Source of the DNA: Rhizocola hellebori
Lineage (GTDB): Bacteria; Actinomycetota; Actinomycetes; Mycobacteriales; Micromonosporaceae
Reading direction: 5' to 3'
DNA length: 64,000 nucleotides
Assembly (NCBI RefSeq): GCF_016862955.1
Contig: NZ_BONY01000014.1
Location: forward strand, 113,920 to 177,919
The position numbers and the translations under genes are program-made. A model generated the notes under the pieces. The model saw only the letters and a program-made list of their open reading frames with translations, made no database searches and was not told where the DNA came from. Shown here piece after piece: positions 1 to 64,000 of this stretch (positions are counted from its first letter, which is position 1; each line of letters starts with the position of its first letter).

Positions 1-551
1 TGCGCGGAACCCGGATCGCGGTCGTCGCGCTGAGCCATGTCGACGAGCTTTGGCAGAGCTGGGAGGCGACGGACACCCGACCCGGGCTGGCCATGCTGCG
101 CAACCCGTTGCGCGCCTTGGCGGCGGTGCGGCAGGCGCGGGCCCAGGCCGATGTCGTCGTGGTCATGCTGCACTGGGGTCCGGAGTACCAGGAGTGCCCG
201 ACCGCCGAGCTCAAAACGCTCGCCGCCCAGCTCATCGAGGCCGGGGCCGATCTGCTTGTCGGCGGCCACCAGCATCTGCTGCTGGGGGCGGGCTGGCAGG
301 GCAAGGCCTACGTCGCCTACGGCATGGGCAACTTTCTCTGGTGGCGTAACGATGCGCTGAGCAACGACACCGGTGTGTTGTGGGTCACTATCCGGGACCG
401 CAAAGTTGCCGCCGCGAGCCTGGTCCCCGCCTATATCGACCGCGCTACCGGCCAGCCCTACCCGGTGGACGGCGAAGCCGCGGCCCGAATAATGGAGGAG
501 CAGAAACGCCTGCGAGCCTGTGCCGGCCTTGCGGAGCATCCGGGGAATTGA
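1..551 (+). CDS. CapA-family (PGA_cap) metallophosphatase-like protein, C-terminal part
   Basis: The frame is open from base 3 to the TGA at 549-551, so about 182 C-terminal residues are visible and the gene begins left of the window. The motifs HWGPEY and GGHQH, followed by GMGNFLW, match the metal-binding core and C-terminal signature of the CapA branch of the calcineurin-like phosphoesterase fold, named for poly-gamma-glutamate capsule synthesis. Actinobacterial members mostly have no proven substrate, so a role in cell-surface polymer metabolism is only inferred. The next gene has its own ribosome binding site 55 bases downstream. The family call is firm and the function open. Confidence 0.75.
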   Translation, partial: RGTRIAVVALSHVDELWQSWEATDTRPGLAMLRNPLRALAAVRQARAQADVVVVMLHWGPEYQECPTAELKTLAAQLIEAGADLLVGGHQHLLLGAGWQGKAYVAYGMGNFLWWRNDALSNDTGVLWVTIRDRKVAAASLVPAYIDRATGQPYPVDGEAAARIMEEQKRLRACAGLAEHPGN

Positions 552-605
552 TCTCATCCTCGCGGTGTTGCGACACAAGACGACACCCTGTCTGAGGAGA
601 TCATC

Positions 606-1514
606 GTGCTTGACCCGAAGGGGCTATTTGAGCTCACCGACCCCCGGCCGGATCTGGGGCGGCCGGTGCTTTTGCACGCACTGACCGGCTTCATCGATGC
701 CGGGGCCGCCGGGCGGCTGGCTCGCCAGCACCTTCTTGAGTCGCTCAACTCGACGGTGATCGCCCGCTTCGACATCGACCAGCTTTTCGACTACCGCTCG
801 CGCCGGCCGCTGATGCATTTCGCCGCCGACCACTGGGAGTCCTACGACGATCCCAAGCTCGAGCTGCACGCGTTGCGCGACGACGATGACACGCCCTTCC
901 TCCTGCTCACCGGTCCCGAGCCCGATCTGCAATGGGAGAGGTTCATCGCGGCGGTCACCTCGATCGTGCGCGACCTCGATGTCCGGCTGGCCGTGGGCAT
1001 CCACGCGATCCCGATGTCGGTGCCCCACACCAGGCCCACCGGCGTGACCGCCCACGGCACCCGTCCCGAGCTGATCGCCGGCTACGAGCCGTGGATAGCC
1101 AACGTTCAGGTGCCGGCGAGCATCACCAACCTGCTGGAATACCGGCTCGGTCAGCAGGGCCAAGACGCGATCGGCTTCGCCGCCCACGTTCCCCACTACC
1201 TGGCCGAAAGCGAGTACCCGCAAGCCGCCGAGCTGTTGCTGGCGTCGGTGTCGCGGGCGACCGGGCTGCTGCTTCCGGTGGAGGAGCTGCGCGAGGCCGG
1301 CGAGCGGGTGCGAGCCGAGGTCGAGCGGCAGCTCACCGACAACCAGCAGGCGAGCGCGGTCGTGCACGCGCTTGAGGAGCAATATGACGCGTTCATGCGG
1401 GGGCGCGGTGGCAACCTGTTAACCGAACCCACGCCGCTGCCGACCGCGGACGAGCTGGGCGCCGAGCTTGAGCGCTTCCTCGCCGAGCACCACCGCCGCG
1501 ACCTCGGGGAGTGA
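606..1514 (+). CDS. PAC2-family protein (proteasome assembly chaperone-like)
   Basis: This 302-residue soluble protein has the layout of actinobacterial PAC2-family proteins: an N-terminal LTGFIDAG segment, a central stretch (GIHAIPMSVPHTRPTGVTAHG, read in pieces) and a helical, charged C-terminus. PAC2 proteins resemble eukaryotic proteasome assembly chaperones; their role in actinomycetes, many of which have a 20S proteasome, is not established. The GTG start at 606 is set by GAGGAG at 594-599, six bases upstream. The stop overlaps the GTG of the transporter gene by 4 nt, so the two are probably co-translated. Confidence 0.75.
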   Translation: MLDPKGLFELTDPRPDLGRPVLLHALTGFIDAGAAGRLARQHLLESLNSTVIARFDIDQLFDYRSRRPLMHFAADHWESYDDPKLELHALRDDDDTPFLLLTGPEPDLQWERFIAAVTSIVRDLDVRLAVGIHAIPMSVPHTRPTGVTAHGTRPELIAGYEPWIANVQVPASITNLLEYRLGQQGQDAIGFAAHVPHYLAESEYPQAAELLLASVSRATGLLLPVEELREAGERVRAEVERQLTDNQQASAVVHALEEQYDAFMRGRGGNLLTEPTPLPTADELGAELERFLAEHHRRDLGE

Positions 1515-2395
1515 TCGCAGCTTTTGCTCCACTTTGGATACTCACGTTCCTGGGTTGGGCAGCTAACCGGTTTGGACTGCTGAATGCGTCAGTCGAGCGA
1601 GGACTGACGCATTTCGCGTTCACCTTCGCCATCCCCGCGGTCGTCTTCACCACCTTGGTGCGGCTGCCGCTGGGCGGGTTGCCCCTGGTGCCGCTCGCGG
1701 CCTATGCGCTCAGCGCGATCTTTCTCGGTCTTTCTGGGTACCTGATAATGCGCTGGCTTCGTCGTGATGAGCGCATCATCGCGGCCATGGCGAGCGCCTA
1801 CGTCAACTCCGGAAACCTCGGCATCCCGGTCGCGATCTATGTCTTGGGCAGCGCGTCATTGATCGTTGGTGTGGTGGCGTTCCAGACCGTGCTCGTGACG
1901 CCGTTCATCGCCGCGCTGCTTGACAAGTCCGACAGGCGGTTGTGGACGTTGCCATTGCGGGTGCCGGTGGTGCTCGCGTCGGCTGCCGGAGTGGTCTTCA
2001 CCCTGTCGGGCTGGACGCTTCCCGATGCCGTGCTGCGCCCTTTGGACCTGCTCGGTGACGCGGCCGTGCCCACCGCGCTTTTCGCCCTGGGCATGTCACT
2101 GCACCTGCCCCCGGGGGAACGGCTCACCCTCAAGCGACCCGAGCTCGGCGTCGTGATCCCGCTGAAGATTATCTTTCAGCCCCTGGTCGCCTATTTCGTG
2201 GCGCGCTACCTGTTCCGGCTCGACGACGCGCAGGTGCTCGCGGTGACCCTGTTCGCCGGGTTGCCGACCGCGCAGAACACCTACATCTACGCGACCGAGT
2301 ACAAGGTGCCCAACGGCCTGTCCCGCGACGCGGTGGTGGTGAGCAGCGTCCTATCCCTTGGTACGCTTTCGATTATCCTGTGGCTGCTGGGCTAG
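1511..2395 (+). CDS. AEC (auxin efflux carrier) family transporter
   Basis: The 294-residue protein is almost entirely hydrophobic, with about ten predicted membrane segments and the AEC/malate-permease type motifs VNSGNLGIPV near residue 97 and LPTAQNTYIYA near residue 255. Family members export organic acids or similar anions; the substrate cannot be read from the sequence. The start GTG lies inside the GTGA overlap with the PAC2 gene, giving a two-gene operon. A weak imperfect inverted repeat follows the stop before the protease promoter. Confidence 0.8.
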   Translation: MIAAFAPLWILTFLGWAANRFGLLNASVERGLTHFAFTFAIPAVVFTTLVRLPLGGLPLVPLAAYALSAIFLGLSGYLIMRWLRRDERIIAAMASAYVNSGNLGIPVAIYVLGSASLIVGVVAFQTVLVTPFIAALLDKSDRRLWTLPLRVPVVLASAAGVVFTLSGWTLPDAVLRPLDLLGDAAVPTALFALGMSLHLPPGERLTLKRPELGVVIPLKIIFQPLVAYFVARYLFRLDDAQVLAVTLFAGLPTAQNTYIYATEYKVPNGLSRDAVVVSSVLSLGTLSIILWLLG

Positions 2396-2451
2396 TGTGC
2401 CGTCCGCTTTGGACCGCATCCATCGCCTTGTGTGGATCCGCCAAGGGGGGA

Positions 2452-2457
2452 TAACCT
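2452..2457 (+). promoter_or_regulatory. Candidate -10 box (TAACCT), leaderless start of the S1 protease
   Basis: TAACCT fits the TAnnnT pattern and lies exactly 7 nt before the GTG at 2465. No Shine-Dalgarno sequence sits at a usable distance; the AAGGGGGG at 2443-2450 is too far away. This favours transcription starting at or next to the start codon. No convincing -35 box is seen. Confidence 0.5.
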
Positions 2458-2464
2458 CTCCGGC

Positions 2465-3673
2465 GTGATGAAAAGAACACTGACCGTATCCGGTCTTGCC
2501 GCTCTCTTGATCGTCATTTCAGCGGCTCCGGTATGGCCAGCTCAGGCACCGTCGAAGCTGTGCACAGCACCGGCGCCTGTCTCATCCGCTGAGCTCCCGG
2601 AAAATGCTGAGGCGCAGGCAGACCAGCGCAACCGGGCCGTCAACGACGAAGTCGAGGCCACCTTCGGCGTGGGCGCGATCAAGGAGCGCATCGCCGACCA
2701 GCTGCGCCGGGGACTGATCGGGGTGGTGGCCGACCCGATCACCGGGAACAGCACGGTGGTGGCCACCCCGGAGTTCCGTGCGGTGCGCGGCCTGACCACG
2801 GCCAAACTGATGATCGGCTGCCACCCGGCAGCCGCTCTGATCGACGCGGACGATGTGCTCGTCTCCCGCGCGTGGCACCCGCAGGCGGCACAGGCCACCT
2901 TCAGCTTCTCCTTGCACGCCAACGATTCCCGCTTCCACGTCTCGTTCGACCCGCGCTTCGCGGCGGCGGCCGCCGCGCTTTCGGCCGTGCTCGGCGATCG
3001 CGCGGTGGTGACCGTTTCCGAGACCGGGCGCACCGGCCGGCTCAACGACGGCGAGCCGCATTTCGGTGGCGCCGGGATACGCAACGGCTACAACTCCTCG
3101 CTTTCCAGCAACACGTGTACCGCTGGATTCACGGTGCGCCGCAACGCCGACGGCCAGCGCGGAGGGTTCACGGCCGGTCACTGCTTCGCCAACGGCAACA
3201 TCCTCTACTCCAGCACCCAGCTCTGGGGCGAGGCGTGGGGCAAGGTCAACTTCCCGGCCTACGACATGATCGGGATCAAGTCCTGGAGCGAGACCTACGA
3301 CAACGTGATCCACACCGACAACTGCTGCCCCGTCAAGCGCGACGTGATCGGCCGCGACCCGGCCGTGGTGGGGGACCTGGTCTGCTTCTCCGGCATGGTG
3401 AGCAAGGCCCTCTGCAGCATTCAGGTGACCTCGACCAACGGCTACTTCTGCGACCAGTACGGCTGCACCGGCGGCCTGATCGAAGCCATCCGCGGCGGTG
3501 GCGTGATCGTGCGCCCCGGTGACTCCGGCGCCCCCATCTACACCCGGTACGGCAGCAATTCCGCCCTCGCGACCGGCATGGTCATCGCCGCCGCGGGTGG
3601 CGGCACGATCGCCTACGGCGAGCACATCGGCGTGATCGAAAGCTATTTCAACGTTTCTGTGCTCACGTCGTGA
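2465..3673 (+). CDS. Secreted S1-family (chymotrypsin/streptogrisin-like) serine protease
   Basis: The protein is 402 residues. It opens with a Sec signal peptide (two basic residues, then a hydrophobic run ending around APVWPAQA), followed by about 170 residues likely to be a pro-region and then the protease domain. The catalytic triad is complete: His239 in TAGHC, Asp267 in AYDMIG and Ser354 in GDSGAP. Cysteine pairs flank the His and Ser regions as in streptogrisin and alpha-lytic protease relatives. It should act outside the cell after pro-region removal. GTG 2465 is preferred because of the -10 box 7 nt upstream; ATG 2468 is the alternative and gives essentially the same signal peptide. 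Confidence 0.85.
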   Translation: MMKRTLTVSGLAALLIVISAAPVWPAQAPSKLCTAPAPVSSAELPENAEAQADQRNRAVNDEVEATFGVGAIKERIADQLRRGLIGVVADPITGNSTVVATPEFRAVRGLTTAKLMIGCHPAAALIDADDVLVSRAWHPQAAQATFSFSLHANDSRFHVSFDPRFAAAAAALSAVLGDRAVVTVSETGRTGRLNDGEPHFGGAGIRNGYNSSLSSNTCTAGFTVRRNADGQRGGFTAGHCFANGNILYSSTQLWGEAWGKVNFPAYDMIGIKSWSETYDNVIHTDNCCPVKRDVIGRDPAVVGDLVCFSGMVSKALCSIQVTSTNGYFCDQYGCTGGLIEAIRGGGVIVRPGDSGAPIYTRYGSNSALATGMVIAAAGGGTIAYGEHIGVIESYFNVSVLTS

Positions 3674-3729
3674 CACCCGCGTGAGGACCGGCATGAAACC
3701 CAACCGCTGTGCGCAGCGTCGGAGGCGGC

Positions 3730-4455
3730 ATGAGGCGTAACCCGATTCGAGTCCTGGGCGCGGCCGCGCTCACCGTGCTGGCGATGGGGGCGTGTGCAAA
3801 GCAGCCGCCGCCGGTCGCGCCGGCCGCGGGGAACCTGCCGCTGGCCAGTCCCACCGCCGCCGCGGCTCGAACGACGGTGCCGCAGGTGGCCGCGTTGGGC
3901 GTGACCGAGGTCGACAAGCTTTTCGCCGAGGCCAAGCTCGTCCCGATCCTGCGCTACCACCCCGAGGTCCTCAGCGGCGAGGGCACCGTCGTCGGCACAG
4001 ACCCCCCGGCCGGGGCCATCGTGCTCGCGGGCGACTCGGTGACCGTGCTGGTAGCCGGAGCGCCCGGCCCGACCCTGCAGGACTACGTCAACGCCCACCG
4101 CGAGACGTTTGTCGGGATAGCCGCGGACGCCAACGGCGTGCTGGTGGTGGGCATTCACCAGCAGGCAGATCTCGCCAGAGAGATCGAGACGCTGGCCCAG
4201 CTGGCCAACGGTTCCGCCTACCGGATCCAGACCTGTCCGCGAACGTTTACCGATCTGCAGCGCGTTCAGCTCGAGCTGGCGCGCCGCGACTTCGTGGCCG
4301 GGGCCGACAAGCTCAGCTTCGCGATGACGGTTGATCCGCTGGCGTGTGCCGTGCGGCTGACCATAGACATGTCCGAGCCCGATATCGCTCAGCTGACGGC
4401 CAGATATCAGGGCGCGCTGGTAATCCAGAAGGGCAGCGTGCGGCGCGGCGGGTAG
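3730..4455 (+). CDS. Lipoprotein with one PASTA-like domain
   Basis: The start ATG is set by GGAGG at 3721-3725. The 241-residue protein begins with a signal peptide ending MGAC, which puts a lipidated cysteine at residue 22 (the -3 Met is a little unusual). A short Ala/Pro linker follows, then residues about 50-112 read as a PASTA domain (VPQVAALG near the start, GTVVGTDPPAG and SVTVLV later). The remaining 125 residues match nothing I recognise. PASTA domains bind muropeptides in PknB-type kinases and some PBPs; a free-standing PASTA lipoprotein suggests cell-wall sensing or binding at the membrane surface, which is inference. Confidence 0.65.
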   Translation: MRRNPIRVLGAAALTVLAMGACAKQPPPVAPAAGNLPLASPTAAAARTTVPQVAALGVTEVDKLFAEAKLVPILRYHPEVLSGEGTVVGTDPPAGAIVLAGDSVTVLVAGAPGPTLQDYVNAHRETFVGIAADANGVLVVGIHQQADLAREIETLAQLANGSAYRIQTCPRTFTDLQRVQLELARRDFVAGADKLSFAMTVDPLACAVRLTIDMSEPDIAQLTARYQGALVIQKGSVRRGG

Positions 4456-4458
4456 TCT
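4453..4458 (+). promoter_or_regulatory. Candidate -10 box (TAGTCT), leaderless start of the methyltransferase
   Basis: TAGTCT begins with the TAG stop codon of the lipoprotein gene and ends 6 nt before the GTG at 4465. There is no Shine-Dalgarno sequence between them, so a leaderless transcript is likely. Confidence 0.45.
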
Positions 4459-4464
4459 CGCGAC

Positions 4465-5193
4465 GTGGAGCGAGTTGGTGTGCAGTCGCGCCAGGCAGGC
4501 CCCCGCACAGCGGTGATCTGGGCTGTGCTGCGAGCCGAGTTGGCAGCGCAGGGTGGTCGAAGCCTGAACGTGGTCGATGTCGGCGGTGGCACCGGCGGGT
4601 TCGCGGTGCCGCTGGCCGAGGCAGGGCATACGGTGACCGTCGTCGACCCGAGCCCCGACGCGCTGGCCGCGCTGTTGCGGCGCGCCGCCGACGCCGGGGT
4701 GGCCCAGCGGGTCTTCGGCCTGCAGGGCGACGCCGACTCGCTCGCCGACCTGATTCCGGCCGGGCAATCCGATCTGGTGCTGTGTCACGCGGTGCTCGAG
4801 GTCGTGGACGACCCGAGCGGGGTCAGCGCGGCGCTGGCACGGGTGCTGCGGCCGGGCGGTGCGGCCAGCGTGCTCGTGGCCAACCGGGCCGCGGCGGTGC
4901 TGTCGCGGGCGATCGCAGGCCAGTTCCGGCTCGCCGGCGAGTTGCTCGCTTTCCGGGAGCCACTCGGGTCCAAGCTGGGCCGGCGCTTCGACGCCGCCGA
5001 GGTCACCGCGCTGCTGGAGGCGCAAGGGCTTGCCGTGGAACAGGTTCACGGTGTTCGGGTGGTGTCTGATCTGGTACCGGGAGTGATAGCCGACGCGGAT
5101 CCGGAGGCGCTCGCCGCGTTCGAGCTGGCCGCGTCCGCCGAGGCGCCCTATCGCGACTTCGCGACCCAGTTGCACCTGCTGGCGCGCAGATGA
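4465..5193 (+). CDS. Class I SAM-dependent methyltransferase
   Basis: The 242-residue protein has the class I fold signature: motif I VVDVGGGTGG at residues 36-45, an acidic residue ending strand 2 (VTVVDPSPDAL), the motif II/III region LVLCHAVLEVVDDP and the LRPGG turn. It resembles the SmtA/CmoM group of small-molecule or tRNA methyltransferases, but no substrate-specific signature is visible. The last base group ATGA is shared with the next gene, so the phosphodiesterase is probably translated from the same message. Confidence 0.75.
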   Translation: MERVGVQSRQAGPRTAVIWAVLRAELAAQGGRSLNVVDVGGGTGGFAVPLAEAGHTVTVVDPSPDALAALLRRAADAGVAQRVFGLQGDADSLADLIPAGQSDLVLCHAVLEVVDDPSGVSAALARVLRPGGAASVLVANRAAAVLSRAIAGQFRLAGELLAFREPLGSKLGRRFDAAEVTALLEAQGLAVEQVHGVRVVSDLVPGVIADADPEALAAFELAASAEAPYRDFATQLHLLARR

Positions 5194-6317
5194 GGGCACC
5201 CAGCTACCCGGAAGGGACGATCGCCGACATCCTGCCCGGATGCCTCAAATGCCTTGGGGCGCAAGGGTTCTCCGACCGGCTCGGGCTGGCTCGCCAGCTG
5301 GAGGGGGTGCGGCGCATCGCCGTCCTGCTGGTGGACGGCATGGGCTGGCATCAGCTGCCGACCATGCGGCCCTTCGCACCCGGGCTGGTGGCGCTGCCGT
5401 CCCGGGCCATCACCAGCGGCTTCCCCTCGACGACGCCGACCAGCCTGGTCAGCCTCGCCACCGGGGCGTGGCCGGGCTCGCACGGGGTGCTGGCATTTAC
5501 CAGCAACATTCCGGGGACGGACATCGTCCTGAACCACACCCAGTGGAAAGACGATCCCGACCCGTTGCTGTGGCAACCGGTCCCGCCGGTCTACGCCGAG
5601 GCGGCGCGCCAGGGCATCGACGTCACGGTCGTCAACCGCGCCGAGTATGTGGGCTCCGGCCTGACCGAAGTCACCACCCGCGGCGCGGTCTATGTCCCGG
5701 CCGACTCGTCCCAGGAGCTGGCCGACGGCATGGTCAAGGCTCTGCTGGGGGCCGACGGGCCCGCCCTGGTCTACGGCTATTACCCCAACCTCGACAAGAT
5801 GGGCCACGCCTTCGGCTTGGAGTCGGAGCAGTGGGCCGACGCCGCCTCCAAAGTGGACAAAATCGTGGAACGCCTGGTGACCGCGCTGCCGCCCGATGCC
5901 GCGCTGGTCGTCACGGCCGACCACGGCCAGCTCGACATCCCGGCCGATCGCCGCATCGACATCGACGGTGATCCCCGGCTCGCCTATGGGGTAAGGGTTT
6001 TCGCGGGCGAGCCGCGGGTGCGCTACCTGCACGCCGAGCCGGGCGCGGCCGCGGACGTGCTCGCGGCCTGGCAGGAGCTGGTCGGCCACGCGGCCTGGAT
6101 CGGGTCACGCGAGGAGGCGATCGCCACCGGCTGGTACGGGCCGATGGACCTGACCTTCGCGCAACGGATAGGCGACGTGGTGGTGGTGTGCCGCGACGAT
6201 TGGGCAGTTCACGGCACGCGGCGCGAGCCGGCCACGATTGCGCGTCTCGTCGCCATGCACGGCTCCCTGACCGACGCCGAGCTCGACATCCCGCTGATTG
6301 TCGTAAGGGGCGAGTAG
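5190..6317 (+). CDS. Alkaline-phosphatase superfamily phosphodiesterase/nucleotide pyrophosphatase
   Basis: The 375-residue protein carries the metal ligands of type I phosphodiesterases in order: Asp49 in LLVDGMG, the nucleophile Thr in GFPSTTPTS near residue 80, Asp and His in PNLDKMGHAFG, Asp244-His245 in TADHG and a last His in AMHGS near residue 353. There is no signal peptide or membrane segment, so it should be cytoplasmic. Family members hydrolyse phosphodiester or pyrophosphate bonds in nucleotides; the exact substrate is unknown. The ATG overlaps the methyltransferase stop by 4 nt. Confidence 0.8.
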   Translation: MRAPSYPEGTIADILPGCLKCLGAQGFSDRLGLARQLEGVRRIAVLLVDGMGWHQLPTMRPFAPGLVALPSRAITSGFPSTTPTSLVSLATGAWPGSHGVLAFTSNIPGTDIVLNHTQWKDDPDPLLWQPVPPVYAEAARQGIDVTVVNRAEYVGSGLTEVTTRGAVYVPADSSQELADGMVKALLGADGPALVYGYYPNLDKMGHAFGLESEQWADAASKVDKIVERLVTALPPDAALVVTADHGQLDIPADRRIDIDGDPRLAYGVRVFAGEPRVRYLHAEPGAAADVLAAWQELVGHAAWIGSREEAIATGWYGPMDLTFAQRIGDVVVVCRDDWAVHGTRREPATIARLVAMHGSLTDAELDIPLIVVRGE

Positions 6318-6320
6318 CTT
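6315..6320 (+). promoter_or_regulatory. Candidate -10 box (TAGCTT), leaderless start of dinB
   Basis: TAGCTT starts with the TAG stop of the phosphodiesterase gene and ends 7 nt before the ATG of dinB. No Shine-Dalgarno sequence is present, so dinB may have its own leaderless message. Confidence 0.45.
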
Positions 6321-6327
6321 CTGCGCT

Positions 6328-7509
6328 ATGGAAGTGGACGCCGGCTGTCCCATCCTCCACGTGGACATGGATGCTTTCTATGCCTCGGTGGAGGTGCGGC
6401 GCCGCCCTGAGCTGCGCGGGAAACCGGTGGTGGTGGGCGGTGCAGGTCCGCGCGGGGTGGTGTCGTCGGCCAGTTACGAGGCACGCCGGTTCGGCATCCG
6501 CAGCGCGATGCCGGGCATGCAGGCGCGCGCCAAGTGCCCGCACGCCATCTTCCTCCCGGTCGACATGCGCGAATACATCAGCGCTTCGCGGCAGGTGATG
6601 GGCGTGTTCCGCGACGTGACCCCGCTGGTCGAGCCGCTCTCGGTCGATGAGGCCTTCCTTGATGTTTCAGGCGCTATGCGCCTTTTCGGGAGTCCTGCGA
6701 AGATCGCTGCCGACATTCGCGCGCGCATGGCCGACGAGCTGCGGCTGACCTGCTCGATCGGGGTGGCCCCCAACAAGTTCCTCGCAAAGCTCGGCTCCAC
6801 CCGGGCCAAACCCGACGGCATGATCGTCATTCCGGTCGACAAGACGCTGGAGTTCCTGCACCCGCTGCCGGTCTCCGCCCTCTGGGGGGTAGGCGAACGC
6901 ACCCAGGAGACGCTGCGCCGCTTGGGCCTGACCACCGTGGCCGACGTCGCCAACGCCTCCGTGAGCATGCTGCGCAGCGCCCTGGGCCAAGCCCTCGCCA
7001 GCCACCTGCACGAGCTGTCGTGGGCTCGTGACTCCCGGCGCGTCACCACCCATCGCGTGGAAAAGTCCATCGGGTCGGAAACCACCTTCGACGTCGACCA
7101 GAGCGACCCCGCCGTCCTGCGCCGCACCCTGCTGAGCCTCTCCCAGCAGGTGGCCAAACGGGCCCGCGAAGGCGCCGTCGCCGGGCGCACGATCGCCGTC
7201 AAGGTCCGCTTCGCGGACTTCCGGACGATCTCCCGATCGCGCACCCTTCCCTCGCCCACCGATGTGGCACAGGAGGTCTACCGGGTTGCTTGGGAGCTGT
7301 TCGAGCCCGCCCAAGCCGGTCAGCGCATCCGTCTGGCTGGGGTCAGACTGGAAGGACTCGTTGCCAGCGAAGGCTCCAGCCATCAGCTTGCCCTCGACGA
7401 GCCGGCCCACGGCTGGCGAGACGCCGAGGTCGCGGCCGACGCTGTCGCCGCGCGCTTTGGGAAAGGGGCGGTCGGCCCTGCCAGCCTTGTCAGGATTCGT
7501 CGGGGGTAG
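6328..7509 (+). CDS. dinB: DNA polymerase IV (Y-family translesion polymerase)
   Basis: The 393-residue protein has all Y-family landmarks: catalytic Asp13 in HVDMDAFYAS, the SVDEAFLDV acidic pair Asp107-Glu108, the steric-gate region YASVE, the helix-hairpin-helix thumb (ALWGVGERT) and a little-finger domain from about residue 235. A clamp-binding-like QLALDE lies near the C-terminus. It copies past damaged bases at the cost of fidelity. No LexA-type operator is recognisable upstream. It is the last gene before a 109-bp gap and DUF3040; I recall dinB and DUF3040 as neighbours near the dcw cluster in other actinomycetes. Confidence 0.92.
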   Translation: MEVDAGCPILHVDMDAFYASVEVRRRPELRGKPVVVGGAGPRGVVSSASYEARRFGIRSAMPGMQARAKCPHAIFLPVDMREYISASRQVMGVFRDVTPLVEPLSVDEAFLDVSGAMRLFGSPAKIAADIRARMADELRLTCSIGVAPNKFLAKLGSTRAKPDGMIVIPVDKTLEFLHPLPVSALWGVGERTQETLRRLGLTTVADVANASVSMLRSALGQALASHLHELSWARDSRRVTTHRVEKSIGSETTFDVDQSDPAVLRRTLLSLSQQVAKRAREGAVAGRTIAVKVRFADFRTISRSRTLPSPTDVAQEVYRVAWELFEPAQAGQRIRLAGVRLEGLVASEGSSHQLALDEPAHGWRDAEVAADAVAARFGKGAVGPASLVRIRRG

Positions 7510-7546
7510 GTCGTGTCGTCCAGCTTTCGAACTGGCGTGCCCCCTC

Positions 7547-7604
7547 GTAGACTGACACGTAGCAGTTGTCCGACTGCTGTCCGTCTTAGAAAGAGTCAGT
7601 CTGC
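7547..7604 (+). promoter_or_regulatory. Nested inverted repeat upstream of the DUF3040 gene
   Basis: An outer stem pairs AGACTGAC (7549-7556) with GTCAGTCT (7595-7602), extendable by a wobble and a G-C pair to 7547/7604. An inner stem pairs AGCAGT (7561-7566) with ACTGCT (7573-7578). The block ends just before the GGGGAGGGG ribosome binding site of the next gene. It could be a structured 5' leader or a double operator. There is no T-run, so it is not a terminator. Confidence 0.4.
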
Positions 7605-7618
7605 CGGGGAGGGGTGCC

Positions 7619-8008
7619 GTGCCGCTATCCGAGCACGAGCAGCGGCTGTTCGAGCAGATCGAACGCTCGCTGTCAGAGGACCCTAAGTTCGCCTCGGCGG
7701 TGCGCCAGAGCGATCCGAAGTTCCACGCCCGCCGCCGGTTGATACTGGCTGCCATCGTCATCCTCGCCGGGCTTGGATTGCTGGTCTACGGCACCGTCGT
7801 CAGCCAACCGCTGCTGGGGGTTGCCGGTTTCGTGGTCATGCTTGCTGCCGCCGCCTACGCGATGCTTTCGCAACGCCGGGCCGCGACTGCCGGCACCAAG
7901 GGACAGTTGCGATCCGTCGATGGCACAGCCAGCCGGCGCACCCGGCGCGGTCTTGGCATCATCGATCGCCTTGAAGGACGCTGGCGAGACCGCGGCGACT
8001 ACTACTGA
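7619..8008 (+). CDS. DUF3040 membrane protein
   Basis: The 129-residue protein starts MPLSEHEQRLFEQIERSL, the hallmark of the actinobacterial DUF3040 family, and then has two adjacent membrane segments (about residues 42-60 and 63-82) and a basic, Gly/Arg-rich tail ending WRDRGDYY. Function is unknown. I recall the gene next to the dcw cluster in many actinomycetes, which suggests a link to envelope growth. The GTG start is set by the purine-rich GGGGAGGGG directly upstream. A strong hairpin follows the stop. Confidence 0.8.
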   Translation: MPLSEHEQRLFEQIERSLSEDPKFASAVRQSDPKFHARRRLILAAIVILAGLGLLVYGTVVSQPLLGVAGFVVMLAAAAYAMLSQRRAATAGTKGQLRSVDGTASRRTRRGLGIIDRLEGRWRDRGDYY

Positions 8009-8015
8009 ACCACCA

Positions 8016-8041
8016 AATTGGGCCGCTCAAGCGGCCCAATT
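8016..8041 (+). terminator. Strong hairpin after DUF3040
   Basis: AATTGGGCCGCT and AGCGGCCCAATT form a perfect 12-bp stem with a 2-base CA spacer, starting 8 nt after the DUF3040 stop. A T-run is absent, as is common for actinobacterial terminators. Confidence 0.75.
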
Positions 8042-8068
8042 GCTTTACCCCATCTCACCCCGCCGCCG

Positions 8069-8187
8069 CGCGCCGCTGGTAACTGCCACGCCGTCCCACG
8101 GGCTCCCACCGCGCCACCCCTAGTGGCACGCCCGCGCCCCCGCGCTGCTCGTAACCGCCAAGCCGCCCCCACGGCTCCCGCCGCGCC
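8069..8187. repeat. Imperfect direct repeat, two units 72 bp apart
   Basis: A unit of about 47 bp beginning CGCGCCGCTGGTAACTGCCA at 8069-8115 recurs in diverged form at 8141-8187 (CGCGCTGCTCGTAACCGCCA). The two share most positions. No reading frame with convincing composition covers them. Confidence 0.55.
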
Positions 8188-8226
8188 GCCGGAGGTGCGT
8201 TGCTCCTATGTCCAGGGTGGTTGTCG

Positions 8227-8280
8227 GCGAGTGTGTCCATCTCTGCATCACCTACCTGGCGCAGAGATGGACGTACTCGC
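8227..8280. repeat. Long inverted repeat with 14-nt loop
   Basis: Bases 8227-8246 pair with 8261-8280 around the loop ATCACCTACCTGGC. Eighteen of twenty pairs are Watson-Crick and the other two would be G-U in RNA, so a transcript would form a continuous 20-bp stem. It lies in the gene-free stretch between DUF3040 and tgpA. No promoter or T-run is obvious on either strand. Confidence 0.55.
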
Positions 8281-8486
8281 GAAGAGTAGTTGTGCCTGGG
8301 AGAGCTTGGGGTGATCTAGCGTCTGCGGGTCGGCGGCGCAGCCGCCGGGGGGTGACCAAGCACGGGCGTGGCGTTGCCGCCCGGGAGGTGCGGCGAAAGA
8401 CCACAACGGGCCGGCGCGAAAGCTATAGCAACAACAAAGTCGCCAAGAATGCCAGACCCATGCCGCCGGGCGGTGCAAGCAGAGAG
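8281..8486. other. Intergenic stretch without a recognisable gene
   Basis: This part of the 530-bp gap between DUF3040 and tgpA contains a small GC hairpin (CGGCGGC-GCA-GCCGCCG, near 8330-8347) and a short, comparatively A-rich patch around 8415-8455. Open frames exist on both strands but have no start signal or protein character that I can support. Confidence 0.5.
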
Positions 8487-8522
8487 CGGGCCGCCCGGCT
8501 CGTGGGAGCGGCGGGCGGCCCG
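8487..8522 (-). terminator. Hairpin terminator downstream of tgpA
   Basis: CGGGCCGCCCG plus GCTC (8487-8501) pairs with GAGC and CGGGCGGCCCG (8506-8522) across a GTGG loop, with a two-base GG bulge. It begins 15 nt past the tgpA stop on the minus strand and is well placed to end the moxR-DUF58-tgpA message. Confidence 0.7.
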
Positions 8523-8537
8523 GGGTGGTGCGTGTGG

Positions 8538-11000
8538 TTAGCCCCTTGCGGATAGGCGGCGGCGGGGCAGGATGGGGCGGACCACGCGGCGCATGGCCAG
8601 GCTGGCGTCTGAGGTCCTTCGGGACAGTTTCAGACCTAGCGATGTGGCGCGTGAACGCCAGCGGTAGACCACCGAGGGCGGCAGGAGAACGGCGACCAGG
8701 CGGACCCAGCGACCGGCCTGCGCGGCCAGGGCTTTGCGCACATCGGCTACCGCGCCCATGAGGCCGGTGGCGGCGATCGGGTGCTGCGAATAGCGAGCCC
8801 GTTCCTCGGCGTGGCCCAGCTGGCGGGTTACCCCGGCGGTGGCAGTGTCGAGGCCTTGTTCCCTGACCAGCCTTTCCGCTGTTGTTCGAGGGGTTTCCGC
8901 GGCGTCGATGATGAGCCGATAGTCGACCATGGTGTCGATGAGCTCGTCCCAGGCGGCATGTGCCTGGCTGCGGGCCGCATCGCTGTTCTCGGTGTCGACG
9001 ATGGCCATTGTGTTCTCAGGCCCGCCCGCGACAGCAGCGACCGCTGTGGCCGTAGCCAGCTGGGTTCGCCGTCGGCGCAGGGATTGACGCCGGATGGCTG
9101 GCATGATCAGCAGGATCAGCAGCAGCCCGGCACCGCCCAGGGACCACCAAACCCAAGGCGGGGTTGGGGTCTGGCTGGAGCTACCGTCGGTGCCGCACTC
9201 CGGGCAGTCGTCGTTGCCGGGGAGGAACTTGTCGTCACCGGGCTCCGTGGTGCTGCCCGGGTTGGCGGTGGCGGGGGCGCCGGTGGACGGGTTTTCCGGG
9301 GGAGCATCCACGTTCGGGGCCCAGGACGAGTTGACCGCTCCGGCGATGGAAGCGCTTGGGGTGGCGTCGAACGGCACCCACCCGAAGCCTTCGAAGTAGA
9401 CCTCTGTCCACGCATGCAGGTTGCGGTTGGTCAGGACGTAGTTGCCGCCGGTGTAGTTGCTGCCCTTGGTGAAGCCGAACGCCACCCGTGACGGGATCTT
9501 CGCGACCCGCAGCATCCAGGCCAGCGCCGCAGCGTACTGCTGGCAGAACCCGCGCTTCACGTCGAGGAAGTTCAGGATCTTCTGGCCGTTGGTGCCCTCG
9601 GGAACCGTCAGGTCGTAGGCGAACCCGTTCTTCTGCGAGAAGTAGTCGTAAAGCGCCCGCACCTGGTCGTAGACGGTGGGTTTGCCGTCGATGAGACCGT
9701 TGACCAGCTCCTGGATCTCTTCCAGCTCCACCGGCACCCGGGTCATGTTGCGCTGGATCTGGTTGCTGAGGGGCAGCGGCCGGGCCGTGCGCAGCGCGTC
9801 CGGACTGTATTCGGCGTGAATGAAGTCGAACTCGAACTTCTTGCCGGCCGAGCGTGACCGCACCGAGTAGAAGATCTGCTGGTCGACGTCGTAGTTCCAA
9901 GAAGCGTCAAGGCCCTTGGTGGAGATGGGCGACGCGTAGACCGGAACCATCGGCATGTCGAAGTTCTTGGAAACCTCGACCTTGGCGTTGTAGCGCTGGC
10001 CGGTGATGCCGGGGCCTTGCAGCCCAATGGGCCGGGGCAGATCGGCGCCAACCGGTTTCCCGCTCGGGGCACGGTTGCGGAATCCGTCGAGCTGGATGTC
10101 GTCGGCCGTGCCGAAGCGCATGTAGAACGGCGAAGGGTCGTTGGTGGTGACCTTGACCAGCTCGCGGATCTGGGTCTGGTTCAGCTCGCCGTAAAGGTGG
10201 GCGAAGAGGTTCACCGAGCCGCTACCCGGGCCTTGCCCGTTGCCTGGGCCGCCTGACCCGGTTGCGCCGAAGCGGGAGAAGAAGCCCTCGGTCATGCCCG
10301 GGATGACGATCGGCAGCAGCACGGCCACCACGACGCCGAAGGCGGCGAGCCGCCGGCCGGCGGCAGCCAGCGGGGACGGCTCCCAAAGGTCGACGCCCCG
10401 GCCTTCGCCGGTGAACCGGCGACCGAACCGGCGCACCTTGTCGACGTTGTCGGTCACGAGCAGCCACAGGAAACCGATCGCCCCGATCACGAACGGGATG
10501 GGGGAGACCGACTCGGCGTAGACCGCCACCGGTACCGAATAGATGGCAAGCATCGGCAACCCGGCGAGGGCGGGGCGGCGGACACCGACCGCGAACACGT
10601 CGACCAGGATGGCGACCAGGCCGATCCCGAGGATCGTGATGAACAGCAGGCTGTCGATGTCGGGGGCGGGCACGTACGCGGTGCGCACGTCCTCACCGGA
10701 CTTGAGGAACAGCTCCCGGAAGTGGGAGAACGTCGACGGGGTCGGGATCAGGCCGAGGATTCCGGTGCCCTGACTGAAGAACATGGTCACGGCGACGAGC
10801 AGGCCACCGACCATGGCGAGCACCTGTGTCCAAAGCCGCCCCCGCAGCGACCGGGCGCCCCAGGCGGCCCCCGAGATCAGGGCGATCGTGATGATCGCCT
10901 GGAAGAGCCAGTTCAGGCTGTCGAAGATCATCGAGATCGGGGCCGCGGCGAGCAGCGTCGCCGCGGCGGCGACCAGCGTCAGGTGGCGCTTGGAGGTCAT
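8538..11000 (-). CDS. TgpA-type membrane transglutaminase
   Basis: The 820-residue protein has an N-terminal block of about six or seven membrane segments (residues ~10-230), an extracytoplasmic transglutaminase-like domain, a Pro/Thr/Gly linker, one more membrane segment (WVWWSLGGAGLLLILLI) and a cytoplasmic C-terminal domain. The catalytic triad is complete: Cys486 in GFCQQY, His529 in LHAWTEV and Asp545 in PFDATP. It probably cross-links or processes peptides or proteins at the outer membrane face; the substrate is unknown. The ATG at 11000 overlaps the DUF58 stop by 4 nt and is preferred to an upstream start inside DUF58. It belongs to the moxR-DUF58-tgpA operon. Confidence 0.88.
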   Translation of the reverse strand: MTSKRHLTLVAAAATLLAAAPISMIFDSLNWLFQAIITIALISGAAWGARSLRGRLWTQVLAMVGGLLVAVTMFFSQGTGILGLIPTPSTFSHFRELFLKSGEDVRTAYVPAPDIDSLLFITILGIGLVAILVDVFAVGVRRPALAGLPMLAIYSVPVAVYAESVSPIPFVIGAIGFLWLLVTDNVDKVRRFGRRFTGEGRGVDLWEPSPLAAAGRRLAAFGVVVAVLLPIVIPGMTEGFFSRFGATGSGGPGNGQGPGSGSVNLFAHLYGELNQTQIRELVKVTTNDPSPFYMRFGTADDIQLDGFRNRAPSGKPVGADLPRPIGLQGPGITGQRYNAKVEVSKNFDMPMVPVYASPISTKGLDASWNYDVDQQIFYSVRSRSAGKKFEFDFIHAEYSPDALRTARPLPLSNQIQRNMTRVPVELEEIQELVNGLIDGKPTVYDQVRALYDYFSQKNGFAYDLTVPEGTNGQKILNFLDVKRGFCQQYAAALAWMLRVAKIPSRVAFGFTKGSNYTGGNYVLTNRNLHAWTEVYFEGFGWVPFDATPSASIAGAVNSSWAPNVDAPPENPSTGAPATANPGSTTEPGDDKFLPGNDDCPECGTDGSSSQTPTPPWVWWSLGGAGLLLILLIMPAIRRQSLRRRRTQLATATAVAAVAGGPENTMAIVDTENSDAARSQAHAAWDELIDTMVDYRLIIDAAETPRTTAERLVREQGLDTATAGVTRQLGHAEERARYSQHPIAATGLMGAVADVRKALAAQAGRWVRLVAVLLPPSVVYRWRSRATSLGLKLSRRTSDASLAMRRVVRPILPRRRLSARG

Positions 11001-12298
11001 CGGCCGCCTCCCATGGTGACGGTTTCGGCCATGGCGGCCCGCAGCGCGAAGCCTTGCTGGCCCCGCGCGGCCTGGGGCCACAGGGATGGAAGCAGATCGC
11101 CGTGCTTGACCCCCACCACGCGCCAGCCGCTTTGCAGCAGGCCCAGTGCGGCGGCCGCATGCTCACGCTCGGCCTCGGCTTTCACCTCGGCCGGTACGTT
11201 GAGCCAGCTCTGCGAATCCATGAGGAAGGCGATGCAGGTGGTGCCACTGGTGCGCAGCGCCGCCAGCTGTGCCGCCTCGGCGGTCGAAAGCAGGCCGAGC
11301 ACCGCGATGATCAGCCCGCCGTCGGCGCGACGGCGAACCTGCTCGATCAGGGTGGTGATGTCGCCTCGGCCGGAGGCCTTGACCTCCGCCAGGTGGTCGA
11401 GCAGCAGCCCGTCGCCGGTGCTCTCGTTGGCGTCCAGGTCGGCACCGGCCTCGGTGACCAGCCGCAACCTGTACCCGGCCTGTCGCAAGTGGACAGAGAC
11501 GCTGGCCGCGGCCGCGACCGCCCACTCGAACGAGCCGGTGGGGCCCTCGCCGCGGTGCGCGAAAGCGCGCGTGTCGAGCAGGACGGTGGCCCGGCTTTCC
11601 CACGGCTGCTCCTCGCGGCGCACCATCAGCTCGCCCACCCGAGCGGTCGACCGCCAGTGCACGCGCCGCAGATCGTCACCGCGCCGGTATTCGCGGGTGG
11701 CCGCATCGTCCTCGCCGTGCACCGCCACCGAGCGGGCGCGGCTGTCGCCCGTGCCGGCGTATTCGCCGGCGAGGCGGACCAGCTGCAGCGGGGTCACCTG
11801 CGGGATCACGGTGAGCCTGTCGGAGCTGGGGAAGGATCGGGTCATCTCGCACAGCCCGAACGGATCGGTCATCCGCAGCGTGAGCGGGCCGACCTGGTAG
11901 CGCCCGCGCAGCTCGGCCCGGACCGTGTACGCGACCGATGAGGCCTGCTGCGACCCGAGCCGGTCAAGCACCAGCCGGGGACGGCTGCCGAGCGCATACG
12001 GCAGCTTGTCCTCCAGCAGCAGCGTGCCGGTGGGCAGGCGGGACATGTTCTGCAGGCGCAGCAGCACCCGCGCGTTGCCGCCCGCCTGAACCCGGTAGGG
12101 GTCAAGGCTGCGCGTGCACGCCAGCCTGTACCGGGAACGCCCGACATAGAAGGCGGCGAGCAAGGGCAACGCCAGCAAAAGCACGGCCACCCGAAGCAGG
12201 TCCTTCTCGCCGAGGATCAGCGCCGAGAAGACGGCGGCGAGCCCGGCGGCGAGGAAGCTGCGCCCCCGCGTCGTCAGCCCGCGCAATGCCTCACGCAT
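10997..12298 (-). CDS. DUF58 domain protein
   Basis: The 433-residue protein has two N-terminal membrane segments (residues ~12-50), a beta-rich middle and the DUF58 signature REYRRGDDLRRVHWRSTAR near residue 205, which leads into a von Willebrand factor A-like region (ATVLLDTRAF). DUF58 proteins almost always sit beside a MoxR ATPase and are thought to be substrates or partners in metal-dependent or chaperone-type assembly. It starts 11 nt after moxR and overlaps tgpA by 4 nt, so the three proteins are made together. Confidence 0.85.
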   Translation of the reverse strand: MREALRGLTTRGRSFLAAGLAAVFSALILGEKDLLRVAVLLLALPLLAAFYVGRSRYRLACTRSLDPYRVQAGGNARVLLRLQNMSRLPTGTLLLEDKLPYALGSRPRLVLDRLGSQQASSVAYTVRAELRGRYQVGPLTLRMTDPFGLCEMTRSFPSSDRLTVIPQVTPLQLVRLAGEYAGTGDSRARSVAVHGEDDAATREYRRGDDLRRVHWRSTARVGELMVRREEQPWESRATVLLDTRAFAHRGEGPTGSFEWAVAAAASVSVHLRQAGYRLRLVTEAGADLDANESTGDGLLLDHLAEVKASGRGDITTLIEQVRRRADGGLIIAVLGLLSTAEAAQLAALRTSGTTCIAFLMDSQSWLNVPAEVKAEAEREHAAAALGLLQSGWRVVGVKHGDLLPSLWPQAARGQQGFALRAAMAETVTMGGGR

Positions 12299-12309
12299 AG
12301 GTCACACGC

Positions 12310-13359
<1,050 letters not shown>

Positions 13360-13529
13360 GCCCGCCTCCCTAGTTTTCGTCATGCGTTCGGCGACAGAAC
13401 GCGCTACCCCTATCCAGAGGTTGCACCTTGGTCAGTTTCTCGTTCCCTTGGAGTCTTCCCCAGCGCTCTCAGTTCCGGCAATGCACCAGCGGCGTGGAAT
13501 GGGAAGTGACGCTGTCTGAGCGCACGAGG

Positions 13530-13535
13530 TACTAT
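13530..13535 (+). promoter_or_regulatory. -10 box (TACTAT) of the leuS leader transcript
   Basis: TACTAT lies 6 nt before the leader-peptide ATG at 13542, so the message probably begins at that ATG. A weak -35-like GTGACG is at 13506-13511 with an 18-bp spacer. Confidence 0.55.
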
Positions 13536-13541
13536 GCGGAC

Positions 13542-13580
13542 ATGGCTCAGGGCTTCCTGCTCCTTAGTGAGCCGTGCTGA
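13542..13580 (+). CDS. Leucine leader peptide of leuS
   Basis: A 12-codon frame encodes MAQGFLLLSEPC with three consecutive leucine codons (ctg ctc ctt) at positions 6-8. The stop TGA lies inside the left arm of the following hairpin. This is the standard layout of ribosome-mediated attenuation: slow translation at the Leu codons, caused by low charged tRNA-Leu, changes the downstream RNA fold. Leader peptides before leuS have been predicted in Streptomyces by comparative genomics. Translation is probably leaderless, given the -10 box 6 nt upstream. Confidence 0.8.
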   Translation: MAQGFLLLSEPC

Positions 13581-13622
13581 CGCGATCCGACGCGTGAGCA
13601 CGGCAACCCCTTCTGCGTTCGC
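13571..13622 (+). promoter_or_regulatory. leuS attenuator: pause hairpin and alternative antiterminator
   Basis: Bases 13571-13584 and 13591-13604 form a 14-bp stem with one G-G mismatch and a 6-nt loop. A ribosome stalled on the Leu codons would cover the left arm. The freed right arm, bases 13594-13603, can then pair with 13613-13622 (nine of ten positions, three as G-U) around a 9-nt loop. That pairing uses the central part of the terminator stem and so excludes it. The three structures are mutually exclusive in the classical order. Confidence 0.75.
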
Positions 13623-13637
13623 ACAAGGGGATTTTTT
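13607..13637 (+). terminator. leuS: Attenuator terminator before leuS
   Basis: CCCCTT (13607-13612) pairs with AAGGGG (13625-13630), one C-C mismatch follows, and TGC pairs with GCA around a GTTC loop. Six T residues at 13632-13637 follow directly. A hairpin plus T-run of this quality is rare in such GC-rich DNA, and it lies only 30 bp before the leuS start. Confidence 0.85.
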
Positions 13638-13667
13638 ATGCCTTCTCTCAGACAAAGGATAAGAATC

Positions 13668-16496
13668 ATGAACGAGCAGGTAGACACCCCGAAGTTCCGC
13701 TACAACGCGGCGCTGGCCTGCAAGATCGAGGCTCAATGGCAGGACTATTGGCAGGAGCATGGCACCTTCCACGCTCCCAATCCGGTCGGTGACCTGGCCG
13801 ATCCCAAGCACCCGCGCTCGGGCGCGCCGAAGCAGTTTGTGTTGGACATGTTCCCCTACCCCTCCGGATCGGGCCTGCACGTAGGTCACCCCCTGGGGTT
13901 TATTGGGACCGATGTCTTCGCGCGGTTCCAGCGTATGGCGGGCTTTAACGTTCTGCACACCATGGGCTTCGACGCCTTCGGGCTGCCGGCCGAGCAATAC
14001 GCTGTTCAGACCGGAACCCACCCAAGAACAACGACCGAAGAGAATATTTTGCGGTACCGGGCACAGCTGCGCATGCTGGGCCTGGGTCACGACGACCGGC
14101 GTTCGGTGGCGACCATCGATGTCGACTATTACCGGTGGACACAATGGATCTTCCTGCAGATCTTCAACTCGTGGTTTGATCCGTCGGTCAACAAGGCCCG
14201 CCCGATCGCCGAGCTGGAGGCCCAGCTGGCCCACCTGCCGGCCGCGGAGCGCAACAAGATAGTCGACGAACATCGGCTGGCCTATATCTCCGAGGCCCCG
14301 GTCAACTGGTGCCCGGGTCTGGGGACGGTACTGGCCAATGAGGAGATCACCGCCGACGGCCGAAGCGAACGCGGCAACTTCCCGGTGTTCAAGCGCAACC
14401 TGAAGCAGTGGATGATGCGCATCACCGCGTACGCCGACCGGCTGATCGACGATCTGGACGACGTGCAGTGGCCCGAGCCGATCAAGCTGATGCAGCGCAA
14501 CTGGATCGGCCGCTCCACCGGCGCCTTCATCGACTTCGCCGTGGGCGAGGAGTCAGACCAGGACCTCACCCGTCGGCCCGCCAACATCGCGGAGCCTCCA
14601 AGGGAGAGCTCCAAGTCTGCAATAAAGGTCTTCACCACCCGGCCCGACACCGTTTACGGGGCCACCTACATGGTGCTGGCGCCCGAGCACGAACTGGTCG
14701 ACAAGCTGGTTCCGGCCGGGTGGCCTGCTGGTACCCACGGAAAATGGACGACGGGTCACAGCAGCCCGGCTGAAGCGGTTGCGGCGTATAGGCTGTTCAC
14801 GGCGAGCAAGTCCGAAGTGGAGCGTCAGGCCGACGCCAAGGAGAAGACAGGCGTCTTCATCGGCGCCTACGCCACCAACCCGGCCAACGGGGCGCAGATC
14901 CCCATCTTCATCGCCGACTACGTGCTGGCCGGCTACGGCACGGGTGCGATCATGGCCGTCCCGGGTCAGGACGAACGCGACTGGGAGTTCGCCGAGATCT
15001 TCGAGCTGCCCATCATCCGCACCGTTGAGCCACCCGCGGGCTGGGAAGGCAAGGCGTTCACCGGCGAAGGCCCGGCCATCAACTCCGGCATGCTGGATGG
15101 CCTGGGCGTGGCCGAGGCCAAGGCGAAAATCATCGACTGGCTGGAGTCGGCGAAGAGTGGCGAGGGGGCCGTCACCTATCGTCTGCGCGACTGGCTGTTC
15201 AGCCGCCAGCGCTACTGGGGTGAGCCGTTCCCGATCGTCTACGACGAGTCCGGCCGCGCGATCGCGCTGCCCGACTCGATGCTGCCGGTCGAGCTGCCCG
15301 AGGTGGCCGACTTCTCGCCCAAGACCTTCGCCGATGACGACGCCGGCTCGTCGCCGGAGACGCCGCTGTCACGCGCCACCGAATGGGTCCACGTGACGCT
15401 GGACCTGGGCGACGGGCCTCGCCAGTACACGCGCGAGACCAATGTGATGCCGCAGTGGGCGGGCTCGTGCTGGTACCAGATGCGATACGCGGATCCGTCC
15501 AATGACAAGGCGTTCATCGATCCCGCCAACGAGGCCTACTGGGTCGGGCCGCGCGAGGGCCAGCAGTCCGGCGGTGTTGACCTGTACGTCGGCGGCGTCG
15601 AGCATGCCGTGCTGCACCTGCTGTATGCCCGCTTCTGGCACAAAATCCTGTTCGACCTGGGCTACGTCTCCTCGTTCGAGCCCTACCACCGACTGTTCAA
15701 CCAGGGTTACATCCAGGCCTACGCCTACACCGACGAGCGCGGGGCCTACGTTCCCGCCGAGGAGGTCGTGGAGGAGCAGCCCGGCGTGTATGTCTGGAAT
15801 GGACAGAAGGTCGACCGCGAGTACGGCAAGATGGGTAAGTCGCTGCGCAACGTCGTCACTCCCGACGAGATGTGTGAGCGCTACGGCGCCGACACGTTCC
15901 GCGTCTACGAGATGTCGATGGGCCCGCTGGAGGTCTCCCGCCCCTGGGAGACCCGCGCAGTCGTTGGCGCGCAGCGCTTCCTGCAGCGGGTGTGGCGCGC
16001 CATCGTCGACGAGACCACCGGTGCGGCAACCGTCGTGGACACCCCGGCCGACGACGCGACCCGGCGGGCGCTGCACAAGGCGATCGCCGGAATCCGCGAG
16101 GACATGTTCGGCCTGCGGTTCAACACGGCCATCGCCAAACTGATCGAGCTGACCAACGCGCTGACCAAGCTGCCCGCCACCCCCCGCGAGGTGGCCGAAC
16201 CGCTGGTGGTCATGCTGTCCCCGCTGGCCCCGCACATCGCCGAGGAGCTGTGGCGCAAACTGGGCCACGACGAAACGGTGACCTACCAAGACTTCCCGGT
16301 AGCCGACCCGGCCCTGCTGGTCGAGGAGACAGTCACCTATCCGGTACAGGTCAACGGAAAAGTCCGCGCCCGGGTCTCCGTCGCCGCCGACGCCGACGAG
16401 GAAACGGTGCGCACGGCAGCCCTGGCCGAGGTGAACGTCGCCAACCCCAAGAAGGTCATCGTCATCCCCGGCAAGCTAGTCTCCGTAGTAGCGTAA
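13668..16496 (+). CDS. leuS: Leucyl-tRNA synthetase
   Basis: The 942-residue class I synthetase charges tRNA-Leu with leucine. The HIGH-like motif is HVGH at residues 71-74 and the KMSKS-like motif is KMGKS at 721-725. The CP1 editing domain lies between them, with the [19 protein letters not shown] region near residue 425, and a C-terminal anticodon-binding domain follows. Length is as expected for the bacterial enzyme. ATG 13668 is chosen because AAAGGA at 13654-13659 precedes it by 8 nt; an in-frame ATG at 13638 lies against the terminator T-run and has no binding site. Expression is probably tuned by leucine supply through the upstream attenuator. Confidence 0.95.
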
Positions 16497-16564
16497 GCCT
16501 ATTGCGTGCCGCCGCTGGCGGGGTGTAACCTGAACTCCGTCAGCGGCACTAGCCACTGAAAGTG

Positions 16565-16602
16565 AACCCGGCAGGGCCTACCGGACGGATGGCCTCCGGG
16601 TT
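16565..16602. terminator. Hairpin between leuS and the convergent DUF3800 gene
   Basis: AACCCGG (16565-16571) pairs with CCGGGTT (16596-16602), continued by a bulged AGGGCC/GGCCT inner stem. It lies between two convergent stop codons and could serve both directions. Confidence 0.6.
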
Positions 16603-16611
16603 TCGCGCTTT

Positions 16612-17142
16612 CTAGACCTGGCGCATCTCCGCGACTAGCGCCTTAACCCTGACCCGCCAATGGCCGCCCTTGGCCCAGCACCAAGCTATGGCATCCGGGA
16701 TCGCCAGCAGTGCCTCCTCATGCGCTCGAACATGCTCATACGTCACACAGTCGAGCAGACCGTGGCGCTCGATCTCCCGCCGCAGGATCCTGCGGTCCGC
16801 CTCCACCTGCGACTCGTCGCGCTCCAACACAATTCTGCTCACCCGCCGCCCGATGTGGTCCTGAATCAGCGCGTGCAAACACCTGCCCCTAGCCGCATTC
16901 TCGTGGATCGCGCCGCTCGCCTCGATGAGTACTACCTCAAGCGGGAGTTCCGCGATCGTCGTCACAATCTGCGACTTGCGGCTGTCCCGCTCGCTATAGA
17001 AGTGAATTCGGCGTTGGCCAGGCATGACCAGTGCGGCGATGGCGCGGCGTGCCTTGGCCAGCTGGGCCGGGGCGATGAGAGCGGCGGCAAGGAGGTAGGA
17101 GTTTCGTTTGGACTCGTCGATGAATGAGTGAACGGGCACCAT
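16612..17142 (-). CDS. DUF3800-like protein
   Basis: The 176-residue soluble protein opens with FIDESKRNSYLLAAALI, matching the N-terminal acidic signature (usually DES at the end of a first strand) of DUF3800, a family with a predicted nuclease-like fold. Later segments RIHFYSERDSRKSQ and RIVLERDES also suit the family. The start ATG at 17142 is preceded by AAGGA; GTG 17139 is possible. DUF3800 genes are scattered among defence and mobile regions in many bacteria, and this copy stands alone and convergent to leuS. Function is unknown. Confidence 0.6.
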   Translation of the reverse strand: MVPVHSFIDESKRNSYLLAAALIAPAQLAKARRAIAALVMPGQRRIHFYSERDSRKSQIVTTIAELPLEVVLIEASGAIHENAARGRCLHALIQDHIGRRVSRIVLERDESQVEADRRILRREIERHGLLDCVTYEHVRAHEEALLAIPDAIAWCWAKGGHWRVRVKALVAEMRQV

Positions 17143-17226
17143 ATGTCCTTGTACGACTGTGGGGTTAGGACACTCGTACCATACTGGTTGACTAAGACAT
17201 TGCTGTGGCGGGGATAGACGCGCGAC

Positions 17227-17232
17227 TACGGT
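17227..17232 (+). promoter_or_regulatory. Candidate -10 box (TACGGT), leaderless start of the amine oxidase
   Basis: TACGGT ends 6 nt before ATG 17239, which favours that codon over the in-frame GTG at 17233 directly against the box. A TTGACT at 17188-17193 is too far away to be its -35. Confidence 0.4.
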
Positions 17233-17238
17233 GTGGCG

Positions 17239-18873
17239 ATGACTGGTAAAACACCCCTCTTCCGGGCCTTGGCCGGCCTGGCGCGCGACCATACTGCCGC
17301 TGACCGGGCCGGGATTCCGGTTGACGAGTTCCGCGATATCCGGTCCGCGCTGAACCGAGGAGAGCTTTCGCGGCGTGCCGTGGTCAAGCTCGGAGCCGTT
17401 GTCCCCGTTGGGTTGGCGGTGCCCGATGCGGTGGCGGCGGCGAAGCCGCCGGTGAAGCCGGCCCGGGTCGCGGTGATTGGCGCGGGCATGTCGGGGCTGA
17501 CGGCGGCGCTTACGCTGGCGGACAACGGTGTCGGCTGCACTGTGTATGAGGCGAGCGGCCGGGTCGGCGGACGCATGTACAGCAACGATTCCTATTGGGC
17601 CGATGGGCAGACCAGCGAGTGGGGCGGGGAGGCGATCGATCAGGAGCATGCCATGATGCGCCAGCTGGCCCAGCGTTTTGGGCTGAGCACGATCGATGTC
17701 ACGAAGGCCGCTCCCGCCCACGCCGACCAGGTTTTCCACTTTGACGGCGGATACTATTCGCGGTCGCAGGCCGATGTGGACTTCAAGGCGGTCAACCAAT
17801 GGGTGCAGCGGGATCTGCGCGACGCCAGCCCGGCGGCGACGTGGGAGCAATCCACGGCGCACGCCCGTTTTCTCGATAACCTGTCGCTCTATGACTGGAT
17901 CGAGTCGCGTGTCCCGGGCGGCCACACATCACGCCTGGGTCAGCTGCTCGATGTGGCCTACAACATTGAATACGGTGCCGACACCACGCGCCAGTCGTCT
18001 CTTGCCCTGATCTATCTGCTTGGTGCGCAGCGGAATCCAGGCAACTTCAACATCTGGGGCCTGTCCGACGAGCGCTATCACATCGTGGGCGGCAACCAGC
18101 AGCTCCCGGAGGCGATCGCCGACAGCCTGCCCGACGGAACCGTCCAATATGGATGGAAGTTGCTCGCCGTCAGACGCAACACCGACGGCACCCAGACGCT
18201 CACCTTCGACAACGGTGGCACCACCAGGACGGTCACCGCCGACCACACCATTCTCACGGTCCCCCTCGGTGTGCTGCAACGCATCGATCTCACCAACGCC
18301 GGGCTCGATCAGCGCAAGCGCGAGTCGCTGGCGGCCATGAAAATGGGCTCTTGCACCAAACTCAACCTGCAGTTCCTGCGCCGGACCTGGCTGGGCACCG
18401 GCCCGTGGCCGGGGGTCTCCTCCGGCGAAACCTTCACCGACCTGCCCTTCCAGCAGGCCTGGGACACCACGGCGGGCCAGCCGGGCCAGCGCGGCATCCT
18501 CATCCAGTACAACGGCGGCAGCACAGCTGAAGCTGTTCGCCCCGCGACACCTTTCGCCACCGAATCAGATCCGGTGGTCCGCCGCTTCGCCAACGATTCC
18601 CTCGCCCAGATCGATACCGTCTTTCCCGGTACCAGATCAGCCTGGACCGGAAAGGCCACCTTCTCGGCCTGGCACCTCAACCCGCTCGCCTATGGCGCGT
18701 ATGTCTTCTGGCCCATCGGCTACGTCACTCGATACGCGGGCTACGAACCTGTTCGCCAAGGCAACCTGCACTTCGCGGGTGAGCACTGCTCCTACGACTT
18801 CCAGGGCTGGATGAACGGCGCGGCGCTGGAAGGTGACCGGGCCGCCCGCGAAGTCCTCGCCGACCTGCGCTGA
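17239..18873 (+). CDS. Flavin-containing monoamine oxidase family protein, Tat-exported
   Basis: The 544-residue protein has a twin-arginine export signal set 45 residues in: SRRAVVKLGAVV, followed by a hydrophobic run and an AxA-like site. The FAD-binding motif VAVIGAGMSG with YEASGRVGGRM starts at about residue 77, and the C-terminal flavin motif is FAGEHCSYDFQGWMNGA. It should oxidise primary or secondary amines outside the membrane, releasing aldehyde, ammonia and hydrogen peroxide; the substrate is unknown. Folding with FAD before export explains the Tat route. It is a single-gene unit ending in a strong terminator. Confidence 0.85.
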   Translation: MTGKTPLFRALAGLARDHTAADRAGIPVDEFRDIRSALNRGELSRRAVVKLGAVVPVGLAVPDAVAAAKPPVKPARVAVIGAGMSGLTAALTLADNGVGCTVYEASGRVGGRMYSNDSYWADGQTSEWGGEAIDQEHAMMRQLAQRFGLSTIDVTKAAPAHADQVFHFDGGYYSRSQADVDFKAVNQWVQRDLRDASPAATWEQSTAHARFLDNLSLYDWIESRVPGGHTSRLGQLLDVAYNIEYGADTTRQSSLALIYLLGAQRNPGNFNIWGLSDERYHIVGGNQQLPEAIADSLPDGTVQYGWKLLAVRRNTDGTQTLTFDNGGTTRTVTADHTILTVPLGVLQRIDLTNAGLDQRKRESLAAMKMGSCTKLNLQFLRRTWLGTGPWPGVSSGETFTDLPFQQAWDTTAGQPGQRGILIQYNGGSTAEAVRPATPFATESDPVVRRFANDSLAQIDTVFPGTRSAWTGKATFSAWHLNPLAYGAYVFWPIGYVTRYAGYEPVRQGNLHFAGEHCSYDFQGWMNGAALEGDRAAREVLADLR

Positions 18874-18880
18874 CCTCGAA

Positions 18881-18910
18881 GACCCGCCGAGGGCACGCCC
18901 TCGGCGGGTC
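18881..18910. terminator. Bidirectional hairpin between amine oxidase and patatin gene
   Basis: GACCCGCCGAGGGC and GCCCTCGGCGGGTC form a perfect 14-bp palindrome with a 2-nt centre, between convergent genes whose stops lie 7 and 23 nt away. Confidence 0.8.
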
Positions 18911-18933
18911 AGAGCTGAAGACGCAGTGGCGAA

Positions 18934-19782
18934 CTAGTCGCCGCCGGACCACAGCCGGGCGGTCTGCTCGGCGATCAGGGCTGCCTGCCTGCGCCCGGTG
19001 GCGACGGCAGGCTCCCATCGGTCGGGGTCGAGCACGTACGGCCCCAGGTCGGCCAGGGCCGTTTCGTCGGGAGCGATCAGCTCGACGTGGCTTCCGCTGT
19101 CGCGCAAAGCATCGAACTCGGCCTGCGGCGCGCCGCGTAACCGCGTTGGTGCCAGCGGCGCGAACGCCAGGACGATGTCACACCCGGCCGCCAGATCGGC
19201 ATTGGTGCCTGAGCGCACGCCGCCATCCATGTACTGCCGGCCGCCGATGGTGACCGGCGGGAAGACGCACGGGACGGCACAGCTGGCGGCTACCGCCAGG
19301 TCGAGGGGGACCTGCGCGGAGGCGTCCCAGGTGATCAGCTCACCCGACCGGGCATCCACCGCGGTGATCAGCAGATGTGGCAAGACCGGCCAGTCGTGGA
19401 CGGGAAGCCGCTTGGCGATCCCGGCGACGAACCTGGCCTCGTCGATCACGTTGGCCCGCAGCGCCAGCTCGCCCACCGCGCGCCGGGCCTCGCCCAAGTC
19501 GAGCTCGTTGTCGTTGAGCAGCTGGAAGGCCTGAGCGCCCAGCTCCCAATCCGGTTCGACAGCGCCTTCGTCGGGTCCGGGGTACACCGGCAGCGCGGCG
19601 GCGACGGCCAGATCGACCTTGCCGGCGACGATCGCGCCCGCCACCGACCCGGCCGAGGTTCCCACCACCAGGTCGGCGTTGCCGACATCGACCCCGTGCG
19701 CCAGCAGTCCTTGCATCATCCCCAGCTGCCAAGCGATGCCGGTGATCCCACCGGCGCCCAGCACCAATCCTCGCCTGCCCAC
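18934..19782 (-). CDS. Patatin-like phospholipase
   Basis: The 282-residue protein has the patatin oxyanion-hole motif LGAGGITG, the lipase motif GTSAG with nucleophile Ser43, and the catalytic dyad Asp186 in YMDGGV. Such enzymes hydrolyse acyl chains from phospholipids or other lipids. No signal peptide or membrane segment is present, so it acts in the cytoplasm or at the inner membrane face. The start is GTG 19782. It is followed on the minus strand by the bidirectional terminator. Confidence 0.8.
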   Translation of the reverse strand: MGRRGLVLGAGGITGIAWQLGMMQGLLAHGVDVGNADLVVGTSAGSVAGAIVAGKVDLAVAAALPVYPGPDEGAVEPDWELGAQAFQLLNDNELDLGEARRAVGELALRANVIDEARFVAGIAKRLPVHDWPVLPHLLITAVDARSGELITWDASAQVPLDLAVAASCAVPCVFPPVTIGGRQYMDGGVRSGTNADLAAGCDIVLAFAPLAPTRLRGAPQAEFDALRDSGSHVELIAPDETALADLGPYVLDPDRWEPAVATGRRQAALIAEQTARLWSGGD

Positions 19783-19814
19783 AGTCCCATGCTTACCACC
19801 GCGGCAGCGAGATT

Positions 19815-22166
19815 TCAGGCGAGTTGGTCCTCGACCTGTTTGAGTTTGGGGCGCACCTCCACTGCCGCCGGATGGTTCAGCTCATCGAGGGTTTGCAGCG
19901 CTTCGCGGTAGGTGGCGGCCGCACTTTCCCAGGCGCTGGCGGCGGCGTGGCTGTCGGCCAGGTGGACCATGGTGTCGGCCTCGTGGTAACGATCGCCCAC
20001 CTCGCGGTAGAGCACGATCGCGTTGTCGAAACAGGACACCGCCTCGGTGTAGTGCCCGAGTCGCTGATGGGCATAGCCGAGGCTGTCCCAGGCCGGGGCC
20101 TGGCCGAATCGGCTGCCGATCCTGGCGTGCAGATCCAGGGCGGCTTTGCAGGACTCGATGGCTTGCTCGTATTCGCCGAGCAGCGCGTGGTACCAGCCAA
20201 CAGTGTTCAGCGATCGCGCCTGCCCGGCCCGGTGGCCGGCCGCGCCGAACAGCGTGAGCGCCTGCTGCGAGTGGCCGAGGGCGGCGCGCATTCGGCCGTG
20301 CTGCTCGTGAATGCGCGACAGGGCTATGTGCGTGTTGGCTTCACCCACCGGGTCGCCGAGCCCGTGGAAGAGCTGGACTGCTTGGTGCAGAAGCGATTCG
20401 GCTTCGTCCCAGCGCCCGAGCCGGATGTAGGCGCGGCCCAGCAGGCGCCGGGCGTGGGCCATGCCGCGCTCGTCGCCGGCCTGCTGCGCGACCAGCAACG
20501 CGGTGGACTGGCTGGCGACCATCGGGTGCCACAGCCCGCGCCAGTCGAGCACATCGCCGATGGCCCAGGCGAGTTGCCAGGCGTGGGTGCTCAGCCCGAT
20601 CGCGGCCGCGTGGTCGATGGCGGCCAGCAGCACCGTGTGCTCGTCGGCGAACCAGGCCCGTGCCTCGTCGATGTCGGCAAAGGTGGAGACGACCGCGGCG
20701 GGGTCGGGGTCGATGAGCGCGATGGGATCGCGTTGCGGGTACATCATGAGCGACGCCTGGTAGGCGGAATGCAAGTAGTGGTCGAGGCAGCGGCGCAGGG
20801 CAGCGGCCCGCACGGATTCGCTGTCGCCGAGGTCGGCCTGCTCCCGCGCATAGGCTCGCAGCAGGTCGTGGAAGGCGAAGCGGCCGGGCTGGTGCTCGGT
20901 GACCAGGTTTGCCCGCACCAGCACGGTGAGCAGCTGGCGCACGGTGGCCGCCTCCTGGCCGGCCAGACTGGTTGCGGCGTCTGTGGTTATGTCGGGGCCG
21001 GGCTGCGTACCCAGAAGGCGGAAAAGGTCTTTGGCGGCGTCGCTGAGGTGGTTGTAGGAGTAGGAGAAGACCGCTCGCACATTGGCCATGCCGTCTTCCT
21101 CGGCGAACAGGTCGAGGCTGCCCTGGCCGGCCCGAAGTTCTTTGGCGACGGCCGCCACCGTCAGGGCCGGATTGGCCCGCACCCGGGCCGAGACGATGGC
21201 CAGCGCGAGCGGAAGCCGGGCGCAGCGTTCGATGACCTCCTCGGCGGCTGCAGGGGAGTGCGCCACGGCCTTCTCGCCGAGCCTGCTGATGAGCATCTGC
21301 CGCGCCTCGGCCGAGGACAGCAGGTCGAGGGAAAGTGGTTGCGCCCCTTCGGCTATCACCAGGCTGGCCAGCCGGTTGCGGCTGGTGACAATGGTCAGGC
21401 AGTGCGCCGAGCCCGGCAGCAGGGGCCGCACCTGCTCGGCGTCGCGGGCATTGTCCAGCAGGAGCAGCACCCGCCGGTCTGCCACGATGCTGCGATAGAG
21501 CCCAATCTGCGCTTCTTCACTTATGGGTACCCGTTGCGCCTGAACCCCAAAGGCATCAAGGAACCCGCGCACCGCCTCGGCCGGGCTCATCGGTGGCCCG
21601 GTGGCGTCGAAACCGCGCAGGTTCACGTAGAGCTGCCCGTCGATGAAACGGGCCGCGACGCGATGGGCCCAATGCACCGCGAGCGCGGTCTTGCCGACCC
21701 CGGCCGTGCCCGACAGCGCCGAGATGACGACTGTCGCGTTTGGACCGTCGCCGAGCAGCGAATCCAGCTCGGCCAGCTCGCTCTCCCGGCCGGAGAAGCG
21801 GAAGACATCGGCGGGCAGCTGCCGCGGCTTGGGCCAGCTCGGCTCGCCCCGGCTCGGCGCCGGCGCGGGATGCCGGCGGCTCTCGGCCACCCGGTCGCGC
21901 AGGGTCGCCAGCATGCCCTGCTCGGCGGGGCTGGCGCCGAGCAGCGTGATGAAGATGTCGAAGCGGTCGGTGGGGGGCAGGGTGCGCCCGGCGAAGTAAC
22001 CGGCGATGATGCCGATGGACCATCCGGTCTTGGCCGCCAGCTCGCGATAGGTCAGCTCGGGCACCTTGAGCCGGTGGGCCTGCCGGCGGCGCAACTGACG
22101 CAGCAGCCTGGCGAGATCCTCCACTGAGTCCACGCTGGACGCGGCGGCGAGAATGTCCTCGCTCAT
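19815..22166 (-). CDS. HTH / NB-ARC / TPR transcriptional regulator (AfsR-like STAND ATPase)
   Basis: From ATG 22166 the protein has 783 residues. A helix-turn-helix-like N-terminus (LTYRELAAKTGWSIGIIAGYFAG, residues about 40-60) precedes an NB-ARC nucleotide-switch domain with P-loop SGTAGVGKTALAV (Lys159) and Walker B LLLLDNARD, a winged-helix region and TPR repeats from about residue 560 to the end. STAND proteins of this type sense a ligand through the repeats and switch with ATP or ADP. TTG 22208 and GTG 22193 are alternative starts that suit the upstream promoter; ATG 22166 lacks well-spaced SD support. It is divergent from a secreted protein gene. Confidence 0.8.
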   Translation of the reverse strand: MSEDILAAASSVDSVEDLARLLRQLRRRQAHRLKVPELTYRELAAKTGWSIGIIAGYFAGRTLPPTDRFDIFITLLGASPAEQGMLATLRDRVAESRRHPAPAPSRGEPSWPKPRQLPADVFRFSGRESELAELDSLLGDGPNATVVISALSGTAGVGKTALAVHWAHRVAARFIDGQLYVNLRGFDATGPPMSPAEAVRGFLDAFGVQAQRVPISEEAQIGLYRSIVADRRVLLLLDNARDAEQVRPLLPGSAHCLTIVTSRNRLASLVIAEGAQPLSLDLLSSAEARQMLISRLGEKAVAHSPAAAEEVIERCARLPLALAIVSARVRANPALTVAAVAKELRAGQGSLDLFAEEDGMANVRAVFSYSYNHLSDAAKDLFRLLGTQPGPDITTDAATSLAGQEAATVRQLLTVLVRANLVTEHQPGRFAFHDLLRAYAREQADLGDSESVRAAALRRCLDHYLHSAYQASLMMYPQRDPIALIDPDPAAVVSTFADIDEARAWFADEHTVLLAAIDHAAAIGLSTHAWQLAWAIGDVLDWRGLWHPMVASQSTALLVAQQAGDERGMAHARRLLGRAYIRLGRWDEAESLLHQAVQLFHGLGDPVGEANTHIALSRIHEQHGRMRAALGHSQQALTLFGAAGHRAGQARSLNTVGWYHALLGEYEQAIESCKAALDLHARIGSRFGQAPAWDSLGYAHQRLGHYTEAVSCFDNAIVLYREVGDRYHEADTMVHLADSHAAASAWESAAATYREALQTLDELNHPAAVEVRPKLKQVEDQLA

Positions 22167-22225
22167 CCTCCCGGCCGCCCCTTTCCCCAGCACATCGACC
22201 CTAAGCAAATCATCAATGTGTCCGG

Positions 22226-22254
22226 ATCGTACATTTCGTGGCGCGGAGCGCCAA
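22226..22254 (-). promoter_or_regulatory. Candidate promoter of the NB-ARC regulator
   Basis: On the minus strand TTGGCG (22254-22249) is followed after 17 bp by TACGAT (22231-22226). This is the best-spaced -35/-10 pair in the divergent region. Confidence 0.45.
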
Positions 22255-22264
22255 TCCGACGACC

Positions 22265-22289
22265 GTTCAACAATGTTCAGCGAAGTTCA
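22265..22289. promoter_or_regulatory. Three GTTCA direct repeats at 10-bp period
   Basis: GTTCA occurs at 22265, 22275 and 22285, all on the plus strand. This helical-phase array in the gap between the regulator and the secreted protein looks like an operator. Tandem GTTCA-type repeats are known for PhoP and AfsR sites in Streptomyces, but those have an 11-bp period. Confidence 0.5.
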
Positions 22290-22369
22290 GGATTCAATGT
22301 GCTGTATGCGATTGTTCGGCACCATGTGCGTCACCGCAGCTCGCGGCTCCCCTGATTTGGAGCGTGCTG

Positions 22370-24418
22370 ATGAACGTGCTTCGCCGAGCAGCCCTTTTGC
22401 TCGCTGGCTTGATCGTCTCGGTTCCCGGCGTCATGGCGGTCTCCACGCCGGCGCGGGCCGATCCGATCCGGACTGGTATGACCTGGTCGGTGGTGGAACA
22501 GGGCAATGGATATGTCCACCTCGGATCCGACGGCGTGACCAACCCCTACAACGGTGACACAGCGATCGATCAATACCACTCTGTGCTGTGTCTTCGGTCC
22601 GACGGCCAGGCCCCACCACCCGGGATAGCCTTCGACTTCTACAACGGCTGGTCGGGCGGCTCGGTCCGGGCCACCGCGCCGGTGCGCGGCGACGTCCTAG
22701 CCACGCCGGAAGACGCGGATGGCCTGTGCGCCAACACTTTCGGCCCAGGCTACCGGCTGGCCGAGTTCCATGACGGCCGCTACGGGGCGGACTTCAGCCA
22801 GGCGGGCGGCTGGTCCTTCTGGGCGGCCGGGGGCGGACTGCTGCCCGGCACCCGCTACTGGGTGGCCATCTCCGACCAGCCCGCGAACCCGTGGAACTCG
22901 CTGGGCGCCTGGCCCGAGCCGCTGCCGGTCAGCGACCAGAACGACATGATCCTGCGCGCCAAGCTCTCCGAGCTGGTCAGCCCGCTGCTGCTCAGCACCG
23001 ACAACGCGGCCTTGCAGAACCTGGTGCGCACCATCGCCGGACGCCTTTTCGACGGCGACAGCAACGCCCTCATGTCCACGGTCATCGCCGAGGCCGAGGC
23101 GGGCGGGATCGTCAACCCGTGGGCGCCGGACTGGGTGGCGTTCAAGAACGGTGTCGCCGGTTTCGCCAACGTCAACGGTCACGCCTACCTGCCGCAGATC
23201 TTCATCCCCAACTATGAGGACGGCCTGCTGCTCAACAACCCGATCCGGATGGCGATTGCCGGTGACCAGGGCCAGAGCGCGCTTCCCGCCTACACGCTCA
23301 GCGGCGGTCAGGTGGTCGCCACCACCCCGGTCACGGAGAGCTACGCCGAAACCCGTGAGGTCTGGGTGCTGACCATCAACGACGAGCTGGGCGGCGGCGG
23401 TGCCAGCATGCTGGCCGCCAAGCCGGCTGTAGCCGGGCCACTCGGGCTCTCGCAGAGCTACTCCACCCGCGGCGGCATGGGCACCATGGCCGTGTGCAAC
23501 CCGACCGGCCTGCGCAACGACCGCGGACAGGAATACCTCTCCTGGTTCCGGGTCCCCAACCCGGCCGCCGTGGAGGCCTGGTGGCAGGGCAAGCTGGAGA
23601 TCCGCATGATCACCGTGGCGCGCAGCGGCATGGAAATCAAGAACGCCTACTTCGGAAAGATCAAGCGCGCCGACGCCCGCAACGGCATCAACTGGGAAAT
23701 GTTCATGACCACCTGGGATCGGGCCGCGCTGGGCGACTATTGGGCCTACAAGTGGGTCGAGGAGGACAACGGACCGAAGATCGAGATCTCGCTCGGGCTC
23801 AGCGCCTGGATCAAGCAGCTGCTGAACATCCCGCTGACCGTCGACATCAAGGCCACGTTCGAGGCCAAGCACGACGACATGGGCGCCGGCGTGGTCGGCT
23901 TCATCGACTCGACGTACATGACCTACAGCACGGCCGCGATCGAATGGCGGGTCTGCAGCATCGGCGGCGACGGCGGCACCGGCAACGACAACTTCGCCCG
24001 GCAAGCCATCGCGGCGGCGTCCTCGACCTACTCCGGCTACTCGCCGGCCCGGGTCAACGACGGCGACCGGAACACGAGCGTGGGTGGAGGATTCAGCTGG
24101 GCCAACAACTCCGGCGGGGTGAACTATCCGCCGCAGTGGGTACAGCTCGACTTCGGCACCGTCAAGACCTTCCGCAGGATCGTCGTCTTCACCAGCCAGG
24201 GTCTCCCTATCCGTGACTTCGACATCCAGGTGTGGAACGGAACCACCTGGCGCGCCCCGATCGGCGGTGCCGTGCGCGGCAACACCGCTCTGCAGGTGAC
24301 GGTGAACTTCACCTTCGGTTCAGAAACCTCACGCCTGGTCCGGGTCTACGGCCTGTCCGGCCCGACCGTGCAGCCGGGATACGTGCGAGTGAACGAATTC
24401 GAGGTCTACGCCTCGTAG
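22370..24418 (+). CDS. Secreted protein with C-terminal F5/8-type (discoidin) domain
   Basis: The 682-residue protein has a Sec signal peptide (MNVLRRAALLLAGLIV, cleavage near ARA-DP). Residues about 540-682 form a discoidin domain, visible in PARVNDGDRNT, WVQLDFGTVKTFRRIVV and YVRVNEFEVY, which typically binds carbohydrate or other surface ligands. The 500 residues between match nothing I can name; they include a LAEFHDGRYG motif and a NINW-to-STYM stretch rich in aromatic residues. GGAG at 22359-22362 supports ATG 22370. The product is probably a surface-binding or lectin-like effector. It is divergent from the NB-ARC regulator and ends in a strong terminator. Confidence 0.75.
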   Translation: MNVLRRAALLLAGLIVSVPGVMAVSTPARADPIRTGMTWSVVEQGNGYVHLGSDGVTNPYNGDTAIDQYHSVLCLRSDGQAPPPGIAFDFYNGWSGGSVRATAPVRGDVLATPEDADGLCANTFGPGYRLAEFHDGRYGADFSQAGGWSFWAAGGGLLPGTRYWVAISDQPANPWNSLGAWPEPLPVSDQNDMILRAKLSELVSPLLLSTDNAALQNLVRTIAGRLFDGDSNALMSTVIAEAEAGGIVNPWAPDWVAFKNGVAGFANVNGHAYLPQIFIPNYEDGLLLNNPIRMAIAGDQGQSALPAYTLSGGQVVATTPVTESYAETREVWVLTINDELGGGGASMLAAKPAVAGPLGLSQSYSTRGGMGTMAVCNPTGLRNDRGQEYLSWFRVPNPAAVEAWWQGKLEIRMITVARSGMEIKNAYFGKIKRADARNGINWEMFMTTWDRAALGDYWAYKWVEEDNGPKIEISLGLSAWIKQLLNIPLTVDIKATFEAKHDDMGAGVVGFIDSTYMTYSTAAIEWRVCSIGGDGGTGNDNFARQAIAAASSTYSGYSPARVNDGDRNTSVGGGFSWANNSGGVNYPPQWVQLDFGTVKTFRRIVVFTSQGLPIRDFDIQVWNGTTWRAPIGGAVRGNTALQVTVNFTFGSETSRLVRVYGLSGPTVQPGYVRVNEFEVYAS

Positions 24419-24436
24419 AAACTTAACCAGCACAAC

Positions 24437-24469
24437 CGCTTGGCCTCGCCGGGACCGCGAGGCCAAGCG
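24437..24469. terminator. Bidirectional hairpin after the discoidin gene
   Basis: CGCTTGGCCTCG (24437-24448) pairs perfectly with CGAGGCCAAGCG (24458-24469) across a 9-nt loop, followed by ATTTCTC. It separates the convergent discoidin and TVP38 genes. Confidence 0.8.
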
Positions 24470-24479
24470 CATTTCTCGG

Positions 24480-25271
24480 TTAGAGAGCTGGGCGGCGGGA
24501 GGTGCGGCGCCAGTGGTAGGCGGCGGCGGAGCTGATGGCGATGCCCGCGGCAGCGGGCAGGAAGGTAAGCCAGCTAAGCGAATCGGGGTTCACCGCGGCG
24601 GCGCCTATGACGGAGTAGCTTATCGCTGAGGGGAACGCGCCGATGGCGGTACCCAGAAAATAATGTCTAAAAAGGACAGACGATGAGCCGTAGGCGTAGC
24701 CCACCAGACCGAACGGGGCGATGGGCAGCAGGCGCACCACGACCACGGCGATCAGGCCGCGGCGGGCTATCCAGGTGTCCAAGCGGCGTAAGCGATCCCC
24801 GGCTCGCTGGGCGAGCAGGTCGCGCCCGGCCCACCGGCCGGCGGCGAAGGTGAGCGCGGTGGCGATGAGGGCGGCGGCGAAAGCCCAAGCGGCACCGGCA
24901 TAGGCGCCGAAGAGAGCACCCGCGATGAGCGAGATGGGCGTGCGCGGCACGAGTGCGCACAGCGCGAATGCGCCGATCGCGACCGCTACCGCCGGGCTGA
25001 CCTGTGTTGCCCACTCCTGCACCGGGAATCGCCAAGCAGCGGCCGCCAATGCCGCCACCGCCAGAGCAAGAAATGCAGGCTTGCGCCAGCCCTGCATGCC
25101 GGCTCGCAAACGGCCAGGAGTCGATCCCCCTTGCCCGGCCAGTGCAGGATTGGCGGTCGCCGCAGGGCTAATGATTGTTGCAGGCCCAGCGGTTGTCGCT
25201 CGACCGGCCGCCGTTGCGGGGCCACCGATTGGTGCGGGGCCAGTGGGCAGTGGCGGGCCGGGGGTGGACAT
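24480..25271 (-). CDS. TVP38/TMEM64 (VTT/DedA-like) membrane protein
   Basis: The 263-residue protein has a disordered, alternating Gly/Pro/Ala/Thr N-terminus of about 55 residues, then some six membrane segments. The VTT-domain signatures are ISLIAGALFGAYAG and VRLLPIAPFGLVGYAYG. Related proteins are thought to move or scramble lipids, including undecaprenyl phosphate carriers in the DedA branch. It starts 2 nt after the gatD stop on the minus strand and so probably belongs to the murT-gatD operon, which fits an envelope role. The low-complexity head is unusual for the family. Confidence 0.75.
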   Translation of the reverse strand: MSTPGPPLPTGPAPIGGPATAAGRATTAGPATIISPAATANPALAGQGGSTPGRLRAGMQGWRKPAFLALAVAALAAAAWRFPVQEWATQVSPAVAVAIGAFALCALVPRTPISLIAGALFGAYAGAAWAFAAALIATALTFAAGRWAGRDLLAQRAGDRLRRLDTWIARRGLIAVVVVRLLPIAPFGLVGYAYGSSSVLFRHYFLGTAIGAFPSAISYSVIGAAAVNPDSLSWLTFLPAAAGIAISSAAAYHWRRTSRRPAL

Positions 25272-25273
25272 GG

Positions 25274-25984
25274 TCAGGCCATGCCGGTGAAGGTGAGGCG
25301 TTCGTTGCGCAGGCGGTTGTGCCAGGTCTCGTCGAGAGCCGGCAGGTTGTCCTCGCCGGTGGCCCAGCGCAGCAACAGATCGGCCAGTGCGGGGTTGCGG
25401 GAGAGGGCGGGGCCGTGACAGTAGGTGCCCAGAACCGTTCCGTTCCAGGCGCCTTCGGTCTTGCCGTCGTTGCCGATGCCCACCTTGACCGAGGCCAGTG
25501 GGCGCACGCCGCGACCCAGATGGGTTCTGCCGCCGTGGTTTTCGAAACCGGTCAGGGTGGGCAGGCCGAGCTTCGGGTCGACCTCGCCGCCGACCTCGCC
25601 GACGGCCCGGTGTGGGCCGCGGTCTGAGTAGAGGTCGAGCAGCCCGAGGCCTTCACACTTGGCGCCTTTGGCGAAAAAGCTACTGCCCATCAGTTGGTAC
25701 CCGGCACAGACCGCGAAAACCACAGCGCGCCGGTCGACCGCGCGGTGCAGCCCCCGGTCGGCCAGCAAGCGTTGCGCGGCAAGTGCTTGAGCCCCGTCCT
25801 CGCCCCCGCCGAGAAGGTAGATGTCGCCGGCGGGCAGCGCCTCGTTGAGGAACACCTCGTGGGTGTCGGCGGGGATCCCGCGCGACCGGGCGCGGTGGGC
25901 GAGGATGAGCATGTTGCCGCGATCGCCATAGGTGGAGAGCAGATCGGGGTACACCCAGACGATTTGCAATGCGCTAGACGACAC
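25274..25984 (-). CDS. gatD: Lipid II isoglutaminyl synthase, glutamine amidotransferase subunit
   Basis: The 236-residue class I amidotransferase has nucleophile Cys93 in VCAGYQLMG and His190 in GTYCHGPALSRNP. With MurT it amidates the alpha-carboxyl of D-glutamate in lipid II, supplying ammonia from glutamine; this function is established for the family in Staphylococcus, Streptococcus and mycobacteria. The GTG at 25984 lies 7 nt after GGAG and overlaps murT by 11 nt; TTG 25990 is an alternative start. Amidated lipid II is the preferred substrate for cross-linking by the PBPs of the adjacent dcw cluster. Confidence 0.9.
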   Translation of the reverse strand: MSSSALQIVWVYPDLLSTYGDRGNMLILAHRARSRGIPADTHEVFLNEALPAGDIYLLGGGEDGAQALAAQRLLADRGLHRAVDRRAVVFAVCAGYQLMGSSFFAKGAKCEGLGLLDLYSDRGPHRAVGEVGGEVDPKLGLPTLTGFENHGGRTHLGRGVRPLASVKVGIGNDGKTEGAWNGTVLGTYCHGPALSRNPALADLLLRWATGEDNLPALDETWHNRLRNERLTFTGMA

Positions 25985-27233
25985 GGTCAAGCTCCGCTCT
26001 GATGTCCTGGAAGGCGCTGTAGTTGGCGATGACCTCGAGGCGTCCCGGCGGCGCGGAGTCGATCGCCTTGGCGAAGGTCGTCACGTGGGCGAACTCGACG
26101 CCGTTGACCTGTAGCCGGACAGCGAGATCGTAGGCGCGCTCGCCGGTGATGAGCACCTGGCGGCCCCGCAGCGGGGAGAAGTCCACGTCGAAAAGCCAGC
26201 TCGTGTCGTAACCGTCGGGATCGCGCGCGTTGATGGCCAGCAGGGTGGGCGCGTCCTGTGCCATGTCGAAGGCTTCGAGCCAGCTAGCCGGATTTTTGGC
26301 CAGCAGCAGGCGAATCTGGCGGCCTTTGCGCTCAACCTGGGCGTAGCGCCCGGCGACGCTGGCGACGTCGGCGAGCTTGGGCGCGCCTTCGGTCGGGTCG
26401 ACGCCGAAGAAGTAGGCGACCGCAAGCGCGGTCGCGGAGTTGCCCACGTTGACCTGACCGGGCAGCTGAAGCTTGAGCTCGTGCCGCTTGCCGGTGGGGT
26501 CGATGACGGCGCTGCCGTCGATCGTCCACTGTGGACGCGGCCGGACCAGATCTCCGTTCTGGCAGCGCCAGTCGTCGCCCTGGCGCTCGATGTGGGAATT
26601 GCAGGCCGGGCAGACATGGGCGTCCTCGCGCCAGCGCTGGCCCGCGGAGAACCAGGTGACATCGGTGGCCTTGCCCGCGGCGTAGACCACCATCGGGTCG
26701 TCGGCGTTGGCCACGAGGTGGATCTCGGGGTGCTGCTCGAACGTGTCGCGCCACAGCTGCGCCATCATGGCCACCTCGCGCGCCCGGTCGAGCTGGTCGC
26801 GGGAAAGGTTGAGCAGCGCGACCACCAGGGGGCTGGTGGCGTTAATCACCTTGGGCAGCCAGTGCTCGTCGACCTCCAGCACGGCGAAGGGTGTGCTGCC
26901 CGCACGCGCCAGCGCGGAGGTGTGCCCGGTGGGCATGTTGGCGCCAAAGGAATTTGTCGCCACCTCGCCCAGCACGCCAAGCGCGGCGGCGGTGAAACGC
27001 GTGGTGGTCGTCTTGCCGTTGGTGCCGGAGACGAGCGCGATCTGGCGGCCGGCCGCCAGGTGGGCAAGCAGATCGGGATCGATCATCATGCCGAGCTTGC
27101 CGCCGATGACCGAGCCGTCGCCGCGCCCGGTAGCGCGCGACAGCGCGGCGGCGGTGCGCGACACCGACGCGGCGAGGGTGGCGCGCAACGGGAGTTTCTT
27201 GTCGCCTGCTACCGGCTCGAGGTTCTCGGTCAC
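25974..27233 (-). CDS. murT: Lipid II isoglutaminyl synthase, MurT ligase subunit
   Basis: The 419-residue Mur-ligase-like protein has the ATP motif [12 protein letters not shown] with Lys74, a zinc-ribbon insertion with CPAC at residues 208-211 and a further Cys near 228, and a C-terminal DUF1727 domain (YANYS-like ending, here VIANYSAFQD). It activates the D-glutamyl carboxylate of lipid II for amidation by ammonia from GatD. It is the first gene of the murT-gatD-TVP38 unit and is transcribed divergently from mraZ across 229 bp. The GTG start lies 6 nt after a -10 box and has no Shine-Dalgarno sequence. Confidence 0.92.
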   Translation of the reverse strand: MTENLEPVAGDKKLPLRATLAASVSRTAAALSRATGRGDGSVIGGKLGMMIDPDLLAHLAAGRQIALVSGTNGKTTTTRFTAAALGVLGEVATNSFGANMPTGHTSALARAGSTPFAVLEVDEHWLPKVINATSPLVVALLNLSRDQLDRAREVAMMAQLWRDTFEQHPEIHLVANADDPMVVYAAGKATDVTWFSAGQRWREDAHVCPACNSHIERQGDDWRCQNGDLVRPRPQWTIDGSAVIDPTGKRHELKLQLPGQVNVGNSATALAVAYFFGVDPTEGAPKLADVASVAGRYAQVERKGRQIRLLLAKNPASWLEAFDMAQDAPTLLAINARDPDGYDTSWLFDVDFSPLRGRQVLITGERAYDLAVRLQVNGVEFAHVTTFAKAIDSAPPGRLEVIANYSAFQDIRAELDRVV

Positions 27234-27239
27234 GAGGAG

Positions 27240-27245
27240 AGGTTA
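27240..27245 (-). promoter_or_regulatory. Candidate -10 box (TAACCT), leaderless start of murT
   Basis: Read on the minus strand, TAACCT ends 6 nt before the murT GTG, and the 6 nt (CTCCTC) cannot act as a ribosome binding site. Confidence 0.5.
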
Positions 27246-27346
27246 CCGGAACACATCCTGTCGGGAACGTGACCTTGGCAGGCCGTAACCAAACCGCTGA
27301 CCAGGTAAATGTGGAGCGTCCCGTCGCTGTTAAGGAGGATTTTGCA

Positions 27347-27374
27347 TTGACCGGGGAGGGAAGTGGAGTAAAGT
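27347..27374 (+). promoter_or_regulatory. Candidate promoter of mraZ and the dcw cluster
   Basis: TTGACC at 27347-27352 and TAAAGT at 27369-27374 are separated by 16 bp. The -10 box lies between two TGGNG repeats, so MraZ bound there would block RNA polymerase. Confidence 0.55.
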
Positions 27375-27396
27375 GGGGCCCTATGGCGGGCTGGCG
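27364..27396 (+). promoter_or_regulatory. MraZ operator repeats (TGGNG at 10-bp spacing)
   Basis: TGGAG (27364-27368), TGGGG (27374-27378) and TGGCG (27384-27388) are each separated by 5 bp; a fourth TGGCG follows at 27392 out of phase. MraZ is known to bind TGGGN repeats separated by 5 bp upstream of its own gene, so autoregulation of the dcw cluster is likely. Confidence 0.7.
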
Positions 27397-27462
27397 GGTC
27401 CGTCGGCAAACAGTACGTGCGGGCCTGACGCGAATCGGGTCGGCACTTAGGGGGTGGGGGGC

Positions 27463-27894
27463 GTGTTTCTTGGCACCCATAATCCCCGGCTGGACGAAAA
27501 AGGCCGGCTCATCCTGCCCGCCCGGTTCCGGGAAGAGTTGGCGGGAGGTGTGGTGATCACGAAAGGACAGGAGCGCTGTCTCTACGTCTTCACGACGCCT
27601 GAATTCCAGCGCATCGCGGAACAGCTTGCGGAGGCTCCAGTCACCAACAAAGCAGCGCGTGCCTACGGCCGGGTCTTCTTCGCCGGCGCCCATGACGAGA
27701 TCCCGGACAAGCAAGGACGGGTGACCATCCCGGCGCATCTGCGGGAATACGCGGGTCTGGAACGCGAGCTTGTCGTCATCGGTGCGAGCACCAGAGTGGA
27801 AATCTGGGACACGCAGGCGTGGGCCACCTATCTCGAGGCCAGCGAGCAGCAGTTCGCAGACATCGAGGAGGGGGTGCTGCCGGGCGGTCTTTAG
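27463..27894 (+). CDS. mraZ: Transcriptional regulator MraZ
   Basis: The 143-residue protein has two SpoVT/AbrB-like halves, seen in the parallel motifs [16 protein letters not shown] (residues about 10-25) and [16 protein letters not shown] (about 84-99). Such proteins form rings that bind direct repeats at the mraZ promoter and regulate division genes. The start GTG 27463 gives the canonical [11 protein letters not shown] beginning; GTG 27454 would add three residues. It is the first gene of the dcw cluster and is followed by a structured 138-nt gap before rsmH. Confidence 0.92.
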
Positions 27895-27900
27895 GGCGGC

Positions 27901-28026
27901 AACACAAAGCTGACGTACCGCGAGATCTCCACCCGCTTCGGCTCCTGGGATCACTTCCCCGATTCCAGGCGCGCCGTCAGAAGGCGGGCAGCGGATGGGG
28001 ATCTGGCGGTACGACGGTCTTGGGAG
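27901..28026 (+). ncRNA. Structured leader of rsmH, probable mraW RNA motif
   Basis: The mraZ-rsmH gap contains a long-range stem between 27910-27927 and 28000-28017; its core GTACCGCGAGATC matches its partner at 12 of 13 positions. Inside it are smaller stems, CCTGG/CCAGG around a loop holding CACTTCCCC, and CCCGC/GCGGG. The closing arm ends 5 nt before the rsmH ribosome binding site, so it could affect translation or transcript processing. A conserved RNA called the mraW motif is known from this location in actinomycetes; membership here is inferred from position and fold. Confidence 0.6.
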
Positions 28027-28032
28027 GTGATC

Positions 28033-28983
28033 ATGGCAGCACACCGGGGGAAGCACGTGCCGGTGCTTCTGGAACGCTGTCTAGAGCTCCTCGCGCCGGC
28101 CCTGAACCGTCCCGGCGCGGTTCACGTCGATGCCACGCTGGGCCTCGGCGGGCACGCCGAAGCCGTGCTGCAAGCGCATCCCGAAACTGTCCTGATTGGA
28201 CTGGATCGGGACACTGAGGCACTGGCGCACTCACGGGAGCGGCTCGCCGCTTACGCCAACAGGGTGCACTTGGAGCACGCCGTCTACGACGAGCTGCCGC
28301 AGGTGCTGACAAAACTCGGGTTCGACCGGGTCGACAGCGTGCTGTTCGACCTGGGTGTTTCGTCCCTTCAGCTCGATCAGGCCGACCGTGGGTTCGCCTA
28401 CGCCCAGGACGCGCCGCTGGACATGCGGATGGATCAGACGACAGGAATGACCGCCGGGCAGGTGGTCAACGAGTACACCGCACAGGAACTGGCCCGGGTG
28501 CTCCGGGTTTACGGAGAAGAGAAGTTCGCGTCACGGATCGCGGGGGCGATCGTGCGGGAACGGGCAAAGGCGCCGATCACATCGTCGGCGTATCTGGCCG
28601 AGCTGGTCCGGGATTCGATTCCGGCACCGGCGAGGCGCACCGGGGGACATCCAGCGAAACGGACGTTCCAGGCCTTGCGCATTGAGGTCAACGGTGAGCT
28701 GTCCACCTGGGAAAGAGCGTTGCCGTCCGCGATCGACGCGCTCAAACCCGGCGGGCGGGTGGTGGTGCTCTCGTACCACTCGCTTGAGGACCGGATCACC
28801 AAGCAGATCTTCGCGGCCCGTGCTCGCAGCAACGCACCGATCGGGTTACCGGTCGAGCTGCCGGGGACAGGGCCCACGCTGAAGCTCTTGACCCGGGGTG
28901 GGGCTGAGCTTCCGAGCGAAGCGGAGGTCGAGCACAACCCGAGAGCGGCGTCGGTGCGACTGCGCGCCGTGCAACAGATTTAG
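28033..28983 (+). CDS. rsmH: 16S rRNA (cytosine-1402 N4)-methyltransferase
   Basis: The 316-residue enzyme (formerly MraW) has the SAM-binding motif [14 protein letters not shown] near residue 31, [13 protein letters not shown] at its N-terminus, [19 protein letters not shown] in the middle and the conserved [15 protein letters not shown] region. It methylates N4 of C1402 in the ribosomal P site. ATG 28033 follows GGGAGG (28022-28027) by 5 nt; the in-frame GTG at 28027 overlaps that site. It is the second gene of the dcw cluster. Confidence 0.95.
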
Positions 28984-28998
28984 TAGGGGGCGATCAAC

Positions 28999-29514
28999 AT
29001 GACAACTACACCGCTGCGGGCGTCGCCGCGCAGCAAGCTGCCGCAGCAGGGTGGGCGCCCGGGGGGTCGGGGCGTGGACCAGGCTGTGGAGCCAAGTTTC
29101 GAAGGGCTGGTCACGGGTCCGGGGCCCGCCGAGTCGCTGGGGGAGCGCAAGGCGCGACTGAAGATCCGGCTCGCGCCGCCGGTGCCGGTGGCCGTGCCTC
29201 GCACACCGTTCATCGTGGCGCTTGTGGTGGTGGTGGTAGCCGGGGTCCTTGGCATCCTCGTGCTCAACTCAAAGATCAACCAGAACGCCTTCAAGCTCGA
29301 CGCGCTGCGCGCGTCCCAAGCCGAGCTCGACCTGCGTCAGCAGCAGCTGGAGCAGTTCATCGCCGAGAAGGAGTCGCCGGGAAGCCTGGCCGCGGCGGCC
29401 ACCAAGCTCGGCCTGTCCGACCCGGGTCCGCCCGCGTTCATCCTGCTGCCGGACGGCAAGGTGATCGGCGTGCCGCGTCCGGCCACGGGCGCACCCAGCA
29501 ACGCCAGTCAGTAG
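28999..29514 (+). CDS. ftsL: FtsL-like septum formation protein
   Basis: The 171-residue protein has a basic cytoplasmic N-terminus of about 70 residues, one membrane span (about 72-92, IVALVVVVVAGVLGILVL) and an extracytoplasmic coiled coil (KLDALRASQAELDLRQQQLEQF) with a Pro-rich tail. This bitopic layout and the position between rsmH and ftsI identify FtsL, which with FtsQ and FtsB-like proteins activates FtsW/FtsI at the septum. Sequence conservation in the family is low, so the assignment rests mainly on topology and context. Confidence 0.8.
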   Translation: MTTTPLRASPRSKLPQQGGRPGGRGVDQAVEPSFEGLVTGPGPAESLGERKARLKIRLAPPVPVAVPRTPFIVALVVVVVAGVLGILVLNSKINQNAFKLDALRASQAELDLRQQQLEQFIAEKESPGSLAAAATKLGLSDPGPPAFILLPDGKVIGVPRPATGAPSNASQ

Positions 29515-29520
29515 GCATGA

Positions 29521-29546
29521 GCCGGCCGGGGATTACCCCGGCCGGC
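29521..29546 (+). repeat. Perfect hairpin between ftsL and ftsI
   Basis: GCCGGCCGGGG and CCCCGGCCGGC form an 11-bp stem with an ATTA loop, starting 6 nt after the ftsL stop. There is no T-run and the operon continues, so a role in message stability or partial termination is more likely than a full stop. Confidence 0.65.
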
Positions 29547-29572
29547 ATCTGCACCAGGGGGAAGGGACGACG

Positions 29573-31579
29573 GTGGCCGGGGACGACAATCGCAGGCGGC
29601 GCAGCGGGATAGGGGACGCGCGCGCCTACACGCCGCGCGGCCGTACCACCCGCGACACCGATGCCATCAACCGCAGCGAAAGACCCGAGCGCGGGGAGAG
29701 GCCGGAGCGCGCCGAGAAGCCGGCGCGCGTGGTGGTCCCGCGCGATCGGGCGGCCACCCGCGCCGCGATGCGGGGAAGGCCGGCGCCGAGGCGCGCCCCG
29801 CAGCGGCGTCCCATCAAACCGGTCGTGACGGTCACCCCGCCCCGGCTCGGGCATCCCAAGCGGCGGTTACGCCTCGCGACCGCGATTTCCTTGCTGCTGT
29901 TCGTCATCATCGGGGTTCGGCTGGTTCACCTTCAGCTCACCGACGCGCCGGCCTATGCGGCCGCGGGTCTGCAGGACAGGCTCAAGACCGTGGTGCTGCC
30001 CGCGCCCCGCGGGTCGATTCTCGACCGCGAAGGGGCGGTGCTGGCACGCAGCATCGAGGCCCGGTACGTGGCCGCCGACCCGGGGCTGGTGACCGATCCC
30101 GCGGCGGTGGCCGCCCAGCTCTCGCCACTGCTCGGCGTCGCGGCGTCGGAGTTGTTCGCCGCCATGCAGAAGAAGAAGGACGAGCTGACCGGCAAAGCGG
30201 TGCGCTTCGTCTGGCTCAAGCGCGGGGTCGATGTGGAACAGGCGACCGCGATCTCGAGCCTGAAACTGAAGGGCATCATCGTCGACCGCGACGAGCGCCG
30301 TGAGGTGCCCGGCGACGACCTTGCCGCAAATATCATCGGTTTCACGGGTACCGACCTGACCGGCCTGGGCGGGATAGAGGCGCGTTTCGACTCGGACCTG
30401 CGCGGCCGGGACGGCAAGTTCGTCTTCGAAGTCGGGCAGGGCGATCTGCGCAAGCCGATCCCCGGTGGATATCAGCTGGTGACTCCGGCCAAGCCCGGTA
30501 AGTCGCTCAAGCTGACCATCGACCGGGATGTCCAGTTCATGACCCAGCGCATCCTGGCCGAGAAGATGCGCGAAAAGAACGCCACCTGGGCCGCGGCGAT
30601 CGTGCTCGACGCGCGCACCGGGGAAGTGGTCGCGCAGGCGAGCTATCCGACATATTCGGCCAAGAACGCCGACGCCTCAAAGGCGTCCGAGCGGGTCGAC
30701 ATGGCGACCAACTACGTCGTGGACCCAGGCTCGATCCACAAGGCGATCGTGCTTTCGGCGGCCCTGCAGGAGGGCGTGATCACGCCGACCTCGACGGTCG
30801 AGGTGGCGCCGACCATCCGCAAGGGGGACACCACCTTCAAGGACGGGCATCCCTTCCCGGCCGGTACCCATCTGACCATGCCCGGCCTGATGGCGTACTC
30901 GTCCAACGTGGGCACCATCAAGGTGGTGGAAGCCCTTGGCGCACAAAAGCTTTACGACTATCAGCGGCTGTTCGGCCTGGGCACCGAGACCGGCATCGGG
31001 GTGCCGGGTGAGGCGCCGGGCCTGGTTCAGCCGCCGGAGAACTGGAGCGGCAGCTCCTACGGCTCGATCCCGATCGGGCACAGTGTCGCGGTGACGCCGC
31101 TGCAGATGGCGGCGGTCTACGCGGCCATCGCCAACGACGGGGTGTGGGTGCAGCCGCATCTGATCAAGGAGATCTGCGAGCCCGACGGCAAGGTCACTCC
31201 CGCGGCCGCGGCCAAGTCCCATCGCGTGATCAGTGCGGAGAACGCCGCGTCACTGCGCCAGATCATGGAGGCGGTCACCGTGCTCGATGACGCCACCGGT
31301 GTGAACGCGCGCCTGGCCGGCTATCGGATTTCCGGCAAGACGGGCACTGGTACCCAGGTGAAGGATGGCAAATACATTCCGGGCGAAGTGGCTTCCTTCA
31401 TCGGGATGGCACCCGCGGATCAGCCGCGCTACGTGATCGCTGTCTTCGCGCACACGGCCGGTGGTGGCGGTGGCGCGGTGGCCGGCCCGGCCTTCCGCGA
31501 CATGATGGGCTACACGTTGCGGCACTTCAAGGTGCCGCCGACGGGCACTAAGCCGCCCGACTTCGTTATTACCGCGTGA
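29573..31579 (+). CDS. ftsI: Septal penicillin-binding protein (transpeptidase) FtsI/PBP3
   Basis: The 668-residue class B PBP has a long Arg/Pro-rich cytoplasmic tail (about 100 residues), one membrane anchor (LATAISLLLFVIIGVRLV), a dimerisation domain and the transpeptidase domain. Its active-site motifs are S387-I-H-K390, S443-S-N445 and K589-T-G. It cross-links septal peptidoglycan together with FtsW. The GTG start follows AAGGGA. The stop overlaps the murE start by 4 nt, beginning a chain of six such overlaps. The N-terminal tail is long for the family but usual in actinomycetes. Confidence 0.93.
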   Translation: MAGDDNRRRRSGIGDARAYTPRGRTTRDTDAINRSERPERGERPERAEKPARVVVPRDRAATRAAMRGRPAPRRAPQRRPIKPVVTVTPPRLGHPKRRLRLATAISLLLFVIIGVRLVHLQLTDAPAYAAAGLQDRLKTVVLPAPRGSILDREGAVLARSIEARYVAADPGLVTDPAAVAAQLSPLLGVAASELFAAMQKKKDELTGKAVRFVWLKRGVDVEQATAISSLKLKGIIVDRDERREVPGDDLAANIIGFTGTDLTGLGGIEARFDSDLRGRDGKFVFEVGQGDLRKPIPGGYQLVTPAKPGKSLKLTIDRDVQFMTQRILAEKMREKNATWAAAIVLDARTGEVVAQASYPTYSAKNADASKASERVDMATNYVVDPGSIHKAIVLSAALQEGVITPTSTVEVAPTIRKGDTTFKDGHPFPAGTHLTMPGLMAYSSNVGTIKVVEALGAQKLYDYQRLFGLGTETGIGVPGEAPGLVQPPENWSGSSYGSIPIGHSVAVTPLQMAAVYAAIANDGVWVQPHLIKEICEPDGKVTPAAAAKSHRVISAENAASLRQIMEAVTVLDDATGVNARLAGYRISGKTGTGTQVKDGKYIPGEVASFIGMAPADQPRYVIAVFAHTAGGGGGAVAGPAFRDMMGYTLRHFKVPPTGTKPPDFVITA

Positions 31580-33102
31580 CTGTAGAAATGAGTGATGGGC
31601 TAAGGTCAAACCTCGTGTCCGGCAATTTCCGCCCGAGCTCCGTCCAGGCCGTCCCGCTGATCTCCGTGGCTGCGCTCGTAGGGGCCGCGGTGTCGCAAGA
31701 TGCCGGGGTCACCGGGGTGACTCACGCCAGCGACCAGGTTAAGCCGGGTGACCTCTACGCGGCTCTGCCCGGCTCACGCCGGCACGGGGCCGAGTTCGCC
31801 CAGGCGGCCATCGACGCGGGCGCGGTCGCGGTGCTCACCGATCGGCCGCTCGACCTCCCGGTACCGGTCTTGGTGGTGGCCGATCCCAGAGGCGTGCTGG
31901 GAGCGGTGGCCGATCTGGTGTACGGAGAACCGTCGGCGAAGCTCACCATCATCGGGATCACCGGCACCGCGGGCAAGACGTCGACGGCCTACCTCATCGA
32001 GGCCGGGCTGCGCGCCGCCGGAAGGGTCACCGGGCTGATCGGAACGGTCGAAACCCGTTTAGGCGACACGGTTTTGGAGAGTGTGCGCACCACCCCCGAG
32101 GCACCGGACCTGCACGCGCTTTTCGCGCTGGCGCTCGAGCGCGGGGTGACCACCATGGTGATGGAGGTCTCCAGCCACGCGCTGGCCATGGGCCGTGTCG
32201 GCGGGGTCCGTTTCGACGTGGTGGGCTGGACCAACTTCGGCACCGACCATCTCGACTTCCACACCGACTCGGCCGACTACTTCGCGGCCAAGGCAAAGCT
32301 GTTCGACGGGCGCGCCCCGATCGAGATTCTCAACCTTGACGACGAGGCCTTGACGCCGTTGCTCAAGGCCGGAACGGTCACCTATTCGGCTTCCGGTGCG
32401 CGGAAGGCAACCTGGCGCGCTGCAGAGGTGACCGACGACGGTTTCGGCCAGACCTTCACCGCCTACGGCCCGATGGGCCATCTCACCGCGGGAGTCAGCC
32501 TGCCCGGCCGGCACAACATCGCCAACGCCCTGCTTGCGCTGGCGGCTCTGGCCGGGGCCGGGGTGCGTCCCGAGGTGGCCGCGGCCGGGGTGGCCGCGTG
32601 CCCGGGTGTGCCGGGAAGGCTGGAGCGGGTGAAGGCGCCGGGCGAGATCATCGGGGTTGTCGACTATGCGCACAAGACCGATGCCATCGTGGCGGTCCTC
32701 GCTGCGCTTCGCGAGCTTGCCCAAGCGCGCAGCGGGCGGGTGATCTGCGTCCTGGGTGCGGGCGGCGATCGCGACAAGGGCAAGCGGCCGCACATGGGAT
32801 CGGCGGCGGCCCAAGGGTCGGATCTGCTCATCGTGACCGATGACAACCCGCGCACGGAGGACCCGGCGGCGATCCGGGCGGCGGTGATGGCCGGGGCGCG
32901 GGCGTTTTCCGGCGGCGGCACGGTGATCGAGATTCCGGGCCGGCGGGAGGCCATCGTGGAAGCGGTGCACCACGCCAAGCCGGGTGACATCGTCGCGCTG
33001 CTCGGCAAGGGCCATGAGCGCGGCCAGGAAATCAACGGCGAGACCCTGCCCTTCGACGACCGAGTCGAGCTGACCTTGGCTCTGAAAGCGGCGCAAGCAT
33101 GA
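31576..33102 (+). CDS. murE: UDP-MurNAc-tripeptide synthetase (meso-DAP adding)
   Basis: The 508-residue Mur ligase has the ATP motif GITGTAGKTST near residue 125 and the DNPR motif at 423-426 (DDNPRTEDP), which marks enzymes that add meso-diaminopimelate rather than lysine. It attaches the third residue of the stem peptide. The GTG start shares GTGA with the ftsI stop; a later in-frame ATG or GTG is possible but would lose the coupling. Confidence 0.93.
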   Translation: MTVEMSDGLRSNLVSGNFRPSSVQAVPLISVAALVGAAVSQDAGVTGVTHASDQVKPGDLYAALPGSRRHGAEFAQAAIDAGAVAVLTDRPLDLPVPVLVVADPRGVLGAVADLVYGEPSAKLTIIGITGTAGKTSTAYLIEAGLRAAGRVTGLIGTVETRLGDTVLESVRTTPEAPDLHALFALALERGVTTMVMEVSSHALAMGRVGGVRFDVVGWTNFGTDHLDFHTDSADYFAAKAKLFDGRAPIEILNLDDEALTPLLKAGTVTYSASGARKATWRAAEVTDDGFGQTFTAYGPMGHLTAGVSLPGRHNIANALLALAALAGAGVRPEVAAAGVAACPGVPGRLERVKAPGEIIGVVDYAHKTDAIVAVLAALRELAQARSGRVICVLGAGGDRDKGKRPHMGSAAAQGSDLLIVTDDNPRTEDPAAIRAAVMAGARAFSGGGTVIEIPGRREAIVEAVHHAKPGDIVALLGKGHERGQEINGETLPFDDRVELTLALKAAQA

Positions 33103-34445
33103 TTCCGTTCAAGCTGAGCGAGATTGCGGCGATCGTTGGTGGCACGCTGCATGGCGGCGATGCTCTCGTCACCGGCTCGGTGGAGTTCGACTCGCGCAAA
33201 GCCGGGCCGGGTGGGCTTTTCGTCGCGTTCGTCGGCGACAATGTTGACGGGCACGACTATGCCGTCGCGGCCACGCAGGCGGGCGCGGTCGGCATTCTCA
33301 GCAGCAGGCCGGTCGACGGGGTGTCCTCGGTGGTGGTTGCCGACCCGCGCGCGGCCATGGGTTTGCTGGCCCGTGCGCTGGTGGATCGGCTTGAGGCACT
33401 CACCATCATCGGCATCACCGGCTCGTCGGGTAAGACCTCCACCAAGGACATGATCGGCCAGCTGCTGTCGCAGATCGGCAAGACCATCGCCCCGGCCGGC
33501 AGTTTCAACAACGAGCTGGGTCTGCCGCACACCGTGCTGCAGGCCGACAAACGCACCGAGTTTCTGGTGCTGGAGATGGGTGCCCGGGGCCAGGGCCACC
33601 TGACCTATCTGTGCCAGATCGCGCCTCCTGTCATCGGCGTGGTCGTCAATGTCGGCGTGGCCCACCTCGGCGAGTTCGGCTCGGTGGAGGCGATCGCGCG
33701 GGCGAAGGCGGAACTGATCCAGGCGCTGCCCCCACACGGGCTCGCGGTGCTCAATGGCGACGATCCAGCCGTCGCGGCGATGGCGGCGGTCAGCCCGGCG
33801 AAGGTCGTCCTGGTCACCACGGCTGACAAAGAGGTGACTCTCGACCCGATGGGCCGGCCGTCCTTCCGCTTCCGCGGCGAGCGGGTCCAGCTCCAGCTCA
33901 GTGGCGCTCACCAGGTCGGCAATGCCCTCCTGGCGGCCGAGGTGGCCGAGGACTGTGGCATGGATCGCCACGATGTGGCGGAGGTGCTGGCCGACCTGAA
34001 GCCGATTTCGGCCCGAAGGATGGATGTTTTCGACCGTGCCGACGGTGTCACGGTCATCGACGACTCATACAACGCGAATCCAGCATCCACCGCCGCGGCA
34101 TTGCAAGCGCTCGCGGCGGCCGGTGCGGGCCGCCGCAAGATCGCTGTTCTCGGTTACCACGCCGAGCTTGGCGACTCCGAGCGGCAGGGACATGCCGAGG
34201 TGGGCGCGCTGGCCGCGACCCTCGGCGTGGACGTGCTCATCGCGGTGCAGGAGTCGGCTGCCCCGATCCTCGACGGAGCGGCTACGGTGCGGTCTTGGGA
34301 AGGTGAGTCGGTGCTCGTCAGCGATCAGGCGGCGGCAATTGCCGCGGTGAAACAACGGATGCAGCCGGGCGATGTGATCCTGGTGAAGGGTTCCCGCTAC
34401 CGCACCTGGGACGTGGCCGACTTCCTGCGAGACCAGACGTCATGA
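33099..34445 (+). CDS. murF: UDP-MurNAc-pentapeptide synthetase
   Basis: The 448-residue ligase has the ATP motif [13 protein letters not shown] near residue 108, [12 protein letters not shown] after it and the [10 protein letters not shown] motif near residue 323. It adds D-Ala-D-Ala to UDP-MurNAc-tripeptide, finishing the cytoplasmic precursor that MraY uses. Both ends overlap their neighbours by 4 nt (ATGA). Confidence 0.93.
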
Positions 34446-35557
34446 GAGCGGTATTCATAGCAAGCATCGTGGCGTTCGTGGTGTCCCTTTTCGGGACCCC
34501 GTTCGCCATCCGGCTCTTCATCAAACTCAAAGCGGCGCAACCGATCCGGACGGATGCTCCGGTCGGGCCGGTGCCGCCGCACGAGGGCAAGCGGGGCACG
34601 CCGACCATGGGTGGTGTGGTCTTCATCGTGGCCACCGTCATCGCCTACGTCATCGGCCACCTCGCCCTGATGACCCTGCCGGTCGAGCAGATCGCCCAGG
34701 TCACGCCGACCATCACCGCGCTGGTTCTGTTGGGGCTCTTCGTTTTCTGCGGCGCGGTCGGCTTCATCGACGACCTGCTCAAGGTGCGCAAGCGCAACAG
34801 CGGCGGGCTGAGCAAGCGCGGAAAGCTGATGGGCCAGCTGCTGGTGGGCGTGGCTTTCGGCGTGGTCGCCCTCTACTACCCGAGCACCAACAACGAGACC
34901 GTCGGCTCGACCAAGGTCTCCTTCATCAAGGACATTGACTGGCTCAACATCGGCAAGGTGGGCGCGGTCATCCTGTTCGTGTTCATCATCATCGCGACCA
35001 GCAACGCGGTGAACATCACCGATGGTCTCGACGGGCTGGCCACCGGTACGAGCGTGATGGTGCTCAGCGCGTTCAGCTTCATCGGCGCGTGGCAGTACCA
35101 GCACTGGTGCGGTGACTGGACCTACGCCAAGCCGGGTAACTATTGCTACGACGTACGAGATCCGCTCGAGATAGCGCTGATTTGCGCTGCCGCTGCCGGC
35201 GCATGCGTCGGCTTCCTGTGGTGGAACGCCTCCCCGGCCCGCATCTTCATGGGCGACACCGGCGCGCTCGGCCTTGGTGGCCTCATCGGCGGCGCGGCGC
35301 TGGCCACCCGCACCGAGCTGCTGTTGCCGATCATCGGCGGTCTCTTCGTCATCCTCATGGGCTCGGTGATCCTCCAGATGATCTCCTATAAGACGACCGG
35401 TAAACGGATATTCCGAATGTCCCCGCTCCAGCACCACTTTGAGTTGGTGGGATGGAGCGAAGTCAATATCGTGATCCGGTTCTGGATCGTCGGTGGCCTC
35501 TGCGTGGCGCTCGGTCTCGGTATCTTCTACAGCGACTTCCTCCGGACAATGCCTTGA
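34442..35557 (+). CDS. mraY: Phospho-MurNAc-pentapeptide translocase
   Basis: The 371-residue integral membrane enzyme has about ten spans and the MraY signatures GTPTMGG (residues about 53-59), [13 protein letters not shown] and [13 protein letters not shown], plus [12 protein letters not shown]. It transfers phospho-MurNAc-pentapeptide from UDP to undecaprenyl phosphate, making lipid I. It overlaps murF and murD by 4 nt each. Confidence 0.94.
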
Positions 35558-36882
35558 AATATCTAGTGGTCGGTGCCCGTGTGGCCGGGGCGGCAAGCGC
35601 GCTGGCCCTGCACCGGCTCGGCCACCAGGTCCGCGTGGTCGACCAGCACAGCGCCGACCCGGCACTTGCCGAAGCCGGGATTGAGGTGATCATCGGCGAC
35701 CCGGAGCCCTCGCAGCTTCTGTCCGGAGTGGACGAAGTGGTGCTCTCGCCCGGCATCCCACCGCACCATCCGCTGCCGGTTGCCGCCCTCGCCAAGGGGC
35801 TGGACGTCTACAGCGAGCCGGAGCTGGCCTGGCGGCTGCGCGGCCCGGATGCCCCGATCTGGCTGGGCATCACCGGCACCAACGGCAAGACGACGACCAC
35901 CACCATGCTCGCCTCGATCCTGCGCGCCGCGGGTCTGCGCACGGCCGCGCTGGGCAACATCGGCGTGCCGCTGGTGGATGCCCAAACCGGCTATGACGTG
36001 CTGGCTGTCGAGCTTTCCAGCTTCCAGCTGCATTGGTCGTCCACCCTGGCCCCGCAGGGCGGTGCCATGCTCAACCTCGCCGACGACCATCTCGACTGGC
36101 ACGGTGGCTTCGACGAATACGCCAAGGCCAAAACCGCCATTTGGCGGGGTGGCGTGGCCGTGGGCAACCTCGATGACCCACGTGTCGCCGAGGCTCTGGA
36201 GCACGCTCCGGGTCGCAAGATTGGCTTCACTTTGGGGGTACCACCACCGGGCTGCGTCGGAGTCGTGGAGGACCTCCTGATCGACCGGATCAACCCCGGC
36301 GATGCCTTCGAGCTGGCCAATGTGGCCGACATCAAGCCGAGCGGGGCCCACAACGTGGCCAATGCGCTGGCCGCATCGGCCCTCGCCCTGTCCATCGGGG
36401 TGTCGCACGAGGCGATCCGGGCCGGTTTGACGGACTACGTCCCCGAGCCGCATCGCAATGCCCCGGTCGCCACGGTCAACGACGTGTCCTATGTGGACGA
36501 CAGCAAGGCCACCAACCCGCATGCCGCCCTGGCTTCGCTGCTCGCCTACCCGCGCATCGTGTGGGTGGCCGGCGGTCAGCTCAAGGGCGTCGACATCGAT
36601 GATCTCGTGGCCCGGATAGCTCCGCGCCTGGCCGGTGCCGTGGTTCTCGGCATAGACCGGGCACAGGTTCTTGAAGCACTCTCGCGACACGCGCCCCGCC
36701 TGCCGGTCGTGGAGGTGTCCCGTACCGATGATGGAGCGATGGGGGAGGTAGTGAGCGCCGCAGCCCGCATGGCCATGCCGGGCGATACAGTGCTGCTCGC
36801 TCCCGCCGCGGCGTCGCTGGACATGTTCGCCAGCTACGCGCATCGGGGTGACGCCTTCGCTTCGGCGGTGCGAGGCTTATGA
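35554..36882 (+). CDS. murD: UDP-MurNAc-L-alanine:D-glutamate ligase
   Basis: The start TTG 35554 shares TTGA with the mraY stop and gives a 442-residue protein beginning [16 protein letters not shown], the expected N-terminal Rossmann fold; frames starting further upstream lie inside mraY and are rejected. The ATP motif is [15 protein letters not shown] near residue 105. It adds D-glutamate, the residue later amidated by MurT/GatD. TTG starts are weak, so translation probably depends on ribosomes finishing mraY. Confidence 0.92.
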
Positions 36883-38228
36883 CACTTGCCCCGGAGAGTG
36901 AGCGTTCGCCTCAGCGCGATCCCTTGATGTGGCTGGCTGTTCTGCGTGGCCTGCTGGATCGCCCACTCGCCTCGTACTATCTCCTGCTGGCCAGTTCCGG
37001 GCTGCTGCTCGTGATCGGGCTGGCGATGGTCTTCTCCGCTACCAACGTGCGCGCCCACTTCGACGGAAACTCCTACTCGGTGATCGTGCAGCAGGTCGGC
37101 GCGGCCGTGATCGGGCTGGCCGCCTTCTGGATCTGCCAGCGGCTGCCGCGGCGCACCTTCCGCGCGCTGGCCCCGACCGCGGTGATCATCACCTTGATCC
37201 TGCTTCTGATCATGGATGGGCTGGCCCTGCTGCACGCGTCGGGGGTGCTGCCGCAACCGCGCATCGGGCCGGTGCACTCCGAGACGCTCTGGCTCTATCT
37301 GGGCCCGGTCCAGCTGCAGCCCTCCGAGCTGGCGAAGTTCGCCCTCGTGCTGTGGGGGGCCGACGTGCTGACCCGCAAGGGCCGCCGGGTGGTGCACTGG
37401 CGCGAGCTGGTGATGCCGCTGTTCCCCGCGGTCGGCATGCTCTTCGTGCTGGTGGGCTACACCGATCTGGGGTCCATGCTCTGCCTGGTGATCCTCTTCG
37501 TGGGCCTGCTCTGGGCGGCCGGGGTGCCGCTGCGCTTCTTCGGCATGATGCTCGGCGCGGCGCTCATCGGCATCGCCGGTCTGATCATGGCTCCGGGCAA
37601 GTCCCAGTACCGCTCGGCGCGGTTCGGCTCGTTCTTCCAATCCGACGCCGAAATCGTCAAGTGCGTCAAAGACCAGTGCTACCAAGCCAAGCAGGGCCTG
37701 CTCGCCATCGCCGACGGCGGCTGGTTCGGGGTCGGGCTGGGCAAAGGCCGGCTCACCTGGGGCTGGCTGCCCAGCGCCCACAATGACTTCATCTTCGCGG
37801 TCATCGCCGAGGAGCTGGGAGTGGTCGGCTGCCTGGTGGTGCTGACCCTCTTCGCCGTCCTGGCCTACTCGGGCATGCGGATAGCGCGGCGGGTCACCGA
37901 CCCGTTCCGGCGGATGGCCGCCTGCGCGGTGACCCTGTGGCTGGTCGGCCAGGCGTTCATCAACATCGGCGGAGTGGTCAAACTGCTCCCGATCACGGGA
38001 CTGCCGTTGCCGTTCATCTCCGACGGCGGCACCGCGCTCGTGGTTACGCTAGCCGCTGTGGGCATGCTCGCGTCTTTCGCCCGCGCCGAGCCGGATGCGT
38101 CCGCCGCGCTGCATGCGCGTCCGCCGGCGAAATGGGCCCAGCTAGTCTGGGCGCCGTTGCCTCCACTTCCGGCGCCCGCGCGTCCGGCCGACGTGGAGTC
38201 GACGGAACAGAGGAGCGTGAACGCATGA
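36879..38228 (+). CDS. ftsW: Septal peptidoglycan polymerase FtsW (SEDS)
   Basis: The 449-residue SEDS protein has about ten membrane spans, the QPSELAKFALVLWGADVL signature near residue 148, SAHNDFIFAVIAEELG and GLPLPFISDGGTAL, and a Pro/Ala-rich cytoplasmic tail. It polymerises lipid II at the septum in complex with FtsI. It overlaps murD and murG by 4 nt. Confidence 0.94.
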   Translation: MTLAPESERSPQRDPLMWLAVLRGLLDRPLASYYLLLASSGLLLVIGLAMVFSATNVRAHFDGNSYSVIVQQVGAAVIGLAAFWICQRLPRRTFRALAPTAVIITLILLLIMDGLALLHASGVLPQPRIGPVHSETLWLYLGPVQLQPSELAKFALVLWGADVLTRKGRRVVHWRELVMPLFPAVGMLFVLVGYTDLGSMLCLVILFVGLLWAAGVPLRFFGMMLGAALIGIAGLIMAPGKSQYRSARFGSFFQSDAEIVKCVKDQCYQAKQGLLAIADGGWFGVGLGKGRLTWGWLPSAHNDFIFAVIAEELGVVGCLVVLTLFAVLAYSGMRIARRVTDPFRRMAACAVTLWLVGQAFINIGGVVKLLPITGLPLPFISDGGTALVVTLAAVGMLASFARAEPDASAALHARPPAKWAQLVWAPLPPLPAPARPADVESTEQRSVNA

Positions 38229-39322
38229 AGAGCGTGGTCTTGGCCGGTGGCGGTACCGGTGGACATATTTACCCCCTATTGGCGTTCGCGGATTGCCTGC
38301 GCCGCCATGACCCCTCGATCAGGATCACCTGTCTGGGGACACCGCGCGGCCTGGAGACCGACCTGATTCCGGCGGCCGGATACGAGCTGCGGCACATCCC
38401 CGCCTATCAGCTGCCGCGTTCGGTCAACATGAACCTGATCCGCACCCCCGACCGGATGTGGCGCTCGGCCCGAGCCGCCCGTGCCATCCTCGACGAGGTC
38501 GAGGCCGATGCCGTGGTCGGTTTCGGCGGCTACGTCTCGGTTCCGGCCTATCTGGCGGCCTGGCGCCGGCACACCCCGTTGGTGATCCATGAGGTGAACG
38601 TGCCGCCGGGGGTGGCGAACAAACTCGGCATGCGCTTCACCAAGAACGTGGCCGTGGGCTTCCCTCATCAGCCCCAGCAGTCCGAGGCGCTGCGCAAGGC
38701 GACGGTGACCGGCATCCCGCTGCGCACCGCGATCGCCAGCCTCGACCGAGCCGCCTGGCGCGAGCGGGCCCGCGCCCATTTCGGGCTCGACCCGGACCGC
38801 CCGACCCTGTTCGTCTTCGGCGCTTCGCAGGGTGCCCGCTCGATCAACCTCGCGGTGGCCGGATCGGCCAAGGCGCTGACCGAGGCAGGCGTCCAGGTGC
38901 TGCACGTGATCGGCGCGCGCAACGAAGATGTTGAGGTGCCGTCGGGGTTGGCGGCGCCCTACGTTCGGGTGAAGTTCATCAATGAAATGGAGCTCGGTTA
39001 CGCCGCGGCCGACCTCGTGCTGTGTCGTGGAGGCGCGATGACCTGCGCCGAGACGGCGGCGGTCGGGCTTCCCGCGGTTTTCGTGCCGCTGCCATATGGA
39101 AACGGTGAACAGCGGCGCAATGCGCTTCCGGTCGTTGAGGCAGGTGGAGGTCTCCTCGTCGACGACTCCGAGCTGAATACGCAGTGGATCGAGCAGAACG
39201 TGCTGCCGCTGGTGGTGGATCGGGCTCGGCTGGCCGAGATGAGCGCGGCCGCATCGGCTTACGGCCGGCGCGACGGTGACGAGGAGCTGCGCAGGTTCGT
39301 GCTTTCAGCGGTCAAACGCTAG
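38225..39322 (+). CDS. murG: UDP-GlcNAc:lipid I GlcNAc transferase
   Basis: ATG 38225 lies in the ATGA overlap with ftsW and gives a 365-residue protein starting MKSVVLAGGGTGGHIYP, the N-terminal MurG glycine-rich motif. The C-terminal donor-binding part contains CRGGAMTCAETAAVGLPAVFVPLPYG. It adds GlcNAc to lipid I, making lipid II, at the inner face of the membrane. It is the last gene of the 4-nt overlap chain. Confidence 0.95.
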   Translation: MKSVVLAGGGTGGHIYPLLAFADCLRRHDPSIRITCLGTPRGLETDLIPAAGYELRHIPAYQLPRSVNMNLIRTPDRMWRSARAARAILDEVEADAVVGFGGYVSVPAYLAAWRRHTPLVIHEVNVPPGVANKLGMRFTKNVAVGFPHQPQQSEALRKATVTGIPLRTAIASLDRAAWRERARAHFGLDPDRPTLFVFGASQGARSINLAVAGSAKALTEAGVQVLHVIGARNEDVEVPSGLAAPYVRVKFINEMELGYAAADLVLCRGGAMTCAETAAVGLPAVFVPLPYGNGEQRRNALPVVEAGGGLLVDDSELNTQWIEQNVLPLVVDRARLAEMSAAASAYGRRDGDEELRRFVLSAVKR

Positions 39323-39337
39323 TTATTGGAGGAAGCC

Positions 39338-40813
39338 GTGGAGACGGCGGAGATGATTCCCGCGGGTGTGCTAGCCGCGGAGGATCTGGGGCACGTGCAC
39401 CTCATCGGGGTGGGCGGCGTTGGCATGTCCGGGCTGGCCCGGCTGCTGCTGACCCGGGGTGTCCCGGTTTCCGGCTCGGAGCTGCGGGAGTGGCCCTCGC
39501 TGGCCGCGCTGCGGGCCCTGGGCGGCACCGTGTACATGAGCCACGAGGCTTCCAACCTCGAGGGCGTAGACACCGTCGTCTACTCCACGGCCATCCCGCA
39601 GGACCATCTTGAGCTGGTCGAGGCGCGCCGCCGCGGTTTGCGCATTCTGCACCGCTCCGAGGCGCTCGCGGCGGCGATGACCGGGCGGCGAACGATCGCC
39701 ATTGCTGGTACCCATGGAAAAACCACCACGACCTCAATGCTCACCCTGGTCCTTCAGCACGCCGGGCTCTCCCCGTCGTTCGTGATCGGGGGCGAGATCT
39801 CGGAGGTCGGGTCGAACGCCCACCATGGCAGCGGCGAGTACTTCGTGGCCGAGGCCGATGAGCATGACCGAACCTTTCTGCTGTACCGGCCACACGTCGC
39901 CATCATCACCAACGTCGACGCCGACCACCTCAACACCTACGGCGATCTGGCCGGGCTTGAGGATGCGTTCGTCGAATTCGGCAACCTCACCGACGCCGAC
40001 GGCTTCGTGGTCACCTGTGCCGACGATCCCGGCGTGCGCAAGGTGGCGCAGCGGCTGCGTGAAGCGGGCCGCAGCGTCTACACCTACGGCGAGGCCGAGG
40101 ACGCCGACCTGCACCTGTCGGAGATCCACTCGAACGCGTCCGGGGTGCGTTACCTGGCCGCGCTGAACGGCGAGCCGCTGGGCGAGTTCACGCTTCCGGT
40201 TCCCGGCCGCCATCTCGGCCTCAACAGCGCGGCCGCGGTGCTCACCGCGCTGCGGCTCGGGCTCGACCCGGACGTGGTGGCCGCCGCGCTGGCCGTGCAT
40301 CCGGGAGTGCGCCGCCGTTTCGAGCTCAAGGGCATCGTCGGCGGGGTGCGCATCTACGACGAGTACGCCTATCACCCGACCTCGATGCACGCCGCGCTGC
40401 AGACCCTGCGCGAGGTGGCCGGCGAAGGCCGCCTGGTCGTGGTGTTCCAGCCGTACCGCGTCTACCGCACCCGCGATCTGCAGACCGAGATCGCCGCCGC
40501 GCTGGCCCTGGCCGACGAGGTCGTGATGATGGAGGTCTTCGGACCGGGCGAGGTGCGTGAGCCCGGCGAGGGCGGGGTGGCCCTGACCGGGGCGATCCCG
40601 ATCCCGGCCGAGCGCAAGGTCTTCGTCCCGTCCTGGGAGGACGTGCCGGGCGAGGTGGTCCGGCGAGCCCGTGAGGGCGACGTGGTGGTCACCATGGGCG
40701 CGCCGCCGATCTCGCTGATGGGTGAGGAGCTGATCGAGGCGCTGACCCGCCGGATGAGCGGCGACGACCTCGATGCCACCTACGCGCCACGGCACTCCAA
40801 GAACGCGGACTAG
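39338..40813 (+). CDS. murC: UDP-MurNAc:L-alanine ligase
   Basis: GTG 39338 is chosen because GGAGGA (39328-39333) precedes it with proper spacing; a TTG at 39326 overlaps that site. The 491-residue ligase starts with the VHLIGVGGVGMSGLARLLL Rossmann motif and has the ATP motif AGTHGKTTTTSML near residue 128. It adds L-alanine to UDP-MurNAc. It has its own ribosome binding site, unlike the coupled genes before it. Confidence 0.94.
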   Translation: METAEMIPAGVLAAEDLGHVHLIGVGGVGMSGLARLLLTRGVPVSGSELREWPSLAALRALGGTVYMSHEASNLEGVDTVVYSTAIPQDHLELVEARRRGLRILHRSEALAAAMTGRRTIAIAGTHGKTTTTSMLTLVLQHAGLSPSFVIGGEISEVGSNAHHGSGEYFVAEADEHDRTFLLYRPHVAIITNVDADHLNTYGDLAGLEDAFVEFGNLTDADGFVVTCADDPGVRKVAQRLREAGRSVYTYGEAEDADLHLSEIHSNASGVRYLAALNGEPLGEFTLPVPGRHLGLNSAAAVLTALRLGLDPDVVAAALAVHPGVRRRFELKGIVGGVRIYDEYAYHPTSMHAALQTLREVAGEGRLVVVFQPYRVYRTRDLQTEIAAALALADEVVMMEVFGPGEVREPGEGGVALTGAIPIPAERKVFVPSWEDVPGEVVRRAREGDVVVTMGAPPISLMGEELIEALTRRMSGDDLDATYAPRHSKNAD

Positions 40814-40829
40814 AGGGCTGGGCTGAGCC

Positions 40830-41609
40830 TTGCCAACCGGACCCGTTGAGGAGGATGGCAGCCGCCGCTGGCGCCTGGTGCGCGCGGGTAAGGACGCCGT
40901 CCCGGATTCGTTGCGCCGCCTCATGTCCCGAGCCAGGCCGTCCCAGCTGGCCGCGGTGCCATGGACTCTCATCGCGGCGACGATGGCGGTCATCGGCCTG
41001 ACCGGCTGGATCATCTTCGTTTCTCCGCTGTTCGGCATCAAACAGGTTCAGATCGCCGGGGTGGGTCTGCTCGCCGAGGAAGAGGTGGCTCAGGCCGCGG
41101 CCGTCCCGATAGGCCAGCCGCTGACCCGGGTGGACACCGATGGTGTGGCGGAGAGGATAGCCAAACTGCCGCCCGTCGAGTCGGTGGAGGTGACCCGCGG
41201 CTGGCCCTCCACGTTGCACATCAAGGTGACCGAGCGGGTCGGTGTCGCGGTGGTCAAGCAGGACACCGTGTTCCACGTGTTCGACAAGTTCGGGGTGCAG
41301 TTCCTTTCGGCGCCTGCGGCACCCGCGGACACCGTCGAAGTGACGCTGCCCCAAAACATGCCACCGGACAGGGCGATGCGCGACGCATTGAAGGTGATCG
41401 CCTCGCTCACCGCCGAGCTGCGTGCCCAATTGACCAGACTCGTAGTGAATGGGCCAGCTGGAATACAGCTGCTCTTGCAGAAAGATCGTATGGTTACCTG
41501 GGGCGACGCGGAAGAAAGCGAACTCAAGGCGAAGGTCGCTACCGCTTTGCTGACCCAGAAAGGCAAGCGGATAGACGTCAGCGTCCCGGAGATCGTGACG
41601 ATCCAATAA
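40830..41609 (+). CDS. ftsQ: Cell division protein FtsQ
   Basis: The 259-residue bitopic protein has a basic cytoplasmic N-terminus (about 45 residues), one membrane span (LIAATMAVIGLTGWIIF) and an extracytoplasmic POTRA domain (FGIKQVQIAGVGLLAEEEV) followed by the FtsQ beta domain. It links FtsL/FtsB-like partners and FtsW/FtsI in the divisome. The start TTG 40830 is the first in-frame start after murC and has no strong binding site, so it is less certain than the rest. Confidence 0.88.
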   Translation: MPTGPVEEDGSRRWRLVRAGKDAVPDSLRRLMSRARPSQLAAVPWTLIAATMAVIGLTGWIIFVSPLFGIKQVQIAGVGLLAEEEVAQAAAVPIGQPLTRVDTDGVAERIAKLPPVESVEVTRGWPSTLHIKVTERVGVAVVKQDTVFHVFDKFGVQFLSAPAAPADTVEVTLPQNMPPDRAMRDALKVIASLTAELRAQLTRLVVNGPAGIQLLLQKDRMVTWGDAEESELKAKVATALLTQKGKRIDVSVPEIVTIQ

Positions 41610-41675
41610 GGGACACGCCGCAGCGGTCCTTGGATCACACGGTACCGACGCCTACGTTTTCGGGCAGAACAGTAG

Positions 41676-41704
41676 TTGACATAGCTATAAGGCTCTAGTA
41701 GAGG
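41676..41704 (+). promoter_or_regulatory. Candidate ftsZ promoter
   Basis: TTGACA at 41676-41681 is a perfect -35 box; 17 bp later lies TAGAGG (41699-41704), with TAGTAG overlapping at 41696. Transcription would start about 7 nt before the ftsZ ATG. A GACAC pentamer at 41612-41616 resembles the core reported for WhiA binding at developmental ftsZ promoters, but a 5-mer alone is weak evidence. Confidence 0.6.
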
Positions 41705-41717
41705 TTGAGGGTTTGCG

Positions 41718-42827
41718 ATGACACCTCCGCACAATTACCTCGCCGTCATCAAAGTCGTCGGCATCGGCGGCGGCGGCGTCAACGCGGTCAACCGCATGAT
41801 CGAGGTTGGCCTCAAGGGCGTGGAGTTCATCGCGATCAACACCGACGCGCAGGCTCTGCTGATGAGCGACGCCGATGTGAAGCTCGATGTGGGCCGCGAA
41901 CTCACGCGCGGGTTGGGCGCGGGAGCCAACCCGGACGTGGGCAAGAACGCGGCCGAGGATCACCGTGACGAGATCGAGGAAGTGCTTCGCGGTGCCGACA
42001 TGGTCTTCGTGACGTGTGGCGAGGGCGGCGGGACGGGGACAGGTGGGGCGCCGGTGGTGGCCAACATCGCCCGCAAGCTGGGTGCCCTGACCATCGGCGT
42101 GGTGACCCGTCCGTTTTCCTTTGAGGGCAAGCGTCGTCAGGTCCAGGCCGAGACGGGCATCGAGGAGCTGCGCAACCAGTGCGACACGCTCATCGTCATC
42201 CCCAACGACCGGCTGCTGGCGCTGGGCGACCGCGGTATCACGATGATGGATGCGTTCCGCCAGGCCGACCAGGTGCTGCTCTCCGGTGTCCAGGGCATCA
42301 CCGACCTGATCACCACGCCGGGTCTGATCAACCTGGACTTCGCCGACGTGAAGAGCGTGATGAGCGGCGCGGGCAGTGCGCTCATGGGCATCGGCAGCGC
42401 CCGTGGCGACAACCGTGCGGTGGAGGCGGCCGAGCGGGCCATCTCCAGCCCGCTGCTGGAGCAGAGCATGGACGGCGCGCGTGGGGTGCTGCTGTCCATC
42501 GCGGGTGGATCCGACCTGGGCCTGTTCGAAATAAACGATGCGGCTCAGCTGGTCACCGACGCGGCTCACGCCGACGCGAACATCATCTTTGGTGCGGTCA
42601 TCGACGACGCCCTCGGCGACGAGGTGAGGGTGACCGTGATCGCGGCCGGCTTCGACGGTGGCACGCCGTCCTACAAGCCCGCTGAGATCCGCCGGGTGGC
42701 ACCGCCCGTGGAGACGCCAACCCTGCGCCACCCGACGCCGGTCAGCGCGCCACCGCCGTCCCAGGGCCAGCGCAAGGTCCTCTTTGACGACGTTGACGTA
42801 CCAGACTTCCTCAAGAATGGATCGTAG
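41718..42827 (+). CDS. ftsZ: Cell division GTPase FtsZ
   Basis: The 369-residue tubulin homologue has the GTP-binding loop GGGTGTG at residues 103-109, the T7 loop [11 protein letters not shown] (residues about 206-216) and a short C-terminal peptide [10 protein letters not shown] that binds SepF and other partners. It forms the Z-ring. The C-terminal linker is short (about 50 residues). It has its own promoter as well as read-through from the dcw operon. The stop overlaps yggS by 11 nt. Confidence 0.97.
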
Positions 42828-43497
42828 GCAGGAAATCGCGTCCAATTTGGCCGCAGTGCGTTCGCGCATTGCGGCCGCTTGCGCATCCGCCGGCCGCGAT
42901 CCCTCTTCAGTCACCCTCATCGCCGTGACGAAGACCTACCCCGTATCCGATGTGCGCCACCTGCTTTCCCTGGGCGTCACCGACTTCGGTGAGAACAGGG
43001 ACCAGGAGGCTGCGCCCAAGGCGGCCGAGGTCCCCGAGGGCACCTGGCACTTCATTGGGCAGCTGCAGCGAAACAAGGCCCGTTCCGTGGTGACCTACGC
43101 GAGCATGGTGCACTCCGTGGACAGTCCCGAATTGGCCAAGGCGCTGGGTGAGAGACGCCAGGGGACACCGTTGGAGGTTTTGATTCAGGTGAGCCTCGAC
43201 GACGATCCGCAACGCGGCGGAGTGCCTCCCGGCGAACTGACCAAAGTGGCCGATGCGGTGCTCGCGATGGACTCGTTGCGCCTGCGTGGGCTCATGGCTG
43301 TGGCACCCCTGAACGACGACCCGGGCGTGGCGTTTGCCAGACTGGAGCGGTACAGCCGGATGTTCCAGCTGGACCATCCTGATGCGACGGTTTTATCAGC
43401 GGGGATGAGCGAAGACCTGGTAGAGGCCATTGCCTGTGGCGCGACACATGTGCGCATCGGCAGCGCCTTGCTCGGAAAGCGACCAGCGCTGCGGTAG
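42817..43497 (+). CDS. YggS-family pyridoxal-phosphate homeostasis protein
   Basis: The 226-residue protein is a PLP-binding TIM-barrel protein with the cofactor lysine Lys39 in LIAVTKTYP and the signatures [23 protein letters not shown] and [13 protein letters not shown]. It keeps free PLP in balance rather than catalysing a known reaction. It begins inside the ftsZ 3' end (11-nt overlap). In mycobacteria and streptomycetes a pgeF (YfiH) gene normally separates ftsZ and yggS; it is missing here. Confidence 0.9.
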
Positions 43498-43522
43498 CCT
43501 GGCGGCGGGCACCGAATTACAT

Positions 43523-43558
43523 GGGTGTGGTTATCAAGCAAGAGGTGTGGTCACACCT
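43523..43558. promoter_or_regulatory. GGTGTGGT repeats and palindrome upstream of sepF
   Basis: GGTGTGG(T) occurs at 43524 and again at 43544, exactly 20 bp apart. The second copy continues into CACACCT, giving AGGTGTG-GT-CACACCT at 43543-43558. Two half-sites on one face of the helix plus an inverted copy look like an operator in the gap before sepF. Confidence 0.45.
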
Positions 43559-43643
43559 TCCAGCACGCTGAATGGTGTCCACGCGCGACAGAGCGGCACA
43601 TGGCACGGGGGTCATGCCGCACGGCGGACGGAGGGGCGCGGCA

Positions 43644-44444
43644 ATGGGCGCACTGCGGAAGGCGGGGGTCTGGCTCGGTCTGGTCGAAGATGACGACGAC
43701 CACGAGTACGACGACGCCCCAGCTGACACGTATTCGCGCGCGACCGGCCGTCAGCCGAGGCGCGCCGAGGACCGTTCGCGCGATCGTTACGAGGACGATT
43801 TCGACGACGACGAAGATCTTGAAGTCGCGATCACCCGTCCGCGTGAGCGCGCCTCCAGCCGGATGGCCGCGCAGACCGAACGGGAGGTCCGCGAAGTCCG
43901 TGATGTCCGCGAGGTCCGTGAGGCCGTCCCGCGCGTCCTGACCCGCGACGTCCGCGATCCCCGCGACGGCCGCGACGGCCGCGACACCCGGATGAATGTC
44001 GAAGCCCGCCTCGAGCAGGCGCGCGCCGAAAGGGCTACCGTCCGCCCGATCACCACCACGCGTCCGGTCAGCGCTGTGCCTTCGGCGCCGACGAGGGACA
44101 ACCTCGCGCTGGCGCCGCAGACCCAGCCGTTGCGTGCCACGCCGCCCGTCGTCGAAGACGACCGCCGGACACAGATCACCACCCTGCACCCCACGACTTA
44201 CAACGAGGCACGGCAGATCGGGGAGCGGTTTCGGGACGGCTCCCCCGTCATCATGAATCTCACTGAAATGGACGAAGCGGACGCGAAGCGTTTGGTTGAC
44301 TTCGCCGCGGGACTAGCGTTCGGGTTGCGCGGTACGATCGAGCGCGTCACCAACAGGGTATTCCTGCTCTCACCGGCTAACGTCCAGGTCACCGCGGAGG
44401 ACAAGGCGAAGATCGCTGAGGGTAGGTTCCTGAACCACAGTTAG
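43644..44444 (+). CDS. sepF: Cell division protein SepF with expanded charged linker
   Basis: ATG 43644 follows GGAGG (43630-43634) and gives MGALRKAGVWLGLVEDDD, the membrane-binding amphipathic helix of SepF. The C-terminal SepF domain spans about residues 180-266 (ITTLHPTTYNEARQIGERF through FLLSPANVQV) and should bind the FtsZ tail. The 266-residue length exceeds the usual 150-220 because the linker contains a run of Arg/Asp/Glu/Val pseudo-repeats (REVREVRDVREVRE, then RDVRDPRDGRDGRD). SepF anchors the Z-ring in actinobacteria, which lack FtsA. Confidence 0.92.
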   Translation: MGALRKAGVWLGLVEDDDDHEYDDAPADTYSRATGRQPRRAEDRSRDRYEDDFDDDEDLEVAITRPRERASSRMAAQTEREVREVRDVREVREAVPRVLTRDVRDPRDGRDGRDTRMNVEARLEQARAERATVRPITTTRPVSAVPSAPTRDNLALAPQTQPLRATPPVVEDDRRTQITTLHPTTYNEARQIGERFRDGSPVIMNLTEMDEADAKRLVDFAAGLAFGLRGTIERVTNRVFLLSPANVQVTAEDKAKIAEGRFLNHS

Positions 44445-44468
44445 CCCTAGCGAGGGACCGCCACTGTC

Positions 44469-44765
44469 GTGTACTCGATTCCGCTCCAAGCGCTCTATCT
44501 ACTGATCTTCGCGCTCATCCTGGCGTTGTTCGCGCGGTTCATCATGAGCTTCGTGCTCACCACCGGACGCCGCTGGCGACCTGGGCGGGGTTCGGCTGCG
44601 GCGCTGGAACTCGTGTGGAGCGTCACTGATCCGCCCCTCAAAGCGTTGAGGCGTGTGATCCCACCGTTGCGTCTTGGTACCGTGAGCATCGACCTGCCCT
44701 CCATACTGTTGCTGTTAATCCTGTTCCTGCTGAAGTATCTCGTGAAGGCGTTGATCCCCGGGTGA
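44469..44765 (+). CDS. YggT-family membrane protein
   Basis: The 98-residue protein has two membrane segments (about 8-30 and 78-95) joined by a loop with the TDPPLKALRRVIPP motif typical of YggT. It sits between sepF and divIVA, as in most actinobacterial dcw clusters. Its role is undefined but probably relates to envelope or division functions. The start is GTG 44469. Confidence 0.88.
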   Translation: MYSIPLQALYLLIFALILALFARFIMSFVLTTGRRWRPGRGSAAALELVWSVTDPPLKALRRVIPPLRLGTVSIDLPSILLLLILFLLKYLVKALIPG

Positions 44766-44820
44766 CGAAAGCCTGAGGAGCAAAGCCCCAACGCGGCCGC
44801 GACTGACCCGAGGAGTTTCG

Positions 44821-45582
44821 ATGCCGCTCACCCCGGCCGACGTGCACAACGTGGCCTTTAAGAAGCCCCCGATCGGCAAGCGGGGTTATGACGAGGAGGA
44901 GGTCGACGCCTTCCTTGACGAGGTTGAGCGCGAACTCGCCCGCCTGATCGAAGAAAACACCGAGCTGCGCATGCAGTCCGAGCGCGGCGGTCCGGTCCGG
45001 GTTCCGTCCGGTCCCGGTGGGCCCGACCCACGGCTGGCCGCCGAGCTGAACGAGATGAAGTCTCAGCTCGACCGCGTCCAGCGGGAGAAGGTCGCCACCG
45101 AGCAAGCCGCGCGCGCCATGCAGGCCGAGCTTGAGCAGTTCCGCGGCGGTGCCGGGGCGGTTGCCGGCCCGGACGGTGAGCAGCAGGCGCTGCGCGTGCT
45201 GATGATGGCGCAGCGCACCGCCGATGATCACGTCTCCGACGCGCGCCGCGAGGCCGACAAGGTGCTGGGTGAGGCCCGGTCCAAGGCCGAAGAGGTGACG
45301 CGGGAAGCGCGGGCCAAGGCCGATGCGCTTGAGCGTGACGCACGTCAGCGCCACCAGGAAGCGATCAGTGGCCTCGACGCCAAGCGCACCGCGCTTCAGC
45401 AGCACATCGACACGCTCAAGCAATTCGAGCGCGAATACCGGACTCGGCTCAAGGCCTACCTGGAGAGCCAGCTGCGCGATCTTGAAGGACGCGGCCAGAC
45501 TCTGGAGGCCGAAATCGGGCGTGACGGTTCCGGCAGCGGCGGTCTAGCGACCGCTGGCACCGGTGCTTTCAACGGTCGCTGA
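44821..45582 (+). CDS. divIVA: DivIVA/Wag31 polar growth protein
   Basis: The 253-residue protein starts MPLTPADVHNVAFKKPPIGKRGYDEEEVDAFLDEVE, the lipid-binding N-terminal domain of DivIVA (quoted in part in the family literature), and continues with two coiled-coil regions, including the Ala/Arg/Glu-rich stretch from about residue 130. DivIVA marks curved membrane and directs tip growth in actinomycetes. GAGGAG precedes the ATG. A hairpin follows the stop, probably closing the dcw unit. Confidence 0.94.
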   Translation: MPLTPADVHNVAFKKPPIGKRGYDEEEVDAFLDEVERELARLIEENTELRMQSERGGPVRVPSGPGGPDPRLAAELNEMKSQLDRVQREKVATEQAARAMQAELEQFRGGAGAVAGPDGEQQALRVLMMAQRTADDHVSDARREADKVLGEARSKAEEVTREARAKADALERDARQRHQEAISGLDAKRTALQQHIDTLKQFEREYRTRLKAYLESQLRDLEGRGQTLEAEIGRDGSGSGGLATAGTGAFNGR

Positions 45583-45592
45583 GCCTGTAGGA

Positions 45593-45630
45593 CTGCCGTC
45601 CGACCCCCCCTCGAAATTCCCGGACGGCAG
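45593..45630 (+). terminator. Hairpin after divIVA
   Basis: CTGCCGTCCG (45593-45602) pairs perfectly with CGGACGGCAG (45621-45630) around an 18-nt loop, 11 nt after the stop. There is no T-run. Confidence 0.55.
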
Positions 45631-45665
45631 CACACAACCTGAAATTGGTAATCGAGGGGTGAGCT

Positions 45666-46331
45666 GTGATTGTCGCAAGTCTCGTGCTCATCCTCGGCGC
45701 CGTCGTTCTGCTCGTGCTCGGCTTGATCAATGGGTCCAGCGGTTTGCTGGTCGGTTCGATCGGGACGAGTCTGCTGGCCGCGGTGGCCCTCGTCGTGGGG
45801 GTTCGCCAGGCCGGTGCCAGCCGTTCCGGGCTGGACCTCGAATCCGATGACGAGGACGAGCAATTCGACGACGCCGAGGTCGACCAATGGACCAGCAGGT
45901 CCGGTCAACGTTCTTCCTCCGTGTACGAGGACGAACCCGAGCTGCGGTCCATGGTGCCGCCAGCGCGGTCAGAGCGTGTTTGGGCTGAGTCGTCTTCTGA
46001 GCGGTCCGGAGTGGACACGCTGCAGGCGACCCAGTCGGTAGGGGTAAGCGTTCCCATGCAGTCCATGCATGAGGAGCTCGACGACGAGGATCCGCCGGAC
46101 GAGCCGGTGGCCCAGCGGGTGACCGCGTCCGATGCGGCTCGGGTGGCACGGATGTCGGCCGACGTGCTGGTGATCGACGGCCGGCCCCGGTACCACGTAG
46201 CGGGTTGTGTGCATCTGCTCGGAAGACCGTTCGAGCCGTTGCCGGTTTCGGAGGCCGTGGAGCTGGGTTTCAGCCCGTGCGGCCTGTGTGAACCAGATAG
46301 CGCTCTGTTGGCTGACGCTCGCAGGGTATGA
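45666..46331 (+). CDS. Membrane protein with C-terminal His/Cys metal-binding-like motif
   Basis: The 221-residue protein has two N-terminal membrane segments (about residues 2-20 and 25-45), a long acidic, Ser/Asp/Glu-rich cytoplasmic linker and a compact C-terminal domain containing YHVAGCVHL and, 24 residues on, CGLC. The His/Cys arrangement suggests a zinc site, reminiscent of the N-terminal metal-binding domain of Ada. I do not recognise a named function. GAGGGG supports GTG 45666. Its place after divIVA is conserved as far as I recall in related actinomycetes. Confidence 0.6.
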   Translation: MIVASLVLILGAVVLLVLGLINGSSGLLVGSIGTSLLAAVALVVGVRQAGASRSGLDLESDDEDEQFDDAEVDQWTSRSGQRSSSVYEDEPELRSMVPPARSERVWAESSSERSGVDTLQATQSVGVSVPMQSMHEELDDEDPPDEPVAQRVTASDAARVARMSADVLVIDGRPRYHVAGCVHLLGRPFEPLPVSEAVELGFSPCGLCEPDSALLADARRV

Positions 46332-46365
46332 ACTTCGATCTCCCGGTCGCCTGGCACAATAAGGA

Positions 46366-46674
46366 ATGCCTCGCCGCCCACCTGAGTTCGCGATCGTCCC
46401 GGTCAGGGTGAAACCGGGCGCGTCGCGGACACGGGTGGGCGGCTGTTATGACGGACCGAACGGGCCGGCGCTGATCGCCGCCGTGCAGTCGCCCGCGGTC
46501 GATGGCCGGGCCACCGAGTCGGCCCGGCGCGCGGTGGCGCAAGCGCTTGGAGTCCCGGCTTCCACCGTCCAGCTGCGAACTGGCGCAGCGGCCCGCGACA
46601 AACTCTTCACGGTGCTCGATCCACCCGCCGACCTCACCGACCGCATCAACGCTTTGCGGGACGGCACGTCGTGA
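46366..46674 (+). CDS. DUF167/YggU-family protein
   Basis: The 102-residue protein has the family features VRVKPGASRTRVGG near the N-terminus, a central ATESARRAVAQALGVP helix and the C-terminal ARDKLFTVL strand. It is a small mixed alpha/beta protein of unknown function. AAGGA lies just before the ATG. The stop shares GTGA with the antiporter start. Confidence 0.8.
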   Translation: MPRRPPEFAIVPVRVKPGASRTRVGGCYDGPNGPALIAAVQSPAVDGRATESARRAVAQALGVPASTVQLRTGAAARDKLFTVLDPPADLTDRINALRDGTS

Positions 46675-48176
46675 CGGCCTTCGGCGATCTCGTTTTGCTG
46701 ATCGCCGCAGCCGTCCTGCTTTTCTCCGTTGCCGCCGTGCGCTGGTCGACCCGTCTCGGGGTGCCAACGCTTCTGGTGTACCTGGCGATCGGCATCCTGC
46801 TGGGCGAGTCGTTCCTCGGCATCGAGTTCAGCGACGCCGAGCTGACTCGCAGGCTGGGCACGGTGGCGCTGGTTCTGATCATCGCCGAGGGTGGGCTCAC
46901 CGAGCGCTGGAGCCGGATGCGCCCGGTGCTCGGCACATCGATCATGCTGGCGACGGTCGGCGTTGTCGTGAGTGTCGGCGTGGTCGCGCTGTTCACTCAC
47001 TATCTGCTCGGCCAGGATTGGCGCACAGCGCTGCTGATGGGGGCGATCATCAGCTCGACCGATGCCGCCGCTGTCTTCTCGGTCTTCCGCCGCCTGCCGA
47101 TCCGGCCCCGGCTCAAGTCGGTTCTGGAGTCCGAGTCGGGTATGAACGATCCGACCGCGGTGCTGCTGGTGATCCTGTTGTCGAGCCCGCCCGAGGACGC
47201 GCACGGCCCCTGGTGGGTGGTGGTGCTCATGCTGATCTACGAGCTGGCGGCCGGTCTCGTGATCGGCCTGATCACCGGGGCGCTGGGCACCTGGCTGCTC
47301 AAACGCGCGGCGCTGCCCTCCGCGGGTCTCTATCCGCTGGCCGCGGTCGGGCTGATGCTCGTCGCCTACGCCGGCGGCGCCGTCCTGCACGCGTCTGGAT
47401 TCATGGCTGTATATGTAGCCGCGGTGTTGCTCGGAAATGCGCGCCTGCCGCACCGCCAGGCCATCCTGGGCTTCGCCGACGGTGTGGCCTGGCTCGCCCA
47501 GATCGGCCTGTTCGTCATGCTCGGGCTGCTGGTTTCGCCGGACGGCCTGCCCGGCGTGGTGGTGCCGGCGCTGGTGATCGGCTGTGTGCTGACCTTTGTG
47601 GCGCGCCCGTTGTCGGTCCTCGTCGCCGCGACCCCCTTCGGCTGGAGCTGGCGCGATCAGGCCTTCCTGTCGTGGGCCGGGTTGCGCGGCGCGGTGCCGA
47701 TCGTCTTCGCCACGATCCCGCTGGCCCAGTTCGTGCCCAATGCGACGTGGCTGTTCAACGTGGTCTTCGTGCTGGTGGTCATCTTCACGCTGGTGCAGGC
47801 CAGCACCCTGCCGGCGGCCGCGAAGATTTTGGGGGTCGCCGCCCCGTACGAGCCGACCGAGCTTCGGGTCGAAACGGCGCCGCTGGAACGGATGCGGGCG
47901 GATCTGCTCCAGCTCGATATCCCCGACGGTTCCCAGCTGGCCAACGTCTATCTCGATGAGCTGCGGCTGCCGGTGGGCGCCTCGGTGACCTTGGTGCTGC
48001 GCGACGGTTCGGGCTTCGTGCCGGAGCGCGACACCCGGCTGCAGACCAACGACAGCCTCCTGATCGTCGCGACCGATGAGGTCCGCGACGAGACCGAGCG
48101 AAGGTTGCGTGCCGTTAGCAGACGAGGCCGTCTTGCTCGGTGGTTCGGAGAAGAGGGTGCCGAGCTAAACGATTAG
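46671..48176 (+). CDS. CPA1-type K+(Na+)/H+ antiporter with TrkA-C domain
   Basis: The 501-residue protein has about twelve membrane spans with the transport-core motifs GAIISSTDAAAVFSVF (residues about 123-138) and ESESGMNDPTAVLL, and residues about 405-480 form a cytoplasmic TrkA-C/RCK-C domain (LPVGASVTLVLRDGSGFVPERDTRL). This layout matches the NhaP2/CvrA type that exchanges potassium for protons under control of a ligand at TrkA-C. It is translationally coupled to DUF167. Confidence 0.85.
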   Translation: MTAFGDLVLLIAAAVLLFSVAAVRWSTRLGVPTLLVYLAIGILLGESFLGIEFSDAELTRRLGTVALVLIIAEGGLTERWSRMRPVLGTSIMLATVGVVVSVGVVALFTHYLLGQDWRTALLMGAIISSTDAAAVFSVFRRLPIRPRLKSVLESESGMNDPTAVLLVILLSSPPEDAHGPWWVVVLMLIYELAAGLVIGLITGALGTWLLKRAALPSAGLYPLAAVGLMLVAYAGGAVLHASGFMAVYVAAVLLGNARLPHRQAILGFADGVAWLAQIGLFVMLGLLVSPDGLPGVVVPALVIGCVLTFVARPLSVLVAATPFGWSWRDQAFLSWAGLRGAVPIVFATIPLAQFVPNATWLFNVVFVLVVIFTLVQASTLPAAAKILGVAAPYEPTELRVETAPLERMRADLLQLDIPDGSQLANVYLDELRLPVGASVTLVLRDGSGFVPERDTRLQTNDSLLIVATDEVRDETERRLRAVSRRGRLARWFGEEGAELND

Positions 48177-48291
48177 GTGATATCTTCCTTTTTGCCTGAA
48201 TTAGCCGTGAAAAGGGCGGCAAATAGAGAGTCCAGGCGTGGCATGTTTGTGGAGCGTTCATACGTTCCGTATTCTTGCCAGCCTACTTACG

Positions 48292-48315
48292 TGTGCGCGG
48301 CGATAGCCGCGCACA
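48292..48315 (+). repeat. Perfect hairpin between antiporter and DksA-like genes
   Basis: TGTGCGCGGC and GCCGCGCACA form a 10-bp stem with a GATA loop, 23 nt before the DksA-like ATG. It may be a terminator for the antiporter message or a structured leader; no T-run follows. Confidence 0.5.
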
Positions 48316-48337
48316 GGTTTATAGATGTGGGGGAGCC

Positions 48338-48940
48338 ATGGCAGAGCGGACAGCTAGCAGCAGAGGCGCCACCAAGAGCGCGACCACAGGTGGGGCTGCA
48401 ACGTCGCGAGCCCACAAGTCCGTGACGGCCAAGACGGACGTCGACAACCCAGACAATTCCCCCGTTCAGGCAACGCCGAGGGCGGCTCGGTCCAGCAAAG
48501 CCGAGATCGCTGAGGGAGCGACGATGGTCAAACCTGCCGAATCGAAAGCCGCAAAGCCTGCGGCGAAGAAAGGCACGCGGAGCGCCGCGGAGACCGAGAA
48601 GATCCGGATTGCGCTCACGGCACGTCGAGACGAGCTGCAGGAAGAGTACGACCACACGCTTACTGAGCTTGCCGAGCTACAGCGAGACCGGCTCACCGAC
48701 TCGGCCGGCGACGATCAGGCCGATACCGGGACAAAGACCTTCGAACGCGAGCAGGAGATCACGCTTGCGAACGCGATCCTCGAACGCATCACCCAGGTGG
48801 AGCGTGCATTGGAGAGGCTCGATGAGGGAAGCTATGGCTGGTGCGAGCGGTGTGGAAACCCCATCCCGGTCGAGCGGCTGGCTGCGTTCCCCTCTGCCAC
48901 GCTGTGTGTTTCATGCAAGCAACTCGAGGAGCGGCGCTAG
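48338..48940 (+). CDS. TraR/DksA-type C4 zinc-finger protein
   Basis: The 200-residue protein has an Ala/Lys/Ser/Thr-rich basic N-terminus of about 90 residues, a coiled-coil (IALTARRDELQEEYDHTLTELAEL) and a C4 zinc finger with Cys169, Cys172, Cys190 and Cys193. DksA-type proteins enter the RNA polymerase secondary channel and alter initiation; whether this one does is inference. ATG 48338 follows a GGGGGAG site. The low-complexity tail resembles histone-H1-like tails and may bind DNA. It lies just upstream of lspA, a usual arrangement in actinomycetes. Confidence 0.8.
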   Translation: MAERTASSRGATKSATTGGAATSRAHKSVTAKTDVDNPDNSPVQATPRAARSSKAEIAEGATMVKPAESKAAKPAAKKGTRSAAETEKIRIALTARRDELQEEYDHTLTELAELQRDRLTDSAGDDQADTGTKTFEREQEITLANAILERITQVERALERLDEGSYGWCERCGNPIPVERLAAFPSATLCVSCKQLEERR

Positions 48941-48962
48941 CTCCAGGCCTGAAGGAAGCGTG

Positions 48963-49514
48963 ATGGTGCAGACCGAGGTGGAGCAGAAATCGCCAGCCGA
49001 TCGGGTTGTCCGGCCGACCGGCCGTGCCCTGATGGCCATGGCGATCGCCGTCGTGGGCGCGGTGGGCCTTGACCTGCTCACCAAGCAGCTCGCGACGCGC
49101 TTCCTCGACCCCGATGAACCGGTCAAGCTCCTCGGCGGCGCGGTCTACCTTTCCCTGACCCGCAACCCGGGCGCGGCCTTCAGCCTGTTCCGCGACTTCA
49201 CCTTCATCTTCCCGATGATCGCGATCGTGGTGATCATCTGGATCGGCTGGATGGCGCGCACGCTGCGTTCGGTGCCCTGGGGCATAGCGCTCGGGCTGGT
49301 CCTGGGCGGGGCGATGGGCAATCTCATCGATCGCATCTTCCGCGCCCCCGGCGTGTTCCACGGCCACGTGGTCGACTTCTTCAGCCTGTTCGACCCGCAC
49401 GGCCAGGTCTTCGCCATCTTCAACGTCGCCGACATGGCCCTGACCTTCGGTGTGATTCTGGCTGTCCTGCTTGAGCTGTTGGGCCGGCAACGAGATGGGA
49501 CCCGGTTGCGGTGA
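48963..49514 (+). CDS. lspA: Lipoprotein signal peptidase II
   Basis: The 183-residue protein has four membrane spans and the catalytic aspartates Asp123 in GNLIDR and Asp157 in FNVADM; the conserved [11 protein letters not shown] loop is also present. It removes signal peptides from prolipoproteins such as the PASTA lipoprotein earlier in the window. AAGGA at 48953-48957 supports ATG 48963. The stop overlaps rluD by 4 nt. Confidence 0.93.
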
Positions 49515-50443
49515 CCGAACCCGACAGGCGCTCGCTGCCAGTCCCCGACGGCCTGGACGGCATGCGCCTGGACATGGCGGTTTCCCGCCTCTTCGGCCTT
49601 TCCCGTACGGCAGCTGCCACCCTGGTCGAGTCGGGCGACGCCATGCTCGACGGGGTCGTGAAAACCAAGGCGGACAAGGTGAGCGGGGGAAGCTGGCTGG
49701 AGGTCACGCTGCCCGCGCCGCCGTCGGCGCCGAAGGTGATCGCCGAGCCGGTGGAAGGGCTGCACGTCATCTACAGCGATGACGACATCGTGGTGGTGGA
49801 CAAGCCGGTCGGGGTGGCGGCTCATCCGAGCCCGGGCTGGACAGGGCCGACCGTCATCGGCGGGCTGGCCGCGATGGGGCACACCATCGCCACGAGCGGG
49901 GCCGCCGAACGGCAGGGTGTGGTGCACCGCCTCGATGTCGGGACGACGGGGCTGATGGTCGTGGCCAAGAGCGAGTACGCCTACAGCGTGCTCAAGCGCG
50001 CATTCAAGGCGCGCGAGGTCGACAAGCGGTACCACGCGATAGTGCAGGGACAGCTGGATCCCTTGCGCGGCACCATAGATGCGCCCATCGACCGCCATCC
50101 GACGCACGACTACAAGTTCGCGGTGATGTCGGGCGGCAAGCCGAGCGTCACGCACTACGACACGCTGGAAGCCTTTCCCTCGGCCAGTTTGGTCGACGTT
50201 CATCTGGAAACCGGCCGCACCCACCAGATCCGGGTGCACTTCGCCGCGTTGCGCCATCCCTGCGTCGGCGACCTCACCTATGGCGCCGACCCCACTCTGG
50301 CCGCCCGGCTTGGCTTGAGCCGGCAATGGTTGCACGCCCGTGCGCTTTCCTTCGTGCATCCGGCTACCGAGCAGGAAGTGACCTTCGTCAGCGAGTACCC
50401 GGAGGATCTGACCCACGCGATAGAGGTGTTGCGGCAAACATGA
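49511..50443 (+). CDS. rluD: RluA/RluD-family 23S rRNA pseudouridine synthase
   Basis: The 310-residue protein has an N-terminal S4-like RNA-binding domain (about residues 15-75) and the catalytic motif [11 protein letters not shown] with Asp142, followed by the [11 protein letters not shown] signature. It converts uridines to pseudouridine in large-subunit rRNA. It is translationally coupled to lspA in front and to the next gene behind (ATGA). Confidence 0.88.
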
Positions 50444-51384
50444 AGTGGCACGGGCACGGGTTGCTGCGTCACATTGATGAGGTCGTCGTCCCGAGGCTGG
50501 CGCGTGGCTTCGCGCAGATGCGCGGCCGCGGACGGCTGCGGGTTCGGCTGCTGACCGCGCTCGGCCTGACCGCCACCGTCGCCACCCTGGTCACGGTCGC
50601 TTTCGCGACCCACCGCCGGGCGCCGGGCCACGGCTCGACCCCGGCCGGCCCGACTGTCCACGTTGGAGTCGGCCAGAACCAGTCGATCCCGGGCTATGTC
50701 AGCACCAGCAACAGCGAGCTTGCCGCGCTGTCAGAACAGGGCCCGGCTGAGGTCTACGCGCTGGTGAGCCTGCGCGCCTATCTGGCGCCGGACAGGCTCA
50801 CGCCGGTGCTCGGCGGGGTGGCCGTGGCCGAGGTCTATGCGCGGGTGCCGCTGCCGCAAACCCAGATCGTGCGGATCCCGGCCTACCGCATTCCCGACGA
50901 TGTCGTGGCGGGCATGCGCCAGGTGGCCGTGCGCAAGGATGCTGACGCGGATGAGTTTCTGCGGCTCGCCGCGAAGCTGAGCGAGGTCAACGCGGCCGAG
51001 GATCAGTTGCGCACAAGCTATCTCGATGGCGCGACCCGCGCTTCGGCCGAAGCGGCCGCCTACCGTGATGGGTGCACCTGCGTCTACGCCGCGGTGGTTC
51101 GGGCCAGCGCGGCGGCACTCGAGCAGATCGCGGCCCGCCCCGAGGTGCGCGCCGTCGATCCGGCGCCCGAGGTGCTGCGCCTCGACCAAGCCGTCTTCCT
51201 TGCCCCGCTGCCCGAGCAGCCGAGCACGGTGGAGCCGTCGCCGTCAGCTGTCGCGAGTCCGACACCTTCCCCGGTTTCGCCTTCACCCGAGCCCTCGCCG
51301 GAACCTTCGCCCGAACCCTCGGTTAGCCCCTCGGCGGTAACGCCTGCCCCAACGCCGTCGCGCAGCATCGAATCGCTTCGTTGA
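50440..51384 (+). CDS. Membrane-anchored extracytoplasmic protein with Pro/Ser/Glu tail
   Basis: The 314-residue protein has a basic N-terminus, one membrane span (about residues 42-60, [19 protein letters not shown]), a helical extracytoplasmic domain and a C-terminal tail of PSPEP-type repeats from about residue 265. A CTC motif lies at about residue 212. I recognise no family. The ATG overlaps the rluD stop by 4 nt. The tail suggests a flexible stalk reaching into the cell wall. Confidence 0.55.
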
Positions 51385-51460
51385 GCTGAGAAACGGGGGT
51401 TTGCGTGAGCGCGCGTTACACATAGGGTGGGGCCTCAGTAACTGATTTGGAGGCACAGGG

Positions 51461-52411
51461 GTGGAACGTGGCTGGCAAGAAGAGCCGACGCCACGTTGGC
51501 GGGTTTTGCTGGACAAGGCGAAAGCTGGCCCCATCGTGCCCGGCCAGATCCCTGGCCAGATTCCCGGACACCTCGAATGGCGCGCAGCTCAGCCCACTCC
51601 ACCGGTCAACGAGGTCGAGCGCGAGCTGGCCATCCTGCGCCGTCCGCTGAACGCGCCGAAGATTCTCGCCTTCGCCAATCCCAAAGGCGGCGTTCACAAG
51701 ACGACCGCGACGGTTCTCGCCGCCGCAACCATCGGCGGCGCCCGGGGCCGCGGTGTGCTCGCCTGGGACGACAACGAGCTACGCGGCACCCTCGGCCTGC
51801 GCGCCGGCAGCGCCCGTCACGCGCGCACCATCCGCCACCTGCTCAAAGACCTCATCGAGATCGAGTCGATCGGCATGCCACAGCTCGCTGAGCGGGTCGA
51901 CGACTACCTGCGGCACGCCTCGGACGGCACCTATGACGTGCTGGCCGGCGAGGAGAACCCGCGTTTCGCCCAGCGCCTCGACCAGCACACCGTGCGCCGG
52001 ATCCTCGATCTGCTCTGCCGCACCCACGATGTGGTCTGCGTGGACACCGGTAACAACGTCGAAAGCCCGAACTGGCAAACGGTTCTGCGGGCCTGCGACC
52101 AGCTCGTGATCACCACCGTGCCGCGCGAGGACGCCGCCTTCACCGCGGACTGGATGATCGACCTGTTGCACGAGATTGGCCTGGGTCAGCTGGCCGAAAA
52201 TGCTGTGACCTTGCTCTCCTGCGCCACCCCGGGTCAGCCGGCGATGCTCGAGGATCTCCGCAAGCATTTCGCCACCCGCACTCGGGCCGTGGTGACGGTT
52301 CCCTTCGACCCGTCGCTGGAAACGGGATCATCGATTGAGTTCGGCGCTCTGCAGCCCGTCACCAAAAGGGCCTGGCTCACCGCTGCCGCCACGATGATGG
52401 CGTACGTCTAG
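51461..52411 (+). CDS. ParA/MinD-family ATPase
   Basis: The 316-residue protein has the deviant Walker A motif NPKGGVHKTTA with Lys75 and Lys80, preceded by about 65 residues of Pro-rich leader. The Walker A' region VVCVDTGNN (Asp near 190) and the TTVPREDAAF strand follow. Proteins of this type position plasmids, chromosomes or secretion systems. No ParB or parS-like site is seen beside it, so its partner is unknown. GTG 51461 follows GGAGG at about 7 nt. Confidence 0.7.
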   Translation: MERGWQEEPTPRWRVLLDKAKAGPIVPGQIPGQIPGHLEWRAAQPTPPVNEVERELAILRRPLNAPKILAFANPKGGVHKTTATVLAAATIGGARGRGVLAWDDNELRGTLGLRAGSARHARTIRHLLKDLIEIESIGMPQLAERVDDYLRHASDGTYDVLAGEENPRFAQRLDQHTVRRILDLLCRTHDVVCVDTGNNVESPNWQTVLRACDQLVITTVPREDAAFTADWMIDLLHEIGLGQLAENAVTLLSCATPGQPAMLEDLRKHFATRTRAVVTVPFDPSLETGSSIEFGALQPVTKRAWLTAAATMMAYV

Positions 52412-52527
52412 CCGCTGCGGCGTGACCGCGATTGGCGCGGGTCGGATGGCCTCGCTGTCGGTGGTAAGTGACAAGATGGGGACCGCGTGAGCAGTGTGTC
52501 CAGAGCGCCGAATAGGGGAGAAAAAGC

Positions 52528-55500
52528 ATGTCTGACCAGTTCGTGCATCTTCACGTCCACTCCGAGTTCTCGATCTTGGATGGGGCGGCACGAATCAAGG
52601 ACATGATGGAAGAGGTCAACCGTCTCGGCATGCCGGCTGTGGCGATCACCGACCATGGCAACATGCACGGGGTCTTCGAGTTCTACAAGGCGGCCACCAA
52701 GGCTGGGGTGACTCCGGTTCTCGGCATCGAGGCGTATCTGGCGCCGTCGGACCGCTTCCACAAGAAGCCCGTTCGCTGGGGCGACACCGGGCAGAAGAGC
52801 GACGACGTTTCGGGCGCTGGAAAGTACACGCACGCGACGCTGTGGGCGCGCGACAACGAGGGTCTGCACAACCTGTTCCGCCTCACCTCCCGAGCTTCCC
52901 TCGAGGGGCAATATGGCAAGCCCCGCATGGACGCCGACCTCATTTCGCAATATGCGTCAGGCATCATCGCGACCACGGGTTGCCCGTCCGGCGAGGTGCA
53001 GACGCGCCTGCGACTGGGCCAGTTCGACGAGGCGCTCAAAGCCGCCGCCAGGTACCAGGAAATCTTCGGGAAAGACAATTACTTCCTGGAAATCATGGAC
53101 CACGGCATCGAAATCGAGCGTCGTGTCCGAAGTGGACTGGTGGACATTGCGCGGCGTCTGGAAATTCCGCCGGTCGTCACCAATGACAGCCATTTCACCA
53201 GGCCCGATCAGCGTGAATCCCACGACGCGTTGCTGTGTGTCCAGACCCAGGCCCTAATCACCGACAAGGATCGCTTCAGATTCGACGGCGAAGGCTACTA
53301 TCTGCGCTCTGCCGACGAGATGTACAAGCAGGACTCGTCTGATCTGTGGCTGGAAGGCTGCCGCAACACCCTCGTGATCGCGGAGCGGGTCGACACCAGC
53401 GGCATGTTCAAAGAGCACGACCTCATGCCCAACTTCCCTGTGCCGCAAGGGGAAACCGAAGCATCCTGGTTTACCAAGGAAGTATGGCTCGGCATGGATC
53501 GCCGCTATCCGCGCGGCATCCCCGACGATCGCCGCGCGCAGGCGGAGTACGAAATTGGGATCATCATCCAAATGGGGTTCCCGGCCTACTTCCTCGTGGT
53601 CGCCGACTTCATCGGATGGGCAAAGAACAACGGCATTCCGGTGGGGCCCGGCCGTGGTTCGGCAGCGGGCTCGATCGTGGCTTATGCGCTCGGCATCACC
53701 GACCTCGACCCGATCACCCATGGGCTTATCTTCGAGCGATTCCTCAATCCGGAACGTGTCGCCAAGCCCGATATCGATATCGACTTCGACGAGCGTGGGC
53801 GTGCCGACGTCATTCGATATGTCACCGAGAAATACGGCAGCGATCGGGTAGCCCAGATCGCCACGTTCGGAACCATCAAGGCGAAGGCCGCCGTCAAGGA
53901 CGCCGCGCGGGTGCTCGGTCACCCCTTCGCCGTCGGCGACAGGATTACCAAGGCCTTCCCGCCGGCCGTGATGGGCAAGGACATTCCGCTGTCGGCCATC
54001 ATGGACGACAAGCATCCGCGTTACAACGAAGCATCAGAGCTGCGCACGCTGGTGCAGACCGATCCCATGGTGGCCAACGTCATTGAGGTGGCCAAGGGCC
54101 TGGAAGGGCTGGTGCGCCAGACCGGCGTTCACGCCGCGGGCGTCATCATGTCGTCCGAGCCGCTGATTGATCATGTTCCGATCATGATGCGGGAACAGGA
54201 CCAGGCGGTCATCACCCAATTCGATTACCCCACCTGTGAATCCATCGGCCTGATCAAGATGGACTTCCTCGGGCTGCGCAACCTGACCATCATCGACGAT
54301 GCCTTGCGAAACCTTCAGGCGTCAGCGGAAGCGGCTCCGGACAGGTACCCGGTGACGACGTGGGCCGACCTGCTGGCGCTGCCGCTCGACGATCCACCGA
54401 CCTACGAGCTGCTGGCGCGGGGCGAGACGCTCGGCGTGTTCCAGCTCGATGGTGGCCCGCTGCGTGACCTGCTGCGGCTGATGAAGCCGGACAATTTCGA
54501 GGACGTGTCTGCGGCCCTGGCGCTCTACCGGCCCGGCCCGATGGGCGCCGGCTCACACACCAATTACGCGCTGCGCAAGAACAAGCTTCAGGACATCACG
54601 CCGATTCATCCGGAGCTGGCCGAGCCGCTCGAGGAGATTCTTGGCCCCACCTATGGCCTGATCGTCTATCAGGAACAGGTTCAGCGTGCCGCCGTGAAGC
54701 TGGCCGGCTACTCGCTGGGCCAGGCCGACAACCTGCGCAAGGCCATGGGTAAAAAGGTCCGCGCGGTGCTGGACAAGGAATTCGTTGTCTTCGAGAAAGG
54801 CATGCTCGAAAACAACTATTCGCCGGAAGCGATCAAAACGCTGTGGGACATCCTCGTCCCGTTCGCGGACTATGCGTTCAACAAGGCACATACGGCCGCC
54901 TACGGTCTGATCGCCTATTGGACGGCGTACCTGAAGGCGAACCATCCCGCCGAGTACATGTCCGGCTTGCTGACAAGCGTCGGCGACGACAAGGACAAGA
55001 TGGCCGTCTATCTGAGCGAGTGCCGGAGGATGGGTCTCAAGGTGCGGCCGCCGGACGTCAACTCGTCTCGTCTGCACTTCGCGCCGGACGGCGAGGGAAG
55101 CATCCGGTTCGGCCTGGGCGCGGTTCGCAATGTCGGGGCGGGCGCGGTGGACAGCATTGTCCGTATGCGAAAAGAGAAGGGCGCATATGTTTCCTTCTCC
55201 GATTTCATGGACAAGGTGGAATTGGTCGTCTGTAACAAGCGAACGATCGAGTCGATGATTAAGGCCGGGGCGTTCGATTCCCTGGGGCATCCCCGAATGG
55301 GTCTGCTATCGATACATTCCGATATCATCGACAATTCTGTTGACACCAAACGCAATGAAGCGGCCGGCCAGTTCGATCTGTTCGCGGCGGCCATGCCGAC
55401 CGAGTCGCGCAAGAGCCTGGAAACACCCATTCCCGAAGGTGAATGGGACCGCAAGACGCTGCTGACTTTCGAGAAGGAAATGCTCGGCCTTTATGTGTCG

Positions 55501-56079
55501 TCGCATCCACTCGCGGGAACGGAAAGGGTTCTGGCCAGCAACTCCGAACATTCCATCGCGCAGGCCGTCGATTCCGACACGCCTGACGGATTCGCGGTGG
55601 TGGTGGCCGGGATGCTGGCCAACGTGTCCAGGAGGCTCACCAAGCAAGGAAAGCCCTGGGCGTCGGCAACCATTGAAGACCTGTCGTCCAGCGCGGAGCT
55701 GCTGTTCTTCCCGAAGACCTTCGAAGTGTTCGGCGAGCACCTGGCCGACGACCTGGTGGTCGCCGTCAAAGGCAAAGTCAACAAGCGGGATTCGGGTTCG
55801 GCCTCGATCATGGTTCAGGACATGCGGATCCTGCCGATCACCGAGGCTGACCTGGAAAAATATCCGCCCATAGTGCTCGATCTGGTGCCCCAGCTGGTGG
55901 TGTTGCCCGAGAACGTGCAACACCTGTCGACGCTGGTGCGCGAGCATCCCGGAAAGCACGAGCTGCGCCTCACCCTGGGCAGTGACCGGGTCTACGTGAT
56001 TCGAGACATGCAGATCAACCCGAGCATTCCGTTCCTCAGCGAGGTCAAGGCCATGGCCATGGTCAAGGCGGTCCGATGA
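52528..56079 (+). CDS. dnaE: DNA polymerase III alpha subunit
   Basis: The 1183-residue replicative polymerase begins with a PHP domain (HLHVHSEFS, residues 7-15) and has the acidic catalytic cluster PDIDIDFDERGR (Asp415-Asp421) and the third Asp579 in MDFLGL. The helix-hairpin-helix, OB-fold and tau-binding regions follow. GGGGAG before the ATG supports the start. It is DnaE1-like in length. Confidence 0.94.
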   Translation: MSDQFVHLHVHSEFSILDGAARIKDMMEEVNRLGMPAVAITDHGNMHGVFEFYKAATKAGVTPVLGIEAYLAPSDRFHKKPVRWGDTGQKSDDVSGAGKYTHATLWARDNEGLHNLFRLTSRASLEGQYGKPRMDADLISQYASGIIATTGCPSGEVQTRLRLGQFDEALKAAARYQEIFGKDNYFLEIMDHGIEIERRVRSGLVDIARRLEIPPVVTNDSHFTRPDQRESHDALLCVQTQALITDKDRFRFDGEGYYLRSADEMYKQDSSDLWLEGCRNTLVIAERVDTSGMFKEHDLMPNFPVPQGETEASWFTKEVWLGMDRRYPRGIPDDRRAQAEYEIGIIIQMGFPAYFLVVADFIGWAKNNGIPVGPGRGSAAGSIVAYALGITDLDPITHGLIFERFLNPERVAKPDIDIDFDERGRADVIRYVTEKYGSDRVAQIATFGTIKAKAAVKDAARVLGHPFAVGDRITKAFPPAVMGKDIPLSAIMDDKHPRYNEASELRTLVQTDPMVANVIEVAKGLEGLVRQTGVHAAGVIMSSEPLIDHVPIMMREQDQAVITQFDYPTCESIGLIKMDFLGLRNLTIIDDALRNLQASAEAAPDRYPVTTWADLLALPLDDPPTYELLARGETLGVFQLDGGPLRDLLRLMKPDNFEDVSAALALYRPGPMGAGSHTNYALRKNKLQDITPIHPELAEPLEEILGPTYGLIVYQEQVQRAAVKLAGYSLGQADNLRKAMGKKVRAVLDKEFVVFEKGMLENNYSPEAIKTLWDILVPFADYAFNKAHTAAYGLIAYWTAYLKANHPAEYMSGLLTSVGDDKDKMAVYLSECRRMGLKVRPPDVNSSRLHFAPDGEGSIRFGLGAVRNVGAGAVDSIVRMRKEKGAYVSFSDFMDKVELVVCNKRTIESMIKAGAFDSLGHPRMGLLSIHSDIIDNSVDTKRNEAAGQFDLFAAAMPTESRKSLETPIPEGEWDRKTLLTFEKEMLGLYVSSHPLAGTERVLASNSEHSIAQAVDSDTPDGFAVVVAGMLANVSRRLTKQGKPWASATIEDLSSSAELLFFPKTFEVFGEHLADDLVVAVKGKVNKRDSGSASIMVQDMRILPITEADLEKYPPIVLDLVPQLVVLPENVQHLSTLVREHPGKHELRLTLGSDRVYVIRDMQINPSIPFLSEVKAMAMVKAVR

Positions 56080-56137
56080 CCCCTCCCCGGATCGAGCCGA
56101 CACGGTAGGTCCCGCGGGGGGATGAGAGGATCTGTCG

Positions 56138-56791
56138 GTGAACGAGTCTGTGAAGGCAGGTCTGGTCGCCGTGTCGGTGGCGGCTTCGGGCGTGTTGCTG
56201 GGTTTGGTCTGGTACCTGGTGGCCCCGCCCCTGCCCCTGATGAAGGTGGACGGCGACCGTCTCGCCTTCGTCAGCCCCGAGCCGGAGCAGCCGGTGGCCG
56301 CCGACGGCTGGTTCACCATCCTCGGCTTCGCCTTCGGGATCATCGCCGCGGTGCTGGTGTGGGTGCTGGTAAGGCGGGTGCGCGGCCCGCTTCAGCTGGC
56401 CGCGCTCACCTTCGGCGCGCTCGGTGCCGGTTATGTCGCGTTTCTCGTCGGCACCAACATCAACACCTCGTTCCCGGAGCGGCGTGCCCAAGCGGAGGTC
56501 AACGAGATCATCGAACGCCCGGCGGAGCTGTCGGCCGCGAACATGCGCGTGTGTCTTCCCCTATCGGACAGATGCTTCAGCGTGCGCAGCGGCAACCTGC
56601 TGGTGCCCGCGCTCGGGTCGGTCGTCGGCTATTCGCTGCTCGCCGGCTGGTCGAGCTGGCCCAGCCTGCGCCGCGAAGAGGAGGAGGCCGAGCGCCTCAG
56701 TTTTGAGATGGCGCAGGACCAAGCTGAGACAGGGTCGCCGGAACCGCCCGAATCTCCCGGACCAGAGAGGTCTCCCGGCCCAGCAGCTTGA
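56138..56791 (+). CDS. DUF2567-like membrane protein
   Basis: The 217-residue protein has about four membrane segments (residues about 7-28, 57-79, 85-105 and 153-172) and a Glu/Pro/Ser-rich C-terminal tail. It resembles actinobacterial DUF2567 proteins of unknown function. The last 95 nt overlap the 3' end of the convergent Lon-domain gene, so the tail is encoded opposite the other gene's C-terminus. Confidence 0.6.
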   Translation: MNESVKAGLVAVSVAASGVLLGLVWYLVAPPLPLMKVDGDRLAFVSPEPEQPVAADGWFTILGFAFGIIAAVLVWVLVRRVRGPLQLAALTFGALGAGYVAFLVGTNINTSFPERRAQAEVNEIIERPAELSAANMRVCLPLSDRCFSVRSGNLLVPALGSVVGYSLLAGWSSWPSLRREEEEAERLSFEMAQDQAETGSPEPPESPGPERSPGPAA

Positions 56792-57380
56792 GCTCGGCTC
56801 GAAGCCGGCTCGCCGGGTCTGGCGCACTCAGCAGCGCCTGGCGATCGGCCACGGTCAGCGATGCGGTGGCGGCTACCAGGTGTGACAGCACCACCGGGTC
56901 CTCTGGCAGCTGGTCTTCGGGGCCGCCGCGCAGCACCGACAGGTATTCGCGGAAGGCCGAAAGCACCCGCGGCGCCAGATTGTCGGCAATGTCGTCGGCG
57001 GGCGGCTCGGGCAGCCACTCCACTCCAGCCACCGGATAGGGGTGCGGGCTGGGCACGAAACCGGTGATCCGGAAGCGGCGTGCGCCCACGGTGACGATGT
57101 CGAAGCGGCCGTCCGGATGCTCGGTGATCTGCCGAACCTGCGCGACGCAGCCGACCTCGTGCACCACGACCTCGGAGGTCGAGATCCCTTCGGTGGGCGG
57201 GGGCATGACCTCAAGCCCACGGTCGATCGCCACCACGCCGAACTCGCGAGGCGTGCCGTCGGGCAGATCGCGCAGGTAGCGCACCAGGGCCCGCCAGCGG
57301 TCCTCGAAAATGTGCAGCGGCAGCACAAGGCCAGGGAAGAGCACCGTCCCCAGCGGGAAGAGTGGCAGTGTGCCGGTCAC
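56697..57380 (-). CDS. Lon N-terminal (substrate-binding) domain protein
   Basis: The 227-residue protein starts [16 protein letters not shown] after the GTG, matching the LAN domain of Lon, with [13 protein letters not shown] and [11 protein letters not shown] later. No ATPase or protease domain follows, so it is a stand-alone LAN protein. Its function is unknown. The GTG lies 7 nt after a -10 box. It is divergent from hisD and convergent with DUF2567. Confidence 0.8.
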
Positions 57381-57387
57381 ACTTGCG

Positions 57388-57393
57388 AGACTA
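57388..57393 (-). promoter_or_regulatory. Candidate -10 box (TAGTCT), leaderless start of the Lon-domain gene
   Basis: On the minus strand TAGTCT ends 7 nt before the GTG at 57380, with no Shine-Dalgarno sequence between. Confidence 0.45.
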
Positions 57394-57440
57394 CTGTCCC
57401 ATCGACTGGGCTCCCCGCAGGCGGCGCTTCCTGGCCGAAC

Positions 57441-57446
57441 TAGACT
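57441..57446 (+). promoter_or_regulatory. Candidate -10 box (TAGACT), leaderless start of hisD
   Basis: TAGACT ends 7 nt before the hisD GTG at 57454. No histidine-rich leader peptide or attenuator lies between this box and hisD. Confidence 0.5.
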
Positions 57447-57453
57447 TTCACGA

Positions 57454-58728
57454 GTGTTGAACCGCATTGATCTCCGCACGTCGATGGTCGACCCCCGTAA
57501 GCTGCTGCCCCGTGCCCAGATGGACGTTTCCCATGCGGTCGAGCAGATCCGGCCGGTGGTGGAGGCGATCGCGCAGCATGGCAGATCGGCGGTCATCGAG
57601 GCGACCACGCGGTTCGATGGCGTGGTGCTTTCCCAGTTGCGGGTCGCTGACGTCGACGGCGAGCTGGAGCCCGAGGTGGAAGCCGCGCTGATGGAAGCCA
57701 TCGCCCGGGTGCGCAAGGTTCACGAGGACCAGCGCCGGGTGGAGGTCACCACCCAGGTGGTGCCGGGCGGCACGGTGACCGAGCGCTGGGTTCCGGTGCG
57801 GCGGGTCGGGCTCTATGTCCCGGGTGGCCTGGCCATGTACCCGTCAACTGTGATCATGAATGTGGTTCCGGCGCAGATCGCCGGCGTGGAGCAGCTGGTG
57901 GTGTGCAGCCCGCCGCAGAAGGAGACGGGCCGGCCCGATGCCCGGGTGCTGGCCGTCTGCAAGCTGCTCGGCGTCGACGAGGTCTACGCCGTCGGCGGCG
58001 CCCAGGCCGTGGCGATGCTCGCCTACGGCACCGACGAGTGCGAGCCGGTCGACATGATCACCGGGCCGGGCAACGTGTGGGTGACAGCGGCCAAACGCCT
58101 GGTGCGTGGCGTGGTGGGCATCGACGCCGAGGCAGGCCCGACCGAGATCGCGATCCTGGCCGACGACACGGCTGACCCGCGTCACGTCGCGGCAGACCTG
58201 ATCAGCCAGGCCGAGCACGACCCGCTCGCGGCCAGCGTGCTGGTGACCTCCTCGGTGGGCCTGGCCGACGCGGTGGATGGGATGCTGCCCGAGATGGTCA
58301 CCGCGACCAAGCACAGCGAGCGGATCACCGCCGCGCTGCACGGGCCGCAGTCCGGGGTGGTCCTGGTCTCCGACATGGAGCAGGGACTGCAGGTGGTCGA
58401 CGCCTATGCGGCGGAGCACCTGGAGATCCAGGCTCGCGACGCTCGTGCCCTGGCGCTGCGGGTGCGCAACGCGGGGGCCATCTTCGTCGGGGCGTATTCG
58501 CCTGTGTCCCTTGGGGATTACTGTGCCGGCTCGAACCATGTGCTGCCGACGGGCGGGTGCGCGCGGCACTCCAGCGGGCTGAGCGTGCAGACCTTCCTGC
58601 GCGGAGTGCACCTGATCGAGTACAACGAGCAAGCCTTGCGCGAAGTCTCCGGGCATGTGGTGACACTGGCCAATGTGGAGGATCTGCCCGCCCACGGCGA
58701 GGCTGTCTCGGCGAGGTTCCACTCATGA
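57454..58728 (+). CDS. hisD: Histidinol dehydrogenase
   Basis: The 424-residue enzyme has the HisD landmarks GLYVPGG (residues about 117-123), the TGPGN motif, [14 protein letters not shown] [15 protein letters not shown] and the zinc-region [17 protein letters not shown]. It oxidises histidinol to histidine in two NAD-dependent steps. The GTG start lies 7 nt after a -10 box; TTG 57457 is adjacent. It is the first gene of the his operon, and the stop overlaps hisC by 4 nt. Confidence 0.95.
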
Positions 58729-59780
58729 GCGAGTTCTTGCGGGAAGAGTTGAAGGGGCGCACCGCTTACGGGGCGCCTCAGCTCGACGTCCCGGTGCGGC
58801 TCAACACCAACGAAAACTCCTATCCACTGCCCGAGGTGGTGGCACAGGCCGTAGAGAAGGCGCTGTCCGACGAGATTCGCGGGCTCAACCGCTATCCCGA
58901 TCGTGATGCGGTCGGCTTGCGCACAGACCTTGCCGCCTACCTTGGCCTGCGCGCCGAACAGGTCTGGGCGGCCAACGGCTCCAACGAAATCCAGCAGCAG
59001 CTGCTGCAGGCCTTCGCCGGGGCGGGGCGGGCGGCGCTCGGGTTCGGTCCGGCTTACTCGATGCATCCTTTGCTTTGTTTGGGTACGGCGACCAGCTTCA
59101 TCGACGCAGGGCGCGGCGAGGATTTCGGGCTGACCGCCGGCCACGCGGTCGATGCGGTGAGACGGCACCGGCCGGACGTGACGTTGCTGTGTTCGCCGAA
59201 CAATCCCACCGGCACGGCGCTCTCGCTCGACATCGTGGAGGCGGTGCTGGCACAGAAGCAGGGGCTGGTGGTGGTGGACGAGGCCTACGCGGAATTCCGG
59301 CGCGAGGGCACGCCCAGCGCGCTGTCGCTGCTGGAAACCCATGACCGGCTGATCGTGACCCGTACCATGAGCAAAGCCTTCGCCTTTGCCGGGGCACGCG
59401 TGGGTTACCTGGCCGCGCATCCTTCGATCATCGAGGCGGTGCAGCTGGTCCGCCTGCCCTACCACCTCTCCGCGCTGACCCAGGCCGCGGCCCGGGCCGC
59501 GTTGGCCCACGCCGATGTGCTGCTGGGCACTGTGGAGGCGATCAAGCAGCAGCGCGACCTGATCGTGTCCAGCCTGCGTGAAATGGGTTGGCAGGTGGCC
59601 GACTCCGACGCTAATTTCGTGCTCTTCGGGCGTTTCCCAGACCAGAAGACGGCCTGGCGCCGCCTTTTGGATCAGGGTGTCTTGGTGCGCGATGTGGGTC
59701 TGGACGGATGGCTGCGGGTCACGGCGGGCACCCCGGCCGAAACAGCGGCGTTTTTGAAGGCGATGAAGGAGATCCGATGA
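58725..59780 (+). CDS. hisC: Histidinol-phosphate aminotransferase
   Basis: The 351-residue PLP enzyme has Lys217 in [14 protein letters not shown] and the substrate-site motif LNTNENSYP near residue 26. It makes histidinol phosphate from imidazole-acetol phosphate with glutamate. Both ends overlap neighbours by 4 nt. Confidence 0.94.
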
Positions 59781-60382
59781 AGAGGACCGGAAGGGTCGAA
59801 AGGACCACCAAGGAAACCTCCGTGAAGGTCGAGATCCACCTCGACGGCACGGGCCAGGCCAGCATCAGCACCGGCATTGGCTTCTTCGACCACATGCTGC
59901 ACCAGATCGCCCGGCACGGCGGCTTCGATCTGACCGTGCACACCTCCGGCGACCTCGAAATCGACGCGCATCACACCATGGAGGACACCGCGCTCGCGCT
60001 GGGCGAAGCCTTCGCGCAAGCCCTGGGGGACAAGGCGGGCATCCGCCGCTACGGCGACGCGGTGATTCCCATGGACGAGGTGCTGGTACAGGCGGCCGTC
60101 GACCTTTCCGGACGGCCCTACACCGTGCACGAGGAGCCGGCCGACCTCGCTCCCTACATCGGGCCGGTCTATCCCACCTCGATGACCCGGCACATCTTCG
60201 AGTCATTCGGCCAGACGGCCCGAATCACCTTGCACGTCAACGTTTTGCGCGCCGCCCGGCCCGGCCAGCGGCCCGACGCCCACCATGTGGTGGAGGGGCA
60301 GTTCAAAGCCGTGGCCCGGGCGCTGCGCGACGCGGTCCGGGTTGAGGGCACAGCCATCCCGTCCACCAAAGGCGTGCTGTGA
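59777..60382 (+). CDS. hisB: Imidazoleglycerol-phosphate dehydratase
   Basis: The 201-residue manganese enzyme carries the metal-binding motifs DAHHTMED (residues about 73-80) and DAHHVVEG near the C-terminus, and FFDHMLHQIARHGG. It dehydrates imidazoleglycerol phosphate. It is a single-domain HisB without the phosphatase found in enterobacteria. The ATG overlaps hisC. Confidence 0.95.
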   Translation: MKRTGRVERTTKETSVKVEIHLDGTGQASISTGIGFFDHMLHQIARHGGFDLTVHTSGDLEIDAHHTMEDTALALGEAFAQALGDKAGIRRYGDAVIPMDEVLVQAAVDLSGRPYTVHEEPADLAPYIGPVYPTSMTRHIFESFGQTARITLHVNVLRAARPGQRPDAHHVVEGQFKAVARALRDAVRVEGTAIPSTKGVL

Positions 60383-61005
60383 CCAGCGTGGTGGTGCTCG
60401 ACTACGGGTCGGGAAACCTGCGGTCGGCCGAGCGGGCGCTGGCGGTGACGGGCGCCGAGGTGGTGGTGACCACCGATCTGGAGCGGGCTGCCAGCGCCGA
60501 TGGGCTTGTCGTGCCGGGGGTTGGCGCGTTCGCCGCCTGCATGGCCGGGATAGACCGGGCCGGCGCCGGGCCGGTGATCGCGGCGCGGGTGGCCGAAGGG
60601 CGCCCGGTGCTGGGAATCTGTGTCGGGGCACAGATCATGTTCGACTCCGGAGATGAGCACGGGGTGGTCACCAAAGGGCTCGGTCTGCTGCCTGGCGCGG
60701 TGACCAGGCTGGCCGCGACGAGGGTGCCGCACATGGGCTGGAACACCCTCGACCACCCGGCCGAATCGGAGCTGTTTGAAGGGGTACCGGCCGATGCGCG
60801 GGCCTATTTCGTGCACTCCTACGCGGTGACCCCCAACGCCGACCTCGATGGGGTGGCGATCGTGACGACCTCCACCCACGAGCGGGCCACCTTCGTGGCC
60901 GCCGCTGAGCGGGGCGCACTGGCCGTGGCCCAGTTCCATCCCGAGAAGTCCGCAGCGGTGGGCGCCATCATCCTGAAGAACTGGGTGGGGCTGCTTCGTG
61001 GCTAA
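60379..61005 (+). CDS. hisH: Imidazole glycerol phosphate synthase, glutaminase subunit
   Basis: The 208-residue class I amidotransferase has nucleophile Cys81 in GICVGAQ and the His187-Pro-Glu189 pair in QFHPEKS. It supplies ammonia to HisF, which is not in this window and must lie elsewhere or beyond the edge. The GTG overlaps hisB by 4 nt. Confidence 0.94.
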   Translation: MTSVVVLDYGSGNLRSAERALAVTGAEVVVTTDLERAASADGLVVPGVGAFAACMAGIDRAGAGPVIAARVAEGRPVLGICVGAQIMFDSGDEHGVVTKGLGLLPGAVTRLAATRVPHMGWNTLDHPAESELFEGVPADARAYFVHSYAVTPNADLDGVAIVTTSTHERATFVAAAERGALAVAQFHPEKSAAVGAIILKNWVGLLRG

Positions 61006-61330
61006 GCAACGGGCGATGCGCCGCGCCGAAAGGGAAGCGGCGCACCGCAAGCTGATGGAGAAGCGGGAAAGGCAGGAGGCCAGGCGCCGGGCGCGGCGAG
61101 CCCTGCTGCGAAAGGCGACCTTGCACGAGTTGCGCCAGCGCAACACCGGGACGCTTTTCGCCAGGCGCAACCGGGCCCAGCGGGCCATCGTTGGGCTCTT
61201 CGCGGTGGTGGCCCTGGTCCTTATCTGGCAACTGGTTCACTCGCTGGCCCTGCAGATCGCCCTGACCGCGCTGCTGGCGCTTTCGCTGCCCGTGTTGATG
61301 ATCGTCGCGTTTGACAAAAGGAGCACCTGA
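60998..61330 (+). CDS. Small basic membrane protein in the his operon
   Basis: The 110-residue protein has a strongly basic, Arg/Glu-rich N-terminal helix (about 60 residues) and two membrane segments (about 63-82 and 85-102). It overlaps hisH by 8 nt and ends 1 nt before priA, so it is co-translated with them. I recognise no function; genes of this kind recur between hisH and priA in actinomycetes as far as I recall. Confidence 0.6.
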
Positions 61331-61331
61331 T

Positions 61332-62066
61332 ATGGCGCTGGTTCTGCTGCCCGCCGTCGATGTGGCCAACGGGCAGGCGGTGCGGCTTGTCCAGGGCGAC
61401 GCCGCGCGCGAAACCGTCTACGGCGAACCGCTTGCGGCGGCGCTCGACTTTCAGGCGGCCGGGGCGGAGTGGATCCATCTCGTCGATCTCGATGCCGCCT
61501 TCGGCCGCGGCTCCAACGCCGCGCTGCTGGCCGAGGTGATCGGCCGGCTCGACGTGAACGTGGAGCTTTCCGGCGGCATCCGCGACGATGCGTCGCTGAC
61601 CGCCGCGCTGGCCACCGGCGCGGCGCGGGTCAACATCGGGACGGCCGCGCTGGAGGACCCGGTGTGGTGTGACCGGGTGGTCGGCGAATACGGCGAGCGC
61701 GTGGCGATAGGGCTCGATGTGCGGGGGCGCACCCTTTCCGCCCGCGGCTGGACCCGTGACGGCGGCGACCTTTTCGAGGTTCTGGAAAGGCTGAACAAGG
61801 CGGGGTGTTCGCGTTACGTGGTGACCGACATCAACAAGGACGGCATGATGCTGGGGCCGAACCTGCAGATGTTGCGCGATGTCTGCGCCGCCACCAAAGC
61901 GCCCATCATCGCCTCCGGCGGAGTGTCCACATTGGACGATCTGCGGGCCTTGACCGAGCTGGAAAGCGATGGCGTGGAAGGGGTTATCACCGGGAAGGCG
62001 ATCTATGCGGGCGCGTTCACGGTTTCGCAGGCACTGGACGTGCTGCGCTCACCCACGCGTTCTTGA
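61332..62066 (+). CDS. priA: PriA-type HisA (phosphoribosyl isomerase A)
   Basis: The 244-residue TIM barrel has the catalytic aspartates Asp10 in LLPAVDV and Asp170 in DINKDG, and the phosphate-binding ELSGGIRDD and [10 protein letters not shown] loops. Actinobacterial PriA isomerises both ProFAR (histidine path) and phosphoribosyl anthranilate (tryptophan path) where trpF is lost; whether that holds here needs the rest of the genome. AAAGGAG at 61317-61323 sets ATG 61332. Its last 50 nt overlap the convergent lysR gene. Confidence 0.9.
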
Positions 62067-62928
62067 GCGCTTCGACGGTAGCCGACACGGCGGGGCGGGC
62101 GGCCGAACTGGTGCGCCAGGCGACCATCACCCGCCTGGTCGGCATCGGGGTCACCTCGATCGCGCGCACTCCGGCGAGCAGCGATCTGCGTGCCAGCCGG
62201 GGAATCAGCGCCACGCCGAGCTCGGCGGCGATCAGCGTCATCTGGGTCTCGAACTCGCCGACCAGATAGTCGGCCGTGATTCCCGGCAGCACCCGCACAA
62301 GCCAATCGTGGCAAATGGTGCCGGGCGGGGAGGCGATCCAGCGCTCGCCCCGCGCCTCCTCCAGGCTCACGCTCTGCCTTGCGGCCAGCCGGTGCGAGTC
62401 GGCCACGATGAGGTCGACAGTGTCGAAACCCAGGTCCACACAGGACATTCCGTCGGGCAGGTGCAGCCCCACCTCCGGCCAGTCATCAAGCACCGCAACG
62501 TCCACGGCCCCGCGCGCCAGCGCCGCCATCGCCTCGTAGGGGTTCGTCTCGATCAAAGAGGTGGCCAGCTGCGGGTGCTGCTCATGCAATGCGGCGAGCG
62601 CGGAGGGCAGCAGGGCGCGGCAGCCGGTGGCGAAAGAGGCGATGGTGACCCGTCCGGTGACCGTCTGCTGGTGCGCGGCGAGCGCGGCCGTCGCCTGTTC
62701 CACCTGATCGAGAATCGCCACCGCCGACGCGGCGAGCAGCCTTCCCGCGTCGGTAAGGCGGAGCCCGCGGCCGTCCTTTTCGGCCAGCACCGTGGCAGTT
62801 TCGCGCTCGAGCTTGGCGAGCTGCTGTGAGATAGCTGACGGCGTGCAGTGCAGCGCGACGGCCGCAGCATTGACACTGCCGAATTTGGCCAGCGCATCGA
62901 GGGCGCGCAACCGGCTCAGCTCAATCAT
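62017..62928 (-). CDS. LysR-family transcriptional regulator
   Basis: The 303-residue protein has the N-terminal winged helix ([26 protein letters not shown], residues about 16-41) and a substrate-binding domain of the LysR type. It probably controls the divergent EamA transporter, the usual arrangement for LysR pairs. The ATG follows a -10 box by 6 nt. The 3' end overlaps priA by 50 nt. Confidence 0.85.
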
Positions 62929-62934
62929 GAAGCG

Positions 62935-62940
62935 ATACTA
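62935..62940 (-). promoter_or_regulatory. Candidate -10 box (TAGTAT), leaderless start of lysR
   Basis: On the minus strand TAGTAT ends 6 nt before the ATG at 62928. The 56-bp gap to the EamA gene is unusually AT-rich and likely holds the LysR operator. Confidence 0.5.
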
Positions 62941-62984
62941 CACGGTTTCATTAGCAATATTTTCTGGTACTTCATCGTCGCGCG

Positions 62985-64000
62985 ATGAACCATGAGGTCA
63001 TGCGACCAAGGGACATAGCGGCAGCCATAGCGGTCATGGCGATCTGGGGAATCAACTTCGTGGCCATCGATATCGGCCTGGACCGGATGCCCCCGCTGCT
63101 GTTCTGCGCGCTCCGCTTCGCGCTTGCCGCTTTCCCCGCCGTGCTCTTCGTCGGCAAGCCGCAAGTTGCGTGGAAGTGGGTCATCGGAGTCGGGCTCATG
63201 CTGGGCGTGGTGAAGTTCGCCTTCCTGTTCGGTGGCATGGCCGCCGGTATGCCGGCCGGGCTCTCCTCGCTGGTGCTGCAGAGCCAGGCCGTGTTCACGC
63301 TCGTGTTCGCCTTCACCCTGCTTCGCGAGCGCCCCTCGCGCCGGCAGTGGATCGGCACCGGCGTGGCCGCCCTCGGCATCGTGCTGGTGGCGTTGCGCTT
63401 CGGCGCAGGCGGGCCGTTCGGCGCCTTCCTGCTCGTGGTGGGTGCGGGCGCGGCCTGGGGACTGTCCAATATGGCCATGCGCCGGGCCGCCCCACCCGAC
63501 ATGCTCAAGTTCATGGTGTGGGTGTCGGCGGTGGCCACCCTCCCGCTCGTGGCGCTTTCCCTTGTCCTGGAAGGCCCGCCACACCTCGACCTCGACCTCG
63601 CCGGGATAGGCGCGCTCGTCTACATCGCCTACATCTCGACGCTGGCCGGGTTCGCCGTCTGGGGCTCGCTCATCCGCCGCTACACCGCCGCGACCGTCGC
63701 GCCCTTCTCCATGTTCGTCCCGTTCTTCGGCATCGCCTCGGCGACACTGTTCCTCGGCGAGCAAATCCACGCCACCGACCTCATAGCCGGCCTCCTAGTG
63801 GTGGGCGGCGTCCTCTACGGCGCCCGCACCCCTTCAGCACCCGCCACCGCTCCCCCCGCCATTCCCGCCGACGCGCCTGCTGCCGCCTCCGCGATCACCC
63901 CCGCCCGCACCCCTTCAGCACCCGCCACCGCGTCTGCCTCCATTCCCGCCGACGCGCCTGCTGCCGCCTCTGCGGCCACTCCCGCTCGCACCCCTTCAGC
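62985..64000 (+). CDS. EamA/DMT-family transporter with repetitive C-terminal tail (runs off the edge)
   Basis: The frame is open from ATG 62985 (or ATG 63000) to the end of the window. About ten membrane segments follow in EamA fashion, with LQSQAVFTLVFAF in the middle of the first half, WGLSNMAMRRA and the closing FGIASATLFLGEQIHATDLIAGLLVVGG. From about residue 278 the protein continues in an Ala/Pro-rich tail of 27-residue repeats (ARTPSAPAT..., IPADAPAAASA). Members export amino acids or other metabolites. The gene has no stop inside the window and is divergent from lysR. Confidence 0.85.
   Translation, partial: MNHEVMRPRDIAAAIAVMAIWGINFVAIDIGLDRMPPLLFCALRFALAAFPAVLFVGKPQVAWKWVIGVGLMLGVVKFAFLFGGMAAGMPAGLSSLVLQSQAVFTLVFAFTLLRERPSRRQWIGTGVAALGIVLVALRFGAGGPFGAFLLVVGAGAAWGLSNMAMRRAAPPDMLKFMVWVSAVATLPLVALSLVLEGPPHLDLDLAGIGALVYIAYISTLAGFAVWGSLIRRYTAATVAPFSMFVPFFGIASATLFLGEQIHATDLIAGLLVVGGVLYGARTPSAPATAPPAIPADAPAAASAITPARTPSAPATASASIPADAPAAASAATPARTPS
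63822..64000 (+). repeat. 81-bp in-frame tandem repeat in the EamA gene
   Basis: Units begin at 63822, 63903 and 63984, each starting with codons for ARTPSA. The first two full units differ at roughly ten positions. The third is cut by the window edge, so the copy number is unknown. Confidence 0.85.

Follow-up and report, generated by a model that had tools for sequence, protein, structure and literature searches.

A conserved leuS leader of Actinobacteria and its probable role as a leucine-sensing attenuator in Rhizocola hellebori

Organization of the leuS leader

The window, a stretch of 64,000 nucleotides, was taken from a genome of 10.77 Mb in 207 contigs. The gene at positions 13668-16496 (+) was identified as leuS, encoding leucine--tRNA ligase, by its match to TIGR00396 (884.9 bits against a cut-off of 548.4), and among the best 80 named loci (out of at least 593) the N-terminal part of the protein was closest to that of Catellatospora (80-81%) and next to those of Hamadaea and Micromonospora, which makes Micromonosporaceae the most likely family of the genome. 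The most likely start codon of leuS is the ATG at 13668, preceded by AAAGGA (13654-13659, +), a likely Shine-Dalgarno sequence predicted from the reading of the sequence alone; an alternative ATG at 13638 is in frame but lies directly behind the T run described below. A divergent neighbour cluster at 8538-13383 (-) was observed to contain a MoxR-type AAA_3 ATPase, a DUF58 protein and a TgpA_N/transglutaminase-like protein.

Upstream of leuS, on the same (+) strand, a -10 box TACTAT (13530-13535) is followed after a gap of 6 nt by the ATG (13542) of a leader ORF (13542-13580) of 12 codons and a stop, MAQGFLLLSEPC*, in which the three leucine codons CTG CTC CTT are found in succession at 13557-13565. 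The box, its distance to the ATG and the 12-residue leader with three successive leucine codons had all been reported in a preliminary description of this DNA and were read from the sequence again here. The ORF is predicted to be leaderless from its sequence, from the conservation of such leaders and from its likeness to leuL2 of Streptomyces lividans. A weak -35-like sequence, GTGACG (13506-13511, +), is located 18 nt upstream of the -10 box. The leader stop codon is overlapped by a hairpin, P1 (13571-13604, +; 13571-13584 with 13591-13604), which had been described as a pause hairpin of 14 bp; the hairpin itself is present, and its 14 positions hold 13 bp and one G.G mismatch. A terminator hairpin, T (13607-13630, +), begins 2 nt past P1 and consists of the stem 13607-13612/13625-13630 with inner pairs 13614-13616/13621-13623, followed by the T6 tract (13632-13637, +) that the earlier account had also recorded. 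A consensus scan of 13380-13700 called neither a promoter nor a terminator; the promoter was missed because its -35 is weak, and the terminator because the rule allows only loops of 3-8 and the loop of T is longer.

The RNA from 13542 to 13638 folded at -49.1 kcal/mol (z -5.78), and 0 of 200 shuffles were equally good; against shuffles, P1 alone had a z of -6.39 and T alone a z of -4.09. P1 and T abut without overlap and can be present in one fold, so the two are not mutually exclusive, contrary to what the preliminary description had proposed. In a search of the window against Rfam 15, no family (T-box, leucine leader or other) reached its gathering threshold, and the only match below threshold was to PyrR (21.7 bits against 54, E 0.85).

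Conservation, distribution and covariation

LeuRS was found in 61 of 61 genomes (that of the window and 60 relatives), and the leuS upstream regions of 50 (the same genome and 49 of the 60 relatives) were examined with an element pattern that included no promoter criterion: two Leu codons in tandem, a GCCG stem with the matching CGGC, and a T run. The pattern was present in 43 of the 50 regions and absent in 7, and in 43/43 of the elements picked in this way an in-frame start followed TAnnnT at a distance of 5-8 nt. In a set of 80 loci from named genomes, selected by LeuRS alone as the best of at least 593, the element was found by pattern at 49, 48 of these 49 with the -10 (TAnnnT) at the 5-8 nt spacing, and was missing by pattern at 31. 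Among the 31 were three Lentzea, two Kibdelosporangium and four Actinomycetospora loci, Nakamurella, and all seven loci labelled Acidimicrobiia, Acidimicrobiales, Acidimicrobiaceae or Ilumatobacter.

At E <= 0.01, a covariance model of the element (R1) had matches in 171 of the 394 class genomes. Twenty genomes were listed without a match, all of them from one family (f8) of the same order, and a further 203 match-less genomes were unlisted; the 20 listed genomes suggest that f8 has lost the leuS element or never had it. Among the matches listed, 70 hits were fetched non-randomly, 30 as the best-scoring and 40 for family spread or as second hits. Of these, 64 sit 22-301 nt upstream of the LeuRS alignment start on the same strand, one (L076) is at a contig end, and five precede genes for acetolactate synthase (L104, L106), citramalate synthase (L108, L110) or a threonine ammonia-lyase-like protein (L109), assigned by their top family scores, which are mostly under the full-length cut-offs because the gene parts are truncated. 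Since R1 contains the -10 columns, spacing counts in elements derived from it are biased toward a -10, and the 43/43 and 48/49 sets provide the unbiased counts; these bear out the placement of the leader for leaderless translation claimed at the outset.

Pairing was assessed in an alignment of 100 elements (A3), in which 99.2% of the P1/T cells were paired and 8 of 14 pairs had changed on both sides, 4 of 8 in helix 1 (P1) and 4 of 6 in helix 2 (T); as A3 was fitted to a model carrying the P1/T structure, these pair counts lean toward that structure. For each of five covariation measures, 0 of 500 shuffles matched the observed value. In an alignment of 35 sequences made by MAFFT without structure (A1), two-sided changes were found in 4 of the 14 predicted pairs. 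The fifth pair of P1 is U-A in 38 elements, C-G in 57 and U-G in 4, with 36 of the 38 U-A pairs in the set made up of the window's genome and its relatives and 52 of the 57 C-G pairs in the class set. P1 and T are selected helices. The linker between them is 2 nt in 80 of 97 elements and 1-4 nt in 97 of 97. Alignment of relatives had been suggested as a check in the preliminary description, and it showed that P1 and T covary and that 95 of 96 leaders have tandem Leu codons, but gave no co-evolution of the antiterminator considered below.

A TGYCC-like motif directly behind the T run (13638-13642 in the window) was common among the elements. Its pairing with the T 3' arm, by eye striking in two elements (L012, L016), was rejected, as the element's own pairs reached -9.34 against -9.56 for cross pairs and -9.58 for shuffled ones (96 elements). 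A hairpin pause tied to a Y|G step at constant distance behind P1 was likewise discarded: the step occurs at offset 10 in 60 of 97 elements, but also at 14 (53) and at 12 (43).

Control codons and sister leaders

Control codons were tallied over 96 leaders, with L037 left out. The last Leu codon was CTT in 84, CTC in 11, TTG in 1 and CTG in 0; the adjoining leuS parts of 97 loci (n = 1746 Leu codons) had CTG 1502 times, CTC 167, TTG 61, CTT 9 and CTA 7. The first nucleotide of the last Leu codon was located exactly 8 nt upstream of P1 in 90 of the 96 leaders. The leader stop was mainly found at two positions, as a TGA inside P1 (offset +7) in 69 of 96 and as a TAG just before P1 (offset -2) in 19 of 96, from which it follows that the frame and the Leu codons are kept rather than the peptide tail; the SEPC tail of the leader probably follows from P1 and not from the peptide. 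Sequence and comparison together establish the leader with its control codons, the leaderless spacing of the -10, and selection on P1 and T.

Side hits of the leuS-element model led to leaders at ilvB and cimA. In the genome of the window, the ilvB leader (L230, G000:C13) consists of CAAGCT, 6 nt, an ATG opening MSRFTPAGRVLI*, then a stem and a terminator. The reading frame ends in GTA CTT ATT TGA, so that Val, Leu and Ile are each specified by a rare codon and the three immediately precede the stop; the gene behind it matched TIGR00118 at 672.1 bits (cut-off 538.35), and GTACTTATY-like leader ends were seen in several relatives. Leaders of ilvB with terminators are known in Actinobacteria (PMC1262725, in excerpt), and ilvB1 attenuation has been described in Mycobacterium tuberculosis (PMC13236596, in excerpt). 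The cimA leader of the same genome (L217:1349-1467, G000:C66) reads VMSFVLIIGT and a stop, with ATT ATT for the two isoleucines, and precedes a gene matching TIGR00977 at 504.5 bits (cut-off 450); by eye a stem and a terminator follow, separated by a linker of 1-2 nt, and the -10 departs from [CT]AnnnT. The genome has a second cimA-like gene (L222), which had no such leader. By pattern, a cimA element was present in 33 of the 39 cimA regions processed, and 27 of the 33 had an in-frame start at 5-8 nt from a preceding [CT]AnnnT. The 33 leaders contain 50 ATT and 18 ATC codons; in the gene parts behind them isoleucine is encoded by 6 ATT, 261 ATC and 2 ATA. Searches of the open-access literature found no paper on a cimA leader. 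At the locus with the threonine ammonia-lyase-like gene (L109, G281:C738), a leader VTSNEMAIT with an ATT codon and a stop was observed, followed by a stem and a terminator.

The genome of the window gave 64 tRNA matches, of which the 11 long ones were examined; these included tRNA-Leu with the anticodons TAG, CAA, CAG, GAG and TAA, one each, the rest being Ser, Tyr and one unassigned. The tRNA with a GAG anticodon would decode both CTC and CTT, which would leave CTT in this genome to a single tRNA-Leu(GAG) gene. The isoacceptor alone was rejected as the cause of the codon choice, as CTT exceeds CTC by 84 to 11 although tRNA-Leu(GAG) would serve both, and ATT is favoured at cimA although one tRNA decodes both ATT and ATC. 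The choice of control codons is better explained by rarity or slow decoding, and GTA at ilvB shows that they need not end in U. In the Salmonella leu attenuator, a change of the three rare CUA control codons to CUG lowered sensitivity (PMC1183508, in excerpt).

Antiterminator tests and proposed mechanism

An alternative antiterminator (13594-13622, +), formed by 13594-13603 with 13613-13622, had been proposed for the window, and it was not supported. By hand count 9 of the 10 pairs are possible, three of them G.U, and the best duplex in the window between the P1 3' side and the T 5' half was -11.2 kcal/mol. The segment 13584-13625 folded at -9.3 kcal/mol (z -0.10), with 81 of 200 shuffles folding as well, and once the T 3' arm was added to the segment, T was the fold obtained. 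Across 97 elements (A3 minus L030, L032 and L034), the P1 3' side and T 5' half of the same element paired at -7.83 kcal/mol, against -8.26 for cross pairs and -9.24 for shuffled ones; as positive controls in the same duplex test, the arms of P1 and the arms of T beat 2000 of 2000 permutations. In a mutual-information scan of the 97 elements, P1/T pairs filled places 1-5 and 7 of the top 12, and no antiterminator column pair appeared in the top couplings. On the three tests, pairing of the P1 3' side with the T 5' half was rejected as a conserved trait; pairing of invariant segments with each other, or purely kinetic trapping, could escape them.

When a ribosome was placed on the last Leu codon in the model, T was part of the minimum free energy structure of 92 of 97 elements, the same as with no ribosome, so the fold alone predicts no switch; with the ribosome at the stop codon the count was 85 of 97. 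Two hallmarks of a classical attenuator were found, the control-codon leader peptide (tandem Leu, 95 of 96 leaders) and an intrinsic terminator before the gene (stem, T6 and covariation), and a terminator-excluding antiterminator was found neither in the window folds nor in the 97 elements. Since no antiterminator is selected and T persists in most of the modelled folds, a classical attenuator is not demonstrated.

The region is the actinobacterial leuS leader element, and we consider it probable that it works as a leucine-sensing transcription attenuator of leuS, likely raising synthetase output when charged leucine is short. The leaders of ilvB and cimA, with codons for the amino acids that their genes serve, were counted in favour of an attenuator, and the absence of the element from 7 of 50 and 31 of 80 leuS regions (the 80 being the best of at least 593) was counted against it. 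As far as the sequence suggests, transcription in this genome would start at or next to the leader ATG, a ribosome would load on the 5' end and translate the leader, and the response would be to leucine. While Leu-tRNA is plentiful, the ribosome would reach the stop codon and depart, P1 and T would fold side by side and transcription would end before leuS. When Leu-tRNA(GAG) is short, the ribosome would wait on the last, rare CTT. From the dimensions of the ribosome, CTT in the A site means coverage to about 13575, and the footprint would thus take in about the first five nucleotides of P1; P1 masked in this way presumably could not close fully, T would be less effective and leuS would be transcribed. 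Because no conserved antiterminator was found, a terminator aided by the abutting P1 is the most likely form of the switch, and next ranks a kinetic trap, weak and not conserved, set by the P1 3' arm once it is freed.

The arrangement as first drawn, a trp-type attenuator in which stalling frees the 3' arm of P1 to pair with 13613-13622 and exclude T, is unlikely. The pairing can form in the window, and antiterminators were drawn in two Streptomyces by Seliverstov et al. (PMC1262725, in excerpt), but in the window it is no better than in shuffles, across the 97 elements an element's own two segments pair more weakly than crossed or shuffled ones, and the top couplings hold no such column pair. 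We give a distinctly smaller chance to a plain intrinsic terminator behind a leucine-blind short ORF, which would either damp leuS constitutively or sense free ribosomes through the leaderless start. By itself T is indeed a stable terminator-like hairpin; against this reading, the tandem Leu codons, the frame and the distance from codon to P1 are kept in the 96 leaders as other residues vary, the stop falls at two main places (-2 in 19 and +7 in 69 of 96), and the sister leaders hold codons for other amino acids that match their genes. Least probable of all is a transcription start elsewhere, with a leader that is not leaderless and an incidental TACTAT. The failure of the consensus scan to call a promoter and a weak -35 that is not conserved (nTGACn at 14-20 nt spacing was found in only 6 of 97 elements) would fit such a start, which must then be set against TAnnnT at fixed spacing in 43/43 and 48/49 elements chosen without it and against leuL2 of S. 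lividans, reported as leaderless from RNA-seq (PMC8079986, in excerpt).

Returning to the attenuator with a P1-aided terminator, we tentatively entertain a wider form of it, in which Actinobacteria might share an antiterminator-free branched-chain attenuator: a leaderless mini-ORF with rare codons for the amino acid of its gene (CTT at leuS, GTA CTT ATT at ilvB, ATT ATT at cimA) and a ribosome-gated P1 that has to fold next to the abutting terminator if termination is to occur. The isoleucine switch on citramalate synthase at cimA would then be undescribed. The cysteine-responsive leaderless short ORFs of mycobacteria, reportedly described by Canestrari and colleagues in 2020, resemble the element, by title alone, as leaderless short ORFs with a run of a single amino acid that control the gene behind, and differ in that the amino acid is cysteine. 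The enterobacterial leu operon is a classical antiterminator system. Its leader has rare Leu control codons like those of the window, CUA there and CTT here (PMC1183508, in excerpt), but serves a biosynthetic operon, whereas the window has a synthetase gene, a predicted leaderless start and abutting hairpins. Actinobacterial ilvB leaders, one of which is found in the window's genome, likewise combine a short ORF of branched-chain codons with a terminator (PMC1262725, in excerpt), but carry Val, Leu and Ile codons and precede a different gene. Attenuators of leuS, noted in the preliminary description as predicted in some Streptomyces, are in print as predictions for S. avermitilis and S. coelicolor (Seliverstov et al. 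2005; PMC1262725, in excerpt) and share with the window a Leu-codon leader ORF and a terminator before leuS; the antiterminator drawn there from two species is unsupported here across 97 elements.

On sequence likeness, the element of the window is of the leuL2 type, known in kind from Streptomyces. In the reannotation of S. lividans TK24, leuL2 (MRAVRLLLSEPR, 12 residues) is listed as leaderless, with a hairpin and then a U stretch behind it (PMC8079986, in excerpt); the window likewise has a 12-residue leader with three Leu, the same LLLSEP core and the same position before leuS, and its element is therefore not new in kind. The tandem-Leu short ORF (MAQGFLLLSEPC*) before leuS (TIGR00396) and the hairpin and U-tract terminator between leader and gene, in an alignable structure, were both found here. 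The leuS leader of Streptomyces is one form of a widespread RNA element that covaries, is unmatched in Rfam 15 and now has a searchable model; new details are the CTT bias of the last Leu codon and the ilvB (Val-Leu-Ile) and cimA (Ile-Ile) leaders of the same genome. The extreme preference for CTT, which a single tRNA-Leu(GAG) gene would serve, and the parallel one for ATT at cimA make the rare-control-codon idea directly testable outside enterobacteria, and the question is narrowed to the step by which ribosome stalling would overcome the terminator with no conserved antiterminator. The window differs from leuL2 in the N-terminal residues of its leader and in the fifth pair of P1, which is U-A in the window and mostly C-G beyond its nearer relatives. 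The Streptomyces loci with the leuL2 peptide align with the element of the window under one model, and the peptide was exact in 4 of 5 named Streptomyces loci and one residue off in the fifth.
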